Made by a program: the position numbers and the translations under genes. Positions 1 through 64,000 of a stretch of 64,000 nucleotides of DNA are shown here, piece by piece; the stretch's first letter is position 1, and the number at the start of each line of letters is the position of its first letter. Below the pieces are notes generated by a model. That model made no database searches. It was not told the origin of the DNA and saw only the letters and a program-made list of their open reading frames with translations. Where the stretch lies: the NCBI RefSeq assembly GCF_900113955.1, contig NZ_FORH01000001.1, forward strand, positions 1,811 to 65,810, given 5' to 3'. The stretch comes from Celeribacter neptunius. Its GTDB lineage: Bacteria > Pseudomonadota > Alphaproteobacteria > Rhodobacterales > Rhodobacteraceae.

Positions 1-1
1 C

Positions 2-736
2 ACCATGTTCTATGGCGCCAGTTCCTTCAACCAGGATATCGGGGGGTGGGACATTGGCAGTGTGACGACGATGGCCGGCATGTTCAGTGGTTCCGGTATG
101 TCGCTCGAAAATATGGATGCCACGCTGGAAGGCTGGGCCAAGCTCGACACCACTGCGGGCGAGACGGCAATCCAGTCCGGTGTGGACCTGACCACAGCGG
201 ACTACACCGACGCGACGGCCGTGCAATATTTGCGCGATCACTACGGTTGGAACATTTCTGGCACCCTCTCGGGTGGGGCCGTTGCTGGTGACAATGCCGC
301 AGATGACACGATGGACTACTCGGCAGAAGCGATCTCTCAGATCCTGCATGGTCTGGGCGGCAACGATTCCATCACCGGTGGTAGCGCGGCCGACAGCATT
401 TATGGCGGGGCCGGCGATGACACGCTGACCGGCGGGGCCGGGTGGGATACCTTCTGGGTGACCTTCGAGGATGCTGGCAACGACACGATCACCGATTTCG
501 ACGCCACGGCGGGCGGTGACGTGCTCGATATTTCGCAGCTCTTGATCGGCTACACCGGGACGCTCGGCGATTTCGTGACCGCCGCGGACGATGGCAGCGG
601 GGGCACTCTTCTCACCATCGATCATGACGGTACAGGGGCGCTTGACAGCCCCGTCACGGTTGATCTCGAGGGTGTAACCTTTGGCGCTACTGTGCTCGAT
701 GACCTTTTGGCGAACGGAAACCTCACCGTGATCTGA
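2..736 (+). CDS. Secreted BspA/DUF285-like protein with RTX-type repeats (5' end outside window)
   Basis: This is the C-terminal part of a larger gene; the frame is open to the left edge, so the true start lies outside the window. The first 35 or so residues carry a BspA/DUF285-type repeat (FNQDIGGWDIGSVTTMAGMF), a family found in surface-exposed leucine-rich-like proteins. Residues about 113-145 hold glycine/aspartate nonapeptide repeats (GGNDSITGG, IYGGAGDDTLTGG) typical of RTX calcium-binding proteins exported by type I secretion. The rest, rich in D, G and T, resembles the C-terminal region that carries the secretion signal. Likely an extracellular or surface protein; no enzymatic domain is visible. 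A strong hairpin follows the stop codon. Family-level call is good; role is unknown. Confidence 0.75.
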   Translation, partial: TMFYGASSFNQDIGGWDIGSVTTMAGMFSGSGMSLENMDATLEGWAKLDTTAGETAIQSGVDLTTADYTDATAVQYLRDHYGWNISGTLSGGAVAGDNAADDTMDYSAEAISQILHGLGGNDSITGGSAADSIYGGAGDDTLTGGAGWDTFWVTFEDAGNDTITDFDATAGGDVLDISQLLIGYTGTLGDFVTAADDGSGGTLLTIDHDGTGALDSPVTVDLEGVTFGATVLDDLLANGNLTVI

Positions 737-750
737 TCCGTACCCCCCCC

Positions 751-804
751 GCCCCCTCCGCCGGTGTTACCACTCTGTAATGTCTCTCTCCCGGCGGAGG
801 GGGC
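751..804 (+). terminator. Hairpin after the RTX-type gene
   Basis: A perfect 14-bp inverted repeat (GCCCCCTCCGCCGG at 751-764 and its complement at 791-804) with a 26-nt loop lies 14 bases after the stop codon and is followed by ACTTTTCG. The loop is long for a classical intrinsic terminator, but the position and short T-run fit transcription termination. Confidence 0.6.
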
Positions 805-841
805 ACTTTTCGAAACTGTCTGGCTGCTATGCCGTGGCCCC

Positions 842-1527
842 TGTTCAGAGGTCTTGGCTATCCGCCTGGTGCTGCCGTTCAGCAACGGTTTCGTGACTTA
901 TGTGCCCCGGCTCGGATAATCTCCACTCGGCGAAACCTGTTCGGGCAGTGTGAGCTACTCCCCATCCGTTGGACAGGAACTGGTGTAGTTTAAGCCACTC
1001 TTTGCTCATGCTGATCGGTTTGGGTTTCATCTTTTTTCAGCCAATAGACCACAGCAGGTGGTTTGCCACCAAGTGCAGAATGCGGAGGTTTGCGGTTGTA
1101 GAACTCGATCCACTTTTCGACGCTGGCCTTTGCTTCTGATCCGGTTTCCCGGGCATGCAGGTAAATGCACTCATATTTCAGGGATCGCCACAGTCGTTCG
1201 ACGAAGATGTTATCGAGGAACGGACCCTTGCCGTCCATCCATTGCCGACAGGCGATTGCAAAGCAATCTGCCGAGTGGGAGATGCGCACACCGGATGCGC
1301 CCTCCAGCAGCGCTCGCTTTCAGGTATGGATCAGCGTCGGATGAACCCCGAATTGGCTCGCCAGCTCCGTTATTGTCTGTTCACCCTTCAGCGCTTCCTG
1401 CGCCACGCTCGGCCCCTGATCACGGCATGACGCGACGACTGCAATCATCACCGCCCCCACTCGAGCCTCGACGGGCTTACCCCGTGGGAGTATCACCAAA
1501 GGTCAAGTGAGGACCAAACCCTGAACA
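842..1527 (-). mobile_element. Decayed IS3-family insertion sequence remnant
   Basis: The interval contains the fused remains of orfA and orfB of an IS3-type element on the minus strand. Candidate ends are TGTTCAG (842-848) and its complement CTGAACA (1521-1527), which extend imperfectly into related sequence (TGTTCAGAGGTCTTGG versus TGTTCAGGGTTTGG on the other strand). These have the TG...CA form expected for IS3 elements, but no clear target duplication is visible, so the boundaries are tentative. At under 700 bp the remnant is about half the length of a complete element and cannot be autonomous. Confidence 0.5.
990..1434 (-). pseudogene. IS3-family transposase, orfA/orfB deletion fusion with stop and insertion
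   Basis: Reading the minus strand, an orfA-like helix-turn-helix segment (VAQEALKGEQTITELASQF, then GVHPTLIH) runs into an in-frame TGA at 1320-1322 where relatives have Gln-Trp. It continues in the same frame as KRALLEGASGV and then jumps directly to the end of the orfB integrase core (RIS...MDGKGPFLDN, IFVERLWRSLKYE, FYNRKPPHSALGG). The middle of orfB, including most of the DDE catalytic region, is missing. A 39-bp insertion (1239-1277) carrying a palindrome separates RIS from MDGKG, which are contiguous in intact relatives. The gene is therefore inactivated three ways: stop, deletion and insertion. The assignment to IS3 is firm; the subgroup is not determined. Confidence 0.8.
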
Positions 1528-1589
1528 GAGCGAACCAATAAACGCGGACTCCTTGGGGAGCAGGTCAAGAGAGCTGCAAGTGGCCTGTT

Positions 1590-2465
1590 TCAAACCTCGC
1601 CCAATCGCTCATTTGCCTCGTCGATCAGGCGCAGTTTGTGCTGCGCGTCACGTCCGGCTTTCACTGTCGTGCGTGTCACGATCTGATGGCACAGGGACAT
1701 GACCGAAGCGTGGTTGAATTGCGGGCTGCTCGTCTCAATCCGGCAGCGGAAATGCCAGCGCGCCCGATGATCCGGCGGATGCCCCTCGTCGGTCACCAGC
1801 GCCGTGGTGCCCCCTTGTCTCTGGCACTCCGCGATCAGAGGGTCGGTATTTGCCGCTTTGCGGCGCAGTGCGACAAGGATGACGACATCTTCCGGGGTCA
1901 TTTCGGCGGTATATTCCCCCAGGCTCTCGCCGGCTTGCGGGATGACGGTCGCCGAGGGCACGACTTTCAGAAGTTGCCAGTAAAGATAGTCGGCAAAAAT
2001 CCGACTGATGCGATATCCGATAAGCCAAACCCGCCGTGATGCGAGGATCGCCTCGGCCAATGCCTCGAGCTCGGCGGTATCAATGCGTTCGAATGTCCAG
2101 GCAACATTCGCAATTTCTTCCTGAACGCTCACCGAAAGCTGGCTTTCCGTGGGCACGTTTTCCGCATGCGCCAGAAAATGACGCGACCCGGTTTGCCGCT
2201 CGTCGCGCGCAGCGCGGCGGGCGACTTCGTAGTTCTCGAACCCGATACGACGGATGAAGCGGGAGACGGTCGCCTTTGACACGCCACTCAGGCGCGCCAG
2301 CTCCTGTGCATCGTAAGAGGCGAGATCTCCGGGGAAATCGAGCAGGAACGTGCCCAGCTTTCGCTCGGCCCGGTGCAGCTCGGGCAGGACGGCTCTGATG
2401 CGAGAGAGAAACGTCTCCTGCGGGTTTTGGTGAAACTGTGGTTCCATATTTCCTGTTTGTGGCAT
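1590..2465 (-). CDS. MurR/RpiR-family transcriptional regulator
   Basis: This 291-residue protein has an N-terminal RpiR-type winged helix-turn-helix (about residues 20-95; ELARLSGVSKATVSRFIRR is the recognition region). A C-terminal SIS domain (about residues 125-270) normally binds a phosphorylated sugar or related effector. It is transcribed divergently from the tctC-BMP-tctB-tctA operon and probably controls it. Three copies of a palindrome close to GGAACCATGGTTTC lie in and around the divergent region, one overlapping this gene's own start, which suggests autoregulation. An ATG at 2447 is an alternative start; the longer form has an AGAGG ribosome binding site. RpiR with a TTT transporter is less usual than two-component control, so the effector may be a sugar acid or other carboxylate (inference). 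Confidence 0.88.
   Translation of the reverse strand: MPQTGNMEPQFHQNPQETFLSRIRAVLPELHRAERKLGTFLLDFPGDLASYDAQELARLSGVSKATVSRFIRRIGFENYEVARRAARDERQTGSRHFLAHAENVPTESQLSVSVQEEIANVAWTFERIDTAELEALAEAILASRRVWLIGYRISRIFADYLYWQLLKVVPSATVIPQAGESLGEYTAEMTPEDVVILVALRRKAANTDPLIAECQRQGGTTALVTDEGHPPDHRARWHFRCRIETSSPQFNHASVMSLCHQIVTRTTVKAGRDAQHKLRLIDEANERLGEV
2431..2445. promoter_or_regulatory. Putative RpiR operator, copy 1
   Basis: TGAAACTGTGGTTCC matches the pattern TGRAACYRTGGTTYC shared with copies 2 and 3. It lies inside the first codons of the regulator gene, where a bound protein would block transcription of the regulator itself. Confidence 0.5.
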
Positions 2466-2637
2466 GCGGCGCCTCTTGGCAAGATCAATGTCTCCATCGG
2501 GTTTGTCGCGGCGGTCGCGACGCCGATTCGCGCCATTTCTTCGCAGATTTCAATTTTTAAACTGCCTTCAAATCACTCAATCGCGCAGGGGGACGCATAG
2601 AAATTGGAGAAAAAATGGTTTCATGTGCGGGTCTTTG

Positions 2638-2652
2638 TGGAACTGTGGTTTC
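2638..2652. promoter_or_regulatory. Putative RpiR operator, copy 2
   Basis: TGGAACTGTGGTTTC lies 66 bases before tctC. A half site (ATGGTTTCA, 2615-2623) lies just upstream. Its start is 41 bases, about four helical turns, from the start of copy 3. Confidence 0.55.
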
Positions 2653-2678
2653 TTAATATTTGTCTATTTTCGCGAACG

Positions 2679-2693
2679 TGGAACCATGGTTTC
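2679..2693. promoter_or_regulatory. Putative RpiR operator, copy 3
   Basis: TGGAACCATGGTTTC is the most symmetric copy, with GAACCATGGTTTC nearly a perfect palindrome. It ends 25 bases before the tctC start codon, so occupancy would overlap the promoter or early transcript of the TTT operon. Confidence 0.58.
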
Positions 2694-2717
2694 ACAAACC
2701 GCAGAGAGGAAAGCCCG

Positions 2718-3680
2718 ATGAACAGAAGAACCTTACTCGCCCTGTCCGCCGCGACATTTACCGCTGTCGCCATGCCTGCGCTTGCCCAAAGCGACTGGCC
2801 GGAACGCCCGGTCCGCATTCTCGTGTCCTTTCCCCCCGGAGGGTCCTCCGATCTCGTGGCGCGCCTTCTGTCCGAAAAGCTGTCGGCCAGTCTCGGGGCG
2901 CAATTCGTTGTTGAAAACAAACCGGGGGCGGCCGGCACTGTCGCGGCATCGGCGCTGCAGCAAGCGGAGCCCGATGGCTATACGTTGATGCTGTCCAACC
3001 TTACCCCGTTTAGCGTGGCGCCGATCCGTTTCCCGGATACGCCTTACGATCCGATTGCCGATTTCGATCACATCACCTATGTCGGCACCGTACATTTGGG
3101 CCTTTTCGCGGCCCCGATTGTCGGAGCGACGGACTTGGCCTCTTTCGTTGAGATGGCCAAGGCCGATCCGGGCAAGTTCGAATACGGCAGCTCTGGCGTG
3201 GGCTCTTGGGGGCATATCATCGCCGAGCAATTCCAGGACGAAACCGGAGCTGAGTTGTTCCATATCCCTTACAAGGGCTCTGGCCCCATGCGTCTCGATT
3301 TCATGGGCGGTGTTGTTCCGATGATCTTTGACGCTGTTCCCCAGAACCTTCCGGCGGTCGAAGACGGGACCGCAATCCCCCTGGCAGTGTCGGCCCCGGA
3401 ACGCATTGCCTCGCTGCCGGATGTCCCGACCTTTGTCGAAAGCGGCTACGATATTGTCGCCGAGAACTGGCTCGGGGTCAGCGCGCCGGCGGGTGTCCCC
3501 GCTGAGATCAAGGCAAAGCTGGATGCCGCCTTGCTCGACGCCATGGAAATGCAAGATGTTCAGGCGCAGTTCGACAGCTGGGGGTTGATCCGCAAGCCGA
3601 AAACCAGCGCGGAATTCAGCACCTATGTCGCGGAACAGCTGACGCAATGGACCCCGCTCGTTGAAGCGGTTTCGAAATGA
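2718..3680 (+). CDS. tctC: TTT transporter periplasmic solute-binding protein (TctC/Bug family)
   Basis: This is a 320-residue periplasmic binding protein of the Bug/TctC family, which captures carboxylates or related small anions for the tripartite tricarboxylate transporter. The ATG at 2718 is chosen because it has a GAGAGGAAAG ribosome binding site and begins a clear signal peptide (MNRRTLLALSAATFTAVAMP followed by ALA). The mature protein shows the family signature WPERPVRILVSFPPGGSSD and a second conserved segment, FVVENKPGAAG. It is the first gene of a four-gene operon with the BMP-like protein, tctB and tctA. Substrate cannot be deduced from sequence alone; Bug proteins accept many ligands. 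Confidence 0.92.
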   Translation: MNRRTLLALSAATFTAVAMPALAQSDWPERPVRILVSFPPGGSSDLVARLLSEKLSASLGAQFVVENKPGAAGTVAASALQQAEPDGYTLMLSNLTPFSVAPIRFPDTPYDPIADFDHITYVGTVHLGLFAAPIVGATDLASFVEMAKADPGKFEYGSSGVGSWGHIIAEQFQDETGAELFHIPYKGSGPMRLDFMGGVVPMIFDAVPQNLPAVEDGTAIPLAVSAPERIASLPDVPTFVESGYDIVAENWLGVSAPAGVPAEIKAKLDAALLDAMEMQDVQAQFDSWGLIRKPKTSAEFSTYVAEQLTQWTPLVEAVSK

Positions 3681-4615
3681 GTAACCCTATGAAGATCGCG
3701 GTGTTTTTCGTTGGCGAGGTTCAGGACGACGGATTCAATGCCAGCGCGCTTGCCGGTGCGGAACGGGCCGAAAAGGCGGAGATCGCGGAGATATTCGTCG
3801 TGTCCGGTGTACGCTACGATCAGGATGAGATCCGTGCGCGCCTGAGCGAAGTGGTGCCCGATGTCGACGGGCTGGTGTTTATCGGCGGTCAGGGCAATAT
3901 CGCAACGCCGGAGATCGCTGCGGCCCATCCGGACAAGCGTTTCGCCATTGTCCAGGGCCAGAAAACGGCCCCCAATCTGGCAAGCTATGATGTGCGGCAA
4001 GAGGATTCCGCCTTTCTCGCGGGCGTGCTCGCAGCAAACCTGACCAGATCGGGGGTTGTCGGACATCTGTCCGGGCACAGGGTGCGCCCCGGTCTCAAGG
4101 GCCGGGCGGCCTTTGTCGCAGGTGTGAAACATGCCGCCCCGGCGGTGAAAGCCCTCACCGGGTTTTGCGGTACGCAGGATGACAGTGCGGTGACGCAACG
4201 CTGGGCCGAGGCCGAGATCGCGGAGGGTGCGGATGTCATATTCACGATGCTGAACGATGCGAGACGTGGCGCGATCGAGGCCTGTCGCGCGAGGGGCGCC
4301 CGGCAAATCGGCAACGCGCTGGACTGGGTCGAGAAAGAGCCCGATGTCTTTGTTGCTTCCGCGCTCGCCCGGATCGACATCGGGGTCGAATGGGCCATAC
4401 GCGACATGGTCGAGGGGAAAACGCCGTCCGACATTGTGGAATTCGGTCTCGACGAGGGCGACGTCGTCTCCCTGAAGCTCGGCGAGGATGTGCCAGAGGC
4501 CGCACGCGAGGCGGTTCTGGCGGCAGTGCAGGAAATCCGCGCCGGCCGTATCGTCATTCCCGACAGATATGACGGCCCTGAGTTCGAACCGGAGACGGTG
4601 CCATGCGGCGGCTGA
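3677..4615 (+). CDS. BMP-family binding protein without signal peptide
   Basis: A 312-residue protein of the basic membrane protein (BMP/Med) fold, normally a lipoprotein that binds nucleosides for an ABC transporter. Recognisable parts are MKIAVFFVGEVQDDGFN near the start, GLVFIGGQG, the central YDVRQEDSAFLAGVLAA block and GNALDWVEKEPDVF. No signal peptide or lipobox is present at either possible start (3677 or 3689), so it should stay in the cytoplasm. It overlaps the tctC stop by four bases (ATGA) and overlaps tctB, so it is translationally coupled within the TTT operon. A ligand-sensing or metabolic role rather than transport is an inference. No ABC transporter partner is nearby. Confidence 0.75.
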   Translation: MSNPMKIAVFFVGEVQDDGFNASALAGAERAEKAEIAEIFVVSGVRYDQDEIRARLSEVVPDVDGLVFIGGQGNIATPEIAAAHPDKRFAIVQGQKTAPNLASYDVRQEDSAFLAGVLAANLTRSGVVGHLSGHRVRPGLKGRAAFVAGVKHAAPAVKALTGFCGTQDDSAVTQRWAEAEIAEGADVIFTMLNDARRGAIEACRARGARQIGNALDWVEKEPDVFVASALARIDIGVEWAIRDMVEGKTPSDIVEFGLDEGDVVSLKLGEDVPEAAREAVLAAVQEIRAGRIVIPDRYDGPEFEPETVPCGG

Positions 4616-5043
4616 TCTCGCATCTCGGCCCGGTGATCATGTTGATGGCTGGGCTCGGCTTCGCCATCGGTGCAGCAACGTCGCTCGAGCTCGGATCGTT
4701 TCGACGGATGGGGCCCGGCGCCTTTCCCCTGCTCGTGGGCGCGGTGCTGAGCCTCCTGGCACTCACTGCGTTAATCGAGAACCTGCGCCGGCCAATGCAT
4801 GTCGATAAAGCCGATCCCTGGGCCGTTCTGGGGGTCATCGGAGGGGTCTCGGCTTTTGCCTTTCTCACGCCGCTGGCGGGGGTGTTGCCTGCGACCGCCC
4901 TCGCGGTCTTTGCCACCGGTTCGGTCATTCCCGAGTTCCGTTGGCCGTATCGGATCGCTTTGGCTCTGGGCGTGTCGATGGCTGTATGGCTGATCTTCGT
5001 TCTGGGTCTCGGCATCCCCTTCGTTGCAATTCGAGGACTGTAA
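4603..5043 (+). CDS. tctB: TTT transporter small membrane subunit (TctB)
   Basis: A 146-residue hydrophobic protein with about four membrane segments, matching TctB in length and character. The pattern GSFRRMGPGAFPLLVGAVL after the first helix is typical of the family. The start overlaps the end of the BMP-like gene by 13 bases. TctB is the least conserved TTT component and works with TctA in the inner membrane to move substrate delivered by TctC, driven by an ion gradient. Context with tctC and tctA makes the call secure. Confidence 0.9.
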   Translation: MRRLISHLGPVIMLMAGLGFAIGAATSLELGSFRRMGPGAFPLLVGAVLSLLALTALIENLRRPMHVDKADPWAVLGVIGGVSAFAFLTPLAGVLPATALAVFATGSVIPEFRWPYRIALALGVSMAVWLIFVLGLGIPFVAIRGL

Positions 5044-5044
5044 A

Positions 5045-6562
5045 ATGGATCTGCTCGCCAATCTCGCTTTGGGCCTAGCCACCGCCGCCACAGCTCAGAA
5101 TCTCTTCTATTGTTTCGTCGGGGTGTTCCTTGGCACATTCATTGGTGTCTTGCCCGGCGTCGGTCCTTTGGCGGCCGTCGCAATGCTTTTGCCGGTGTCC
5201 TTTTACCTTCCGCCCGAAACCGCCCTGGTGATGTTGGCAGGCGTCTATTACGGCGCCGAATACGGTGGCTCGATCGCCTCGATCCTGCTCAATATTCCCG
5301 GCACACCCTCGGCCTCGGTCACCTGCCTCGATGGTTACCCTATGGCGCAACAGGGCCGTGCCGGCGTTGCGCTGTTCTCCACCGCAATCGCCTCGATGTT
5401 CGGGGCGATGTTCGGCGTTGTCGTCATGGTGCTCCTCGCGCCGAAACTCGCGGAATTTGCTTTGCTTTTCCAACCGGCCGAATATTTTTCGGTGATGGTC
5501 CTCGGGCTCGTCGCCGCCTCGGTTGTGAGTTCTTCGGGCGCGGTGCGCGGATTGATGATGGTCTGTCTCGGCATTCTCCTGGGGACTGTCGGTGTCGATG
5601 TGAATTCCGGGGAGACCCGCTTTACCGGCGGCATACAGGAGCTGCGGGACGGTGTCTCGTTGGTGGTTGTCGCCATGGGCTTGTTCGGCATCTCGGAAGT
5701 CATGGTCTCCCTGCGTGGTGCGACCCAGAGCTATGCCGGAGCGGGGCTGACCGGTCGTCTTTTGCCGACCAGATCGGAATGGCAGCGCAGCTTCATGCCG
5801 GCAATCCGCGGTTCGACGGTCGGCTCCTTTTTCGGAACATTGCCGGGAACGGGTCAGACTGTCGCAAGCTTTGTCGGTTATGCGCTTGAGAAGCGCGTGA
5901 ACAGAAACCGCGCCGAATTTGGCAAGGGCGCCATAGAAGGCGTTGTCGTTCCCGAAAGCGCCAACAATGCCGCGGCGCAAACGGCCTTCATCCCGACCCT
6001 GACTCTGGGCATCCCGGGCTCCACAACCATGGCCCTGATGCTCGGCGCCCTGATGATCCATGGCATCACCCCGGGACCGCGCCTGATCGCGGAGCACCCC
6101 GACCTGTTCTGGGGTCTCGTCGTGAGCTTCGTCTTCGGCAATATTTTCTTGCTGATCCTGAACATTCCGCTGATCGGCATCTGGGTCCGCCTGCTGCGCG
6201 TGCCGCATTATTACCTCTATCCGACCGTCATCGTGCTTATCTGCGTCGGGGTCTTTGGTATCTCGAATTCTCTGACCGATGTCTGGGCCACCTTGACTTT
6301 TGGCGTGATCGGCTATGTCTTGCGCCTGTTCCGCTTCGAGCCCGCACCGATGTTGATCGGCTTCGTGCTCGGTCCGATGATGGAGGAATATTTCCGCCGT
6401 GCCATGCTCTTGTCGCGGGGCGATCCGACCGTCTTCATCTCGCGTCCCGGCAGCGCGGCGCTGCTGGCGGTTGCCGCTTTTCTTCTGGCGGCCACGATCC
6501 TGCCGTGGAAGCAATGGGTCCTGCAGGGCATGTCCGCAGTGAGAAACGTCGGTCTGAAATAG
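5045..6562 (+). CDS. tctA: TTT transporter large permease subunit (TctA)
   Basis: The 505-residue TctA permease forms the transport channel of the TTT system. The ATG at 5045 is preferred over an in-frame TTG at 5024 because it is preceded by GAGGAC. The first family signature appears near residue 30 (GVFLGTFIGVLPGVGPLAA) and its inverted counterpart in the second half (GSTVGSFFGTLPGTGQTVAS). Together with PESANNAAAQTAFIPTLTLG these are diagnostic. About ten to twelve hydrophobic segments are visible. It is the last gene of the operon; a hairpin follows at 6571-6596. Confidence 0.95.
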   Translation: MDLLANLALGLATAATAQNLFYCFVGVFLGTFIGVLPGVGPLAAVAMLLPVSFYLPPETALVMLAGVYYGAEYGGSIASILLNIPGTPSASVTCLDGYPMAQQGRAGVALFSTAIASMFGAMFGVVVMVLLAPKLAEFALLFQPAEYFSVMVLGLVAASVVSSSGAVRGLMMVCLGILLGTVGVDVNSGETRFTGGIQELRDGVSLVVVAMGLFGISEVMVSLRGATQSYAGAGLTGRLLPTRSEWQRSFMPAIRGSTVGSFFGTLPGTGQTVASFVGYALEKRVNRNRAEFGKGAIEGVVVPESANNAAAQTAFIPTLTLGIPGSTTMALMLGALMIHGITPGPRLIAEHPDLFWGLVVSFVFGNIFLLILNIPLIGIWVRLLRVPHYYLYPTVIVLICVGVFGISNSLTDVWATLTFGVIGYVLRLFRFEPAPMLIGFVLGPMMEEYFRRAMLLSRGDPTVFISRPGSAALLAVAAFLLAATILPWKQWVLQGMSAVRNVGLK

Positions 6563-6570
6563 CGCGCAAG

Positions 6571-6596
6571 ATCTCACGGGCGCCGAAACGTGAGAT
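6571..6596 (+). terminator. Hairpin after tctA
   Basis: ATCTCACG (6571-6578) pairs with CGTGAGAT (6589-6596) across a 10-nt loop, starting eight bases after the tctA stop. There is no T-run, so it may stabilise the mRNA end rather than terminate. Confidence 0.4.
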
Positions 6597-6667
6597 GCTC
6601 TGGCAATATCAGAGAGCGTCGGGTCTAGCTGCGTCGCCAGCGGCAATAGCATAGCTCGGAGGAGTGC

Positions 6668-6838
6668 ATGGATATCCGTTTTCGGGATCGAGAGCCGTTA
6701 TGTGTGCCTTTCATCTATAACAATTTAAGTGAAGGTGTCCTCGGAGCAGAATGCTCAGAGCCATTTGGGAACATCGATGCGCTTATAGCGTTTCAGTTTA
6801 TCGATGAGTGTTCTACGAAGTGCGCCAAGGTTCCGTGA
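6668..6838 (+). CDS. Possible small ORF, 56 residues, unknown
   Basis: An ATG preceded by a strong GGAGGAG ribosome binding site opens a 56-codon frame (MDIRFRDREPLCVPF...) containing four cysteines. No family is recognised. It lies in the eroded stretch between tctA and the tRNA-Val fragment and is antisense to another protein-like frame (minus strand, ending at 6755), so at most one of the two is likely to be real. Confidence 0.2.
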   Translation: MDIRFRDREPLCVPFIYNNLSEGVLGAECSEPFGNIDALIAFQFIDECSTKCAKVP

Positions 6839-6970
6839 ACCCGCGCGGAAGCGAATTGTTTTGCGAGAGGCAGGAATAGCCCGGTTTAAAAACAGTGCTT
6901 TGCACGCAACATCAATAGCTTGGTCGCTTGGCGCTTCGTTTACACCGAAGATGTCGGGAGTTCGAGCCTC
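6755..6970 (-). pseudogene. Possible C-terminal gene fragment at the island edge
   Basis: The minus strand has an open frame ending at 6755 whose last residues (RAGSRNLGALRRTLIDKLK, then RYKRIDVPKWL) look like the basic C-terminus of a real protein. No credible start codon exists, because the frame runs backwards into the tRNA-Val fragment and meets a stop. If real, it is a truncated gene cut by the event that left the tRNA scar. The family is not recognised. Confidence 0.25.
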
Positions 6971-6983
6971 TCACGACCCACCA
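6931..6983 (+). tRNA. 3' fragment of tRNA-Val(TAC), probable attachment-site scar
   Basis: The sequence matches a tRNA from the anticodon stem to the end. It has the anticodon arm CTTCG-TTTACAC-CGAAG (anticodon TAC at 6941-6943), variable loop, a T arm GGGAG-TTCGAGC-CTCTC, the 3' acceptor strand ACGACCC, discriminator A and encoded CCA. The 5' acceptor strand and a normal D arm are absent upstream. This is not a functional gene. It is the piece left at the far end of an element that integrates by tyrosine recombinase into a tRNA gene. Confidence 0.75.
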
Positions 6984-7147
6984 TTTCCTCTCAGAATCCA
7001 TGCGATATGTGCTTCACGGGCCTGCTTTGCATCTGTTTGATGGCTGTGAAGACGCCATGTGGTCTTGCGCCGAAGGAAGGGGGGGGGCGCAGGAGTGTAG
7101 AGAGAATACGGATCAGGAACTCGGCCAGCAAAGGCGGTGTCGTGAAG

Positions 7148-7360
7148 ATGCTTCTTCTCTTCGCTGCGCTTGCAAGTTTCCGCCTCTCTTTGGTGTCCTG
7201 CAAGCCACTTTGGTGGTGGGAGGATCACGAGTATATTGTCTACCTTGCACATGTCATGGCCTGTCTTGTGTCATGCGTCGTCGCATGGCGACTCCGGACG
7301 TTTCCAACGACCCGGGAAGGGGTTGAAAAAAGGCTTTGGGGCAGACGACGCAAAAGGTGA
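7148..7360 (+). CDS. Possible small membrane protein, 70 residues
   Basis: This frame starts at ATG 7148 (or GTG 7142, behind AAAGGCGGTG). It encodes a hydrophobic first segment (MLLLFAALASFRLSLVSC), a Trp-rich linker, a second hydrophobic stretch (IVYLAHVMACLVSCVVAW) and a very basic tail. The layout resembles a two-helix inner-membrane peptide, but no family is recognised and the surroundings look eroded. The rest of 6984-7539 holds nothing else supportable. Confidence 0.25.
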   Translation: MLLLFAALASFRLSLVSCKPLWWWEDHEYIVYLAHVMACLVSCVVAWRLRTFPTTREGVEKRLWGRRRKR

Positions 7361-7539
7361 ATACTGGGTTCGTCAATGGGGATGTCTCGTCTGCCGCGGG
7401 CGTAGGTGAAGAGCGGGATTTCCGGTTCAAAGTTTTTTCGCCCTGCGGGTCGCTTTTTCGCGATTCCGTGCTTGACGAGGGCGCGCCCCGGCCATAGAAC
7501 GCCCCTCACGTTCAGGGCATGGTCCTGATCGGGTAGCGA

Positions 7540-7616
7540 GCGGTTGTAGCTCAGTTGGTTAGAGTGCCGGCCTGTCACGCCGGAGGTCGCGGGTTCGAGC
7601 CCCGTCAACCGCGCCA
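7540..7616 (+). tRNA. tRNA-Asp(GTC), copy 1
   Basis: A 77-nt cloverleaf with acceptor GCGGTTG/CAACCGC, anticodon arm CCGGC-CTGTCAC-GCCGG (anticodon GTC), standard GGTTCGAGC T loop region and encoded CCA. It decodes GAU/GAC. It is followed 52 bases later by a nearly identical second copy. Confidence 0.97.
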
Positions 7617-7628
7617 CCGCTGCCCACC

Positions 7629-7649
7629 GTCTTCCGCAACTCGGAAGAC
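7629..7649 (+). other. Hairpin between the two tRNA-Asp genes
   Basis: GTCTTCCG (7629-7636) and CGGAAGAC (7642-7649) form a perfect 8-bp stem with a 5-nt loop just after the first tRNA-Asp. It could be a processing signal for a two-tRNA transcript or a weak terminator; no T-run follows directly. Confidence 0.45.
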
Positions 7650-7668
7650 AGTCTGAAAAGACAAATGC

Positions 7669-7745
7669 GCGGTTGTAGCTCAGCTGGTTAGAGTGCCGGC
7701 CTGTCACGCCGGAGGTCGCGGGTTCGAGCCCCGTCAACCGCGCCA
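7669..7745 (+). tRNA. tRNA-Asp(GTC), copy 2
   Basis: This has the same structure and anticodon as copy 1; the visible difference is in the D loop (CAGCTGG instead of CAGTTGG). Tandem duplication of this tRNA is the simplest explanation. Encoded CCA is present. Confidence 0.97.
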
Positions 7746-7895
7746 CTTTTCTCCTCATTCGACGGATCATCACCGATAAGCCGTTCTGCTAAACCGTTCT
7801 GTGCGATGGCATTTCGGGATTTCGACCTTTGGCGCTCTTGTCACGGCAGGATTTTGAACCAGACTCCCGAAGATCATGAGCGCGGAGGAGGGGGC

Positions 7896-8750
7896 ATGTT
7901 ACAGGATTGCGGGGCGCAGCTGCGGCTCATCGGGCTTTTGGCGGCGACATTGATCGCCTTTGCCGGCAATTCGCTTTTGACCCGCGCCGCGCTGGTCGAT
8001 CCCGACAACAGCGCACTGGGGTTTGCCGGGGTGCGGCTGTTGTCCGGCGCCGTGCTGCTCGTGGCCGTGGCCACGTTCCGGCGCGTGCCGCCGCGCTTTA
8101 CCCGGGCGGATGTCCCGGCGGTTCTGGCGCTTTTCGCCTATGCCGTGGCGTTTTCCCTGTCCTATCGCGAGATGGCGGCGGCCAGCGGGGCGCTCATTCT
8201 CTTCGCGGTGGTGCAGGTCTCCATGCTTGCGGTGGCGACCCTGCGCGGGGCGCGGATCGGGGGCTTAGGCCTCCTCGGCGTGGCGCTGGCATTGGTCGGG
8301 CTGACATGGTTGTTGCTGCCGGGGCTTGCGGCCCCGCCCCTGGGGGCGGCGCTCATGATGGCGCTCTCGGGTCTGGCCTGGGGCATCTACAGCCTTCTGG
8401 GGCAGAGAAGTGGTTCCGGCGGCGGTGACCCGGTGGACCGGACCATCCGCAATTTTCTCGGCACCGTGCCGCTGGTCCTGCTGATCTTTCTGATCGTGCC
8501 GCCGGTGCTCACGCCCTTTGGTTGGCTCATGGCGGTGCTGTCGGGTGCGGTGGCCTCGGCGCTGGGCTATCTGCTCTGGTATCTGGTGCTGCCGAAGCTC
8601 TCGACGCCCTTGGCGGCGAGCGCCCAGCTGTCCGTGCCGCTGATCGCGGCGCTTGGCGGCGTGCTGTTCCTCGGCGAGGGGCTGAGCGCGCGCTTCGTCC
8701 TGGCCTCCGTGCTCATTCTGGGCGGGATCGCACTCACCGCCCGGCGATAA
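7896..8750 (+). CDS. EamA/DMT-family permease
   Basis: A 284-residue inner-membrane protein of the drug/metabolite transporter superfamily. The ATG at 7896 has an excellent GGAGGAGGGGG ribosome binding site; upstream in-frame ATGs lack one. About ten hydrophobic helices occur in two EamA halves, with family features such as TLIAFAGNSLLTRAALV at the start and GYLLWYLVLPKLSTPLAASA in the second half. Substrate is unknown; relatives export amino acids or metabolites. It is monocistronic and converges on pccR with only 18 bases between the stop codons. Confidence 0.85.
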   Translation: MLQDCGAQLRLIGLLAATLIAFAGNSLLTRAALVDPDNSALGFAGVRLLSGAVLLVAVATFRRVPPRFTRADVPAVLALFAYAVAFSLSYREMAAASGALILFAVVQVSMLAVATLRGARIGGLGLLGVALALVGLTWLLLPGLAAPPLGAALMMALSGLAWGIYSLLGQRSGSGGGDPVDRTIRNFLGTVPLVLLIFLIVPPVLTPFGWLMAVLSGAVASALGYLLWYLVLPKLSTPLAASAQLSVPLIAALGGVLFLGEGLSARFVLASVLILGGIALTARR

Positions 8751-8768
8751 GGGCGGCGGGCGCCTGCC

Positions 8769-10166
8769 TCAGTCGATCTTGTAGGGCAGGGTGCCGCGGC
8801 TGTTCGGGTCGATGGTGAGCCGGTGCTCGAGCGGCGGGATCGAGCGCTGATGGCAATCGCGCCGCTCGCAGATCCGGCAGGAAATCCCGATCGGTTCAAA
8901 AGCGGCCGGTTTGGTCACGTCGAGATCGTCGGCATAGACCAGCTCGGCTGCATGTGTCACCTCACAGCCCAGCCCGATCGCATAGCGTCGCACAGGGGCG
9001 TGAAAGGCGCCGCCGGGTTTCGAGACATCGCGGGCAATCGACAGGTAGCGCACCCCGTCCGGGGTCTCGGCCAATTGTCTGAGGAAATGTCCCGGGCGCT
9101 CGAAGGCCTGGTGCACGTTCCACAGCGGGCAGGCGCCGCCGTAGCGGGCGAATTGCAGCCGTGTCGCGGAATGGCGCTTGGTGATCGTGCCGGCCTGATC
9201 GACCCGGACGAAATAGAAGGGAATGCCCTTGGCGCCGGGGCGCTGGAGCGTCGAGAGCCGGTGTGCCACCTGTTCGACCGAGGCGCCGAAGCGTTCGGCC
9301 AGCATTTCGAGATCGTGCCGCGTCTCCTGTGCCGCTTCGAGAAAGGCGCTATATGGCAGAAGTGCGGCGCCGGCGAAGTAATTCGCCATGCCGATCCGGG
9401 CGATCTGGCGGGCTTCCTCGCTTTGAAACCGGGCCAGATCCAAGGTCGCGTCCACCAGCTTGCTCTGGGTCAGAAGCGCCAGTTGATGCAGGATCTGGAA
9501 CCGTCGCGTGGCGGTCGAGGCGCGGGCCGAGATCGTCAGCTCGCCCTTGTCGGCATCGAAGCGGCGCAGATCCTTGTCACCGGCCCTGAGCGTGATGCCG
9601 CGGCTTTCGAGCACCTCCACCGCCGCCTTGACCACGTCGCGATCCTCGCCATGCGGCCGGGCAAAGTTTTCCGCCGCCCGGTCCACCGCGTCGATGTAAT
9701 TGTCGCAATAGTGAAAGAAATCGCGCACCTCTTCCCAGGGGCTGGGGCGCGCCGGGCTGTCTTCGCGATCCAGTGCCTCGTCCATCGAGGCAAGCCGTTC
9801 GGTGGTCTGGCGATAGGCCCGGTGCAGTTCGAGAAAGGCGCGGGCCAGCGCGGGGGCGTTCGAGGCGGCGAGCCGCAAATCGGCCAAGGGCGGCGCGCCA
9901 TCGGCGAACACCGGGTCGGCCAGCGCCTCGCGCATGTCGGTGACCATGCGTTCCGCATCGCCGGAGCTGAGTTCCGTGACGTCAAAGCCGAATTCCTGCG
10001 CCAGCGCCAGAACCACACCGGTCGAGACCGGCCGGTTGTTGTTTTCCATCTGGTTGAGATAGGGCAGCGAGACGCCGAGCTTCTCGGCAAAGGCGCGCTG
10101 GGTCAGGCCCAGACGTGTCCGGGTCTCGCGCAGTTTCGCGCCGGCGTAGAGTTTTTGCTGAGCCAT
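8769..10166 (-). CDS. pccR: Short-chain fatty acyl-CoA regulator (ScfR/PccR type)
   Basis: A 465-residue regulator with an N-terminal XRE helix-turn-helix (residues about 8-62, LRETRTRLGLTQRAFAEKLG), a middle IrrE-like region and a C-terminal DUF2083-type domain. The C-terminus has the conserved cysteine cluster CRICERRDC. This architecture defines the ScfR group. Its members sense short-chain acyl-CoA state and control propionate (PccR), glyoxylate-bypass (RamB) or related genes. In Rhodobacter sphaeroides PccR activates pccB through TTTGCAAA-type sites (from memory of the literature). Here pccB lies about 1.5 kb away and such sites occur before both genes, so propionyl-CoA carboxylase control and autoregulation are well supported. 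The start at 10166 is a plain ATG. Confidence 0.9.
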   Translation of the reverse strand: MAQQKLYAGAKLRETRTRLGLTQRAFAEKLGVSLPYLNQMENNNRPVSTGVVLALAQEFGFDVTELSSGDAERMVTDMREALADPVFADGAPPLADLRLAASNAPALARAFLELHRAYRQTTERLASMDEALDREDSPARPSPWEEVRDFFHYCDNYIDAVDRAAENFARPHGEDRDVVKAAVEVLESRGITLRAGDKDLRRFDADKGELTISARASTATRRFQILHQLALLTQSKLVDATLDLARFQSEEARQIARIGMANYFAGAALLPYSAFLEAAQETRHDLEMLAERFGASVEQVAHRLSTLQRPGAKGIPFYFVRVDQAGTITKRHSATRLQFARYGGACPLWNVHQAFERPGHFLRQLAETPDGVRYLSIARDVSKPGGAFHAPVRRYAIGLGCEVTHAAELVYADDLDVTKPAAFEPIGISCRICERRDCHQRSIPPLEHRLTIDPNSRGTLPYKID

Positions 10167-10185
10167 GATCGCTCCCCACTCGGTT

Positions 10186-10213
10186 TTTGCAAATCAAGGT
10201 TTGCCAGTGCAAA
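10186..10213. promoter_or_regulatory. Putative PccR operator before pccR
   Basis: TTTGCAAA (10186-10193) is followed six bases later by TTTGCCAGTGCAAA (10200-10213). A further TTGCAAG and GCAAAA lie just beyond. The array is 20 bases from the pccR start codon and fits autoregulation by an ScfR protein. Confidence 0.6.
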
Positions 10214-10262
10214 CCCGGTCTTGCAAGGGGGCAAAATGCGCCTTCGGACGGTGTGGCGTTGC

Positions 10263-11480
10263 TCAGCTATCGCGCAGCACATGTTCGCGCCGGACCACCC
10301 ACAGGGCGGCGAAGATCGACGACAGGGAGGCGCAGAACATGATGACGAGAAGCGTCGTGCCGCTGCTTTCCGGTGTCAGCACCGAGCCGGCAAAGGCCGA
10401 GAGGACGGCGCCGCCGCCGATATACATGGCGCCGCCCAGCCCCGCCGCCGTGCCCGCAAGATGCGGCCTGACCGAGAGCGAACCGGCGATGGAATTGGGC
10501 AATTGCATGCCATTGCCCAGGCCCAGAAAGGTGATCAGGGCAAAGAAACTTTCGGGTGTCGCCTTGCCGATCAGAAACAGCGAGAGCGAGGCCAGCACAC
10601 TGGCCGAGCAGATCGTCGCGCCGATCAGGATCATCCGGTTCATGCCGATGCGGAGGGTGAACTTTCCGGCAAGGAAATTGCCGAAGAAATAGCCTATGGC
10701 GGGCGCGGCCATATAGAGGCCAAGCCGGTCTTCGGTCAGCCCGAAGACCGTCGAGCCAAGAAAGGGCGCGCCGCCGAGAAAGGCAAAATAGGCGCCGGAG
10801 GCCGTGGCGGCGGAAAGCGCATAGCCCAGAAACCTCTGCGAGGTCAGAAGTTCCGGAAAGCCCTTGAGCGTGTCCTTCATCGAGCCGCTGGATTTCGGCG
10901 CGGTTTCACCCGTGTCGAATGTCACGATGGTTAACAAAACAAGGCCCGCGGCGAACAGGAGCCAGAAGCTGCTTTGCCAGCCATAGAGGCTCGTCAGCAG
11001 GCCGCCGATGGTCGGTGCCACCATCGGCACCAGCGACATGCCCATGGTGACATAGGCGATCATTTGTGCGGCCTCTTCGCCCGGCACCATGTCGCGGACG
11101 ATGGCGCGCGACAGCACCATGGCGGTGACGATCCCGGCCTGGGCGGCCCGCATCAACAGAAAGATCTGCGCCGAGGGGGCATAGATCGCGCCCAGCGTCG
11201 CGGCGAGGAAAATCACGATGCCGCCGATCAGCACTGGACGCCGGCCAAACCGGTCGGAGAGCGGCCCGATCACCAGTTGCAACCCGGCATTCACGGCCAG
11301 AAAAATCGCCACCGAAAGCTGCATGACACTGTAGTCCGTGTCGAAATATCGGCTCATTTCCGGCAAGGCCGGCAGGAACACGTTCATCGTCATGGCGGAA
11401 ATCCCGGCCATGAGCACCAGTGTGACAATATGTGGCGGTGTGGAACGGTCCAGAAAGCGGACCACGGGTTTCTGTAACAT
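10263..11480 (-). CDS. Bcr/CflA-type MFS multidrug efflux transporter
   Basis: A 405-residue major facilitator with twelve predicted helices. The motif A loop after the second helix is clear (GPLSDRFGRRPVLIGG), and AGISAMTMNVFLPALPEMS in helix one is typical of Bcr/CflA drug/proton antiporters. The ATG at 11480 is taken as the start; a GTG at 11507 is the only upstream alternative and neither has a strong ribosome binding site. It is on the same strand as pccR and upstream of it, but the pccR operator lies between, so the two are probably transcribed separately. Substrate is not predictable. Confidence 0.87.
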   Translation of the reverse strand: MLQKPVVRFLDRSTPPHIVTLVLMAGISAMTMNVFLPALPEMSRYFDTDYSVMQLSVAIFLAVNAGLQLVIGPLSDRFGRRPVLIGGIVIFLAATLGAIYAPSAQIFLLMRAAQAGIVTAMVLSRAIVRDMVPGEEAAQMIAYVTMGMSLVPMVAPTIGGLLTSLYGWQSSFWLLFAAGLVLLTIVTFDTGETAPKSSGSMKDTLKGFPELLTSQRFLGYALSAATASGAYFAFLGGAPFLGSTVFGLTEDRLGLYMAAPAIGYFFGNFLAGKFTLRIGMNRMILIGATICSASVLASLSLFLIGKATPESFFALITFLGLGNGMQLPNSIAGSLSVRPHLAGTAAGLGGAMYIGGGAVLSAFAGSVLTPESSGTTLLVIMFCASLSSIFAALWVVRREHVLRDS

Positions 11481-11599
11481 TGCGGCAGGATAGGGGGCAA
11501 AACCCACCTGTCCACGGAAAACTCATCGCGTTTGCGCACAGCCGGGGTGGCGTTCCTACGCAGAGCCGAGCAGGGGTTTGATGCAGAATAATTTTCAGA

Positions 11600-11639
11600 T
11601 TTGCAATTTGCGCCAAGGGTCTTTTGCAGTTTATGCAAA
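11600..11639. promoter_or_regulatory. Putative PccR operator before pccB
   Basis: The region has TTTGCAA (11600-11606), a reverse-type element over the next bases, and the palindrome TTTGCA-GTTTA-TGCAAA (11623-11639), ending 72 bases before the pccB start. These resemble the sites before pccR, which supports shared control by PccR. Confidence 0.6.
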
Positions 11640-11711
11640 TCTGCCAGACTCTTCTTTGAACAGGGGCGCGCGCCGCGTAAGGTGCCGCAGAAATGACGAG
11701 GAGGCCTACCC

Positions 11712-13244
11712 GTGAAAGATATTATCAAAGAACTTCACGACCGCCGCGATGAAGCCCGTCTGGGAGGCGGGCAGCGTCGCATCGACAGCCAGCACGCCAA
11801 GGGCAAGCTGACGGCACGCGAGCGCGTGGAACTTCTGCTCGACGAGGGCAGTTTCGAAGAGTTCGACATGTTCAAGACCCACCGCTGCACCGAATTCGGC
11901 ATGGAGGACACCAAGTTCTACGGCGATGGCGTGATCACCGGCTGGGGCACGATCAATGGTCGTATGGTCTATGTCTTCTCGCAGGATTTCACCGTCTTCG
12001 GCGGCTCGCTGTCCGAGACCCACGCCCAGAAGATTTGTAAAATCATGGATATGGCGGTGCAGAACGGTGCGCCGGTGATCGGCCTCAACGACTCGGGCGG
12101 TGCCCGTATTCAGGAGGGTGTCGACAGTCTCGCGGGCTATGCCGAAGTGTTCCAGCGCAATATCGAGGCCTCCGGTGTGGTGCCGCAGATCTCCGTCATC
12201 ATGGGCCCCTGCGCCGGTGGTGCGGTCTATTCGCCGGCGATGACCGATTTCATCTTCATGGTGAAAGACACCTCCTACATGTTCGTCACCGGTCCCGACG
12301 TGGTGAAGACCGTGACCAATGAGGTGGTGACCGCCGAAGAGCTCGGTGGCGCCTCGACCCATACCAAGAAATCCTCGGTCGCCGACGGGGCGTTCGAAAA
12401 TGACATCGAGGCGCTCTCCGAAGTGCGCCGTCTGGTCGATTTCCTGCCGCTGAACAACCGTGAGAAGCCGCCGGTGCGCCCGTTCTTCGATGCGCCCGAC
12501 CGGCTTGATGCGGCGCTCGACACGATCATTCCGGACAATGCCAACACGCCTTACGACATGAAGGAAGTCATTCATTCGGTGGCCGACGAGGGCGATTTTT
12601 ATGAGATTCAGGAAGATCACGCGAAAAACATCATCACCGGGTTCATCCGTCTCGAAGGTCAGACGGTCGGCGTGGTGGCGAACCAGCCGATGGTGCTGGC
12701 CGGCTGTCTCGACATCGACAGCTCGAAAAAGGCGGCCCGGTTCGTGCGCTTCTGCGACTGTTTCGAAATTCCGGTGCTGACCCTTGTCGACGTGCCGGGA
12801 TTCCTGCCGGGGACGGGCCAGGAATACGGTGGCGTCATCAAGCACGGCGCGAAGCTGCTGTTCGCCTATGGCGAAGCCACCGTGCCGAAAGTGACGGTGA
12901 TTACCCGCAAGGCCTATGGCGGCGCCTATGACGTGATGAGCTCCAAGCACCTGCGCGGTGATTTCAACTACGCCTGGCCGACCGCCGAGATCGCGGTGAT
13001 GGGCGCCAAGGGCGCGACCGAGATCATCCACCGCGCCGATCTCGGTGATGCGGATAAGATCGCCAAGCACACGCAGAACTACGAAGACCGCTTTGCCAAC
13101 CCGTTTGTGGCGGCGGAACGTGGCTTCATCGACGAGGTGATCCAGCCGCGTTCGACCCGCCGTCGTGTGGCCCGTGCCTTTGCTGCGCTGCGCCACAAGA
13201 AGCTCGAGAACCCGTGGAAGAAACACGACAATATCCCGCTCTGA
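11712..13244 (+). CDS. pccB: Propionyl-CoA carboxylase beta subunit
   Basis: The 510-residue carboxyltransferase subunit transfers CO2 from carboxybiotin on PccA to propionyl-CoA, giving (S)-methylmalonyl-CoA. The start is GTG with an AGGAGG ribosome binding site. Both acyl-CoA carboxyltransferase halves are present, with conserved stretches such as [57 protein letters not shown] and [16 protein letters not shown]. Length and sequence are normal for the family. It heads the locus that ends with pccA and mcm, together the methylmalonyl-CoA branch feeding succinyl-CoA. Regulation by PccR is likely from the upstream sites. Confidence 0.97.
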
Positions 13245-13262
13245 GCGGAATGTCGGTTCCTC

Positions 13263-13628
13263 ATGTCTCGTCCTTCTTGGCATATCTCTGAGGTGGACGG
13301 CGCGCTCACGCTGGCGCGTCGGCTCCCCGCGCGGTTCGATGTTTCGGCAACGGCCGTGATCAAGGGCGGCGCCGGGCTCGGAAAAGCCCGGATCGCGCAT
13401 CAGGTGCGTCAGGATATGTGGCGGGCGCTGCAAAATCTGCGGGGCTTTGCCCCGGTGGTGCAGGTCACGACACAGGGCGAGGATCTCGAGATCACCGCCG
13501 GCGGCACGATCGCCGGACGGTTTCCGAAATCTGAGGTGGAGGCGCGGATCGCCGCGCTTCTCGCCGAGGATCATTTGCAAAGCCGCTGGGTGCGTTTCGC
13601 GCAGCCCCGCCAGAGACAGGAGGCCTAG
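13263..13628 (+). CDS. Conserved hypothetical protein between pccB and pccA
   Basis: A 121-residue soluble protein starting at ATG 13263, 18 bases after the pccB stop and therefore probably co-transcribed. It begins MSRPSWHISEVDGALTLARR and has a central AVIKGGAGLGKARIAHQVRQ segment followed by LQNLRGFAPVVQV. No signal peptide or catalytic motif is visible, and the GGAGLGK stretch is not in a convincing P-loop context. I do not recognise the family. Its stop directly adjoins the start of the next gene, so it belongs to the pccB transcript. Confidence 0.75.
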   Translation: MSRPSWHISEVDGALTLARRLPARFDVSATAVIKGGAGLGKARIAHQVRQDMWRALQNLRGFAPVVQVTTQGEDLEITAGGTIAGRFPKSEVEARIAALLAEDHLQSRWVRFAQPRQRQEA

Positions 13629-14054
13629 ATGCGGAAAAGACTGATCGCTTGTGCCATGCTGGCCTCTGCTCTGGGGTTTGCGGCCACTGCGGAACGGGCA
13701 CCGGTCTCGGCCGAGGCGCTCACCCAGGAGCTCATCGTGCCTTCGGGGCAAAAGGTGGAATTCTTTGAAACCGTGATGGATCGCCCCGCCATGGGGCTGA
13801 CCGCGCGCTTCCGCTTTCTGGCGCCGGAATTGCCGCGCTATCTCGAGCGGCTGTCTTACGAAGAGCTGGAGGCCGATCTGGCCGCGCTCTGTGTGGGCTA
13901 TGCCCTGCCGCGTCTGGGAGAGCCCAGCCCCGCAATGATCGTCATTTCGCTCACCTCCGAACCGACCGAATTCGGCGATCCGGCCCCGGATGTGGCGCAG
14001 GTGTTCGAAGCCTATCGTCCGGTTGAAGGTACCTGTGCATGGGAGGCATTTTAA
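13629..14054 (+). CDS. Secreted conserved protein, possibly DUF6497-like
   Basis: A 141-residue protein with a signal peptide (MRKRLIACAMLASALGFAAT) and a compact mature domain containing YLERLSYEELEADLAALCVG and MIVISLTSEPTEFGDPAPDV. A DUF6497-like assignment is from memory and tentative. The ATG follows the previous stop with no gap and has an AGGAGG site. Two cysteines in the mature part could form a disulfide in the periplasm. Function is unknown; its place in the pcc operon is the only clue. Confidence 0.7.
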   Translation: MRKRLIACAMLASALGFAATAERAPVSAEALTQELIVPSGQKVEFFETVMDRPAMGLTARFRFLAPELPRYLERLSYEELEADLAALCVGYALPRLGEPSPAMIVISLTSEPTEFGDPAPDVAQVFEAYRPVEGTCAWEAF

Positions 14055-14196
14055 TGAACTGTTATGTTTTTTTTCCGTTCGATCACGCCTGTGAGCCCTG
14101 TCTGTTTCCGGTCGCAGAGACTGTAAACACAGCTTTCTGTCGCAAACTGTGCTATCATGACACGCACAAGACCAAACGTGACAGAAGAGGGACATC

Positions 14197-14535
14197 ATGT
14201 TCAATCGCTTTACGATCGCCTTCCTCGGAACCATGGGGATGGCTCTTGCCGGATGCGCGCCGACGCCCGCACCGGAACCCATCATGCCTGAACCGACCTT
14301 CGACAAGTTCGGCAATCTCCAATACAATCCGGACGACAGCTGTGTGCCAATCCGGCCAGAGACTTTCGATCCGACCCAGGGGTACTATATCGACGACGGG
14401 CTCGTGCCCTGCTGCCCGGAAGGCATGGAATTCAATCCTCGCACGCAGGAATGTGTGCCAATCCCGCAGCGCCCGCGCGATGACCACGACGATCGCGATT
14501 ACAATCCGCAACTGGACCCAACAGGGCGGACCTGA
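14197..14535 (+). CDS. Small lipoprotein of unknown function
   Basis: A 112-residue protein with a lipoprotein signal (MFNRFTIAFLGTMGMALAGC, lipobox LAGC, Cys20). The short mature part is rich in Pro and Asp and contains four further cysteines, including an adjacent pair (VPCCPEG) and ECVPI. The cysteine-rich pattern suggests a disulfide-stabilised domain anchored in a membrane. An AGAGGG ribosome binding site precedes the ATG. Sequence between the previous gene and this one (14055-14196) probably includes its own promoter. Function is unknown. Confidence 0.65.
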   Translation: MFNRFTIAFLGTMGMALAGCAPTPAPEPIMPEPTFDKFGNLQYNPDDSCVPIRPETFDPTQGYYIDDGLVPCCPEGMEFNPRTQECVPIPQRPRDDHDDRDYNPQLDPTGRT

Positions 14536-14577
14536 GCGTAATAATGTCGCCCTTCCTCATTCGGGGAGGGCGATGCA

Positions 14578-14979
14578 ATGAAATTTCACATGTTCTCCAA
14601 TGGCCCACGTCCGGTTGCGCCGTTCTCTCATGCGGTCGAGGATGATGGCTGGGTCATTCTGACCGGTCAGATGCCGACCGACCCGGCCGCCCCCGATGCG
14701 GCGCTGCCGGAAGGGGTCGAGGCGCAGACCCGGCGTGTCATGGACAATCTGCTGCTGATCCTCGGTGAATTGGGGCTCGGCGCCGAGCATATCGTGCAAT
14801 GCCGGTGTTTCCTGACCGAGTTCGAACGCGATTACCCGCTGTTCAACGACACCTACAAAAGCTACTTCCCCGCGGACCGGCTTCCGGCACGCACCACGGT
14901 GGGCGTGACGGCTCTGGCCGTGGGCGCACTGGTCGAGATCGACCTTGTGGCCCGCAGACCTGATGAGGGAGAAGGCTGA
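14578..14979 (+). CDS. RidA-family protein
   Basis: A 133-residue RidA/YjgF/UK114-family protein. Family members hydrolyse reactive enamine or imine intermediates, releasing ammonia and keto acids. Conserved features are GWVILTGQMPTD near residue 23, the central VEAQTRRVMDNLLLIL helix and the C-terminal PARTTVGVTALAVGALVEID stretch, which carries the substrate-binding arginine. The start has a GGGAGGGCG site. It overlaps the next gene by one base and is probably in one operon with it. Subfamily and exact substrate are not clear. Confidence 0.88.
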   Translation: MKFHMFSNGPRPVAPFSHAVEDDGWVILTGQMPTDPAAPDAALPEGVEAQTRRVMDNLLLILGELGLGAEHIVQCRCFLTEFERDYPLFNDTYKSYFPADRLPARTTVGVTALAVGALVEIDLVARRPDEGEG

Positions 14980-15413
14980 TGGCACGTGACTACATGCTGA
15001 AACACAAGGGATTTCCGGGGCGTCTTCCGGGGTCCGACTATCAATTCGTGATCCGGCGGGCGAATCCGAAAGGCGTGACGCCCTTGAAGGCGCTGGAGCG
15101 CTACAAGGATCGCAAACCGTCCGACAAGCGCGCCGATGCCGCCTTCATGTCGGCGCTCTGGAGCTATTTCGGCGAAGAGACATTCGAACGCGGCAATCTC
15201 GACGCCGGGCGGCTGTCTTGGCTGTTCGGGCGCGAGGTCGTGCCGGCCGATCCCGACGATTTCGATCCGGCGTCTTACGAGGCCGAGCTGAAGATCGACG
15301 TGAAGCGTGCCATGGCCACCTTCCCGGAGCTTTTCGCCTCTGAGGAAGACGAGGAAATGCCCGATTGGGACGCCATGTGGAATGGCGACGAGGACGGGGA
15401 GTACGAGGACTGA
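14979..15413 (+). CDS. Conserved hypothetical acidic-tailed protein
   Basis: A 144-residue soluble protein (MARDYMLKHKGFPGRLPGSD...) with a basic first half and a very acidic end (SEEDEEMPDWDAMWNGDEDG). The start codon overlaps the ridA stop, so the two are translationally coupled. No domain, signal peptide or motif is recognised. The charge split suggests binding to a partner protein or nucleic acid, but this is only an impression. From 15414 to 15774 no gene is seen; that stretch includes a short GGGGCCGTTGCCCC repeat and probably the promoter of the next gene. Confidence 0.65.
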   Translation: MARDYMLKHKGFPGRLPGSDYQFVIRRANPKGVTPLKALERYKDRKPSDKRADAAFMSALWSYFGEETFERGNLDAGRLSWLFGREVVPADPDDFDPASYEAELKIDVKRAMATFPELFASEEDEEMPDWDAMWNGDEDGEYED

Positions 15414-15774
15414 TGCGCGGGTTTTCGCTTGGCTCAGGGCTGTTTGCGCGAACTGCTGCCGAAGACGGCGGGCAGGGCGGGCATGCCCTTGTGAGCGAGC
15501 GGATCAGGTCCCATCTTTCTCACAGGCCGATGACGACCAGCAACGTCCCGGCCTGTTCTGAAAACCGTTACCCTTCCCCTTTGGCGAGGTCTGTGCATCC
15601 CCCGCACGGTCCTCGCCGCTCTTTCTTGCCCGTTTTCCGGGCCCGGGTTTCCTTGGGGCCGTTGCCCCATGCGCGCAGTTCCGCCGAACCGAGGTTTGCG
15701 TGCCGATTTGCCTATGCGTTTCTGTCGGATTGGCGTAAAATTACGGTAGTCACAACCACATCAAGAGCAGAACA

Positions 15775-15975
15775 ATGCGTAAATCCATTCTCATTCTCGC
15801 CCTCGTTTCTTCCGCGGCGCTTGCCGGTTGCATGTCCACCGATGGCGAACGTGCCCTCGCGGGCGCTGCCGCGGGTGCCGTCGTCGCCGATGCGACCGAC
15901 AACAATGTGCTCACCGGCGCAGCCTTGGGTGCGCTTGCCGGCACCTATTGCGACGACGCAGGCGTCTGTAACTAA
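15775..15975 (+). CDS. Small glycine-zipper-like lipoprotein
   Basis: A 66-residue lipoprotein with signal MRKSILILALVSSAALAGC and lipobox LAGC (Cys19). The mature part is an Ala/Gly-rich helix ([18 protein letters not shown], then LTGAALGALAG) resembling glycine-zipper outer-membrane lipoproteins, and ends with two cysteines. It is a free-standing gene followed by a good terminator. Function unknown; many such proteins sit in the outer membrane and affect envelope properties. Confidence 0.7.
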   Translation: MRKSILILALVSSAALAGCMSTDGERALAGAAAGAVVADATDNNVLTGAALGALAGTYCDDAGVCN

Positions 15976-16025
15976 TCCATCTCGTTTGAGCGGCCGCGCG
16001 CCGCTCCGCGATGATATCCGTTTTG

Positions 16026-16062
16026 AAAGCTCCCTGGACCAGTCCGTCCGGGGGGCTTTTTC
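16026..16062 (+). terminator. Intrinsic terminator after the small lipoprotein gene
   Basis: AAAGCTCCCTGGAC (16026-16039) pairs with GTCCGGGGGGCTTT (16046-16059), giving 14 bp with two G-T pairs and a 6-nt loop. A run of T continues to 16061. This separates the lipoprotein gene from pccA. Confidence 0.8.
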
Positions 16063-16145
16063 GTGTTTGAAACCGACGATCCGATCCGGGCGCACGAGGA
16101 GCGCGGCCCGGGCGGGACTGACTTGAGAAAGGGAGAGGACAGGAC

Positions 16146-18146
<2,001 letters not shown>

Positions 18147-18215
18147 TCCGATGAGCGGCTCCGCAGGCATATCCCCTCGGGAATGCGCGGAGCTGCGCGT
18201 GAGCCGGGCGGTGGA

Positions 18216-18683
18216 TTATCGCCCGCTCTCCATCTCTTGCTGTCGCAGCGGGGTCTTGTCGATGGCGCGGGTGATCTCGCGCACGTCCCACGGGTCGGGT
18301 TTGCGGAGCATGGTGCGGCCGTCCTTGTCGACGATGACAAGCGCGAAGCCGCGCGGACGCAATTCGGTGCGAATGGGGGAACGGGCCTCCGGGTCGGTGT
18401 CGGTCAGGACCACCACGTCGCGCTCCAAGAGCGGGTCGGGACGGGATTCGAGAAGTGAGACCTGTTCGTTGAACGACGGGTCCAATGGGCTGTCGGCGAA
18501 GACCAGGATCACCCGCGCGGCCCATTTGAAGCGCACGAGCTCGGTCTCGCCGGCCGGGGCGATCAGAGGGGCCGGGTCTTGCAGCTGCTCTTGCGGCGCT
18601 GGTTCGGCGGTGTCCTGGGCCATGGCAATGGCAGCCGGACTAAGAAAAAGCGCTGTGAACGCGGCGACATAGAGTTGTTTCAT
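18216..18683 (-). CDS. Secreted DUF4174-family protein
   Basis: A 155-residue exported protein. The ATG at 18683 (MKQLYVAAFTALFLSPAAIA) is chosen for its GGGAGG site and signal peptide. The mature region (LVRFKWAARVILVFADSPLD, then LRPRGFALVIVDKDGRTMLR) matches the DUF4174 domain, which has a thioredoxin-like fold without the CxxC motif. It lies in opposite orientation between pccA and mcm and is transcribed divergently from mcm. Function is unknown. Confidence 0.8.
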   Translation of the reverse strand: MKQLYVAAFTALFLSPAAIAMAQDTAEPAPQEQLQDPAPLIAPAGETELVRFKWAARVILVFADSPLDPSFNEQVSLLESRPDPLLERDVVVLTDTDPEARSPIRTELRPRGFALVIVDKDGRTMLRKPDPWDVREITRAIDKTPLRQQEMESGR

Positions 18684-18784
18684 CGGACCTCCCGGGCTCT
18701 CCCTTATATAGGGGAGCGGGCGGTCCAAACCAAGGATGATTGCGGGTTTTACCCCCGCGTGTGGAATATGGAGAGGAGCCTGCG

Positions 18785-20908
18785 ATGACGGACAGGAAGA
18801 CCTGGGAAGAACTGGCCACGAAAGAGCTGCGCGGCAAGCCGCTCGAGAGCCTGGAGTGGGAAACGCTCGAGGGGATCAAGGTCAAACCGCTCTATGCCGA
18901 GGACGATCTCGAGGGCATGGCGCATCTGGGCAATACGCCGGGGATCGAGCCGTTCACCCGCGGCGTGAAGGCGACCATGTATGCCGGCCGGCCCTGGACC
19001 ATCCGGCAATATGCCGGTTTCTCCACCGCCGAGGAATCGAATGCGTTTTATCGCAAGGCACTGGCAGCCGGGCAACAGGGCGTGTCCGTGGCCTTCGACC
19101 TCGCCACCCACCGCGGCTATGACAGCGATCACCCGCGCGTGGTCGGCGACGTCGGCAAGGCCGGTGTGGCGATTGATAGCGTCGAGGATATGAAGATCCT
19201 GTTCGACGGCATTCCGCTGGACAAGGTTTCGGTCTCGATGACCATGAACGGGGCTGTCATTCCGGTTTTGGCGAATTTCATCGTCACCGGCGAGGAACAG
19301 GGCCATGACAAGGCGCTGCTCGCGGGCACCATTCAGAACGACATTCTGAAGGAATTCATGGTCCGCAACACCTATATCTACCCACCGGAACCCTCGATGA
19401 AGATCATCGCGGATATCATCGAGTATACCTCGAACGAGATGCCGAAATTCAACTCGATCTCGATCTCTGGTTATCACATGCAGGAAGCCGGCGCCAACCT
19501 GGTGCAGGAACTGGCCTTCACGCTCGCCGACGGGCGCGAATATGTTCGCACCGCGATCAAGGCCGGGATGGATGTCGATAAATTTGCGGGGCGTCTGTCC
19601 TTCTTCTTCGCCATCGGCATGAATTTCTTCATGGAAGCCGCCAAGCTGCGCGCCGCGCGCTATCTCTGGACCCGGGTGATGGAGGAGTTCGAACCGAAGC
19701 TCGCCAAGTCCAAGATGCTGCGCACCCATTGCCAGACCTCCGGTGTGTCGCTGCAGGAACAAGACCCTTATAACAACGTCATCCGCACGGCTTACGAGGC
19801 CATGTCGGCGGCGCTGGGCGGCACGCAATCGCTGCACACGAATGCGCTCGATGAGGCGATCGCGCTTCCGACCGAATTCTCGGCCCGCATCGCCCGCAAC
19901 ACCCAGCTCATCTTGCAGGAAGAAACCGGCATCACCAATGTCGTCGATCCGCTGGCGGGGTCCTACTATGTCGAGAGCCTGACCAAGGAGCTCGCGGACA
20001 AGGCCTGGGCGCTGATGGAAGAGATCGAGGAGATGGGCGGCATGACCAAGGCGGTCAATTCCGGCATGCCCAAGCTCCGGATCGAGGAAACCGCCGCCAA
20101 GCGTCAGGCCAATATCGACCGCGGCGACGAGGTGATCGTCGGTGTGAACAAATACCGCAAGGACAAGGAAGATCCGATCGACATTCTCGACGTCGACAAC
20201 GTCGCCGTGCGTGAATCCCAGGTCGCCCGGATCAACTCGATCAAGGCCAGCCGTGACGCCGCAACCGTCGAGGCGACCCTCGGCGCACTCGAGGCTGCGG
20301 CAAAATCCGGCGAGGGCAACCTCCTTGCACTGGCGGTCGAAGCCGCCCGTGCCCGTGCAACCGTGGGAGAAATTTCTATGGCTATGGAGAAAGCGTTCGG
20401 GCGTCACCGCGCCGAAGTCAAAACTCTCGCCGGTGTCTATGGCGCGGCTTACGAAGGCGACGAAGGCTTCGCCCAGATCCAGAAGGATGTGGAGACATTC
20501 GCCGAAAAAGCCGGGCGCCGTCCGCGCATGCTCGTCGTCAAGATGGGTCAGGACGGTCACGACCGGGGCGCCAAGGTGATCGCCACCGCCTTTGCCGATA
20601 TCGGCTTTGACGTCGACGTTGGCCCGCTGTTCCAGACCCCCGAAGAGGCCGCCCAGGACGCCATCGACAACGATGTGCATATCGTCGGCATCTCAAGCCA
20701 GGCTGCCGGTCACAAGACGCTGGCGCCGAAGCTCATTGAAGCGCTGAAGGAACAGGGTGCCGAGGATATCATCGTGATCTGTGGCGGTGTGATCCCGCAG
20801 CAGGATTACGAGTTCCTCTACAAGGCAGGCGTGAAAGCGATCTTTGGTCCGGGCACCAATATCCCGGCGGCGGCGCGCCAGATCCTCGATCTGATCGCTG
20901 TCGAGTAA
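18785..20908 (+). CDS. mcm: Methylmalonyl-CoA mutase
   Basis: A 707-residue adenosylcobalamin-dependent mutase converting (R)-methylmalonyl-CoA to succinyl-CoA. The ATG at 18785 has a GGAGAGGAG site. The large N-terminal TIM-barrel domain is intact ([59 protein letters not shown]). The C-terminal cobalamin-binding domain has the DGHDRG motif with the cobalt-ligating His at about 592. It completes the propionyl-CoA assimilation route with PccA/PccB; the epimerase gene is not in the window. A rho-independent terminator follows. Confidence 0.97.
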
Positions 20909-20926
20909 GCTCGACGGCAGGACATG

Positions 20927-20963
20927 AAAAAAGGGCCGGGGGATCGCTCCTCCGGCCCTTTTT
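20927..20963. terminator. Bidirectional terminator between mcm and nhaA
   Basis: A-rich sequence, a GGGCCGG...CCGGCCC stem with short loop, and a T-run form a symmetrical structure between two convergent genes. It can stop transcription from both sides. Confidence 0.88.
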
Positions 20964-20982
20964 CTGTTGGTGTCGGCGAGAT

Positions 20983-22209
20983 TTACTGAGCAGGTTCCTG
21001 CACCTCGGCGGCGGTGATATCCGCCTCTTCGATTTTCTCTGCCTTGTGGCCTTCCGCCGCCGGTGCCAGTTTCAGCACGGCAAAACCGATGATGGCGGAG
21101 AGCACGGAGCCGGAGAGCACGCCGATGCGCACCTCGTTCATATGGAAGGCATCGTCAAAGGACAGCCCGCCGATGAACAACGACATGGTGAAACCGATAC
21201 CGGCCAATGCGGCGACGCCGTAGATATGCAGCCAGGTGGCGCCAAAGGGTTTCTGGGCCACGCCGAGCTTGACGAGCAGCCAGGTCATGCCGAACACGCC
21301 GATCTGCTTGCCGAGGATGAGACCCAGCGCGATGCCCAGCGGCAGCGGCGAGAACACATCGGAGAAGGTCACGCCGGTGAGCACCACGCCGGCGTTGGCA
21401 AAGGCGAAGATCGGCACGATCAGGAAGAACACATAGGGCGAGAGCGCGTTCTCGAGCGCGTGCAGCGGTGACTTGCCCCATTTGTCCTTGATCGGGATGA
21501 AGAAGGCAGTGATCACGCCTGCGAGCGTCGCATGTACCCCGGATTTGAGCACCAGCACCCAAAGCACCGTGCCCAGGAGGATGATCGGCGCGATCCGGTG
21601 AATGCCCGCCCGGTTCAGGTAGAACATGATCGCCAGCGGAATGGTGGCCAGGAACAGGTAGTCGAGATGCAGCTCGGCGGTGTAGAAAAACGCGATGATC
21701 AGGATCGCGCCCAGATCGTCGAGGATCGCCAGCGTGAGCAGGAAAATCTTCAGCGAGGAGGGCACACGGTCGCCCACCAGCGCCAGAATGCCCAGGGCAA
21801 AGGCGATGTCGGTCGCCGCCGGGATGGCCCAACCGTTGTGGGTTTCCGGCGTGGAAACGTTCAGCGCGAAATAGACCACGGCAGGCATGACCATGCCGCC
21901 CACGGCGGCCATGCCGGGAAGCACCACGTCGCGCGGGTTCTTCAGCTTGCCTTCCATCAGCTCATGTTTGAGCTCGAGGCCCACGAGCAGGAAAAACACC
22001 GCCATCAAACCGTCGTTGATCCAGAGAATCAAAGGCTTGGAGAGGCCGTTTTCGCCGAGCTGGACGGTGAAATACGACGACAGGGCACTGTCGTAATACG
22101 GGTAAAGCGAGGAATTGGCCACGAACATGGCAGCGACGGCGGCCAGCATGAGGACGATGCCGCCGGAGATCTCACTGTCGAAGAACTGTTCCAATTTTCT
22201 GAGGAGCAT
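20983..22209 (-). CDS. nhaA: Na+/H+ antiporter NhaA
   Basis: A 408-residue inner-membrane antiporter that expels Na+ in exchange for protons, supporting pH and salt tolerance. The start at 22209 (MLLRKLEQFFDSEISGGIVL) fits the usual NhaA N-terminus; the longer upstream frame is not protein-like. Signature segments are LILWINDGLMAVFFLLVGLE, the ATDIAFALGILALVGDRVP block and ILDDLGAILIIA with the paired ion-binding aspartates, and GIGFTMSLFIGGLSF. The C-terminal tail is long and acidic. It is monocistronic, divergent from the VOC gene and convergent with mcm. A marine or saline habitat would fit. Confidence 0.96.
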   Translation of the reverse strand: MLLRKLEQFFDSEISGGIVLMLAAVAAMFVANSSLYPYYDSALSSYFTVQLGENGLSKPLILWINDGLMAVFFLLVGLELKHELMEGKLKNPRDVVLPGMAAVGGMVMPAVVYFALNVSTPETHNGWAIPAATDIAFALGILALVGDRVPSSLKIFLLTLAILDDLGAILIIAFFYTAELHLDYLFLATIPLAIMFYLNRAGIHRIAPIILLGTVLWVLVLKSGVHATLAGVITAFFIPIKDKWGKSPLHALENALSPYVFFLIVPIFAFANAGVVLTGVTFSDVFSPLPLGIALGLILGKQIGVFGMTWLLVKLGVAQKPFGATWLHIYGVAALAGIGFTMSLFIGGLSFDDAFHMNEVRIGVLSGSVLSAIIGFAVLKLAPAAEGHKAEKIEEADITAAEVQEPAQ

Positions 22210-22301
22210 TGTGTTTTTCTGTTCTTTCCTGAAGGTTGGGGTCAAATATGCGTCCCTCAGAGATGGGGGCTTTCCTGACCAATTCAATAAGGACAAATGC
22301 A

Positions 22302-22934
22302 ATGTCTTACCGGATCGACCATCTTGTGGTCTCCGCCTCCGATCTCGAGCAGGGGTGCGACGCGATGGAGGCGCTTCTGGACGTGGAATTCGGGCCGCGC
22401 GGGTGCCATGCCGAGATGGCCACCGAGAACCGTCTGGTGGCGATGAAACGCCCGGATGGCGAAAGCGCCTATCTCGAGGTGATCGCCCCGGATCATGCGG
22501 TGGCGCGGCCGGAGTTTCCGCGCTGGTTCGATCTCGACAATTTCGGAGGACCGCCACGGCTCACCAACTGGGTCGTTGCTTGTCCCGATCTCGAAGAGGC
22601 CTGGGAATTGGCCCCGGCCGATGTCGGTCGAATCATGTCGTTCCGGCGTGGCGATTTTGCCTGGCGGATGATCGTGCCGGAAACCGGCATTCTGCCCTTT
22701 GACAATTGCTTTCCGGCACTGATCGAATGGCATTCCGAGCGGCCAGGTCCGAAGCTGCCCGATCCGGGGCTGATCCTGCGTCGGCTGAAAATCACCCATC
22801 CGGAGCCCGACGCGCTGCGCGCGGCGCTTGCGCCTTTCGTCTCCGCCATGGAAAATGTTCGGATCGTGCAAGGGCTGACGCCGGGCATGACCGCCGAGAT
22901 TGGCACACCGTCAGGGGAGATCTGGATCGCATGA
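22302..22934 (+). CDS. VOC/glyoxalase-like domain protein
   Basis: A 210-residue protein starting MSYRIDHLVVSASDLEQGCD, preceded by AAGGA. The start IDHLVVSASDL and the later EVIAPD segment match the glyoxalase-like branch of the vicinal-oxygen-chelate superfamily. Relatives are metal-dependent enzymes, or lack activity and bind small ligands. The predicted metal-binding His in IDHLV is present. The stop overlaps the start of the following GNAT gene by four bases (ATGA), so they form an operon. Substrate is unknown. Confidence 0.8.
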   Translation: MSYRIDHLVVSASDLEQGCDAMEALLDVEFGPRGCHAEMATENRLVAMKRPDGESAYLEVIAPDHAVARPEFPRWFDLDNFGGPPRLTNWVVACPDLEEAWELAPADVGRIMSFRRGDFAWRMIVPETGILPFDNCFPALIEWHSERPGPKLPDPGLILRRLKITHPEPDALRAALAPFVSAMENVRIVQGLTPGMTAEIGTPSGEIWIA

Positions 22935-23434
22935 GCGCGAAACCCTATTTGAGAGAGGCCCTCGCCACGGATGCCCCGGCGTTGAAGGCCATCATGGCGC
23001 CGGTGATTGCCGGCTCCACCGCGTCGTTTTCCTCGGAAGAGCGCGATATGGCCGCCTGGGAGGCGATGATCAAAGATCGTCTGGCGCGGGGGCGGGCGTT
23101 CTACGTCGCCGAGCTCGATGGCGAGGTGGTGGGCTATGCCACCTATGATCAGTTCCGCCCCGGCAACAACGGCTATCGCTTTACCATGGAGCATTCCGTC
23201 TATCTCTTCGACAGTGCGCGGGGGCACGGGCTTGGCCGTATCCTGATGTTGACGATCGAGGAGCACGCGCGCGAGGCCGGGCATCATTCGATGATCGGGG
23301 TGATCGATGCGGAAAATGCCGCCTCCATCGCCTTTCACAAGGCGCTCGGCTATCGCGAGGCAGGACGTATCCCGCAGGCCGGGTTCAAATTCGATCGTTG
23401 GCTCGACGTTCTGTTCATGCAGAAATTTCTGTAA
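22931..23434 (+). CDS. GNAT N-acetyltransferase, phosphinothricin-acetyltransferase-like
   Basis: A 167-residue acetyltransferase of the Pat/bar-like GNAT subgroup. LREALATDAPALKAIMAPVI starts the domain. VYLFDSARGHGLGRILMLTI holds the acetyl-CoA-binding motif A (RGHGLG), and NAASIAFHKALGYREAGRI is the conserved C-terminal block. The family acetylates amino groups of small molecules, for example methionine sulfone analogues or phosphinothricin; the true substrate is unknown. Translationally coupled to the VOC gene. Confidence 0.87.
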   Translation: MSAKPYLREALATDAPALKAIMAPVIAGSTASFSSEERDMAAWEAMIKDRLARGRAFYVAELDGEVVGYATYDQFRPGNNGYRFTMEHSVYLFDSARGHGLGRILMLTIEEHAREAGHHSMIGVIDAENAASIAFHKALGYREAGRIPQAGFKFDRWLDVLFMQKFL

Positions 23435-23500
23435 CGAAAACCTTTAATTTCGCAGATTTGTCGCGGGACTTGAGCGCGCGCAACGGGTAAGCTCACCGCC

Positions 23501-24184
23501 ATGTCGATCTGGTCACGCATATTGGAAGCGCTCAAGGCGCTGCGCTCCGGCGAAAGCCTCGCCAAAGTGTTCGAGCAATTCCGCTCGGACCCGGATCGGC
23601 GCGTGGGCTTTGCCATCGCGGTGATCGCCCTGGGGGCGAAAATGGCCAAGGCCGACGGGCAGGTCACCCGCGATGAGGTCACCGCCTTTCGCGAAGTGTT
23701 CCAGATCGCCAAGGAAGACGAGGCCGCCGCCGCCCGGGTTTTCAACCTCGCCCGTCAGGACGTTGCGGGGTTTGAGGATTACGCCAAGAGCATCAAGAAG
23801 ATGTATGGCGAGGAATGCCGGCCGCTGATGGATCTGATGGACGGGCTCTTTCACATCGCCATGGCCGATGGCGAATATCACCCGGGCGAAGATGCGTTCC
23901 TGATCCGGGTGGCCGAGATTTTCGACATCGACGAACGGGCCTTCCGGGCGCTCAGGGCGCGCTACGTGCCCGATGCCGTGCGTGACCCCTACGACGTTCT
24001 CGGCGTCGACCCGGACATGCCGCTCGCCGAGATCAAAGCCGCCTATCGCGCGCTGGTGCGGGAGACCCATCCGGATCGGATGATCGCCCGCGGCGTGCCG
24101 GAAGAGGCGGTGCAGCTGGCCTCGGACCGGCTGGTGGAAATCAACGCCGCCTGGGAAGAGATCTCGGCAGAGCGGGCGGCGTGA
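23501..24184 (+). CDS. TerB-DnaJ (DjlA-like) co-chaperone
   Basis: A 227-residue protein with an N-terminal TerB/DjlA-like helical domain (about residues 25-140; FAIAVIALGAKMAKADGQVT) and a C-terminal J domain (about 165-225; DPYDVLGVDPDMPLAEIKAA). The J domain contains the HPD tripeptide (RETHPDRM), which is needed to stimulate DnaK ATPase. Unlike enterobacterial DjlA there is no N-terminal membrane helix, so it should be cytoplasmic. The stop overlaps the next gene, with ATG at 24184, suggesting coupled expression. Confidence 0.88.
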   Translation: MSIWSRILEALKALRSGESLAKVFEQFRSDPDRRVGFAIAVIALGAKMAKADGQVTRDEVTAFREVFQIAKEDEAAAARVFNLARQDVAGFEDYAKSIKKMYGEECRPLMDLMDGLFHIAMADGEYHPGEDAFLIRVAEIFDIDERAFRALRARYVPDAVRDPYDVLGVDPDMPLAEIKAAYRALVRETHPDRMIARGVPEEAVQLASDRLVEINAAWEEISAERAA

Positions 24185-25239
24185 TGCTGCGCATCGCCAC
24201 TTATAACGTCGAATGGTTCGACAATCTCTTCGACAATAAAGGCCGGCCCCAGGCCGATGACAGATGGTCGGCGCGGCACAATGTGACCCGCGAGATGCAG
24301 CTCGAGGCGCTGGGCAAGGTGTTCACCGCCCTGGATGCCGATGCGATCATGATCATCGAGGCACCGGACACCAATCGCCGGCGCGACACCCGGCGGGCGC
24401 TCGAGCAATTCGCCGATTGGGCGGGGCTCAGGGCGATGGCGGTCGAAATGGGCTATGTCAACGAGACCCAGCAGGAGATCGCGCTGCTCTACGATCCTCT
24501 GGTGCTCAGGGCACATCACGATCCGATGGGGGCGCCGGCGGATTTCGGCGACGGGTTCGAGCCGCCGGCCTTCAATTCGATCTACCGCCTCGATCTCGAT
24601 ACCGACCGCGATCCGGAGGAGGTGCGGTTTTCCAAGCCGCCGCTGGAACTGGCGATGGAACATCGCGAGACCGGGTTCGCCTTTCGTATGATCGGTGTGC
24701 ATGTGAAATCGAAGGCGCCGCATGGGGCGCGCAACCGCGACGATGTGATCCGCATCTCGATCGAGAATCGGCGCAAGCAATTGGCGCAATGCATCTGGCT
24801 GCGCGAGCGGGTCGAGGGGCATCTCGAGGCGCAGGAGCCGCTCATCGTGCTGGGCGATTTCAACGACGGTCCCGGGCTCGATGAATATGAGAAGCTCTTT
24901 GGCCGTTCCGGCGTCGAGATCGTCATGGGCCGCGAAGATCCGGATGTGCCGCAGGAGATGCGGCTGTTTGATCCGAATGCCGCCGAGGCGCTGGCGCGAC
25001 GCGGCAATCAGGGCCCGACCACGGCAAGGTTCTATATCGACGAGGAAGAGCGCTATCTCTCGGCGCTTCTGGATTACGTCATGGTCTCGCAAGACCTGCG
25101 ACCGGGCGCGAAATGGCGGATCTGGCACCCGTTCGACAATCCCGCCTGTTTCGAGACGCCGGAATTGCAGCGCGCGCTGTTGGTGGCCTCGGATCATTAT
25201 CCTGTTTCGGTGGATCTCAAATTGCCAACGGGGTTTTGA
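24184..25239 (+). CDS. Endonuclease/exonuclease/phosphatase-family protein
   Basis: A 351-residue member of the metal-dependent EEP superfamily. Visible motifs are TYNVEWFDN near residue 6, an Asp/Glu-rich metal site (IIEAPDTN), VIRISIENRRKQL, VLGDFNDGPG with the catalytic Asp and Asn, and the terminal SDHYPV His motif. The family cleaves phosphodiester or phosphomonoester bonds in nucleic acids, lipids or inositol phosphates. There is no signal peptide, so a cytoplasmic substrate is expected. It directly overlaps the TerB-DnaJ gene. The substrate cannot be specified. Confidence 0.85.
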   Translation: MLRIATYNVEWFDNLFDNKGRPQADDRWSARHNVTREMQLEALGKVFTALDADAIMIIEAPDTNRRRDTRRALEQFADWAGLRAMAVEMGYVNETQQEIALLYDPLVLRAHHDPMGAPADFGDGFEPPAFNSIYRLDLDTDRDPEEVRFSKPPLELAMEHRETGFAFRMIGVHVKSKAPHGARNRDDVIRISIENRRKQLAQCIWLRERVEGHLEAQEPLIVLGDFNDGPGLDEYEKLFGRSGVEIVMGREDPDVPQEMRLFDPNAAEALARRGNQGPTTARFYIDEEERYLSALLDYVMVSQDLRPGAKWRIWHPFDNPACFETPELQRALLVASDHYPVSVDLKLPTGF

Positions 25240-25274
25240 GGCCATTGCGGACATCGGGAACTTTGTGCAACCGC

Positions 25275-25345
25275 CCGGAATGGCAACGCAGTTGCCCGGG
25301 CGTGCGGTCATGCTGAAAGCATGCCTCCGGCATGACCCGTTCCGG
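25275..25345. repeat. Structured intergenic element with three nested stems
   Basis: The 314-bp gap between the EEP gene and the next gene contains a compact structure. An outer pair, CCGGAA (25275-25280) and TTCCGG (25340-25345), encloses a hairpin GGCAAC-GCA-GTTGCC (25282-25296) and a second stem GGTCATGC/GCATGACC (25306-25313, 25330-25337), itself containing CATGC...GCATG pairings. This would fold as a three-way junction in DNA or RNA. It may be a repeated extragenic element or an RNA; the rest of 25240-25553 shows nothing else. Confidence 0.4.
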
Positions 25346-25553
25346 CGGTCAGGCGCATTGCCATCTTCGTGCAACGCTCTGATCTTTTACGGATTTGGCG
25401 AACATAAAGCGCAACGTTCAGTCGTTGCAGCGCCTGCCCATGGTCCGGCGCACGCCCTCACGTCAGTCCGGTGATCAGTGTCCGTTCCGTCCGCAAAGCA
25501 AACCTCCGCCCGCGACAACCCGCAGGGGTGAAATTCTGCTCCGGAAGGTTTAT

Positions 25554-25880
25554 ATGCGTCTCATGAAACGGCTTGTTCTGATCCTTGGCCTGAGTTTGAG
25601 CCCTGCGGCCCATGCTCAGGAAACACCCCCGTCCGATGACGGCGCGGAGGGCTGGAGCATGCTGCGCGAAGGCTCCCGGCTTTTGCTGCAACAGCTGTTC
25701 GACGAGATGAAGCCGGCGCTCGAGGATCTCGAAGGTTTCGTCGATGATCTGAACGCCTATGAGCCGCCGGTGGTCCTGCCCAATGGCGATATCCTGATCC
25801 GGCGCAAGCCGGAGGCCCCTCAGCCGGACAGCCCGGATGAAACCGCCCCCGGAGATCCGGAAAATTCCATCGATCTGTGA
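25554..25880 (+). CDS. Small exported protein of unknown function
   Basis: A 108-residue protein with a signal peptide (MRLMKRLVLILGLSLSPAAH, then AQE). The short mature domain has an amphipathic stretch (RLLLQQLFDEMKPALEDLEG), the segment YEPPVVLPNGDILIRRKPEA and a Pro/Glu/Asp-rich tail. The PPVVLPNGDILIRR region looks conserved and surface-exposed. GGAAGG precedes the ATG. It is probably periplasmic. The family is not recognised, although relatives seem common in Rhodobacterales (recollection only). It converges on ppx. Confidence 0.65.
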   Translation: MRLMKRLVLILGLSLSPAAHAQETPPSDDGAEGWSMLREGSRLLLQQLFDEMKPALEDLEGFVDDLNAYEPPVVLPNGDILIRRKPEAPQPDSPDETAPGDPENSIDL

Positions 25881-25901
25881 GTGTCACACCTTCTTTGAGC
25901 G

Positions 25902-27464
25902 TCACACCTTGATGTGATGCACGTCGCTGCGCGCGCCGAGACTGGACGCGAGCGACTGGAACCGCGCCAGTGTGACTTCGCCGAACAGGTCCTCGGCCTC
26001 GGGCCGCAGGCTGAGAATGAGGTGCTTTTTCTTCGGGAAATAGGTCAGCTTGGCGAGATCCGTTGGCACGTCGACGGCGAACATGGCGCCAAAGCGCATG
26101 GCCTTGCCGAGCACTTCGGCATCCTGAATCTCTTTTTCCGAGAGCATCGCGATCAGATCGGTAAAGGGCGTGCCCTCGCGCGAGTTCTTGTAGCGATGCA
26201 GGAGCGCCAGCCCCAAAAAGATCCGCTCCTTATGGGTCAACCCGCCCAAGTTCGCCCGGGTGGCATTGTCGAAACAGACCTCGGCGCGATAATCCGGATG
26301 CGCCCGCCAGGTCACGTCGTGCAGCAGACAGGCGGCGCGGATCAGCCGCATCTTGTCATATTGCCGGGCGCGGAAGATCGGTTCGATGAAATTATGCAGC
26401 TGCTTGCCGAAGCCGGGCATGCGCGCGTCCTTGCGTTCGGAAAACCGGCAGGCCTCGATCAGCGGATCGCGGGCGCGCACGCTTTCGGGCATCTGCTCGT
26501 AGAGCATACCCTCGCGAATGCCGTAGGACGACACGCAGATCTCTTTCGGATGAAAGCTGCGCACCAGTTGCCGCAACACTTCGGAGGCGATCGGCACGAG
26601 GTTCATCCGCGACGCCGAGGTGCCGGTTTTCGCCCGCAACTCGTTGATGTCGCTCTTGCGGATGAATTTGATCGTGTCGGTCACCGAACGGCTCGACATG
26701 CGATATTCATGCAGCACATGCAGCGGGTAGTTGCGCCGTTCCATGTCGATCCGCGCGATCGCCCGCCAGGAGCCGCCGACGAGATAGATCCGTTTGTGAT
26801 CCGTGCCCATGGTCTCGGCCAGATCCTTCATGATCGGCGCGATATGATCCTTGATGCCTTTGCGCCCGCCCTTGAGCCCCTGCAGCTTCAACGGCCCCAG
26901 AGGCGATGTGATGCGCTTGCCGACCTGGCCTTTCGAGACCACGGCCAGCTCCATCGAGGAGCCGCCGATGTCGCACACCAGCCCGTCCGCCTCCGGCCAG
27001 CCCAGAAGCACGCCCTGTGCCGACAGCCGCGCTTCCTCCGCACCATCGATCACCCAAAGGCTGAGGCCGGTCTCCCGCTCTATCTCCTCCCGAAAAGCGG
27101 GACCGTCCTCAGCCTCCCGCACCGCCGCGGTCGCAACCGCGGTCAGTGGTGGGATTCCCATGCCCTGTGCCAGTTTCTGAAACCGCCGGATGGCGGCCAT
27201 GGCACGGGTCTTTCCTTCCGGGTTGAGCCGACCGGTCTCGCGCAGACCTGCCCCCAACCCGCACATGATTTTCTCGTTGTAGAAATAGGCCGGGCTGCGT
27301 GCCGCGCCGTCGAACACCACGAGACGGACCGAGTTCGAGCCGACATCGACGACGCCCACCCGTGAGAGCGCCCGGGCCTCTTCGTCAAGAAACAGCGGGC
27401 GACCGAAGACACCCCATTCCTGAGTGCTCAGCTCAATCTCCGGCAGATCGGTCATGTTGGTCAA
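25902..27464 (-). CDS. ppx: Exopolyphosphatase / Ppx-GppA phosphatase
   Basis: A 520-residue Ppx/GppA-family enzyme that removes terminal phosphates from polyphosphate or pppGpp. The ASKHA-fold N-terminus is clear (VGVVDVGSNSVRLVVFDG), followed by the catalytic region (AVREAEDGPAFREEIERETG), the ATP/phosphate loop DIGGSSMELAVV and the C-terminal HD-like helical domain (LHDVTWRAHPDYRAEV). Alternative ATGs lie at codon 4 and upstream context is plain. It lies downstream of hdaA and the PerM-type gene on the same strand, with 99 bases separating it from hdaA. A polyphosphate kinase is not present at this position but a ppk2 gene occurs at 41.5 kb. Confidence 0.92.
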   Translation of the reverse strand: MTNMTDLPEIELSTQEWGVFGRPLFLDEEARALSRVGVVDVGSNSVRLVVFDGAARSPAYFYNEKIMCGLGAGLRETGRLNPEGKTRAMAAIRRFQKLAQGMGIPPLTAVATAAVREAEDGPAFREEIERETGLSLWVIDGAEEARLSAQGVLLGWPEADGLVCDIGGSSMELAVVSKGQVGKRITSPLGPLKLQGLKGGRKGIKDHIAPIMKDLAETMGTDHKRIYLVGGSWRAIARIDMERRNYPLHVLHEYRMSSRSVTDTIKFIRKSDINELRAKTGTSASRMNLVPIASEVLRQLVRSFHPKEICVSSYGIREGMLYEQMPESVRARDPLIEACRFSERKDARMPGFGKQLHNFIEPIFRARQYDKMRLIRAACLLHDVTWRAHPDYRAEVCFDNATRANLGGLTHKERIFLGLALLHRYKNSREGTPFTDLIAMLSEKEIQDAEVLGKAMRFGAMFAVDVPTDLAKLTYFPKKKHLILSLRPEAEDLFGEVTLARFQSLASSLGARSDVHHIKV

Positions 27465-27563
27465 ACTTCATCCCCAAGCTCGTAAGCGACAGTGCCAAAA
27501 GGCCGTGGCTTCGTCAATTGCGTGATAATTGGGCGGAAAAGAAACTTTGCCGCGCCTGCGATG

Positions 27564-28253
27564 TTACTGGTCCGGGTCCCCGGCAAAAATCTGGCCGGCG
27601 AGGCTGCGCGAGATGGGTTTGCCGAGGCGCAGTGCTTCGCTGTCCAGCCGTTCGACGATGTCGCGGGCGGCGGCGGCCGAGCGTTCCATACGCTTGACCA
27701 GCCAGGGGATCAGGGTTTCCGGCACGGCGATTTGCCGATCTTCGAATTGCTTGACCAGCATGGCGGTGAGCAACATGTCATCGGGGGGATCGATCTTGGC
27801 CACCGTCGTGCCCTGCATCCTTGATGCGAGATCGGGCAGGTCGAGCCGCCAGTGATTGGGCGCACGCTGGGCGGTGACGAGGAGCCTGCCGCCCTCGGCT
27901 AGCGTCAGGTTGTGCAGGTGAAACAGCGCATCCTGGGCCGGTTTTCCGTCGGGCAGCTCAGACAGCCGGTCGGCATCCTCGACCACGACAAAACGCCGGG
28001 CGGCCAGCGCCGGGATATCGGCGGTTTCGAGCTCTGCGGCGGCGACGATCACCGCTTGATGCTCGGCGGCCCAGACATGGGCCATATGGGTCTTGCCCGC
28101 GCCTTTGGGACCGACCAGTACCAGCTTGCCCGAGGGCCAGCCGTCCACGGCATCGAGCGTGGCCAGCGCGATCGCGTTCGAGGGCGAGACGAAAAACGCC
28201 TCGCGTCCGAGGGCCTGACGGACCGGAAGATCGAGGATGAGTTGTTCCGCCAT
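27564..28253 (-). CDS. hdaA: DnaA-related replication regulator HdaA
   Basis: A 229-residue AAA+ protein related to DnaA but lacking its DNA-binding domain, as expected for Hda. It has a Walker A motif (LVGPKGAGKTHMA, about residues 46-58), a Walker B-like VVVEDADRL and an arginine-containing sensor region (APNHWRLDLPDLASRMQGTT). The N-terminus QLILDLPV fits the short clamp-binding motif through which Hda contacts the DnaN sliding clamp. The complex promotes DnaA-ATP hydrolysis after initiation. It follows the PerM gene by three bases and is surely co-transcribed. Confidence 0.92.
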   Translation of the reverse strand: MAEQLILDLPVRQALGREAFFVSPSNAIALATLDAVDGWPSGKLVLVGPKGAGKTHMAHVWAAEHQAVIVAAAELETADIPALAARRFVVVEDADRLSELPDGKPAQDALFHLHNLTLAEGGRLLVTAQRAPNHWRLDLPDLASRMQGTTVAKIDPPDDMLLTAMLVKQFEDRQIAVPETLIPWLVKRMERSAAAARDIVERLDSEALRLGKPISRSLAGQIFAGDPDQ

Positions 28254-28256
28254 GGC

Positions 28257-29333
28257 TCAGCTTTCGTCGTCATCCGGCAGGGCGGAGAGCCCTTGATAGA
28301 GCCGGCTGTCACGATATTGCAGCACGGCGAAGCGGGTGATCACGCCCAAGGCTGCGGCCACCGGCACGGCGACCAGCATGCCGACGAAGCCGAACATGGT
28401 GCCAAAGGCCGAGAGCGCGAAGATCAGCCAGACCGGGTGCAGCCCGATCGAGGAGCCGACCAGATTGGGGGTCAGGATATTGCCCTCGACAAATTGGCCG
28501 ATGGCGAAAATACCGACCACGGCGGCGATCCAATGCCATTCGCCCCAGAACTGGAACAGCGCCAGACCGATCGACAGGAGCCCGCCGACGATGGCGCCGA
28601 CATAGGGAATAAAGGTCAGAGCCCCGGCAATGGCGCCGGCGACCAGGCCGAATTTCAGTCCGACCAGCATCAGCCCCGCGGCATAGAAAGTGCCGAGGAT
28701 CAGACAGACCGTGCCCTGGCCGCGAATGAACGAGGCGAGCGTACGATCGATGTCGCCGGCCAGCCTGCGAATGACCGGGGCGTGATCGCGCGGCAAAAGC
28801 GCATCGATTTCGGCCACCATCCGGTCCCAGTCCATCAACAGGTAAAAGGTGATCACCGGCACCAGCACCAAGAGCATGAGCACGTTGAAGACGCTCATCG
28901 CCGAGGCCAGTGCGCCCGAGAGCAATTCGCCGCCCTTGGATTGGATGGTCTCGCCGATTTTCACCAAGGTCTGGCGCAGCTGGCTGGTCTGATCGAGCAG
29001 GACCGGGAATTTCTCGGTCAGAAAGTTCTGGAGATTGTCGATCAGCTCCGGCGCGATATTGACCAGATCGGTGGCCTGTTTGATCAGGGTCGGGATCACC
29101 AGGAGCGCCACCAGCACGAACAGCACCGCGGCTGCAAGCGTGATCACCACCGTCGCGGCGATGCGGCTGAAGCCCCAGGTCTCGAGCCGGTCGGCCACCG
29201 GGTCGAGCATATAGGCCACCGCCATGCCCAGAACGAAGGGCAGGATCACATTGCCCAGCAGATAGAGCAGCGCCAGAAAGACCGCGGCCGCGATTCCCCA
29301 GTATTTCATTTGGTCTCTGACCGGTAATGCCAT
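28257..29333 (-). CDS. AI-2E family (PerM-type) membrane protein
   Basis: A 358-residue inner-membrane protein of the AI-2E/PerM family, with hydrophobic segments at both ends and a soluble central loop. The signature region near the C-terminal half (FIPYVGAIVGGLLSIGLALF, then NILTPNLVGSSIGLHPVW) is clear. The family name comes from a proposed autoinducer-2 exporter, but members serve varied or unknown transport roles, including Na+/H+ exchange. The conserved order of perM and hdaA suggests an operon of convenience rather than a shared pathway. Confidence 0.88.
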   Translation of the reverse strand: MALPVRDQMKYWGIAAAVFLALLYLLGNVILPFVLGMAVAYMLDPVADRLETWGFSRIAATVVITLAAAVLFVLVALLVIPTLIKQATDLVNIAPELIDNLQNFLTEKFPVLLDQTSQLRQTLVKIGETIQSKGGELLSGALASAMSVFNVLMLLVLVPVITFYLLMDWDRMVAEIDALLPRDHAPVIRRLAGDIDRTLASFIRGQGTVCLILGTFYAAGLMLVGLKFGLVAGAIAGALTFIPYVGAIVGGLLSIGLALFQFWGEWHWIAAVVGIFAIGQFVEGNILTPNLVGSSIGLHPVWLIFALSAFGTMFGFVGMLVAVPVAAALGVITRFAVLQYRDSRLYQGLSALPDDDES

Positions 29334-29420
29334 GCTGCCTGTCCGTGCTCGGGGTACCTTTTATCCCATATCGCCCGGGACGAATTGGGTTTCAAGGGGA
29401 AGTGGCCGCCGGGGCAGGGC

Positions 29421-31202
29421 TCATCCGGCGTTGCGCAATGCCATGGCGGGCGGCTGGCTCCAGTCACTTTCTCCGGCCTGCGCGGTGCCGGCCACCGTCA
29501 CGAAGGTCTGGACAAGCTCGCTCAATGTGCGGGCACCATCCGAGAGCTGGGTATTGGCGGCGGTGGTCTGTTCGAACATCGCGGCGTTCTGTTGCGTGAC
29601 CGATTCCAGCTCGGAGATCGAGTGATTGACCTTGGCGAGATCCTGAGACTGTGCCTGGGTCGCGTCGGCCGAGGATTTCAGCCGGTGGGTGATGGTGTCG
29701 ACCGAGGTCTTGATGCCGCCCAGCGCGTGGCCGGTGCGGTTGACCAGATCGGCGCCGGATTTCACCTGTTGCGTCGAGCGCAGGATGAGCTGGTTGATCT
29801 CCCGCGCCGCATCCGACGAGCGCTGCGCCAGCGCCCGGACTTCGGAGGCCACCACGGCGAAACCACGCCCGGCCTCGCCGGCCCGTGCCGCCTCGACACC
29901 GGCATTCAAGGCCAGGAGGTTGGTCTGGAATGCAATGTCGTCGATCACCGTGGTGATCTTGTTGATCTCTTGCGAGCTTTTCTCGATCGCATCCATGGCG
30001 GCGACGGCGTCCTGCATGATCGAGGAGCCGTCTTCGGCATCTTTCGAGGTGGTTTCCGCCAGAGACCGTGCATCGGTCGACTCCGTGGCCACGGTTTCCA
30101 GGGCGCCGGTCAGATCGTTCACCGTGCGGGCGACATCGGCGAGGGTGGCGGCCTGACGTTCGGTGCGGACCGAGAGATCATCGGCGGAGGCCGCGATCTC
30201 GCGCGACAAGCTCTGCATCTCGGTGGATTGTTCGCGCACCTCCTGAATCGTTGCGCCAAGGCGCTCGACCGAGACGTTGAAACTGTCGCGCAACCCGAGA
30301 TAGGCCTTGTCGAGATCCTCGGTGATCCGGGTGGCGAGATTGCCGGCGGCCAGCTCCTCGAGATGGTGTTCGAACACATCCAGAAGCGTTTGGAGCGCCT
30401 GATCTCGCGTGGACCGGGCCGCGTCCTCCTGCTTGCGCAGGGCCTCGCGTTCGGCCCGCGCCTCTTCGCTGTCGCGGAGCGCGGTTTCCGCGGTCTGCTG
30501 GGCTTCTTCGGCGCTGGCGCTGGCGGCGCGCGCCTCTTCGAGCGCCAGTTCAGCCCGGGCCTGTTCGGCTTCGATCTGCTCGAGGGCCTTCTGGGCTTCT
30601 TCGGCCAGGAATTCCGCCTCCTGGGTGCGGTTCGTCGCGACGATGCTCAATTCGTGACGCCGGGCGAGCATATAGCCCAGGGCGAGGAATTCCAGCAGGC
30701 TGATGCCGGAATGAAAACCCAGACGGATGAGGTTCGAGGTGAAATCTGCCGGCGGAAAGACCAGTGTGGGGGCCAGGGCGAGCAGCAGCACGTGATGCAG
30801 GGTGATGGTCATCACCGCCCACAAGAGCGCGCTGAAATCCGACATGATGACAATGCCCGCGAGCATCGCGAAGAACAGCATATTGGTGTCGAGATGCAAG
30901 GGGGTGCCGGCGAGGGCGGCATTGAGCACGATGGCGAGACCGACGAGCGCCTGACCGACCATGATCGCGGCCAGACGACCGGGCAGGCGCGGCGCAAGAA
31001 AGCCTAGGACCATCATCGCCGGTCCGCCGGTCAGGGCGAGGGTCATGTTGCCCCCCGCCGCGGCAACCACCGCGATCAGGATCGCGCCGAGCGGCAGGCA
31101 AATCTTGGCCAGCAGACCGAGCGCATCGCGCGATGCGGCGTCGGTCGGGCGGCTGAGCGCGGCTTTGAGGATATCGTTCAATCGGGATAGGGTAACGGCC
31201 AT
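29421..31202 (-). CDS. Methyl-accepting chemotaxis protein
   Basis: A 593-residue chemoreceptor-like protein. The ATG at 31202 is used; an upstream TTG is less likely. The N-terminal third has about six hydrophobic segments (residues about 30-190) instead of a periplasmic ligand domain. A long coiled coil rich in Ala and Glu follows, then a HAMP-like segment ([20 protein letters not shown]) and the cytoplasmic signalling hairpin with tip motif [20 protein letters not shown] and [20 protein letters not shown]. It therefore likely senses membrane or intracellular cues and works with CheA/CheW. No chemotaxis genes are adjacent. Confidence 0.92.
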
Positions 31203-31359
31203 GGTGATCAGCAAATCTTCTGGTGACAGATGGCTGAGCAGTAGCAGGGACGGCTTTCGGAATGCTTAATCTCTTTGGCATTTCCACCGTGCTCCGGCTT
31301 GTCTGGCCCAAGGCGATGGCATAGACCGATGCAAACACAGTTCAGTCGAGGACCACCCG

Positions 31360-32703
31360 ATGCGTTTGTCGCGCTATTTCCTTCCGGTTTTGAAAGAAAC
31401 CCCTGCCGAGGCACAGATCGCCTCGCACCGCCTCATGTTGCGTGCCGGCATGATCCGCCAGCAAGCCGCGGGGATCTATTCCTGGCTGCCGCTGGGCTAC
31501 AAGGTCTTAAAGAAGATCGAGACCATCGTTCATGAGGAACAACAGCGCGCCGGCCATATCCCGCTTTTGATGCCGACGCTGCAATCGGCGGATCTGTGGC
31601 GCGAAAGCGGCCGCTATGACGATTATGGCGAAGAGATGCTCCGGATCACCGACCGGCATGGCCGCGACATGCTCTATGGTCCGACCAATGAGGAGATGAT
31701 CACCGACATCTTCCGCTCCTACGTCAAATCCTACAAAGATCTGCCGCTGACGCTCTATCATATCCAGTGGAAATTCCGCGATGAGATCCGTCCGCGGTTC
31801 GGCGTGATGCGCGGCCGCGAATTCTACATGAAGGACGGGTATAATTTCGACCTCACGAAGGAAGACGCGCTGCATGCCTATAACCGCCATCTGGTGAGCT
31901 ACCTGCGCACCTATGAGCGGATGGGGCTGCAGGCCATTCCGATGCGTGCCGATGGCGGGCCGATCGGCGGCGATTACACCCATGAATTCCTGGTGCTGGC
32001 CGAAACCGGTGAGTCTGAGGTCTTCTACGACAGCGAGATCACCGATCTGAAATTCGGCTCGCGCGAGATCGACTATGACTCGGTCGAACAATGTCAGGCC
32101 GTGCTCGAGGAATTCACCTCGCGCTACGCCCGCACCGACGAGACCCATGATGAGGCGGTGTTTGCCGAGGTGCCGGAAGAGCGCCGCCGCAGCGCGCGCG
32201 GTATCGAGGTCGGCCAGATCTTCTACTTCGGCACGAAATATTCCGAGGCCATGGGCGCCAATGTGCAAGGCCCGGATGGCAAGCCGGTTCCGGTCCACAT
32301 GGGCTCGCATGGCATCGGCGTGTCGCGCCTTCTCGGCGCCATCATCGAGGCCAGCCACGATGACAAGGGTATCATCTGGCCCGAGGGCGTGACCCCCTTC
32401 CATGTCGGCATCGTCAACCTGAAACAGGGCGACGAGGAAGCCGATGCCGCCTGCGAAAGCCTTTACAAGTCTTTCGAGGCGCTCGGGCTCGACCCGCTCT
32501 ATGACGATCGCAACGAACGCGCCGGTGGCAAATTTGCCACCATGGACCTGATCGGTTTGCCCTGGCGCATCACCGTCGGGCCGCGGGGCCTGAAGAATGG
32601 CGTTGTCGAGCTGACCTGCCGCCGCACCGGCGAGAGCGAAGAGCTGAGCCCGGTCGATGCGGTCGAAAAGGTGGCGATGATCTACGCCGGGCTGAAAGGC
32701 TGA
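31360..32703 (+). CDS. proS: Prolyl-tRNA synthetase (short form)
   Basis: A 447-residue class II aminoacyl-tRNA synthetase that charges tRNA-Pro. [20 protein letters not shown] is a typical alphaproteobacterial N-terminus. Motif 2 ([20 protein letters not shown]) and motif 3 ([14 protein letters not shown]) are present, and the anticodon-binding domain fills the last quarter. The editing insertion of the longer bacterial form is absent, which is normal in alphaproteobacteria. A terminator follows at 32730. Confidence 0.97.
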
Positions 32704-32729
32704 GCTATCGATATTGGCGACAAGATTGG

Positions 32730-32757
32730 AAGGCTCCGGGGAGACCTGGAGCCTTTT
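32730..32757 (+). terminator. Intrinsic terminator after proS
   Basis: AAGGCTCC (32730-32737) pairs with GGAGCCTT (32748-32755) around a 10-nt loop and is followed by TT. It begins 26 bases after the proS stop. No gene is seen from 32758 to 33087 apart from a hairpin at 32896-32929. Confidence 0.82.
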
Positions 32758-32895
32758 CCATATGGGCGGGTGACGGTCGCTTTGAGGCTTTTGGGAACCT
32801 TCAACCTGGCACAACGCGAGCCGTGAGGAGCCCGCCGGGACGGGCAGGCGCAGGCGCGGCGGCTTCGCCTTGTTCCGCGCCGATGGCCCTTCGTT

Positions 32896-32929
32896 CGAAT
32901 GACGGCTAAGTCCGCAATACCGCCATTCG
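32896..32929. repeat. Intergenic inverted repeat
   Basis: CGAATGACGG (32896-32905) and CCGCCATTCG (32920-32929) pair with one mismatch around a 14-nt loop (CTAAGTCCGCAATA). I recall similar hairpins between genes in Rhodobacterales, but copy number cannot be checked here. No second copy was noticed in the window. Confidence 0.35.
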
Positions 32930-33087
32930 GACCTCTCTGCCTCGCCCGCGTCCTTCACCGCACGTTTGCGCTATCGGCGGGATTTCGCGCCAATTTACCG
33001 AGCTGTCCCGGGCCAATTTGCCAGGCGCCCCCGAATCCCCTTAGCCTTTCGCCAATCAACTCCGCAGAAGACGGAAGAGAGGCAGCT

Positions 33088-33594
33088 ATGTTGAGAGCAA
33101 TCGCCCTTGCGGGTGGCCTGTTGGGGGCCGCCGTTGTGTCCCAGTTTCCCGAGTTCACCCAGCAATACACGCAACGTCTCGGTGGTCAGGTCGAAGCCCT
33201 GCGCCTCGTGATCGCCGATTTCGATGCCTCTGCCGAAAGGGCAGAGATGACCCGGGAGGAAGCTCTGGCCTCCATGGGCGGATCGGTGTTCCTCGAGAAC
33301 CGTCGCCGCGACATGCGCGAGACCATCACGCGGCACAGCCGATTGTCCGCCGATCTCGCGGTTCTGAACGAGGCCTCGCCGCTGGAGCGTCTGACCATGC
33401 CGCAACGCGTGGCCGATACCAAGCTTGCCAAGGCGACCTATGAGACCTTCGTGCCGGCGCTGCCCTTGTCGATCGAAGGCGGTCTCTCGGCGCTGGTCGG
33501 CTATTTCGGCGGCTATGGCGTGGTGGCCGGGCTTCTGGCGCTTCTGGCCTGGCCGTTCAAGCGGCGCAAGTCCCGCGCCGGGCTGACTTTCTGA
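33088..33594 (+). CDS. DUF2937 membrane protein
   Basis: A 168-residue protein starting MLRAIALAGGLLGAAVVSQF, with GGAAGAGAGG upstream. It has an N-terminal membrane helix, a soluble middle (FTQQYTQRLGGQVEALRLVI, then FDASAERAEMTREEALASMG) and a C-terminal helix ending in basic residues (WPFKRRKSRAGL). This matches DUF2937, a small inner-membrane family of unknown function. It stands alone between proS and the lol genes. Confidence 0.82.
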   Translation: MLRAIALAGGLLGAAVVSQFPEFTQQYTQRLGGQVEALRLVIADFDASAERAEMTREEALASMGGSVFLENRRRDMRETITRHSRLSADLAVLNEASPLERLTMPQRVADTKLAKATYETFVPALPLSIEGGLSALVGYFGGYGVVAGLLALLAWPFKRRKSRAGLTF

Positions 33595-33731
33595 CGGCAC
33601 CGTCCGATCTCACATCCCGATCCTGCTGCGCTCACCGATCTGTCAACGGCTGACATCTCTCCGGCTCTCGCCAGCGCTTGACCTTTGGCACCTCAAAGGG
33701 TTTGGTCTGGCAAAGCTTTGAGGGAGCCCCG

Positions 33732-35027
33732 ATGGACGCCGCCAGATCGACCAAACCCTTTGCCCGGTTTGAATGGAAAATCGCCTTTGCCTATCTGCGC
33801 GCAAGACGCGAAGAGGGCGGGGTCTCGGTGATGACCTGGATCTCGCTGATCGGCATCACCTTGGCTGTGGCTGCGCTGATCATCACGCTCGCCGTGCGCA
33901 CCGGGTTTCGCAGCGAATTCGTCGATACCATTCTCGGCTCCAACGCCCATGTGACGCTCTATTCCTCGCTCTATGTCACCGAAGACGGCAAGACCTCGCG
34001 CGCCATCGCCGATTATGACGACTGGGCCACGAAACTCGCCGCCGTGCCCGGCGTGACCCGTGCCGCGCCCTTGGTGCGTGGTCAGGTCATGGCCTCTTAC
34101 GGCGGAACGAACGCAGGCGTCGAAATCTACGGCATGGCCTATGACGACTTGTTGACCATCCCGCGCGTCGCCGAGCATCCGGAGGAACACTGGGGCGACA
34201 TCTCGCGGTTTCAGGAGGGCATCGCCATCGGCTCCGGCGTCGCGCGCGAATTGGGCGTCACCGTTGGCGACAAGATCAAGCTGATCTCGCCCAACGGCGC
34301 CAAGACCGCCTTTGGCACCAGCCCGCGCGTGTCCTCCTTCGAGGTCGTTTATGTCTTTACCGCCGGGCGCTATGACATTGATAAGACCCGCGCTTATCTG
34401 CCCTTTGCCGAGGCGCAGAAGTTTTTCAACCGCCAGGGCGCGGCCGATGAGATCGAGGTCATGGTCAGCCATCCCGAAGAGGTCGATGACATGGCGATCC
34501 CGCTTTTGCAGGCGGTCGGCGAGCGTGGCATGGTCTGGACCTGGCGCGATGCGTCCGGCTCTTTCCTGCGCGCCCTCGACATCGAGGACAATGTGATGTT
34601 CGTCATCCTCTCGGTGCTGGTGCTGATCGCGGCGATGAACATCGTCTCCGGCCTGATCATGTTGGTGAAAAACAAAGGCCGTGACATCGGCATCCTGCGC
34701 ACGGTGGGGCTCACCGAGGCCTCGGTGCTCAGGGTCTTTTTCATCTGTGGTGCCATCACCGGCGTCTTGGGCACGCTCTTCGGTGTGCTCTTGGGCGCGC
34801 TTTTTGCCACTTATATCGATCAGGTCATGTCATTCGTGAACTGGCTCAATGGTGGCGGGGCCTGGGACCCGTCGATCCGTGGCATCTATGCGCTGCCGGC
34901 CGAGCTGCGCGCGGTGGATGTGGCCAAGGCCGTGACCCTGTCCTTGGGCCTGTCCTTTGTCGTCACCATCTTTCCCGCCCGCCGGGCCGCACGGATGAAC
35001 CCGGTGGAGGCGCTGCGCTATGAGTGA
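33732..35027 (+). CDS. lolC: Lipoprotein-releasing ABC permease LolC/LolE
   Basis: A 431-residue permease of the LolCDE system, which extracts outer-membrane lipoproteins from the inner membrane and hands them to LolA. It has the MacB/FtsX layout: one helix near residues 33-58 ([20 protein letters not shown]), a large periplasmic domain ([37 protein letters not shown]) and three C-terminal helices with the family segment [20 protein letters not shown]. The ATG at 33732 has a GAGGGAG site. Only one permease gene is present, as in many bacteria where a single LolF-like protein replaces LolC and LolE. It overlaps lolD by eight bases. Confidence 0.93.
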
Positions 35028-35727
35028 AGCTGAGAATGAGACTGTGATGCGCGAGATGCTGTCGATCCAGGGCGTGACCAAGACCTATAACGCCGGCAAA
35101 CCCAATCAGGTCGAGGTGCTCAGAGGTGTCGATATCTCGGTGGCGCGTGGCGAGGTGGTCGGCCTCATCGCGCCCTCTGGGGCCGGCAAATCGACGCTTC
35201 TGCATATCGCAGGTCTCTTGGATGTGCCGGACGCCGGCAAGGTCGAGATCGCCGGTCAGGACATGGCCGGGCGCGGCGATCGGGCGCGGACCGCCATGCG
35301 CCGCGCCGGTGTCGGTTTCATCTACCAGTTTCACCATCTGCTGCCGGAATTCTCGGCGCTGGACAATGTTGTCCTGCCACAACTCGCCAATGCCGTGCCG
35401 GAGCGTGAGGCTGCGGAGCGGGCGATGATGCTCTTGGAAAAGGTCGGTGTCGGGCCGCGCGCTTCGCACCGTCCCTCGGCGCTCTCGGGCGGTGAACAAC
35501 AGCGCGTCGCCTTCTGTCGTGCGCTGGCCAACAAGCCGGGGCTTCTCCTGGCCGACGAGCCCACGGGCAATCTCGATCCGGACACGTCCGATCTGGTGTT
35601 CGACGTGCTGATGGGGCTTGTGCGTGAGGAAGGGCTTTCCGCCCTCATCGCCACCCATAACCTTGAACTCGCAGCCAAAATGGACCGGGTGCTGCGCTTG
35701 GACGCCGGCCGCATCGTGCCAGCGTAA
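35020..35727 (+). CDS. lolD: Lipoprotein-releasing ABC ATPase LolD
   Basis: A 235-residue ABC ATPase that powers the LolC/E permease. It has Walker A (APSGAGKST, residues 51-59), Q-loop (YQFHH), signature motif [15 protein letters not shown], Walker [13 protein letters not shown] and the switch His in THNLELA. Its length and the [21 protein letters not shown] region match LolD. The start overlaps the permease gene by eight bases, so both are made together. Confidence 0.95.
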
Positions 35728-35751
35728 TCGGCGTGATCAGGGCCTCGCGGA

Positions 35752-36627
35752 TCAGGCCGACAGCAGGGCGGTGACCATGGGATCGGCGTCGTGGATGTCG
35801 ACGAGACCGGCCCGCCAGCGCGCCAGTTCCACACCGTAGATCAGCGGAAAACTGTTCCTGTCCTCCTCGGTTTCCAGCAAGGAGAGCAGCGGGGCGAGCA
35901 GGTCCGAGGACCAGGGCGGGGTGTTCTGCGCCTCCGGGCAATGCTGTAGCAGGCTGCGGGCAAACCGCGCGAGATCGTTGATCAACGGCATCTGCTGCTG
36001 CGGCCCGAGATCGATGGCGGTGATGCGATCACCGTCCAGAATCAGGTTTCCGGACCAGAAATCGCCGTGACCGGGCACATGGGTGAGCGCCTCCGGTGCG
36101 GCGTCGAGCCGGGCGCGCAGCCAGCGGGTCAGGGGATCCTCATTGGTGGGCAGCGCCGCGATCTGGCGGGCGATCCGGGCGCGCGGCAGGGGGGCGATGT
36201 GACGCTCTTTCGTGGCCGCCTCCTGCCAGATCCGAGCCGCCTCGACAACCCGTTCGGCGGTGGCTCTGTCGGCCTTTTTCATAAGGTTCAGAGCGGTTTC
36301 GCCCTCGGCGTAGGAGATGATGAAAAGCCCGGCCTTGGGCGCGATATGCAGCACCTCGGGCACAAAAGCGGGCGGTGTCAGCCGCGCCGCCATGCGTTTG
36401 AGCGCCGCCGATTGCTGCGATACGGCGGGGGCGCGATTGTCATGCCATATGAGCTTGGCGATGGCCCGTTGCCCGTCCCAGTCGATGTCGAACACGGCGC
36501 GCTGATCATAGGTCTGCAAGGTCTCGCGGACCGTGAGACGGGCGCCCAGATGCGGGCGCGCCTGCATCAGCGCCACGAGCCGCCGCTGGGCCTCGATCAG
36601 GTCGAAAGTGTCAAAGGAACGCGCCAT
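35752..36627 (-). CDS. Aminoglycoside-phosphotransferase-like kinase
   Basis: A 291-residue protein of the APH/choline-kinase fold. The ATG at 36627 (MARSFDTFDLIEAQRRLVAL) is favoured because the upstream extension is low complexity. The catalytic loop GHGDFWSGNLILD (HxDxxxxN type) and the metal-binding IDLGP segment are present, and AIAKLIW supplies the nucleotide-binding Lys. It should phosphorylate a small molecule such as a sugar, choline-like compound or aminoglycoside-like substrate. Nothing specifically indicates antibiotic resistance. It converges on lolD. Confidence 0.78.
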   Translation of the reverse strand: MARSFDTFDLIEAQRRLVALMQARPHLGARLTVRETLQTYDQRAVFDIDWDGQRAIAKLIWHDNRAPAVSQQSAALKRMAARLTPPAFVPEVLHIAPKAGLFIISYAEGETALNLMKKADRATAERVVEAARIWQEAATKERHIAPLPRARIARQIAALPTNEDPLTRWLRARLDAAPEALTHVPGHGDFWSGNLILDGDRITAIDLGPQQQMPLINDLARFARSLLQHCPEAQNTPPWSSDLLAPLLSLLETEEDRNSFPLIYGVELARWRAGLVDIHDADPMVTALLSA

Positions 36628-36689
36628 GGCCGGACTATGGCGACAGGGCGGGGGATGGTCAAAATCTTTCGATCCGGGGCTTGGACGCC

Positions 36690-36800
36690 TGTCGGATTTG
36701 CGTCGGCTTTGCGTCGGACACTTGTCGGGCACGTGCCGGGCACCAGTCACGTGCCTGTTGTGTGGCCTGTCGTGTGGCCAGAGGTGTGGCCTGTCGGGCA
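36690..36800. repeat. Short imperfect tandem repeats
   Basis: TTTGCGTCGG occurs twice in quick succession near 36699-36718. TGTGGCCTGTCG occurs at 36761-36772 and 36785-36796 with a partial TGTGGCC between (36774-36780). The region looks like a simple-sequence expansion upstream of the phosphotransferase gene. No coding role is apparent. Confidence 0.5.
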
Positions 36801-36858
36801 GGCGATGGGCCCCCGGCGCTCGGCAAAAGCCGCGTCGCCGGGGGCGGAGACGGGGGCG

Positions 36859-37248
36859 TCAGTTCGCCGTCAGGTTGTTGTAGATCCCCATGGCCGAGAC
36901 CACGACCGCCGCGTCACGGGCGATCTTGTAGATCGTGTCGCCGGAGATCGCATAGCGGTTCTGACCCGGATCGGGCAGGCGATAGGGGGCGTAATCGCTG
37001 AGGATCACATAACCATCCGGCAGGGTGTCTCCGGTGCGGTGGCGGTACTGATGCCGATGTCGGTACTGGTTCTGGGCCTGCTTTTGGGCCTTGTACTGAT
37101 GCCCGGGCGGGATCTGTCCGACGCCCCAGCCGCGGCCCTGATTGTTGCCATTGGGCGCGGCGAGCGCCGGCACGGCGGCGGTGAGCGCGAGGGCGATCAG
37201 AACGGGTTTGCCCAGACGGGACAGATGCGTTGTTTGCTTGGTGGTCAT
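36859..37248 (-). CDS. Small periplasmic protein, possibly RcnB-like
   Basis: A 129-residue exported protein starting MTTKQTTHLSRLGKPVLIAL with a strong AAGGAGG site. A signal peptide ends near AALAAP. The mature part begins with a Gln/His/Arg/Tyr-rich basic stretch (YKAQKQAQNQYRHRHQYRHR) that could bind metal or an anionic surface. It ends in a small domain (YRLPDPGQNRYAISGDTIYK, then IARDAAVVVSAMGIYNNL). That layout recalls the RcnB family of periplasmic proteins linked to Ni/Co homeostasis, but the similarity is weak. No metal transporter lies nearby. Confidence 0.6.
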   Translation of the reverse strand: MTTKQTTHLSRLGKPVLIALALTAAVPALAAPNGNNQGRGWGVGQIPPGHQYKAQKQAQNQYRHRHQYRHRTGDTLPDGYVILSDYAPYRLPDPGQNRYAISGDTIYKIARDAAVVVSAMGIYNNLTAN

Positions 37249-37487
37249 CTTGGCCTCCTTATGGCCGTTCGTAACGATACCTCCGAAGATAGGAATGCTG
37301 TGATCACAGGTCACCTCACGGGACCGTGGGGTGGCGAAGGATTGCCGGGAAAAGCGGGGATTTTCGCCATTCTGCGGTTGTCGCAGAGGGCGGGGAAGAG
37401 GGCGTGGTTTGGTGCACAGGGGTGGCATTGGGCAGGTTGCGAGCCACGGGCGCGACCGTCTGATTTCCTTGAAACCCGGGTGCCCTT

Positions 37488-37544
37488 GCGATTGCAAAGC
37501 AATCGCCAAGCATCCTGCCCGCCCCCCCCAGGCGGGATGCTTGG
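37488..37544. repeat. Two adjacent palindromes next to the AT-rich gene
   Basis: GCGATTGC-AAA-GCAATCGC (37488-37506) is a perfect 8-bp hairpin. It is followed by a larger one: CCAAGCATCC (37506-37515) with GGCGGGATGCTTGG (37531-37544). The sequence GCGATTGCAAAGCAATC also occurs at 1252-1268 inside the broken transposase, which marks it as a dispersed repeat. The second hairpin lies just beyond the stop of the AT-rich gene and could end its transcription. Confidence 0.55.
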
Positions 37545-37546
37545 GG

Positions 37547-38440
37547 TTAATCTCTTAGCGCAGCCGCCCCGAATGTATGTACATCAGCCTCGATTGCTTC
37601 GAACATAGGACGGCCAGCGACTAAAAAGTCCGCCTCCATAAGCGCGAGACCAATTTTTTCTTGTTGGTTTTGAGAGATGCTATCCACAATTTTTTTGGCG
37701 TTTTGTGCTCTATCCCGGAGAAAATTTTGAACAGAGGGGGGGAGGATCACCCGGGTGCTACCGATTTTTGTACTACGCAGCCCCAATTCTGCACCAACCC
37801 ATGGTTGGGCGCTATTTTTGATCAGACAAAATGAGACCCATGGTCCAATTTTGAAGTATGATCCAAATAGTTTGCCGCGTTCTGATATAATGATGTCCAT
37901 TTCCATATGACGGCGAATATAGCGATGCCAATTGGCGGGCATATTGCGTACATTTGAGAACTCGCCTAAGCCAAATGGCAACAGGAATAGTTGCATTGGC
38001 ATAACGCTATGTCTCTTTCCAACAAGAAAAAGCCGCAGTAGCGAGATTGACTTCTGTAAGTCTTTTCGTTCTTGGTTGCTGTACTTAGACGGTGTGTGTG
38101 TATTGCGCCAGAAATACGCTTGGACACGATGATGTACACTCGCTACGAATTTATACTCATTTAGGCCTAGTTTTTTAGGGAGCGATTGATCGGTTACTGA
38201 AGGAATAAACACCTGCTGTGAAAATCGATTTTCAACAACGCTTGTCTCTCTTTCGCACTCTAAGCAAAGCAACGGAAGTTTGAAGCCGTCTTGAATTCTT
38301 TTGTTTGGGGCGGTTCCGTTTCTCAGATATTTGGTGCCGCCCGTCTCGATCATCCATTTGAATACAAACCTAGGGATAACGTGACTATTCTTAATCGATG
38401 GCTGTTTTCGGCACCGTATGCACTTGTCATATCCAGTCAA
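37547..38440 (-). CDS. Uncharacterised zinc-motif (HNH-like) protein, AT-rich gene
   Basis: A 297-residue protein with a possible zinc-binding N-terminus: CIRC at residues 7-10, then SHVIPRF and later LLCLECERE, a C-C...H...C-C layout like treble-clef or HNH-type domains. The remainder (residues 90-297) is not recognised; it includes the segments VQAYFWRN and MPANWHRYIRRHMEMDIIIS. The start is probably TTG at 38440, behind AAGGGGGG. Base composition and codon use are visibly more AT-rich than both neighbours, which suggests recent transfer. It lies immediately after parE with a 10-bp palindrome in the gap. Nuclease or defence roles are possible but unproven. Confidence 0.6.
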   Translation of the reverse strand: MTGYDKCIRCRKQPSIKNSHVIPRFVFKWMIETGGTKYLRNGTAPNKRIQDGFKLPLLCLECERETSVVENRFSQQVFIPSVTDQSLPKKLGLNEYKFVASVHHRVQAYFWRNTHTPSKYSNQERKDLQKSISLLRLFLVGKRHSVMPMQLFLLPFGLGEFSNVRNMPANWHRYIRRHMEMDIIISERGKLFGSYFKIGPWVSFCLIKNSAQPWVGAELGLRSTKIGSTRVILPPSVQNFLRDRAQNAKKIVDSISQNQQEKIGLALMEADFLVAGRPMFEAIEADVHTFGAAALRD

Positions 38441-38451
38441 TTCATCCCCCC

Positions 38452-38476
38452 TTCTCGAAAGTAATACTTTCGAGAA
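38452..38476. promoter_or_regulatory. Perfect palindrome between parE and the AT-rich gene
   Basis: TTCTCGAAAG (38452-38461) and CTTTCGAGAA (38467-38476) form a perfect 10-bp inverted repeat with loop TAATA. It lies 6 bases beyond the parE stop and 11 bases before the TTG start of the next gene. Lack of a T-run argues against a classical terminator; an operator or an mRNA structure that influences translation is possible. Confidence 0.5.
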
Positions 38477-38482
38477 CCCTAA

Positions 38483-40438
38483 CTACACATCCAATTCCTC
38501 AACGAACCGTGCGTTTTCCTGAATATACTGGAACCGCAACTCCGGCTTTTTCCCCATCAGGCGCTCCACCAGATCTGCGGTTTCGCCCGGCTCGTCCTCA
38601 TCAATCGTGACGCGGATGAGTTTGCGGGTGGCGGGGTCCATCGTGGTCTCTTTCAAATCCTTGGCGTCCATTTCGCCAAGACCTTTAAACCGCGACACAT
38701 CAATCTTGCCTTTGCCGCCCAAGCCCTTCTCGAGCCACATGTCGCGCTCCGCCTCGTCGATGCAATAGACGCGTTTGGCGCCTTGGGTCAGGCGGTAGAG
38801 CGGCGGGCAGGCGAGGTAGAGATGGCCCTGATCGATCAGCGGCCGCATCTGGGTGTAGAAGAAGGTCATCAACAGCGAGGCGATATGCGCGCCGTCGACA
38901 TCGGCGTCGGTCATGATGATGATGCGTTCATAGCGCAGGTCCTCGACATTGAACCTTGTGCCCATGCCGACGCCCAGAGCCTCGCAAATGTCGCTGATCT
39001 CGGCATTCGAGGTGAGCTTGTTCGAAGCGGCGCCCAAGACGTTGAGGATCTTGCCTTTCAAGGGCAGGAGCGCCTGTGTCTCGCGTTTGCGCGCGCCCTT
39101 GGCAGAGCCACCGGCCGAGTCGCCCTCGACGATAAACAGCTCGGTGTTGGAGCGGTCTTTCGAGGTACAGTCGGTCAGTTTGCCGGGCAGGCGGAGCTTC
39201 TTGGTCGCCGATTTGCGCTGGGTCTCTTTTTCCTGACGCCGGCGCATGCGTTCCTCGGCGCGCAGGACCAGAAAATCGAGGATGGCCCCGGCGGATTTGG
39301 TGTCGGCGGCGAGCCAGTTGTCGAAATGGTCGCGGACCGAGTTTTCCACCAGACGCGCGGCCTCGGTGGTGGCGAGGCGATCCTTGGTCTGGCCGACGAA
39401 TTCCGGATCGGCGATGAAACAGGATACCAGCGCACAGCCGCCGGTCAGAAGATCGTCGCGACTGATGTCCTTGGCCTTGCGGTTTCCGACCAGCTCGCCA
39501 TAGGCCTTCACCCCCTTGAGGATCGCGGCCCAGAAGCCGCTCTCATGCGTGCCGCCCTCGGGGGTGGGCACGGTGTTACAATAGGACTGGATGAACCCGT
39601 CGCGCGCCGGGGTCCAGTTGATCGCCCATTCGACCTTGCCCGGTGTGCCGAACCGCGGGCCGAATTCGACGGTGCCGGCAAAGGGCCGCTCGGAATAGGT
39701 CGAGGATTTGCCGAGGCTCTCGGTCAGGTAATCCGCCAGACCGCCGGGGAAATGGAAAGTCGCCTCGGTCGGCGTCTCGCCATCGTCGATCTCGCTTTTC
39801 CAGCGGATCTCGACGCCGGAGAACAGATAGGCCTTGGAGCGCGCCAGCGTGAAGAGGCGTTTCGGTTTGAACCGGTGATGGCCGAAGATCTGCTCATCGG
39901 CGTGGAATTTCACCGAGGTGCCACGCCGGTTCGGGGCGGCGCCGATCTTTTCCACCGGGCCTTGCGGGATGCCACGGGAGAAGCGCTGTTCGAACAGTTC
40001 CTTGTTCTTGGCGACCTGCACCACCATCAGATCCGACAGCGCGTTGACCACCGAGGAGCCGACGCCATGGAGACCGCCGGAGGTCTGATAGGCCTTGCCG
40101 GAGAATTTGCCGCCGGCGTGCAGCGTGCAGAGGATCACCTCGAGCGCGGATTTGCCGGGGAATTTCGGGTGCGGATCGATCGGGATACCGCGTCCGTTGT
40201 CGGTCACGGTGACGGAATAATCGGCGTGGAGAATGAGCTCGATCCGGTTGGCATGGCCCGCGACCGCCTCGTCCATCGAGTTGTCGAGGATCTCGGCGAC
40301 GAGGTGATGCAGCGCGCGCTCATCGGTGCCGCCGATATACATGCCGGGGCGTTTGCGCACGGGTTCGAGGCCTTCGAGCACCTCGATGGAAGAGGCATCA
40401 TAATCGTCAGGGGCTGCGCCCAGCAGGTCATTGGACAT
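38483..40438 (-). CDS. parE: DNA topoisomerase IV subunit B
   Basis: A 651-residue GHKL-ATPase subunit of topoisomerase IV, which decatenates daughter chromosomes. ATP-binding motifs are clear (EILDNSMDEAVAGHANRIEL, VTDNGRGIPIDPHPKFPGKS, TSGGLHGVGSSVVNALSD). The TOPRIM domain (LFIVEGDSAGGSAKGARKRE, then IIMTDADVDGAHI) and the C-terminal end (RFKGLGEMDAKDLKETTMDP) are complete. The ATG at 40438 gives the usual ParE N-terminus; a TTG 51 bases upstream is less likely. The partner parC is not in the window. Confidence 0.95.
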   Translation of the reverse strand: MSNDLLGAAPDDYDASSIEVLEGLEPVRKRPGMYIGGTDERALHHLVAEILDNSMDEAVAGHANRIELILHADYSVTVTDNGRGIPIDPHPKFPGKSALEVILCTLHAGGKFSGKAYQTSGGLHGVGSSVVNALSDLMVVQVAKNKELFEQRFSRGIPQGPVEKIGAAPNRRGTSVKFHADEQIFGHHRFKPKRLFTLARSKAYLFSGVEIRWKSEIDDGETPTEATFHFPGGLADYLTESLGKSSTYSERPFAGTVEFGPRFGTPGKVEWAINWTPARDGFIQSYCNTVPTPEGGTHESGFWAAILKGVKAYGELVGNRKAKDISRDDLLTGGCALVSCFIADPEFVGQTKDRLATTEAARLVENSVRDHFDNWLAADTKSAGAILDFLVLRAEERMRRRQEKETQRKSATKKLRLPGKLTDCTSKDRSNTELFIVEGDSAGGSAKGARKRETQALLPLKGKILNVLGAASNKLTSNAEISDICEALGVGMGTRFNVEDLRYERIIIMTDADVDGAHIASLLMTFFYTQMRPLIDQGHLYLACPPLYRLTQGAKRVYCIDEAERDMWLEKGLGGKGKIDVSRFKGLGEMDAKDLKETTMDPATRKLIRVTIDEDEPGETADLVERLMGKKPELRFQYIQENARFVEELDV

Positions 40439-40570
40439 TTCGCGCTCGATTCTCGGACTGTTCTGATTTGGTTGTTTTGCTTTGGTCAAGGATTAGACCA
40501 TCCGCGCGCCCGAGGCGCAAGCTGTTGACGTGCTGGTGGGGCTTTTGCCTGTCGTTCAGGCCAAAGAAAA

Positions 40571-40593
40571 GGGCCGAGAGCAAGTCTCGGCCC
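40571..40593 (-). terminator. Intrinsic terminator after the VPLPA-CTERM gene
   Basis: GGGCCGAGA (40571-40579) pairs with TCTCGGCCC (40585-40593) with a 5-nt loop. On the minus strand the stem is followed by TTTTC, the expected T-run. It ends transcription of the gene stopping at 40624. Confidence 0.85.
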
Positions 40594-40623
40594 GATGTTC
40601 TGAGGGGGGAGCTTGGGACGGTG

Positions 40624-41187
40624 TCAGCCTTTGCGCTTGCGACGCAGCGCCCCCATGCTGCCAACGGCGCCCAGCAAGAGCAGAGCGGAAGCCGGGAGCG
40701 GCACAGCCGGGATGTCTGCGATGTCGAAGGAGAAGGTCGAATAGCCGACACCTGCCGCAGTGGAACTGTCGACAAAGACCAGCGTGTCGAGGACATAGCT
40801 CGAGAAATCCGTGACCCCCTGATCGCCGGAATCGTAGAGGAAGGAGGACACCAGCCCGCCGGAGAGATAGGCGAAAATCTCGACGCTGTCATAGGTCGGG
40901 GCGGCGCCGTCAATGTCGAAGGTCAAATTGGTGACCGCCGTGTCGAATGCCATGGTGCCGCCAGCTTCACAAATATAGCTGGAGGTCAGGAAGCAAAACC
41001 CATCAGTGTGACCGGCTACGCCGGGGCCGGCCAAGATCCCTCCGCCGCTTTCATGGGTGATGGTGGCGCCGCCGGGCACGTAAGCCGAGCCGGTGCTGAA
41101 GCCCTGAATTCCGGAAAAATCGAGTGTCGCGGCATTTGCCGCCGTCGCGGAGGCAAGAATTGCAGCCGAGATAAAGAGTGCTTTCAT
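40624..41187 (-). CDS. Exported VPLPA-CTERM sorting-signal protein
   Basis: A 187-residue protein with a signal peptide (MKALFISAAILASATAANAA) and a C-terminal sorting signal: VPLPASALLLLG (from residue 162), a hydrophobic helix and the basic end RRKRKG. This is the VPLPA variant of PEP-CTERM, recognised by exosortase-type enzymes for processing in the envelope and often associated with exopolysaccharide. The body is rich in small and polar residues and has a Cys pair. No exosortase gene is in the window, so it would act in trans. The protein's own role is unknown. Confidence 0.85.
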   Translation of the reverse strand: MKALFISAAILASATAANAATLDFSGIQGFSTGSAYVPGGATITHESGGGILAGPGVAGHTDGFCFLTSSYICEAGGTMAFDTAVTNLTFDIDGAAPTYDSVEIFAYLSGGLVSSFLYDSGDQGVTDFSSYVLDTLVFVDSSTAAGVGYSTFSFDIADIPAVPLPASALLLLGAVGSMGALRRKRKG

Positions 41188-41489
41188 ATCACTTGTTCCC
41201 TGAATGACTTGTTAATCGAAACGAAATTACCCGATTCGAGTGTTAGGTGTTAAGATAAGTTAACCAATTTCCTTGTGTGCGGGGGGAGTGTTTAAAAAAC
41301 AGGCATTTTTGTGATCAGATCGTGTGGTCTGGTCGTGTGTGCGGAGCCCGCCTAAGGCCTGGAGACCGCGGTCGGTTTGGCGCGAAGGGGCTCGCGACAT
41401 TCTTGCCCCAGATCAACGCGGGGGAAAGAAAATTGGTGTAACAGGGATATGACAAGACCCGTTTTGCCCATCAGTGGAGATATGCCCGT

Positions 41490-42521
41490 ATGACGACGCC
41501 GAAAACCCCCGCCGCCACGCCCGAGACTTCCGTGACCTCTGGAAAGGGGCAACCCGCCAATGATCTGGCTGCCGCGCCGAAGGCAGAGGCGGCAAAGACA
41601 GATGCGGCGGTTGGCGAGGCGACGGTGCATGGCGGGACGCGCAATTTTCCGACGGTGACCCCGGACAAGATCCGCGATGCATTCGAGAGCGGAAAATATC
41701 CCTATCGCAAGAAGATGTCGCGGCTGGAATATGAGCGCACCAAGGTGGCGCTTCAGGCGGAACTCCTGAAGGCCCAGCTCTGGGCGCAGGAGACCGGCGA
41801 GAAATTCGTGCTTCTGTTCGAGGGGCGCGATGCGGCGGGCAAGGGCGGTACGATCAAGCGCTTCATGGAACATATGAACCCGCGGCACGCCCGGGTCGTG
41901 GCGCTCAACAAGCCGACGGATGAGGAGCGCGGGCAATGGTTCTTCCAGCGCTATGTCGAACATCTGCCGACCTCGGGCGAATTCGTGCTCTATGACCGGT
42001 CCTGGTACAACCGTGCCGGCGTCGAACGGGTGATGGGATTCTGTACCCCGAACGAATATCTCGAATTCATGCGCCAGACGCCGGAATTCGAGCGCATGCT
42101 GACGCGCTCGGGTGTGCATCTCTACAAATACTGGTTCTCGGTCACCCGTGTGGAACAGCTGCGCCGGTTCAAATCGCGGGAAAACGATCCGCTGAAACAG
42201 TGGAAACTCTCGCCGATCGACAAGGCCTCTCTCGACAAATGGGACGATTACACCGAGGCGAAAGAGGCGATGTTCTTCTATACCGACACCGCCGATGCGC
42301 CCTGGACGATCATCAAGTCGAATGACAAGAAACGCGCGCGGATCGAATGCATGAAGCATTTCCTGTCGACCATCGACTATCCGGACAAGGATTACGAGCT
42401 GATCGGCGAACCGGACCCGCTGATCGTCGGCAATGCCGGCCATGTGGTGCACAAGAGCGATCACATCCTCGGCACGGCGCTGCATCCGGATACTCGGCGT
42501 GGCAAAAACGGCAGAATGTGA
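41490..42521 (+). CDS. ppk2: Polyphosphate kinase 2
   Basis: A 343-residue PPK2-family kinase that transfers phosphate between polyphosphate and nucleoside di- or monophosphates. The core has Walker A (GRDAAGKGG, residues 112-120), HMNPRHARVVALNKPTDEER, the lid region and Walker B-like VLYDRSWYNRAGVERVMGF. The first 55 residues are a low-complexity Ala/Pro/Thr extension, so the true start could be later. Single-domain size fits class I PPK2, which usually makes GTP or ATP from polyphosphate. The 302 bp upstream (41188-41489) show no gene. Confidence 0.93.
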   Translation: MTTPKTPAATPETSVTSGKGQPANDLAAAPKAEAAKTDAAVGEATVHGGTRNFPTVTPDKIRDAFESGKYPYRKKMSRLEYERTKVALQAELLKAQLWAQETGEKFVLLFEGRDAAGKGGTIKRFMEHMNPRHARVVALNKPTDEERGQWFFQRYVEHLPTSGEFVLYDRSWYNRAGVERVMGFCTPNEYLEFMRQTPEFERMLTRSGVHLYKYWFSVTRVEQLRRFKSRENDPLKQWKLSPIDKASLDKWDDYTEAKEAMFFYTDTADAPWTIIKSNDKKRARIECMKHFLSTIDYPDKDYELIGEPDPLIVGNAGHVVHKSDHILGTALHPDTRRGKNGRM

Positions 42522-42561
42522 TAGGATCGATGTTAATGGCCTGAGGGGGCCATGGTGGGAA

Positions 42562-42589
42562 AGCCCCGTCTCTTGGTTGAGGCGGGGCT
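42562..42589. terminator. Terminator between ppk2 and the oxygenase gene
   Basis: AGCCCCGTCTC (42562-42572) pairs with GAGGCGGGGCT (42579-42589) with one G-T pair and loop TTGGTT. It lies between convergent genes and can act in both directions; flanking T-runs are short. Confidence 0.75.
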
Positions 42590-42618
42590 CCTTCGTGATT
42601 GGGGCGCTGTGTGCGCGC

Positions 42619-43578
42619 CTAGCCGTTCGCAGCGGCGAATTTGTTCATCAGATAGGGGCCGGAGATCACTGGCTCTGCGGCCTCGCCCGACAGCGGCGCC
42701 ACCTCGGCATGCCAGTTCGGCTGATGGAAATACGCAATCGACATGCGGCGCCTGGTGGCCCAGTCCGGCGGGGTGACGACGCGGTGTAGGGTCGAGGTCC
42801 AGCGGCCGGCCGTCCAGAGCGCCATCAGATCGCCGATATTGATCACGAAGGCGCCGTCCACCGGCGGGATGCCTTTCCAGTCGCCTTCGGGTGTCAGAAT
42901 CTCGAGCCCGCGCGAGCCGGGTTCCGGCAAGAGGATGGTGAGCGAGCCATAATCCGTATGGGCGCCTGCGCGGAGCTGTTTGTCCTCCGGCGCCTTGTCC
43001 TGGGCCGGGTAGTTCAGCGCCCGCATGCCGGAGATCGGCGTCGAGATGAAGGGCGCGAAATAGCCCTGTGGCAGATCGAGCGCCACGGCGAAGACCTCCA
43101 TGATTCTGGCGGCGAGGGCCTCCATCTCGGCATAATAGCCGCGCCAGGCTTCCTTGAAGCCGGGCAGGTCGGGAAAGGGCGTCGGCGCATAGCAAAAGGC
43201 CAGCGCGTCCGGGTCGGTCTCGCCTTCCGGAATGCCGGCGGGGCCGCCGTTGAAGCTTTCCTTCAGATCCGGTGGCGTGTCCTCGCCGCGCGACTTGGCC
43301 AGGGCTTCGGTGCCCGGGCCGAGATAGCCATAGGGACCGCCCGGGGGCGGGGCGACGCTGTGTTTGGCGTCGGGGGCCTGATCGAAAAAGCCGCGCGCCT
43401 GCGCCCAGAGTGCGTCGATCACCGTGTCGGGCACGCCATGACCGGTGACCGCGAGAAAGCCGGTCTCGCGACAGATCCGATCGACCTCGGCGCCGATCCG
43501 GGCCTTGCCCGCGGCATCGGCGGCAAGGAATTCGGCAAGGTCGAGCATCGGGAAATCCGCTGTGGCGTGATCTGACAT
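42619..43578 (-). CDS. 2-oxoglutarate/Fe(II) oxygenase, isopenicillin-N-synthase family
   Basis: A 319-residue non-haem iron oxygenase. The ATG at 43578 (MSDHATADFPMLDLAEFLAA) has an AGGCCCCC context. The N-terminal DIOX_N domain is followed by the jelly-roll core with the iron-binding triad: His and Asp in AHTDYGSLTILL and the distal His in STLHRVVTP. The R-x-S pair near RRRMSIAYFHQPN binds 2-oxoglutarate. Relatives include proteins annotated as isopenicillin N synthases that oxidise diverse small molecules. No biosynthetic cluster is nearby, so the substrate is unknown. Confidence 0.88.
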   Translation of the reverse strand: MSDHATADFPMLDLAEFLAADAAGKARIGAEVDRICRETGFLAVTGHGVPDTVIDALWAQARGFFDQAPDAKHSVAPPPGGPYGYLGPGTEALAKSRGEDTPPDLKESFNGGPAGIPEGETDPDALAFCYAPTPFPDLPGFKEAWRGYYAEMEALAARIMEVFAVALDLPQGYFAPFISTPISGMRALNYPAQDKAPEDKQLRAGAHTDYGSLTILLPEPGSRGLEILTPEGDWKGIPPVDGAFVINIGDLMALWTAGRWTSTLHRVVTPPDWATRRRMSIAYFHQPNWHAEVAPLSGEAAEPVISGPYLMNKFAAANG

Positions 43579-43747
43579 ATGGGGGCCTTTCTGTTGCTGT
43601 GCCCCGATTGAAGAGCTGCCCGCGGGAGCTGTCAATTTGTTGCAGGGCTGGGAGGCGCGCACAGGGCCGTTGCGCGGGCGGTGTGGCCTTATAATCGGGC
43701 AGCTCTGGACCTATCACGCGGCCTTGCCGAGGCGTTCGCTGCCGTGG

Positions 43748-44224
43748 ATGACTGTGCGGATGAGTGAAAAGATCGACCCTATCTTGCGACGGGCACTGCC
43801 AGAGGACGCGATGGCCGTGACCGATCTGGTGCAGCGTGCCTTTGCGCAATACACGCCGCTCATTGGCAAGCCGCCGGCACCGGCGCTCTACGATTATACG
43901 GTGCTGATTGCCTCCGGGCGGGTGAGCCTGGCCGAAGACGGGTCTGGCCTTCTGGGCGTGATCTACAGCTATGTCGAAGCGGACGGGGCGGTGATGCTTG
44001 ATGTGCTCGCGGTCTCACAGGCTGCACAGGGCCGCGGCATAGCCAAGCGCCTGATCCAGCACGTGGAGGATCGAGCGCGGGTAGAGGGCGCCCGGCTGAT
44101 GCGGGTCTATACCAATGCGGTGATGACCGGCCCGCAGGCGATCTACCCGCGGCTCGGCTATCATGAGACCCATCGCGGCGAGAGCGACGGCTATAGGCGC
44201 ATTCATTACGAAAAGCCGCTCTGA
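43748..44224 (+). CDS. GNAT N-acetyltransferase
   Basis: A GNAT-family acetyltransferase of about 158 residues. ATG codons at 43748 and 43760 are both possible; neither has a strong ribosome binding site. The acetyl-CoA motif is clear (VLAVSQAAQGRGIAKRLIQH), followed by the conserved IYPRLGYHET block. The start region LRRALPEDAMAVTDLVQRAF is typical. Substrate unknown. It converges on the DUF983 gene. Confidence 0.82.
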   Translation: MTVRMSEKIDPILRRALPEDAMAVTDLVQRAFAQYTPLIGKPPAPALYDYTVLIASGRVSLAEDGSGLLGVIYSYVEADGAVMLDVLAVSQAAQGRGIAKRLIQHVEDRARVEGARLMRVYTNAVMTGPQAIYPRLGYHETHRGESDGYRRIHYEKPL

Positions 44225-44245
44225 CGCTCCCGGAGCGCCGCCACG

Positions 44246-44683
44246 TCAGTCGTCGTTTTCGAACCCGTGCATGCGCTTGGCCCATTGAAAGGCCACGATC
44301 ATGCCCTTGAGCCGGGGCAGAAGGAACAGCGACAGCGCGACCGTGCCGATGGAGAACAGCGCCACCAGCACCAGCGGATCGGGGCGGAATTCGATGAAGA
44401 CGAAGCCCAGAAGCGGCGCCATCAGATGGCCGACGATCAGAATGGTCAGATAGGCCGGACCGTCATCGGCGCGGTGGTGGTGCAGCGCCTCGCCACACAC
44501 CGGGCATTCGTCGCGCACCTTGAGATAGCCCTTGAGCATCGGACCACCGCCACAGGAGGGGCAGCGGCGTTTCCAGCCGCGCATCAGGGCGGGGCGCAAC
44601 TCGCGCTCACCATCGCCGGGTGTGGTGGTCGATGTGGTCGATGTGGTTTTGGGGGCGCAAAAGCCCTCGGTCATATCAGTCAT
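44246..44683 (-). CDS. DUF983 membrane protein
   Basis: A 145-residue protein with a Cys4 zinc-ribbon near the middle (RRCPSCGGGPMLKG, then ECPVCGEALHHHRADDGPAY) and two membrane helices (ILIVGHLMAPLLGFVFIEF; VLVALFSIGTVALSLFLLP). This is the DUF983 family, often encoded near cytochrome oxidase genes in alphaproteobacteria, though no such genes are seen here. The ATG at 44683 follows AAGAGGTG. The first 30 residues are Thr-rich. Function unknown. Confidence 0.85.
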   Translation of the reverse strand: MTDMTEGFCAPKTTSTTSTTTPGDGERELRPALMRGWKRRCPSCGGGPMLKGYLKVRDECPVCGEALHHHRADDGPAYLTILIVGHLMAPLLGFVFIEFRPDPLVLVALFSIGTVALSLFLLPRLKGMIVAFQWAKRMHGFENDD

Positions 44684-45027
44684 GTGCGCATCACCTCTTG
44701 TGCGGGTTTGGCGTGGCGTATTCAGCTTTGGCTTACCCTGTCTCCTCGTCAGGGCAACAGCGCGCGGATTGTCCGTGCGTCCCGATGTCGCGCTGGCGAC
44801 AGGCTCCGCGGCTATTTGGTCTTTTTGTGACATGTTTCCAGCGCTGAGGCTATGGTCACGTAACCGTGAGCGGCATTTTACCCTGTGGCACGCGACGGAA
44901 AACCGGTCCTGGCACGTTTGTAGAACATAACAGCACGGCGCGAGGGGGGCTGAGGGCTCCGGCAAGACGCTCCCCGAGACGGATCGTGCAAGGGTAACCT
45001 TAGATATGCTTTAAAGAGGAAAAGACC

Positions 45028-45954
45028 ATGACACGTAAATCGATTGTTTCCGCCGTTGCGCTGATTGCAATCCTGGGAACGTCCGCCGCCGCCGTGGCTG
45101 CGGGGCAGGGACAGGCGCGTATGGGCGGCCGTGGCGGCATGATGCCCCTTGGTCCGCAATTCGATTTCGCCACCGTCGATGCCGATGAAGATGGCAAGAT
45201 CACGCAAGACGAGATCGACGCGTTCCGTGCCGCGAATTTCGCCGAGATCGACGCCAATGGCGACGGTCAGGTGGATGCCGAGGAACTCTACGCCCATCAG
45301 GAAGCGCGGCGCGTGCAGCGTCAGATGGACCGTGCGACCTCGATGATCCAGACCCGCGACCAGAATGGTGACGGGCTGTTGAGCGCCGAAGAGATGCGTG
45401 GCCCGGGGGGCGGTATGATCCTGCCGCGGCTCGATCGCGACGGTGACGGTGCCCTGAGCCAGGACGAATTGGCACAGATGAGCCGTCAGGGCCGAATGCC
45501 GGGCATGATGCAAGGCAAGATGCGCGGGCATCCCGGCATGATGGGCGGTCAGCGCGGCATGGGGCAGATGCAGGGTCAGGGCTATGGTTACGGGCAGGGC
45601 TATGGGCCGCAAATGGGCGGTCAGATGATGCCGGGCATGGGCTATGGCCAGATGAACGGCCAGATGAATGGCATGGGCTATGGTCAGAGCTACGGTCCGA
45701 TGAGCGGCCAGGGTTTCGGGTCGCAAGGCCAGATGCCGGGCCAGATGCCGGGCATGGGCTACGGTCCGATGAATGGTCAGGGCTACGGTCAAGGCCAGGG
45801 CTACGGCCCGATGGGCGGCCAACAGGGCATGATGGGGTACGGCCAGGGCAATGCGCCGATGTATGGCCAGCAAGGCATGATGGGCTATGGCCCGATGTAT
45901 GGCCAGCAGGCGCCGGTTGCGCCGCAAGATGCGCCTGAGGACAGCGGCAACTGA
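45028..45954 (+). CDS. Exported EF-hand protein with methionine/glutamine/glycine-rich tail
   Basis: A 308-residue exported protein. A signal peptide (MTRKSIVSAVALIAILGTSA) precedes four EF-hand-like calcium loops at residues 51-62 (DADEDGKITQDE), 75-86 (DANGDGQVDAEE), 111-122 (DQNGDGLLSAEE) and 136-147 (DRDGDGALSQDE). The second half is a low-complexity tail built of GYGQ, GYGPM and PGMM-type units with about 28 methionines. Such methionine-rich tracts can bind Cu(I)/Ag(I), while the loops bind calcium; both are inferences. It is 62 bases upstream of a sigma-factor operon and separated from it by a hairpin. Secreted or periplasmic. Confidence 0.8.
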   Translation: MTRKSIVSAVALIAILGTSAAAVAAGQGQARMGGRGGMMPLGPQFDFATVDADEDGKITQDEIDAFRAANFAEIDANGDGQVDAEELYAHQEARRVQRQMDRATSMIQTRDQNGDGLLSAEEMRGPGGGMILPRLDRDGDGALSQDELAQMSRQGRMPGMMQGKMRGHPGMMGGQRGMGQMQGQGYGYGQGYGPQMGGQMMPGMGYGQMNGQMNGMGYGQSYGPMSGQGFGSQGQMPGQMPGMGYGPMNGQGYGQGQGYGPMGGQQGMMGYGQGNAPMYGQQGMMGYGPMYGQQAPVAPQDAPEDSGN

Positions 45955-45970
45955 GCCGATGAAAGACACC

Positions 45971-45994
45971 GGTCGGGGACCACGGCCCCCGACC
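45971..45994 (+). terminator. Hairpin between EF-hand gene and sigma-factor gene
   Basis: GGTCGGGG (45971-45978) pairs with CCCCGACC (45987-45994). No T-run follows; it may attenuate read-through or stabilise the upstream mRNA. Confidence 0.4.
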
Positions 45995-46016
45995 ATGGAC
46001 GTGACGGACCTGCCAT

Positions 46017-46646
46017 ATGGACCTGTCTGTGCGATTGCGCTACGCAGAACCGGTGATGACCATGCCCTTCGACGCCCTCAATGATGTCTCGGACGAAGCC
46101 CTCCTGATTGCCTTTGGCAATGGGGATGCGGCCTCTGCGCGGGCTCTGACCATGCGTCTGACGCCAAAGGTTCTGGGTTATGCCGCACGGATGCTTCGCG
46201 ACCGGGCCGAGGCCGAGGACGTGGCGCAGGAAGCCATGCTCCGGCTGTGGAAAATCGCGCCGGACTGGCGTCAGGGCGAGGCCAAGGTGACGACATGGCT
46301 CTACCGCGTCGTGACCAACCTGTGCACCGACCGGCTGCGCAAGGCGCGGGGCACCGGGCTCGACGAGATCGCCGAGCCGGAGGACGAGCGCCCGTCGCAG
46401 GAGGCGGTGCTGATGCAGCGTCAGAGGCTCGATGCGCTGGAAACGGCGCTTGCCAGCCTGCCGGATCGACAACGCGAGGCGGTGGTGTTGCGTCACATCG
46501 AAGGTCTGGGCAATCCCGAGATTGCCGAGATTCTGGAAATCAGCGTCGAGGCGGTCGAAAGTCTGACCGCCCGGGGCAAGAGGGCACTGGCGAAGGCTCT
46601 GGCCTCCCAGCGCAAGATATTGGGGTTCGAAGATGACGGATCGTGA
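46017..46646 (+). CDS. ECF-type RNA polymerase sigma factor
   Basis: A 209-residue extracytoplasmic-function sigma factor. Region 2 binds the -10 element and core polymerase (TPKVLGYAARMLRDRAEAED, VAQEAMLRLW). Region 4 carries the -35-binding helix-turn-helix (LASLPDRQREAVVLRHIEGL, GNPEIAEILEISVEAVESLT). ATG codons at 46017, 46056 and 46062 are possible starts. It overlaps the next gene by 14 bases; that gene and the following one look like its anti-sigma and sensor partners. Targets are unknown, and the upstream EF-hand gene is a candidate. Confidence 0.93.
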   Translation: MDLSVRLRYAEPVMTMPFDALNDVSDEALLIAFGNGDAASARALTMRLTPKVLGYAARMLRDRAEAEDVAQEAMLRLWKIAPDWRQGEAKVTTWLYRVVTNLCTDRLRKARGTGLDEIAEPEDERPSQEAVLMQRQRLDALETALASLPDRQREAVVLRHIEGLGNPEIAEILEISVEAVESLTARGKRALAKALASQRKILGFEDDGS

Positions 46647-47118
46647 CAACAAACGGATGAATGAGCTCACGGATCAGGCTCTGGACGCGCTTTTCAGCGA
46701 GGCGCGGGCGGAAACCGCTATGCCGTCGGCCGATTTGATGGCGCGGATCATGGCAGATGCCGAGGCCGAGATCGCGGCCAGCGCGGCGGCGGAACGTGCC
46801 CGCATCGAGAGCCTGCGGCCGCAACCGCAACGCCACCCGCTGATCGCGGCCATGGTCGCGGCGCTGGGCGGTTGGCGCACGGTGGCCGGTCTGGCCACGG
46901 CCGGTGTGGCGGGGCTCGGGATCGGTCTGGGCGCGCCCGCGGCGGTCACCAGCCTGGCGCTCGACGGCTATGGCGGCAGTTACAGCATCGGCGGTTACAG
47001 CGCTGGCAGTGACGGCAGCGTGGTGCTCAGCGCCGAAACCCGCTCTGACATGACGTCTTCGGGATATGTGCTCGATGCCTTCGTGCCGAGCTTCTACGAT
47101 CTGGCGGCGGAAGGGTAA
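46633..47118 (+). CDS. Probable anti-sigma factor, single-helix membrane protein
   Basis: A 161-residue protein overlapping the sigma-factor gene. The first 70 residues are soluble and helical (LTDQALDALFSEARAETAMP, with IMADAEAEIAASAAAERARI), where the sigma factor would be bound. A hydrophobic segment follows (VAGLATAGVAGLGIGLGAPA), then a short periplasmic region rich in Gly/Ser/Tyr. The layout and coupling to the sigma gene support an anti-sigma role, but no known anti-sigma domain is recognisable. Orientation and function are inferred. Confidence 0.65.
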   Translation: MTDRDNKRMNELTDQALDALFSEARAETAMPSADLMARIMADAEAEIAASAAAERARIESLRPQPQRHPLIAAMVAALGGWRTVAGLATAGVAGLGIGLGAPAAVTSLALDGYGGSYSIGGYSAGSDGSVVLSAETRSDMTSSGYVLDAFVPSFYDLAAEG

Positions 47119-47120
47119 GA

Positions 47121-47735
47121 ATGACGGACGATCTGAAATCAACCGGTGCGCCGAAAGCCGGACCGGAGAAGGCCAAAGCCGAGGGCAAGACCGAGGGCAA
47201 GAAAGGCATCCGCTGGAGCCGGGTCGTGCTCGTCGCTTCGCTGGCGCTGAACCTGGCGGTGGTCGGGGTGGTCGGCGGTGTGGCGCTGCGGCGTGACGCC
47301 GCCGTCGACCGGGCCCGTGCCCTGCAGACGCGGGATTTCGGCTTCGGGCCTTTCGTCGGGGCCTTTGAAACCGATCAGCGCAGGGCGCTGGGCCGGGCCT
47401 TCGCCCGTTCCGCCGGCAATCCGATGCAGGCGCGTCGGGAGGTCGGACAGATGTTCGCCGCGATGCTGACCACGCTCAAGACCGAACCTTTCGATGCCGG
47501 GGCCTTTGGCTCCGTGCTGTTACAGCAGCAACGGCAATTCTCGGAACGGCAGGAGATCGGCGCGCAACTGGTGGTGGATCAGATTGCGGCGATGAGCCCG
47601 GAGGCGCGTCAGGCCTATGCGCTGCGGCTCGAAGAGATGCTCAAACGCCCGCCGACGATGGGACGCGGCCCGCATCAGGGGGCGCCGGCCGATGGTGGCC
47701 CGCGCGGACCGGGCGCCGGTCCGAGAGACGATTGA
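47121..47735 (+). CDS. CnrX/ZraP-like periplasmic metal-sensor protein
   Basis: A 204-residue protein with a Lys/Glu-rich cytoplasmic start, one membrane anchor (RVVLVASLALNLAVVGVVGG) and a helical periplasmic domain. This has the heavy-metal sensor / Metal_resist-like pattern (QRRALGRAFARSAGNPMQAR, REVGQMFAAMLTTLKTEPFD, QQRQFSERQEIGAQLVVDQI), followed by a Pro/Gly-rich tail. In CnrYXH-type systems such a sensor binds Co/Ni/Cu and releases the sigma factor. Typical His/Met ligands are few here, so the signal may differ. It follows the likely anti-sigma gene by two bases. Confidence 0.72.
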   Translation: MTDDLKSTGAPKAGPEKAKAEGKTEGKKGIRWSRVVLVASLALNLAVVGVVGGVALRRDAAVDRARALQTRDFGFGPFVGAFETDQRRALGRAFARSAGNPMQARREVGQMFAAMLTTLKTEPFDAGAFGSVLLQQQRQFSERQEIGAQLVVDQIAAMSPEARQAYALRLEEMLKRPPTMGRGPHQGAPADGGPRGPGAGPRDD

Positions 47736-47794
47736 GACCGTCGGACAGGTTTTGATCGCCGAACTGGTTCTGATCCATGTGCAGGAAAAGTGCG

Positions 47795-47826
47795 AACGCC
47801 CCGGGATCATATGATCCGGGGCGTTT
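47795..47826 (+). terminator. Terminator after the sigma-factor operon
   Basis: AACGCCCCGG and CCGGGGCGTT enclose a nested ATCAT/ATGAT pairing with one bulged G, ending in a TTTGCG run. It lies between the sensor gene and the convergent pleD and can serve both. Confidence 0.82.
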
Positions 47827-47852
47827 GCGTTTGTGACATTGCGGCGGGCAGA

Positions 47853-49241
47853 TCAGGCGGCGCAGGAGCCGCCCAAGGTGACCTGATTGCGGCCATCGGC
47901 CTTGGACCCGTAGAGCGCCTGATCGGCGATATCCAACAGCCGGTCGGTGGCCGAGGCCCGCCCGCCGGGCGTCCCGCCCATGGCCAGACCGATCGAGGCC
48001 GAGACCGTGACCGGAATGCCCTCCGGAGTGACCGTGGCGGGGTGGGCGCAGATCGCGCTGCGCAGCCGTTCGGCCACCATGCGCGCTTCCATCAGCGAGG
48101 TCATCGGCATGCAGATCAGGAATTCCTCACCGCCGAAGCGGGAAACGAGATCCATGCCGCGCAGGTTGTCCCGGAGCCGTTCGGCCACCTCGATCAGAAC
48201 CGCGTCGCCGACCGCGTGACCATAGGTGTCGTTGACCGCCTTGAACCGGTCGATATCGATCAACATCAACGCATAGGGCTGGCCGGTCTCTTGCGCTTCG
48301 GCGGCGATCTTTTCGAGATGCGGCATGGCGTAATGACGGTTGTACAGCCCGGTGAGCTTGTCGCGGGTGGCCAGACGCAGCCCCTCGTCGAGGGTCATTT
48401 GCAACAGATCGGCATCTTTCTTGCGGCGCATCTGGGTGCGCAGGCGCAGGGTCATTTCCTCCGGATCGGCACCACGGGTGATCAGGTCATTGGCGCCGAG
48501 ATCGAGCGCCATCAGCGCTTCCTTGCGGTCCTGCGCGCCATGCACGACCACGATCCCGGCATTGCGGGTCTGTTCGCGGGCGCGCAGGTCGGAGATCAGC
48601 CGCAGCCCGTCGCTCGAGCCGCCGGCCTGGGCCGAAATGACATAAAGATCGGCGACATCGCCATGGTAGATCGCCTCGAGCAGGTGATCGGCGCGTTCGA
48701 TGGAGATCTGATCGCTGACCATGCCCTTGAGCCCGGCGCGCCAGGACATCGCCTCTTCGGTCGTGCTGCCGATGAGGGTGATCTTGCCCGGATGGTCATA
48801 GAGGTTGCTCGCCTCGTTGAAGCCCAGGGCATGCGAGGTCTCGTTGCGGCGGCGCAGTTCCTCGGAGGTGGCCGAGGCGCGCATCAGGGCGCGGACGCGG
48901 GCCGTGAGGGTGAGCTCGTCGAGCGGCTTGGTCAGGAATTCGTCGGCCCCGGCCTTGAGTGCTGCGATCTTGGCTTCCTTGTCCTGCGCCGGGGTGATGA
49001 TCGCCACCGGAATATGCGTGGTCACAGGATCGGATTTCAGCTCGGCACAGGCTTCGAACCCGGTCATGTCGCCAAGGTCCATGTCGAGGATGATCAGGTT
49101 CGGGCGCATGCGGCGTGCCAGCGCAAGCACCTCGGCCCCCGAAGGTGCCTGTGTCACATCGTAATAGGCCGATGCGAGCTTGACCTTCAGGATGATCCGG
49201 TTGGTCGGTACATTGTCTGCGATCAGGATGCTGCCCGCCAT
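47853..49241 (-). CDS. pleD: PleD-type diguanylate cyclase with two receiver domains
   Basis: A 462-residue response regulator. The first receiver (residues about 4-118) has phosphoacceptor Asp53 (LIILDMDLG) and Lys in LTKPLD, but its acidic pocket reads ADN rather than DD. The second receiver (about 153-270) lacks a phosphorylatable Asp and is probably an adaptor. The C-terminal GGDEF domain has active-site RFGGEEF and, five residues upstream, an RxxD product-inhibition site (RGMD). It makes c-di-GMP when phosphorylated, controlling motility and surface attachment. It is monocistronic with the DUF3572 gene divergent upstream. Confidence 0.93.
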   Translation of the reverse strand: MAGSILIADNVPTNRIILKVKLASAYYDVTQAPSGAEVLALARRMRPNLIILDMDLGDMTGFEACAELKSDPVTTHIPVAIITPAQDKEAKIAALKAGADEFLTKPLDELTLTARVRALMRASATSEELRRRNETSHALGFNEASNLYDHPGKITLIGSTTEEAMSWRAGLKGMVSDQISIERADHLLEAIYHGDVADLYVISAQAGGSSDGLRLISDLRAREQTRNAGIVVVHGAQDRKEALMALDLGANDLITRGADPEEMTLRLRTQMRRKKDADLLQMTLDEGLRLATRDKLTGLYNRHYAMPHLEKIAAEAQETGQPYALMLIDIDRFKAVNDTYGHAVGDAVLIEVAERLRDNLRGMDLVSRFGGEEFLICMPMTSLMEARMVAERLRSAICAHPATVTPEGIPVTVSASIGLAMGGTPGGRASATDRLLDIADQALYGSKADGRNQVTLGGSCAA

Positions 49242-49434
49242 TGACGTCCTCTTTGACTACGGTTTCGCCGGGGTTCGCCCGGTCTTGGTTTTGGTGCCTT
49301 GGCTGTGATGCCGCTGGTGTGATGCCCTGGTTTTCGTTGCGTCGTTTGCGATATGGTGCCAGTGATCTGTTTGATTAATAAGTAAGGCAGTAATGGTTAA
49401 AAATCCGTTTCTGACCTGAGGGAGATGTCCACAG

Positions 49435-49713
49435 ATGCAGCAAGAATCCGCCGAGTTGATCGCCCTCAAAGTGCTGGGGTGGCTCGCCTCAGACGAGGAA
49501 ATATTCCTTGTTTTTCTGGGCTCTAGCGGAATTTCCGCCGGAGAGCTGATGGCCCGTGCCGGCGAGATCGAAATCCTTACCGCGGTCTTAGACTTTGTGG
49601 CAATGGATGACACATGGGTTAACGCCTGTGCCGCGGCGACCGGTCTCGATCCGCATGATCCGATGCGGGCGCGACAGGCGCTTCCGGGTGGGGCGGAGAT
49701 CCATTGGACCTGA
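49435..49713 (+). CDS. DUF3572 protein
   Basis: A 92-residue helical protein (MQQESAELIALKVLGWLASD..., FLGSSGISAGELMARAG, ILTAVLDFVAMDDTWVNACA). It matches DUF3572, a small alphaproteobacterial family commonly found near pleD/divK. The start is ATG 49435 with a GAGGGAGATG context. Function unknown; a regulatory partner role near c-di-GMP genes is suggested only by position. Confidence 0.85.
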   Translation: MQQESAELIALKVLGWLASDEEIFLVFLGSSGISAGELMARAGEIEILTAVLDFVAMDDTWVNACAAATGLDPHDPMRARQALPGGAEIHWT

Positions 49714-49800
49714 GCCGGCGGCGGACGAGAGCGGGTGAACGCGGGGCAAACAGTGGGCACACACCGGGCAGACACTGGGCAAGTGATTGAAAGGCAAGGC

Positions 49801-50517
49801 ATGAGCGCGACAAGCCGGCGCGAGATCACGGCGGTGCTGTTCGACAAGGACGGCACGCTGATGGATTTCCAGAGCAGCTGGGGGCCCTGGGCCGCCGGGG
49901 TGATCGGGCGCATTTGCGGCCCGGATGCGGGATTGAGACGTGCGGTGTCCGCGGCATTGGGATTCGATCATGACCGACAGAGATTCGCCCTCGACAGCCC
50001 GGTGATCGCCGGAACGCCGGAGGAGGCGGTGGTGGTGTTGCAGCCGTTCTTTCCCGCCGTGAGCGCGGCTGAGATCTCCGCCTGGCTCGACCCGGACCCG
50101 GCGGCCTTCCGGCCGGTGCCGGTGCTGCGGCTGCGCGAGACCTGTGAACGCCTGACCGGGCAGGGGATTCGGCTGGCCGTCGTTACCAATGATTTCGAAA
50201 GCGCCGGGGCGGATCATCTGAGTCAGATGGGCGTGTCGGACCTGTTCGAGACGGTGGTCGGCTATGACAGCGGCTATGGTGGTAAGCCGGCGCCGGGCCC
50301 CTGTCTCGGCGCGGCAGAGCGTCTGGGCGTGCTGCCCGAGCGCTGTCTCATGGTGGGCGACAGCCTGCACGATCTGATCGCAGGGCGGCGCGCCGGGATG
50401 CGAAGCCTTGCGGTTCTGACCGGTGTGGCAGGGGCGGCGGAACTGGCGCCACAGGCGCAGGCGGTGCTCAACAGCATCGCCGAGTTGCCCGGCTGGCTGG
50501 CCGGGGAGGACCTCTGA
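49801..50517 (+). CDS. HAD-family phosphatase (Gph-like)
   Basis: A 238-residue haloacid dehalogenase-fold phosphatase. The nucleophile motif is AVLFDKDGTLMDF (Asp15 and Asp17), motif II is LAVVTNDFES, and motifs III/IV appear in GGKPAPGPCL and MVGDSLHDLIAG. A helical cap lies between motifs I and II. Relatives are phosphoglycolate or sugar-phosphate phosphatases; specificity is not predictable. The ATG at 49801 has an AAGGCAAGG context. The gap to the next gene (50518-50730) shows no feature. Confidence 0.88.
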   Translation: MSATSRREITAVLFDKDGTLMDFQSSWGPWAAGVIGRICGPDAGLRRAVSAALGFDHDRQRFALDSPVIAGTPEEAVVVLQPFFPAVSAAEISAWLDPDPAAFRPVPVLRLRETCERLTGQGIRLAVVTNDFESAGADHLSQMGVSDLFETVVGYDSGYGGKPAPGPCLGAAERLGVLPERCLMVGDSLHDLIAGRRAGMRSLAVLTGVAGAAELAPQAQAVLNSIAELPGWLAGEDL

Positions 50518-50730
50518 ACGCGGCTCTGCCGGGGCGCGAGGTGTCCGGGTGACATGGGCGTCACGGGCATCATGGGAGCGTTATGGCGGGATTGGTTCCG
50601 ATCCGGCAAAAATGCCGAAAATCCTGCACAATTTAAACCTGTGGAACGGCGTTTGACCGGTCAGGTTGGTAATTTCTTAAGGGTGAGTCCGTAACACTCC
50701 GGGCAGATGAATCGGGGAGGCATGGCGATC

Positions 50731-51330
50731 ATGCATGGTATGATTAACCGAGCTATCCAATGTTTCATGCGCGACACTTACGGCGTGCATGTTTGGGAAA
50801 AAGTGGCTCAAAATGCGGATCTTGGCTTCGATAATTTCGAGGCCATGTTGAGCTATCCCGATCAGATTACCCTCGATGTGCTGGGGCGTGCCGCGCGGCA
50901 ATTGCACAAGCCCGTCGAGACCTTTCTCGAGGATCTCGGAACCTATCTCGTGTCCCATCCCAATGTCGAGGCGATCCGCCGTCTGCTGCGGTTCGGGGGC
51001 GAGAATTTCACGGAATTTCTCTATTCTTTAAATGATTTGGAGGGGCGCGCCCGGTTGGCGCTCCCCGATCTCGATATGCCGTCGCTTCGCGTCGAACATG
51101 TCGAGGACGGGACATTCCGGCTGAGCTGTTCGAGCGCCATGCCGGGCTTTGGCTATGCGATGGTCGGGGTGATGCGGGCGATGGCCGACGATTACGGCGC
51201 GCTGGTGTTTCTCGAACATCAGGGCTGGATGGATTCGGGCGAGGAGGTGATCACCATCAATCTCCTCGAAACCGCTTATGCCGAAGGCCGCGCCTTTGAA
51301 CTGTCCGAGCGAATCGGAGGTGATGTGTGA
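50731..51330 (+). CDS. H-NOX-like domain protein lacking haem ligands
   Basis: A 199-residue protein starting MHGMINRAIQCFMRDTYGVH, typical of H-NOX (haem NO-binding) domains; an upstream ATG at 50707 is possible. The whole fold is recognisable (LDVLGRAARQLHKPVETFLE, GGENFTEFLYSLNDLEG, PDLDMPSLRVE). Where H-NOX proteins carry the haem-ligating His (in DxxH of the F helix), this one has Glu104. The YxSxR haem-propionate motif reads C133-S-S135-A-M137. Haem binding as in canonical members is therefore unlikely. The stop overlaps the GTG start of a diguanylate cyclase, its predicted partner. Confidence 0.85.
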   Translation: MHGMINRAIQCFMRDTYGVHVWEKVAQNADLGFDNFEAMLSYPDQITLDVLGRAARQLHKPVETFLEDLGTYLVSHPNVEAIRRLLRFGGENFTEFLYSLNDLEGRARLALPDLDMPSLRVEHVEDGTFRLSCSSAMPGFGYAMVGVMRAMADDYGALVFLEHQGWMDSGEEVITINLLETAYAEGRAFELSERIGGDV

Positions 51331-52346
51331 GTAGTTTCGAGTTTGATCCATCTGCGTTGATTGCCTTCATGCCGATGAGCCTGGTGTTCGACAATGCCGG
51401 GGTCATCACCTTTGTCGGGCCGACGCTGGCCAAACTGCGCCCGGCCCAGGACATGATCGGCAGGCCGGTGACGGAAGTGTTCACCATCCGCGACAATGGT
51501 CGGGGGAGTGGCGATGATCCGATCCCGCTGGGCACGAAACTCTATCTGAATTTCCAATCCGGGATTTCGACCCCGCTCAAGGGCATGGCGGCGGCGATCC
51601 CCGCCGCAAAGGTGAATATCCTCAACCTGTCTTTCGGCATTTCGATCGTCGACGCGGTGGCCAATTATCGCCTCACCGCGGGCGATTTCGCCCATACCGA
51701 TCTGGCGATCGAGATGCTCTATCTGGTCGAGGCGAAATCCGCCGTTCTGGAAGAGACCAAGCAGCTGAACGCGCGCTTGCAGGGCGCCAAGGTGGCGGCC
51801 GAGGAACAGGCCTTTACCGATACGCTGACGGGGTTGAAGAACCGTCGTGCCATGGATCACGTCCTGGCCCGGATGCTGCGGTCCAGCGTACCCTTTGCCC
51901 TGATGCATCTCGACCTGGATTACTTCAAATCGGTCAATGACACCCTGGGCCATGCCGCCGGCGATGCCGTGTTGCAGCAGGTGGCGAGAATCCTGTCGGA
52001 GGAAACCCGCACCGACGATATGGTGGCGCGGGTCGGCGGCGACGAGTTCATCCTGATCTTCAACAAGATCGTCGAACACGATCACCTCTATCATCTGGCC
52101 GCGCGGATCATCACCCGGCTGGAAGAGCCGGTACCCTATGAAGAGACCGAATGCCGGATTTCCGGCTCGATCGGCATCACCACCACGGATTTCTACGATC
52201 ACCCGGATGCCGACCGGATGATCCACGATGCCGATCTGGCGCTCTACAGTTCGAAATATGACGGCCGGGGCAGGGCGACGGTCTTTGATCCGCTGGTCCA
52301 TGACGGCAATGTCGGTGAGTTGCCCGCGGTGCAGGTGGGGCGCTGA
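51327..52346 (+). CDS. HNOBA-GGDEF diguanylate cyclase
   Basis: A 339-residue protein starting at GTG 51327 with a CGGAGGTGAT site. The N-terminal part (about residues 5-125; FMPMSLVFDNAGVITFVGPT, KVNILNLSFGI) resembles the H-NOX-associated (HNOBA) PAS-like domain of guanylate cyclases. A coiled coil (residues 133-160) leads to a GGDEF domain with intact active site RVGGDEF (237-241) and an RxxD inhibition site (RTDD, 228-231). It should make c-di-GMP, regulated by the H-NOX-like protein with which it overlaps. No EAL domain is present. Confidence 0.9.
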   Translation: MSSFEFDPSALIAFMPMSLVFDNAGVITFVGPTLAKLRPAQDMIGRPVTEVFTIRDNGRGSGDDPIPLGTKLYLNFQSGISTPLKGMAAAIPAAKVNILNLSFGISIVDAVANYRLTAGDFAHTDLAIEMLYLVEAKSAVLEETKQLNARLQGAKVAAEEQAFTDTLTGLKNRRAMDHVLARMLRSSVPFALMHLDLDYFKSVNDTLGHAAGDAVLQQVARILSEETRTDDMVARVGGDEFILIFNKIVEHDHLYHLAARIITRLEEPVPYEETECRISGSIGITTTDFYDHPDADRMIHDADLALYSSKYDGRGRATVFDPLVHDGNVGELPAVQVGR

Positions 52347-52411
52347 GCCGGAGGGTTTCCGGCGCGAAGATGCCCTTGCAACGGAAATCTGCATTTCACG
52401 CAGAATCCCTC

Positions 52412-52438
52412 TTGCGCCGCCCCGTCGCTTTGCATAAA
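52412..52438 (+). promoter_or_regulatory. tRNA-Glu promoter, copy A
   Basis: TTGCGC (52412-52417) and CATAAA (52433-52438), spaced 15 bases, precede the tRNA by about 20 bases. The same elements and spacing occur before the second tRNA-Glu copy, which supports their function. Confidence 0.5.
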
Positions 52439-52457
52439 CACCGCTCACACCAAGCGC

Positions 52458-52532
52458 GGTCCGTTCGTCTATCGGTTAGGACGCCAGGTTTTCAACCTGG
52501 AAAGAGGGGTTCGATTCCCCTACGGACTGCCA
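52458..52532 (+). tRNA. tRNA-Glu(TTC), copy A
   Basis: A 75-nt tRNA with acceptor GGTCCGT/ACGGACT, anticodon arm CCAGG-TTTTCAA-CCTGG region reading TTC, GGTTCGATT T loop and encoded CCA. It decodes GAA/GAG. Identical to the minus-strand copy at 63852. The following 401 bp (52533-52933) contain no recognisable gene. Confidence 0.97.
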
Positions 52533-52933
52533 CTTTTCCCCGACAGCATCATGTGTTCAGCTCCAGACGCGTCTTGTCATGGCCGAGGCTGTCGTGCTGG
52601 TGGGGATTGGGCGGTGATTTTGCCGCTCTTTTTCAAGCATATCCGTGGCTTTGGGGGCGGCCGGTGCCCGAGGCGTTTGCCGCACCGATCGGCGCCGGGT
52701 GTTCCGGCCAGGCTGAGGGTGGGTTTGCGGATTATCGTTTTCGCGACACGCGGAAACTTACGCCTTGTTTTCAATGTCTTCGGCTTGTAGCCTTGCCGTC
52801 ACCGACGGAACAACAGCGAGCTTGTCCCAATAGAAATCTGTCGGTGTCGACCCGGAGGACCCACCATATGATTTCGCTGCGCCGGGCCCCAAGCCGCAAT
52901 TGCCATGTCAATTGTCCTGTCCTGGAGTAGAGC

Positions 52934-55165
52934 ATGGAGTGCCTGACGGATCTGGACCTGACATTCGCCGCCGCCGCCGCTGCCGGCCTGTGGGCGGTGT
53001 GCTGTCTGGTGCTGGTCTGGGTCGTGCGCAACAATCGCTTTGCCGGTCAGCCGGCCTTTGTGCTGACCCTGCTGGCGATGCTGTGGTGGTTGTTCACGGC
53101 GCTGTTCGATCTCGGTTCGCAGAACGAAAGCTGCAAGGTGGGCTGGTCGCTGATCGCCTGGCCCGGGATCACCCTGCTTCCCATCGCCTGGACCTTCTTT
53201 GTCTTCGACTACACGATGAACACCAGCGCGCGCCGGCAACCGCTGCGGCTCCTGCTCTATATCGGCCTGCCGGGCATTGCCGGGCTCATCGCCCTCACCA
53301 ACAGCCAGACCCATCTGCTTTACGGCACCGATACCCGGCTGGTGACCGAGGACGGGAATTCCTATGTCGTCTTCGATCACGGGCCGCTGTTCTATGCCGT
53401 GGCCTCCTGTCTCTATATCTTTGTCATGAGTACGCTGAGCGTGCTGGGCTATGCCTTTTTCAAGGCGAGAAAGGTCATCCGACCGTTCCTCGGCGTGCTG
53501 TTCAGCATCACCATCGTGCCGCTGGCCGCCAATCTCGGCTATGTGCTCGGGGGCTTCACGGTTTTCGGCTATGATCCGACACCTTTCATGTTTGCGGTCT
53601 CTCTCATCGCTCTGAGTTGGCTGTTGCTGAACAATACGATGATGGATACCGCGGCGCAGGGGCGGAATCTGCTGTTCTATGCCAGCCAGGACCCGGTGAT
53701 CCTGCTGGATGCCGGCGGGCGCTTTGTCGGGGCGAACCCCGCCGCCAAAGCCGCGTTTGGCACCAACCTGCCAAGACCGGGTGACGAGCTCGACCAGATC
53801 GGCCAGATCGGGCCGAACCTGCACCGTCTGATCGAGAATGGCATACAAGGGTTTGCTGAGCCGATCCGGTTGGGGGGGCGCATCTTCGACCCGCGTGCCT
53901 TGCCGATCGAAAGCCCGATCCGGACCAAAACCCCGCTTCTGGGCTGGGTCATCTCGCTGATCGACATCACCGAACGCGAACATTCAGCCGAGGCCCTGCG
54001 CAAGGCGCTCAGCGATGCCGAGGCCGCCAATCGCGCGAAATCGAATTTTCTGGCCAATGTCAGCCATGAAATCCGCACGCCGCTCAATGGCATTCTCGGC
54101 ATGGCCTCGCTGCTGGGAGAGACGGAGCTGGACAAGGACCAGCGCGACTATGTCGAAGTGATCGAAGAATCCGGCCAGGTGCTCCTGACCACCATTGGCG
54201 ATGTGCTCGATCTGTCCAAGATCGAGGCCGGTAAAATCGTTCTGGACACCCGCCCCTTCGTCTTGCGAGATGCGATCGAGGCGGCACGGGCGCTGTTTTC
54301 GGCCAGCGCCATGGGCAAGTCGCTCGCGCTCACCGTAACCGTTGAGAAGGACCTGCCCGAGATCATCACCGGTGACGATCACCGGTTTCGCCAGGTGCTC
54401 CACAATCTCGTGTCCAATGCCATCAAATTCACCGAGGCCGGCGGTGTCGCGATCCATGCCGCCGCCAGCGCGGATGGCCGCATGCTCCGCCTTCGGGTCA
54501 GCGACAGTGGACCGGGGGTCCCGGCCGAGGCGCGTGAGGCGATTTTTCTGCCGTTTCAACAGGCGGATGCCAGCGACACGCGAAAATTCGGCGGGACCGG
54601 TCTGGGGCTCTCGATCTCGCGACAACTGTGCCGACAGATGGGCGGCGAGCTCAGTCTGATCCGCGATGTGGACGCGGGCGCCTGTTTCGAAATCCTGCTG
54701 CCACTTACCGCATCTGAGGCCCCCCCGGCGGAACCGGTCCCGTCCGACCCTCTCTCGCCGCCGGTCGCCGGCGCCCGGCCCGATACCGTGCTGGTGGTCG
54801 ACGACAATCGGACGAACCGGCTCATTCTGGAAAAATTCCTGACCGATGTTGCCGGTCGGATCGAGACCGTCGCCAGCGGGCAGGAGGCGGTGGACAGGGT
54901 GCGCGACAACGCATTCGACATCATCCTGATGGATATCCAGATGCCGGAAATGGGCGGCGTCGAAGCCACACGGAAAATCCGCGCCCTCGAAGACGCCCGT
55001 GGCGGGGCGCGCAGCTATATCGTCGCCGTGACCGCCAATGCGATGCCCGAACAACGCCAGCACTATCTCGATGCAGACATGGACGCGGTGCTTTCGAAAC
55101 CCGTCTCCAAGGCACAATTGCTCGCCCTGATCGACAAGAGCCACCAGCCCGCGGACCCGACCTGA
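52934..55165 (+). CDS. Hybrid histidine kinase with 7TM sensor
   Basis: A 743-residue hybrid sensor kinase. The first 230 residues contain seven membrane segments of the HisKA_7TM type, for example [16 protein letters not shown] and [24 protein letters not shown]-like region (about 240-340) follows, then the HisKA phosphoacceptor ([18 protein letters not shown]), the HATPase domain ([33 protein letters not shown]) and a C-terminal receiver ([24 protein letters not shown] with phosphoacceptor Asp). The signal is unknown, likely a small hydrophobic or membrane cue. No cognate regulator is adjacent. It converges on phaC, with a hairpin between. Confidence 0.93.
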
Positions 55166-55176
55166 CGCCACGAGAA

Positions 55177-55193
55177 CCTGCCGGGGCGGCAGG
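55177..55193. terminator. Hairpin between the histidine kinase and phaC
   Basis: CCTGCCG-GGG-CGGCAGG is a perfect 7-bp stem between two convergent genes. No strong T-run is present; it may act as a weak terminator in both directions. Confidence 0.5.
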
Positions 55194-55206
55194 CCTGCTG
55201 TTGCTC

Positions 55207-57021
55207 TCAACGCTGGTGGATATAGCGTCCCGGTGCCGCAATCAGCGGCGGGTAGCCCAACGCCTCGGCCCCCATGGCGGGCGGCGCGACAGACCCCGAG
55301 GATTGCTGTCTCAGCCAGTCGATCCAGGCAGGCCACCAGCTCCCGTCCTGCACCTCGGTGTGATCGCGCCAGGTCTCCGGCGCCTCATAGAGCGCGCTCT
55401 TCGGCCAATGGCCCTGCCGGTAATGCGCGTGCCGGTGTCCCGGCTCGCTGACGATGCCGCCGTTATGGCCGCCGCCGACGAGCAGGAAGCTCATGTCGGT
55501 CTCGGTGAAAAGCCTGAGCTTGTAGACCGATTTCCACGGCGCGATATGGTCCTTTTCCGTGCCGACGGCAAAGATCGGCGCCGAGATATCCTTCAAGGCA
55601 ATGATCCGGTCCTCGACACAGAACCGCCCGGCTGTGAGCCGGTTTTCCAAAAACAGCCCGCGCAGATATTCTGAATGCATTTTCGCCGGCATCCGCGTGG
55701 TGTCGTCGTTCCACACCAGCATATCGGAGGGCAGGTCTTCCTGACCGAGGAAATAGCGCCGCACGGCACGGGCATAGATCAGGTCCTCGGCCCGGATCGA
55801 GGCGAAGGCGCGCGACATTTGCGGCCGGTCGAGATAGCCCTGCGCCCACATCATGTCTTCGAGAAACGCCACCTGGCTCTCGTCGAGGAACAGCAACAGC
55901 TCACCGGCTTCGGAGAAATCCACCTGGGCCGCGAAAAGCGAGACGGAGGCCAGACGGGTATCGCCCAGCTGCGCCATTTTCGCCGCCGCGATCGACAGGA
56001 TCGTGCCGCCGAGACAATAGCCGGTGGCGTGGATCTTCTGATCCGGCACCACGGCATTGATCACATCGAGCGCCTGCATCACGCCGCGTTTGCGGTAGTC
56101 TTCGAGCGAGAGATCCGCCTGTTCGGCCACCGGGTTGCACCAGGAAATGGCAAAAACCGTAAAGCCCTGTCCCACCAGATAGCGGATCAGCGAATTCTCC
56201 GGCGAGAGATCGAGAATGTAATATTTCATGATCCAGGCCGGCACGATCAGGACCGGTTCGGCTTGCACCGTTTCCGTGGTCGGGCTGTATTGGATCAGCT
56301 CGAACAGATCGTTGCGGTAGATCACCTGACCCGGCGTTGCGGCGAGATCCTTGCCGATCTCGAACCCTTCCGGCACTTTCTTGGGGGTCTGGGACAGGGT
56401 CTGCAACAGATCCTCGCCATAATGCCGCAGGCCTTCGATCAGGTTCATGCCCCGCTGCTTGATCGTCTCGTCGAGGATTTCCGGGTTGAGCGCCGGGAAA
56501 TTCGACGGTGCGAAAACGTCGAGCATCTGCCGGATCAGGAACCCGACCCGGTCGGAATTGGCCCGGCTGACCCCGCGCAGATCGGCGGTGGCATCCTCCC
56601 ACCAATCCTGTGTCGCCAGCGCCGATTGCTGCCACAGCGCATAGGGCATCGCGGTCCATTTGTCCGATGTGAAACGATGATCATAGGCCGAGGGGCTGAA
56701 CGGCGGTTCGACGGGGGTGTTGAGGGATTTGTGAATCGCGAAATCGGTCAGTTTGAACGTGTTCTGGACCGCCTTTTCGGCCAGCTCGATCTGGCGCCCC
56801 GGGGCGCGGCTCAGGTGCAGCGCCCAGTCGTTCCAGGCTTCCAGCATGGAAAATGGCGAGACCCCGGCGGTGTAGCGCGCCATCATCGCCCGGCTCATCC
56901 GGTCGAGATCGCGATAGGGATGCGGCACGCGGTGCTTTTCCTGCGCCTCGGGCGCGGCACAGCCCGGCGCCCGCGGTTTTGCCACCGGGGCCTCTTTCGC
57001 GATCTTTGTCATCCGTGTCAT
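55207..57021 (-). CDS. phaC: Polyhydroxyalkanoate synthase, class I type
   Basis: A 604-residue PhaC that polymerises hydroxyacyl-CoA into storage polyester. The N-terminal PhaC_N domain covers about residues 110-280. The alpha/beta hydrolase core has the lipase-like box GYCLGGT with nucleophile Cys336, the PAWIMKYYILDLSPENSLIR block and the catalytic His in GGGHNGGIVSEPGH. The first 30 residues form a Pro/Ala/Lys-rich extension. No phaP, phaR or phaZ is adjacent. Start at 57021; a codon-4 ATG is also possible. The upstream 57022-57263 gap separates it from the divergent MFS gene. Confidence 0.93.
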   Translation of the reverse strand: MTRMTKIAKEAPVAKPRAPGCAAPEAQEKHRVPHPYRDLDRMSRAMMARYTAGVSPFSMLEAWNDWALHLSRAPGRQIELAEKAVQNTFKLTDFAIHKSLNTPVEPPFSPSAYDHRFTSDKWTAMPYALWQQSALATQDWWEDATADLRGVSRANSDRVGFLIRQMLDVFAPSNFPALNPEILDETIKQRGMNLIEGLRHYGEDLLQTLSQTPKKVPEGFEIGKDLAATPGQVIYRNDLFELIQYSPTTETVQAEPVLIVPAWIMKYYILDLSPENSLIRYLVGQGFTVFAISWCNPVAEQADLSLEDYRKRGVMQALDVINAVVPDQKIHATGYCLGGTILSIAAAKMAQLGDTRLASVSLFAAQVDFSEAGELLLFLDESQVAFLEDMMWAQGYLDRPQMSRAFASIRAEDLIYARAVRRYFLGQEDLPSDMLVWNDDTTRMPAKMHSEYLRGLFLENRLTAGRFCVEDRIIALKDISAPIFAVGTEKDHIAPWKSVYKLRLFTETDMSFLLVGGGHNGGIVSEPGHRHAHYRQGHWPKSALYEAPETWRDHTEVQDGSWWPAWIDWLRQQSSGSVAPPAMGAEALGYPPLIAAPGRYIHQR

Positions 57022-57263
57022 GTCGTCTCCTCCTCAGCCCGCAGGATGAAAGCCCTTGCCAAGTGACGCCAATCTACCCCTCATGCTGTCCTGCAGCATT
57101 GATATACGTCAGCCCGGGGCATCGGTTGCCCCGGATCGACGGGCAGAATACGGCCATCTCATCCACAGGCAGCGCACATCATCGTGAGCTCACCCGGATG
57201 TCTCGCGCGGCACTCGGATTTGCGCTATCGAACAGACAGGGACAGACAGCGGCAGGATCTACG

Positions 57264-58550
57264 ATGAGCGGCGACAAGCAGGATTTCACGGCCCCCGGGA
57301 TCATTGAAGCGCCCGCGGCGACAGGACAGGAACCGACGCACAAATCGGTGCGCAAACCGGCGCGCGGGCTGCCCGCCGGGATCTGGGCGCTGGGCTTCGT
57401 GTCGCTGTTCATGGATATCTCTTCCGAGATGATCCATGCGCTCCTGCCGATCTATCTCACCACCGGGCTCGGCGCCTCGGCGCTGGCGGTCGGTCTGATC
57501 GAAGGTGTGGCCCAGGCCATTGCCGCGATGACCAAGGTCTTCTCCGGCGCACTGTCCGACCGGATCGGCCGGCGCAAGGGATTGGCGGCACTGGGCTACG
57601 GGCTGGCCGCGCTGACCAAACCGATCTTTCCGCTGGCACCGACGCTGGGCTGGGTGGTGGCCGCCCGTTTCATCGACCGGGTCGGCAAGGGCATCCGTGG
57701 TGCCCCGCGCGACGCGCTGATCGCCGATCTGGCGCCTGCCGGCCTGCGCGGGGCCGCCTTCGGGCTGCGGAAATCGCTCGACACCGCCGGGGCGTTCATT
57801 GGCCCGCTCGTCGCGATCGGGCTGATGTGGCTTTTCGCCGATGATTTCCAGTCGGTGTTCTGGGTTGCCGTGGTGCCGGCCTTTCTCTCGCTCGGTCTGA
57901 TCCTCTTCGTGGTGCGGGAGCCGGCACGGCCACAGGGGCTGCGCCAGGTGCGCAATCCGCTGGCCCGCGCCGAGCTGCGACAGCTGGGCAGGCTCTACTG
58001 GTGGGTGGTCGTGGTGGCGACCTTGTTCACCCTGGCACGGTTCAGCGAGGCCTTTCTGGTGCTGCACGCCCATGATCAGGGCGTCCCGACCACGCTGGTG
58101 CCGCTGGTGTTCGTCGGCATGAACGCGGTCTATGCGCTGAGCGCCTATCCGGTCGGCGTGCTCTCCGACCGGATCGGCCCGATGCGCCTGCTGGTCGCCG
58201 GGCTGGCGCTGTTGATCGCCGCCGATCTGACCCTCGCCCTCAGCCAGGGCATTGCCGGGCTGGCGCTTGGGATCCTGCTCTGGGGGCTGCACCTGGGCTT
58301 TACCCAGGGGCTGCTCGCCGCGCTTGTGGCCGGGGCGGTGCCCGCCGAGCTGCGCGGCACGGGCTTTGGCATGTTCAACCTGATCACCGGGCTGGCGCTG
58401 CTCGTCGCCAGCGTGCTGGCCGGTGCGATCTGGACCGCCGCCGGGGCACCATGGACGTTTTTCACCGGCGCGGGATTCGCGCTGGCCTCGCTCGTCTGCC
58501 TCGTGCCACTGCGACATCTGCTCGCACACAGGCCGCATCCGGCGGCCTGA
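57264..58550 (+). CDS. MFS transporter
   Basis: A 428-residue major facilitator. The ATG at 57264 (MSGDKQDFTAPGIIEAPAAT) starts a soluble N-terminus, followed by about twelve helices beginning with GIWALGFVSLFMDISSEMIH. Motif A occurs after the second helix (GALSDRIGRRKGLAALG) and again after the eighth (GVLSDRIGPMRLL). The D-I-S-S-E-M-I-H segment and DRVGKGIRGAPRDALIADL point to the subgroup often annotated as multidrug or arsenite-type MFS. It precedes the copper receptor genes, so a copper link is possible but not shown. Substrate unknown. Confidence 0.85.
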   Translation: MSGDKQDFTAPGIIEAPAATGQEPTHKSVRKPARGLPAGIWALGFVSLFMDISSEMIHALLPIYLTTGLGASALAVGLIEGVAQAIAAMTKVFSGALSDRIGRRKGLAALGYGLAALTKPIFPLAPTLGWVVAARFIDRVGKGIRGAPRDALIADLAPAGLRGAAFGLRKSLDTAGAFIGPLVAIGLMWLFADDFQSVFWVAVVPAFLSLGLILFVVREPARPQGLRQVRNPLARAELRQLGRLYWWVVVVATLFTLARFSEAFLVLHAHDQGVPTTLVPLVFVGMNAVYALSAYPVGVLSDRIGPMRLLVAGLALLIAADLTLALSQGIAGLALGILLWGLHLGFTQGLLAALVAGAVPAELRGTGFGMFNLITGLALLVASVLAGAIWTAAGAPWTFFTGAGFALASLVCLVPLRHLLAHRPHPAA

Positions 58551-58698
58551 GCACCCGGAGAGGCGGACGGGGCAGGTGTCGTTTCGCGAGAAACCAGCCC
58601 CTTCCGCTGCGCTGTTTTGCCTCGCCCCGGGATAAATTCAGAGTTGCATATCTGTGAGCTTCTGAACATATGGACCCATGGGGGAAGGTTTTCTGAAT

Positions 58699-59100
58699 AT
58701 GCGGCATATGCGGATATTGCGCGGCTTCTGGGCCGTCTGCCTCGCCGTTCTGCTGTCGGTTCAGATCTCCATCGCCTTCCAGCCGGATGCCCGCAGCACC
58801 GTCACCCTGTCCGAGACCGAAGTGCTGCTGCAGCTCTGCAGCACCCCCGGCGCCAGCACGACCCTCATCTTCGACACGGCCAGCGGGGAGACCCGGGAAG
58901 CCCCCGCCGGCGATGCGACTCAGGGGGCGGATTGTCCCTATTGCGTCGTCGGCGCCGCTTTCTTTGTCGCGGATGTGGCGGCACCCGCCCGGGAGGGTAA
59001 GCCGCATCGGGCGGAGATCGCGCCAAGCGCGACCGAGGTGCTTCTCACCGCGCGTTTCGACTTCAGCCGCACCAGCCGCGCGCCCCCTCTGTCCATCTGA
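58699..59100 (+). CDS. DUF2946-like exported protein
   Basis: A 133-residue exported protein starting MRHMRILRGFWAVCLAVLLS; an ATG at 58678 is an alternative. After the signal segment lies an Ala/Thr-rich domain with the cysteine motif CSTPG and a second, ADCPYCVVGAAFF, as in DUF2946. That family is frequently encoded next to TonB-dependent copper receptors, which is the case here. The Cys pairs may bind copper. Exported to the periplasm or anchored by its N-terminal helix. Confidence 0.75.
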   Translation: MRHMRILRGFWAVCLAVLLSVQISIAFQPDARSTVTLSETEVLLQLCSTPGASTTLIFDTASGETREAPAGDATQGADCPYCVVGAAFFVADVAAPAREGKPHRAEIAPSATEVLLTARFDFSRTSRAPPLSI

Positions 59101-59210
59101 TCACATGCGACGCCCGTAAAGGGCCTTTCCCCGGACCGGACCCGATCACCATCGGCGCCGCCCGGGTCCAAAACCATATGACCAGATAATATTCCCAGAG
59201 GGACACAGAC

Positions 59211-61286
59211 ATGACCATCTCACACCCGGTGCGCCTCGGCGCCACCGCTCTTCTGATGAGCACGATTTCCACCATGGCCGCGAGCCTGGCCTATGCCCAG
59301 GAGGCCGATCTGACGCTCGATCCGATCACCGTCGAGGGCCAGCAAAGCGTCGCCCAGGCCGTCCAGACCGCCCAGACCTATGCGTTCGACCCGGCGCTTC
59401 TGCCGGTGCCCGCGGGTCTCGATGGCGGCGCGCTTTTGTCCTCGGTGCCCGGTGTCGCCGGCAGCCGCATGGGCGGCCATGGCATCGACATCATCATCCG
59501 CGGCATGCAGGGCAACCAGCTCAACATCATCGATGCCGGCAGTTTCACCTATGGCGGCTGTCCGAACCGGATGGACCCGCCGAGTGCCATGGCCTCTTTC
59601 TACCGCGCCGACGAGGTCGTGGTGGAGCGCGGCTATGCCAGCGTGACCAGCGGCCCGGGCGGCTCCGGCGGCACCGTGCGTCTCGAACGCGCCGCCCCCG
59701 ACTTCGAGGAGGGCAAGATCTTCTCCGGCGATCTGCTCCTGGGCGGTTCTAGCAACGGCAACGGGCTCTCGGCGGCCGGAACGCTCTCGGCCGATCTCGG
59801 CAACGGCTTTTACGCGGAGCTCTCGGGCGAGCATAAGGAAGCCGACAATTACGAGGACGGCAATGGCGACGAGGTGCGCAGCGCCTTTACCCAGAACAGC
59901 GCCGGCCTGACGCTGGGCTATGCCGCCAATGGCACCGACCTGGCGCTCGACATCGAAAAGGACGAAGCGCTCGACACGCTGTTCGGTGGCGCCAATATGG
60001 ACAGCCCCTCGTCGGAGACCCTGACCTACCGGCTGCGCGGCGGCACGGATGTCGACATGGGGGCGCTGACCCGGATCGAAGGCGTGCTCTACAGCAGCGA
60101 GGTTGATCATGTGATGGACAATTATTCGCTGCGCACCAACATGATGCCGATGGTGATGCGGGTGCCGACCACCTCGGACACGCTGGGCGGCAAGCTCGAA
60201 GGCCAGTTCGATTTCGGCGCGACCAAGGCCAAGATCGGCGTCGATTACCAGTCGAACAACCGTATCGCCTATGCCTATCGCGGCAGCGTCGCCACCGTCG
60301 AAGCCGAGGACCCGAATGCGGTCATCGCCCTGATGTGGCCCGATGTCACGATCGAGCAGACCGGTCTCTATGCCGAGACCGAGACCGCGCTGTCCGAGGT
60401 CAATACGCTGAAATTCGGCCTGCGCTACGACCATGTACGCAGCACCATCGACGATGCCGATGGCAATGCCACCTACCCGAATGCCGTGACCCCGAACGAT
60501 GTCTACACCAGCGTCTATGGCGTGAGCTATGACGGGGCGGTGACCGAGGACAACTTCGGCGGGCTGATGCGTTTCGAACATAGGCTCGACCCGGACACCA
60601 TGCTGTTCGCGGGCCTGTCGCGCTCGGTGCGCACGGCGGATGCCAATGAGCGCGCCATGGCGCGTCAGGTCGGCACCACCATTTGGGCCGGCAACCCCGA
60701 TATCGCGCCGGAGAAACACAATCAGTTCGATCTCGGCATTGAGATCACCAGGGCGGATTGGGGGCTGAACGCCACCGCCTATGTCGACAAGGTCGAGGAT
60801 TACATCCTGCGCCAGACCGTCGGCACGGTGACCAGCTACAGCAATGTCTCGGCGCTTCTCGCAGGTGTCGAGATCGGCGGCCATGTCACCTCCGGCGCCT
60901 GGACCTTTGCCGGCAATCTTGCCTACACCTATGGCGAGAACCGCAGCGACGACAAGCCGCTGGGTCAGATCCCGCCGCTGATGGGGGCGCTCAGCGCCAG
61001 CTATGACGCCGGGATCTGGCAGGCCGGTGCGCGGGTGAATTTCGCCGCCGCTCAGGACCGGATCGATCCGCTGCGCGACGCCAGCACCACGCCCGGCTAC
61101 GCGACGCTCGATCTCTTCGGCGCCTACGAGATCTCCGACACTGTCATGCTGATCGGCGGCGTCGATAACCTGTTCGACAAGGCCTACGCCAACCACCTGA
61201 ACCGCGAAACGGTTCTGGGCGAGTCGACCGGGACGATCAACGAGCCGGGCCGGAATGTCTACCTGACCCTGCAGGTGCAATTCTGA
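59211..61286 (+). CDS. TonB-dependent copper receptor (OprC/NosA type)
   Basis: A 691-residue outer-membrane receptor. A signal peptide ends at AYAQ, followed by a TonB box-like segment (LDPITVEG), the plug domain (residues about 50-165) and a beta-barrel. The plug contains GGCPNRMDPPSAM, the hallmark of the copper-receptor subgroup, with CxxxM at Cys117 and Met121. The barrel has HxM at His300 and Met302, matching the four-ligand copper site known for OprC. The C-terminal residue is Phe, as in other outer-membrane barrels. The downstream exbB-exbD-exbD-tonB genes supply energy, so the unit looks complete. Confidence 0.9.
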   Translation: MTISHPVRLGATALLMSTISTMAASLAYAQEADLTLDPITVEGQQSVAQAVQTAQTYAFDPALLPVPAGLDGGALLSSVPGVAGSRMGGHGIDIIIRGMQGNQLNIIDAGSFTYGGCPNRMDPPSAMASFYRADEVVVERGYASVTSGPGGSGGTVRLERAAPDFEEGKIFSGDLLLGGSSNGNGLSAAGTLSADLGNGFYAELSGEHKEADNYEDGNGDEVRSAFTQNSAGLTLGYAANGTDLALDIEKDEALDTLFGGANMDSPSSETLTYRLRGGTDVDMGALTRIEGVLYSSEVDHVMDNYSLRTNMMPMVMRVPTTSDTLGGKLEGQFDFGATKAKIGVDYQSNNRIAYAYRGSVATVEAEDPNAVIALMWPDVTIEQTGLYAETETALSEVNTLKFGLRYDHVRSTIDDADGNATYPNAVTPNDVYTSVYGVSYDGAVTEDNFGGLMRFEHRLDPDTMLFAGLSRSVRTADANERAMARQVGTTIWAGNPDIAPEKHNQFDLGIEITRADWGLNATAYVDKVEDYILRQTVGTVTSYSNVSALLAGVEIGGHVTSGAWTFAGNLAYTYGENRSDDKPLGQIPPLMGALSASYDAGIWQAGARVNFAAAQDRIDPLRDASTTPGYATLDLFGAYEISDTVMLIGGVDNLFDKAYANHLNRETVLGESTGTINEPGRNVYLTLQVQF

Positions 61287-61362
61287 TCCTCTCTGATCCC
61301 TCTCGGGCGCGTCCTTTTCTCGGGCGCGCCCGATCCCATTGAGAAATCACGGTTGGAGGCAG

Positions 61363-62013
61363 ATGATGTCACCCGAAATGCTCGATTTCCTGATCGCCGG
61401 CGGGCCTGCGATCTGGGCCATTGCCGCGCTTTCCGTCGCCACGCTGGCGCTGATCCTGTGGAAAGTCTGGGACATGCTGCGCGCCGGCCTCTGGTCCGGC
61501 GGGCGCGGCACCGAGGCCGCCGTCCGGCTCTGGCAACAGGGGCAGACGCGCGCCGCACGCGAGGGTCTGAGCCGGCGCCGCAGCCTGCGTGCCCGGCTGG
61601 CCCGGCGCGCGATGGAGGTGCAGGCGGCCCAACACCTGCCCGATGAGCTGGCGCGCGAAGAGGTGGACCGCACCGCGCGGGCCTTGTTGAAACGCGCCTC
61701 CGCCGGGTTGCGCGGGCTCGAACTCGCCGCCACCATCGGCCCGCTGCTTGGCCTTCTGGGCACGGTGATGGGGATGATCGCCGCCTTTCAGGCGCTGCAG
61801 GCCGCAGGCGCCCGCGCCGATCCGGCTCAGCTCGCCGGCGGCATCTGGGAGGCGCTTCTGACCACGGCGGCGGGCATGGCGGTGGCGATCCCGGCACAGG
61901 TGGCGCTGACCTGGTTCGAGACCGCGATTGACGGTCTGCGCCATGACATGGAAGACATCGCCACGCGGATTTTCGTGCCGCTGCCGGATACCTCGCCCGA
62001 GGCAGGGGAGTGA
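61363..62013 (+). CDS. exbB: ExbB/TolQ-family proton channel subunit
   Basis: A 216-residue MotA/TolQ/ExbB-family protein that forms the channel energising TonB. Three membrane segments are visible (GGPAIWAIAALSVATLALIL; LELAATIGPLLGLLGTVMGM; AGGIWEALLTTAAGMAVAIP), with the conserved proline/threonine pattern in helices two and three. ATG at 61363 or 61366 follows GGAGGC. It lies 76 bases after the copper receptor stop and just upstream of two exbD genes, so it is very likely part of the same copper-uptake operon. Confidence 0.93.
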   Translation: MMSPEMLDFLIAGGPAIWAIAALSVATLALILWKVWDMLRAGLWSGGRGTEAAVRLWQQGQTRAAREGLSRRRSLRARLARRAMEVQAAQHLPDELAREEVDRTARALLKRASAGLRGLELAATIGPLLGLLGTVMGMIAAFQALQAAGARADPAQLAGGIWEALLTTAAGMAVAIPAQVALTWFETAIDGLRHDMEDIATRIFVPLPDTSPEAGE

Positions 62014-62021
62014 GCGGCGCC

Positions 62022-62405
62022 ATGTTCAGCTTTGCCCAGCCCCGCAAGAAGCGCCGTCCCGATCTCACGCCAATGATCGACGTGGTGTTCCTGCTGCTGG
62101 TGTTCTTCATGCTGGTCTCGCGTTTCGGCGCGCAAAGCGCCCTGCCGCTCTTCCCGGCAGGTGGCGACGGCGCGGCGACATGGCAAGGCCCGCCACGGGT
62201 GGTCGAACTTTATGGTTCTGGCGAGATCCGGCTCAATGGCGAAGAGGTGTTTGCCGAACATCTCTCCGGCTGGCTGCGCCCGCTGATGCCCAGCCCGGAT
62301 GCGCCGGTGATCCTGCGCACCCATGATGCCGATCTGCAAATGCTTGCCGACACGGTGGACCGGCTCTCGGGTGATGGCATCACCCGGCTGATCGTGATGG
62401 AGTGA
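62022..62405 (+). CDS. exbD: ExbD-family subunit 1 (canonical)
   Basis: A 127-residue ExbD with one membrane helix containing the proton-carrying Asp20 (LTPMIDVVFLLLVFF) and a periplasmic domain. A GTG at 62010 overlapping exbB is an alternative start. It works with ExbB in converting the proton gradient into TonB motion. Followed after three bases by a second exbD-like gene. Confidence 0.92.
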   Translation: MFSFAQPRKKRRPDLTPMIDVVFLLLVFFMLVSRFGAQSALPLFPAGGDGAATWQGPPRVVELYGSGEIRLNGEEVFAEHLSGWLRPLMPSPDAPVILRTHDADLQMLADTVDRLSGDGITRLIVME

Positions 62406-62408
62406 CCC

Positions 62409-62855
62409 ATGCGCTTTGATCCGCCGCCGAAATCCTCCGTCTCGACCGGTCTTCTGCCGATGATCAATGTCGTGTTTCTGCTGTTGATTTTCTTCCTGAT
62501 CGCCGGCGAGATGCAACAGGCGGACCCGCTCGAGATCACCCCGCCCGACACGGCGCGGGCGGAAGAGGCGAAGACCGGCCTGGCGCTCTATCTCGATCCC
62601 GAGGGGCAATTGGCCTTCCGCGATCTCACCGTTCCTTTCGCGGAGCGCGCCACGGTCTTGGCCCGGCTCGCAACGGAGCACGACGCGCAATGCCAGGCCG
62701 ATGCCCCCTGCGCGGCGCAACTCCTGCTTCATGCCGATCGCGGCGCGCCGGCGCGGCTGATCGCGCAAATCTTGCCGGAGCTGGGCGCCATCGGCTTTGC
62801 CCAGGTCAATCTGGTGACTGCCGGGCGGGGCACCTCCGAGGCGGCACAGCCATGA
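62409..62855 (+). CDS. ExbD-family subunit 2, proton-carrying Asp replaced by Asn
   Basis: A 148-residue ExbD paralogue. The membrane helix reads LLPMINVVFLLLIFF, so Asn20 replaces the Asp essential for proton movement in ExbD/TolR. The periplasmic domain is longer than in subunit 1 and has two Cys (AQCQADAPCAAQ) that could form a disulfide. With subunit 1 it could form a mixed ExbD dimer in which only one chain carries protons. It overlaps tonB by four bases (ATGA). Confidence 0.88.
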   Translation: MRFDPPPKSSVSTGLLPMINVVFLLLIFFLIAGEMQQADPLEITPPDTARAEEAKTGLALYLDPEGQLAFRDLTVPFAERATVLARLATEHDAQCQADAPCAAQLLLHADRGAPARLIAQILPELGAIGFAQVNLVTAGRGTSEAAQP

Positions 62856-63697
62856 GCCGTCTGGTCGAGATTTCCGCCTTTGTCGCCCTGTCTCTGGGCG
62901 CGCATGCGGCGCTCTTCGGTCTGCCCCCAGAGCAAGGCGGGGCGCAGTCGCAGGGCGATGGCGGCAGCCAGCTGGTCAGCCTCACCGCCTCGACGGCGGC
63001 GCTCGAGAGCCTCGTTGAACGTTGGGATGAATTTGCCCCGCCGGAGCTGCAAGCCGAGAGTGCGCCCCCGGAAGCCCCGGAGCCGCCTGACCCGGTCGCG
63101 GCAGAGCCCGCATTGCCACTGGCCAGCCCGACACCGATGCATCTCGACGCGCCCAAAATGCCAATGGCGAACCTTGGCCTGCCCACACCGCCCTCGGAAA
63201 GTTTCGAAGAACCGGAGGCGCCGGAAGCCCCGGAGCCGCCAAAACCACAAGCCCCGAAACCACAAGCCTCGAAACCACCCAAGCCACAGCCGCCGAGAAG
63301 CCAGAACGCCGTGCAATCGGCAGGTCAGACAGCCAGCGGCAGCGGCGCGCGCGGGGCAAGCGGCACCGCCGGCACGGCACAGGTCGCAACCCTCGATGCC
63401 GGCCGGGTTCAGCGCGACCTGAGCACATGGGGCGGCAAGATCCGCAGCGCCATCGAGCGAAAGAAACGCTACCCGTCTGCGGCCCGTGGCGCCAAGGGAC
63501 AGGTGACTTTGCGGATCACGGTCGCGCGCAGCGGCGCGCTCAGAGATGTCGCGATCTCCCGCTCCTCGGGCAACAGCACACTGGATCAGGCCGCGCTGCG
63601 CGCCGTGCAGAGTGTCGGCCAGTTCCGGCCGGCCCCCGATAGTCTCGGCAAGACCAGCTATACATTCACGCTTCAGATCAGCTTTGCGCCCCGGTGA
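62852..63697 (+). CDS. tonB: TonB energy-transducing protein
   Basis: A 281-residue TonB. It has an N-terminal anchor (LVEISAFVALSLGAHAALFG) and a long Pro/Glu/Lys-rich spacer (PEAPEPPKPQAPKPQASKPP...). A Gly/Ser/Ala linker leads to the C-terminal TonB domain (IERKKRYPSAARGAKGQVTL, VTLRITVARSGALRDVAISR, NSTLDQAALRAVQSVGQFRP). It spans the periplasm and contacts the TonB box of the copper receptor. It ends the operon; the next gene is the opposite-strand tRNA-Glu. Confidence 0.92.
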   Translation: MSRLVEISAFVALSLGAHAALFGLPPEQGGAQSQGDGGSQLVSLTASTAALESLVERWDEFAPPELQAESAPPEAPEPPDPVAAEPALPLASPTPMHLDAPKMPMANLGLPTPPSESFEEPEAPEAPEPPKPQAPKPQASKPPKPQPPRSQNAVQSAGQTASGSGARGASGTAGTAQVATLDAGRVQRDLSTWGGKIRSAIERKKRYPSAARGAKGQVTLRITVARSGALRDVAISRSSGNSTLDQAALRAVQSVGQFRPAPDSLGKTSYTFTLQISFAPR

Positions 63698-63851
63698 TCG
63701 GTGCGGATAAAGCCGGCCTGTCGCAACAGCGAGATCACGGCCAGCCCCCTGCGACAGGGCGCATTGCCCCGAATGGACAACCCGAATGCGGGTGATCTCG
63801 AACGCCAATGCGGAGAGCGCTCAATTCAGATACCAGTGAGAAGGGGAAAAG

Positions 63852-63926
63852 TGGCAGTCCGTAGGGGAATCGAACCCCTCTTTCCAGGTTGAAAACCTGG
63901 CGTCCTAACCGATAGACGAACGGACC
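63852..63926 (-). tRNA. tRNA-Glu(TTC), copy B
   Basis: This is a 75-nt sequence identical to copy A over its full length, on the minus strand. Both copies share their upstream promoter region (CGCTCACACCAAGCGC just before the gene) and the bases after it (CTGCCACTTTTCCCC), so they are a true duplication of the whole transcription unit. Confidence 0.97.
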
Positions 63927-63946
63927 GCGCTTGGTGTGAGCGGGTA

Positions 63947-63973
63947 TTTATGAAATGCGGGCGGGGGGCGCAA
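63947..63973 (-). promoter_or_regulatory. tRNA-Glu promoter, copy B
   Basis: On the minus strand TTGCGC (complement of 63968-63973) and CATAAA (complement of 63947-63952) have the same 15-base spacing as before copy A. Confidence 0.5.
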
Positions 63974-64000
63974 GAGGAATTTGACGCCTTTGTGAAGTTT

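Follow-up and report, generated by a model that had tools for sequence, protein, structure and literature searches.

An H-NOX protein without either canonical haem-holding feature is inherited with a diguanylate cyclase in Celeribacter and related Rhodobacteraceae

Results

We analysed a window of Celeribacter neptunius contig NZ_FORH01000001.1, meaning the whole stretch of 64,000 nucleotides, in which an H-NOX gene without haem ligands overlaps the gene of an HNOBA-GGDEF protein. The features of this pair, together with the tRNA gene that follows it, are listed below with the evidence for each.

50714..50720, + strand: GGGGAGG, a possible ribosome-binding site 10 bases 5' of the ATG at 50731 (read in the sequence)
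50731..51330, + strand: H-NOX (HNOB) gene without haem ligands (Pfam HNOB, Alr2278 alignment, AlphaFold2, Foldseek)
51040..51042, + strand: GAG, encoding Glu104 in place of the proximal His (alignment and DNA)
51127..51141, + strand: stretch encoding C133-S-S-A-M137 in place of YxSxR (alignment and DNA)
51327..52346, + strand: HNOBA-helix-GGDEF diguanylate cyclase with a GTG start and a 4-base overlap with the H-NOX gene (Pfam GGDEF, HNOBA profile, model)
52458-52532: tRNA-Glu, between the pair and a hybrid histidine kinase gene

The surroundings hold further signalling genes. A second diguanylate cyclase gene (47853-49241, - strand), PleD-like with two receiver stretches and a GGDEF domain, lies about 1.5 kb before the pair, and downstream, beyond the tRNA gene, a hybrid histidine kinase is encoded (52934-55165, + strand) that combines a 7TM sensor, a PAS domain and a C-terminal receiver. 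Directly upstream of the H-NOX gene is a gene for an HAD-type hydrolase (49735-50517, + strand). Phaeobacter sp. G2 (L178) likewise has an HAD gene upstream, and a figure legend of PMC8738867, a 2022 review, names HAD as one of the neighbour families.

H-NOX proteins are the textbook haem sensors of NO and O2. The open frame of the H-NOX gene spans 50707-51330 on the + strand and offers in-frame ATGs at 50707, 50722 and 50731, the last of which (MHGMIN) is the start conserved by its clade: 91% of the divergent sequences described below have Met there. The protein matches Pfam HNOB (PF07700) with an E-value of 8.6e-26 and 91.2 bits against a cut-off of 25.5, the only such match in the C. neptunius genome. 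AlphaFold2 modelled it confidently as an H-NOX fold (pLDDT 92.1, pTM 0.87), and Foldseek matched the model to Nostoc H-NOX at a TMq of 0.78-0.79 and to soluble guanylate cyclase (sGC) beta-1 at up to 0.81. Both family sequence and predicted fold thus place the protein among H-NOX (HNOB) proteins.

With residues counted from the ATG at 50731, alignment to Nostoc Alr2278 (E 5.8e-21) set His105 against Glu104 and the Y, S and R of YxSxR against Cys133, Ser135 and Met137. A preliminary description made from the letters of the window had noted Glu104 where the haem-ligating His is expected and C-S-S-A-M (133-137) in place of YxSxR, and the alignment confirms both readings. The DxxH stretch of the proximal His reads N-D-L-E104, and YxSxR, the haem-propionate motif (PMC8196705), is likewise absent. 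A His displaced to a neighbouring position, which would have told against that description, was looked for within N101-R106 and not found: the neighbours read N-D-L-E-G-R, so no His has moved to an adjacent position. The protein contains only two Cys, Cys11 and Cys133.

The partner gene begins with the GTG at 51327 and the TGA of the H-NOX gene ends at 51330, giving the four-base overlap already noticed in the preliminary description. Its GGDEF domain was recognized by Pfam at an E-value of 2.5e-41 (141.6 bits), while Pfam HNOBA (PF07701) reached only 18.5 bits on the window partner alone, under its cut-off of 23.4. A profile built from 60 partner N-terminal domains matched 2p04 (E 2.7e-7), residues 207-345 of moth sGC beta-1 (E 9e-6) and also 2p08, in parts which we take to be H-NOXA/HNOBA domains. 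By this profile the N-terminal domain belongs to HNOBA, and Pfam HNOBA itself detected 63 of 77 partners at an E-value of 0.01 or better. The partner model (pLDDT 93.2, pTM 0.71) joins HNOBA to GGDEF through a helix at residues 126-162. Across relatives all 155 partners keep the GGDEF active-site motif, 152 of them with RxxD ahead of it, and on this motif the window partner is predicted to be a diguanylate cyclase. In 104 of the 155 pairs the start codon shares bases with the preceding stop codon, in the form ATGA, GTGA or TTGA.

We examined the distribution of both genes in 198 Rhodobacteraceae genomes, one per genus, of which 138 had an HNOB match. From 134 of these (G023, G036, G061 and G068 were left out) we read 149 H-NOX sequences, which split into a divergent clade found in 130 genomes and a canonical set of 19 sequences in 18 genomes; 14 genomes carried both. 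One of the 149, from G176, had a TAA inside the matched stretch. The ligand position of the divergent proteins in the 130 genomes was occupied by Pro in 97, His in 10, Asn in 5, Gln, Ala and Arg in 3 each, Glu, Thr and Ser in 2 each, and Asp, Lys and Gly in 1 each. Adding 26 named loci gave 156 divergent sequences with 13 different residues in this column: Pro in 103, Glu in 14, His in 11, Gln in 8, Asn in 5, Arg in 4, Ala in 3, Thr and Ser in 2 each, and Val, Asp, Lys and Gly in 1 each. Thirteen of the 14 sequences with Glu came from Celeribacter or Pacificibacter, the named close relatives, and the remaining one was L161. Two Rhodobacter capsulatus records (L055, L056) carry Gln. None of the 156 divergent sequences retained Y-S-R.

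The 19 canonical proteins from the family had His with Y-S-R in 16 cases, the others being Q+YSR, H+YHR and H+YSE. A class-wide draw of 385 genomes yielded 18 with an HNOB match, 13 of them outside Rhodobacteraceae, and all 12 of these 13 proteins that were read had His with Y-S-R. L194, a weak HNOB match belonging to another family and missed by our own profile, was excluded from the counts. Altogether 30 of 33 canonical sequences kept both features, the three exceptions being those named above, which bears out the contrast with typical bacterial H-NOX proteins drawn in the preliminary description.

In a tree built after removal of the ligand and motif columns, divergent (151 rows) and canonical (34 rows) sequences fell on two sides of one branch with a support of 100; nine near relatives (six named loci and three genome-handle rows) had been dropped beforehand. 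Within the divergent clade the tree required at least 9 changes between His and non-His and at least 34 changes of the ligand residue. These change counts are rough, and do not distinguish loss from regain, because this was a quick tree in which 101 of 182 inner branches had support below 80 and long branches were flagged.

The pairing with the cyclase was nearly perfect. An open reading frame with HNOBA and GGDEF lay directly downstream at 154 of 156 divergent loci; of the other two, L023 ended at a contig edge and L172 had an open reading frame with a longer open frame. An HNOBA partner was present in all 130 genomes from which a divergent H-NOX had been read, and none of the 19 family canonical sequences had both the N-terminal domain and GGDEF directly downstream. 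At the level of the 198 genomes, H-NOX and the HNOBA profile occurred together in 135, including G004 with a canonical H-NOX. H-NOX occurred alone in 3, all canonical-only, and HNOBA alone in 2, with both matches at contig ends. The canonical H-NOX proteins of L002, L179, L180, L182, L185 and L192 adjoin open reading frames matching the HNOBA profile, in which no GGDEF was found. L181, from the class set and of the same family, encodes a canonical H-NOX with His and Y-S-R beside an HNOBA-GGDEF-EAL partner whose EAL domain is cut at the locus end; this arrangement resembles a haem-competent version of the divergent pair.

The divergent proteins are constrained at other positions than the haem-related ones. 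Canonical sequences scarcely vary at the ligand, Y, S and R columns; in the divergent clade the ligand and Y columns stood at the 57th percentile of entropy, S at the 86th and R at the 97th. G70, R87, P117, G146 and A152 were invariant in 156 of 156 divergent sequences, and W22, Y42, G90, D153 and R106 were kept in 154-155. The stretches RRLLRFGG (83-90), RAMADDYGAL and GRxFxL were nearly invariant. The Gly hinges that PMC8738867 ascribes to all H-NOX groups may correspond to G70 and G146.

We also considered whether His104 was coupled to other positions. Trp or His at position 135 accompanied His104 in 8 of 11 sequences as opposed to 12 of 140 without it (raw Fisher 3e-6). However, only 2 independent pairs lay on supported branches, leaving relatedness as a possible cause, and we therefore make no claim of coupling. 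Ser8 together with His104 (10 of 11 versus 39 of 140) had the same weakness of few independent lineages.

Within the genus, each of the 20 genomes examined had a single, stop-free H-NOX gene and an HNOBA match downstream of it or in its neighbourhood. Their ligand residue was Glu in 17 and Gln, Val and Lys in 1 each, with His in 0. We used 11 of the 19 genus relatives fetched to estimate dN/dS and obtained a value in eight cases. It was 0.047-0.097 in the seven pairs with 82-90% identity, values that are approximate because dS exceeded 1 in all seven; one pair at 57% identity gave 0.217, and dS was saturated in three pairs. The H-NOX gene is under purifying selection. The low ratio and the presence of the pair in 20 of 20 genomes speak against a decayed gene, and that presence also speaks against chance.

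Discussion

Both canonical haem-holding features are gone from the window H-NOX protein, which keeps a predicted H-NOX fold and is inherited with one diguanylate cyclase. Such proteins have been described before. Starting from Paracoccus denitrificans H-NOX (locus Pden_3719/3720), the 2022 review PMC8738867 delineated a very large H-NOX cluster, Group 5, in which fewer than 10% of members have the proximal His, most have Pro, the Gly hinges are kept and there is no conserved Cys. It lists GGDEF among the neighbour families and asks how Group 5 proteins sense anything. Our counts follow this description: His in 10 and Pro in 97 of 130, a downstream HNOBA-GGDEF at 154 of 156 loci, and the most frequent Cys column, Cys133, in 86 of 156. 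The agreement of 10 in 130 with the reported share makes the window pair a member of the described group, an assignment that rests on the review's criteria rather than on a rebuilt sequence network. Hence the novelty implied by the preliminary description does not stand, although its contrast with typical H-NOX does.

The window protein has Glu where Pro prevails in Group 5. The Group 5 section of the review does not mention the loss of YxSxR or the HNOBA partner, both of which are counted here. What we add is this clade-wide loss, the near-perfect co-occurrence with the partner, the Glu sub-lineage, the apparent haem-competent counterpart at L181 and the placement of the Dinoroseobacter shibae protein in the His-bearing minority; as earlier work was sought among open-licence papers, we claim no priority for the counts themselves.

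We think it somewhat more probable than the alternatives combined that the window pair is a Celeribacter-type Group 5 H-NOX/HNOBA-GGDEF module in which H-NOX serves as a haem-free inhibitory subunit of the cyclase. In this mechanism H-NOX would bind the HNOBA domain of the cyclase and hold its c-di-GMP output down. In haem-bearing H-NOX, NO breaks the Fe-His bond and the sub-domains move (PMC8196705). Inhibition by the window protein could proceed through the same hinge motion of the sub-domains, in keeping with the invariance of Gly70 and Gly146. With no Fe-His bond to break, the protein would act either as a standing inhibitor or in response to a signal other than a gas at His-ligated haem. 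That the pair keeps its regulatory contact, as the preliminary description proposed, is supported indirectly by the constancy of the HNOBA partner (130 of 130) and of the GGDEF motif (155 of 155).

Genetics in P. denitrificans bear on this mechanism. In PMC5588039 (2017), its H-NOX is said to have no axial His, like that of R. sphaeroides, and its gene overlaps a GGDEF gene; the record in our set (L177) has Pro at the ligand site and A-S-Q for Y-S-R. The hnoX mutant was partly deficient in biofilm, without BapA, and the dgcAB mutant formed hyperbiofilm; the authors proposed that H-NOX inhibits DgcA. In the same work NO derived from NirS still stimulated biofilm in hnoX mutants, yet the authors inferred that NO acts via H-NOX. 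A 2025 study (PMC12582929) found c-di-GMP below detection in the P. denitrificans mutant, and the mechanism there is unsupported by direct measurement. These observations fit an inhibitor that works without His, and they are also compatible with a role for NO. The earlier suggestion that the window pair senses something else or works without haem agrees both with its sequence and with these genetics, given Pro at the site and an hnoX phenotype. For R. capsulatus, the gene beside the homologue reportedly affects gene-transfer-agent production and motility (PMC7232146).

Known systems resemble the pair in some respects and differ in others. PMC8846402 and PMC7232146 list D. shibae H-NOX among haem-based NO sensors, with Dgc1 as the enzyme that it inhibits. 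It shares the clade and the HNOBA-GGDEF partner but, unlike the window protein, keeps His. We identified it as L096, from a genome with a contig that, over the 2,000 bases tested, matches D. shibae plasmid NC_009955.1 base for base; the protein retains His in DxxH and has the motif C-I-W-H-R. It is the sole clade member for which we found reported evidence of haem or NO, and since it belongs to the His-bearing minority this evidence should not be extended to the rest. H-NOX proteins of Shewanella woodyi and Legionella pneumophila also act directly on a c-di-GMP enzyme, and NO reduces its synthesis, but they are listed as haem sensors with a GGDEF-EAL partner, whereas the window partner has GGDEF without EAL (PMC8738867; PMC8846402). 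The alpha subunit of sGC offers an H-NOX without haem, its His missing in human and YxSxR missing in moth (PMC8196705). That pseudo-H-NOX sits in a heterodimeric cyclase where an N-terminal extension excludes haem, in contrast to the stand-alone window protein, and the fold match to human sGC chain A (8hbe_A, alpha-1) was weak (E 2.3e-5, TMq 0.48, rmsd 10.7).

The strongest competing explanation is that the window protein still binds haem, through His2, the Glu104 carboxylate or no protein ligand at all, and still senses NO. His2 or another residue could serve as the ligand: of 160 divergent sequences 84% have His2, where canonical ones mostly have Lys or Tyr. The Pro aligned to P118 of Alr2278, presumably a haem-pocket residue, is kept in 160 of 160. 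PDB entry 2kil is an H-NOX of S. oneidensis with the change His103Gly and Fe(II)CO, which means that the H-NOX fold can hold haem without a proximal His. D. shibae H-NOX, a clade member, is a listed haem sensor despite having no YxSxR, and thus loss of that motif alone need not abolish haem. Against this stand a ligand column with 13 residues and at least 34 changes on the tree, and the loss of Y-S-R in 156 of 156 sequences. Moreover, the loss of His104 brings no gain in His2, which occurs in 116 of the 140 sequences without His104 and in 9 of the 11 that have it. We regard continued haem binding as unlikely, at roughly one chance in a few.

A thiol redox sensor, like the haem-free H-NOX of Vibrio cholerae that acts through a Cys-zinc site (PMC7108781), is far less probable. 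Cys133, the most frequent Cys column, speaks in its favour, but no Cys column exceeds 56% in the divergent clade, and PMC8738867 describes Group 5 as having no conserved Cys. Having only Cys11 and Cys133, the window protein lacks the 3-Cys zinc motif of the V. cholerae type, and we rejected this candidate. Least credible of all is a decaying H-NOX gene that persists only as the translational partner of the cyclase gene, for although two functional motifs are lost and the in-frame start-stop overlap is common, we set decay aside in view of the dN/dS ratios of the seven close pairs, the stop-free matches in all 20 genus genomes, the clade-specific invariant residues and the published phenotype of the P. 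denitrificans hnoX knockout (PMC5588039).

The haem-free inhibitor may be the rule in the whole family, although at this breadth we hold the reading only tentatively, at somewhat short of even chances. Under this proposal the NO sensor of a c-di-GMP switch has repeatedly been stripped of its haem while its enzyme partner was kept, and the commonest H-NOX of the family would be a haem-free inhibitor subunit for a signal still without a name. The NO-responsive D. shibae system would then stand apart as a case in which the ligand was kept or came back, together with a Trp or His where YxSxR once had its Ser. The His-plus and His-minus pairs form a natural series, and their comparison would reveal what the module conveys once haem is gone. 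It would also caution that annotations of H-NOX as an 'NO sensor' in Rhodobacteraceae are mostly unproven.

Two side observations concern the regulation and mobility of the pair. CtrA-type sites (TTAA-N7-TTAA with at most 1 mismatch) occurred in 25 of 155 stretches upstream of divergent hnoX. Shuffling the bases 20 times left 4.05 such stretches on average and never more than 8, and a coding control had 1 of 155; for sites without any mismatch the count was 1, against 0.2 after shuffling. The excess fits a report that hnox is expressed less when the CtrA phosphorelay is mutated in D. shibae and P. inhibens (PMC12363192). At the window locus we found only a site with two mismatches and therefore did not use it as evidence of CtrA control. 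A divergent H-NOX/GGDEF pair is carried by the 120-kb plasmid CP104104.1 of Phaeobacter sp. G2, and the H-NOX gene is present in five other records of the plasmid collection.
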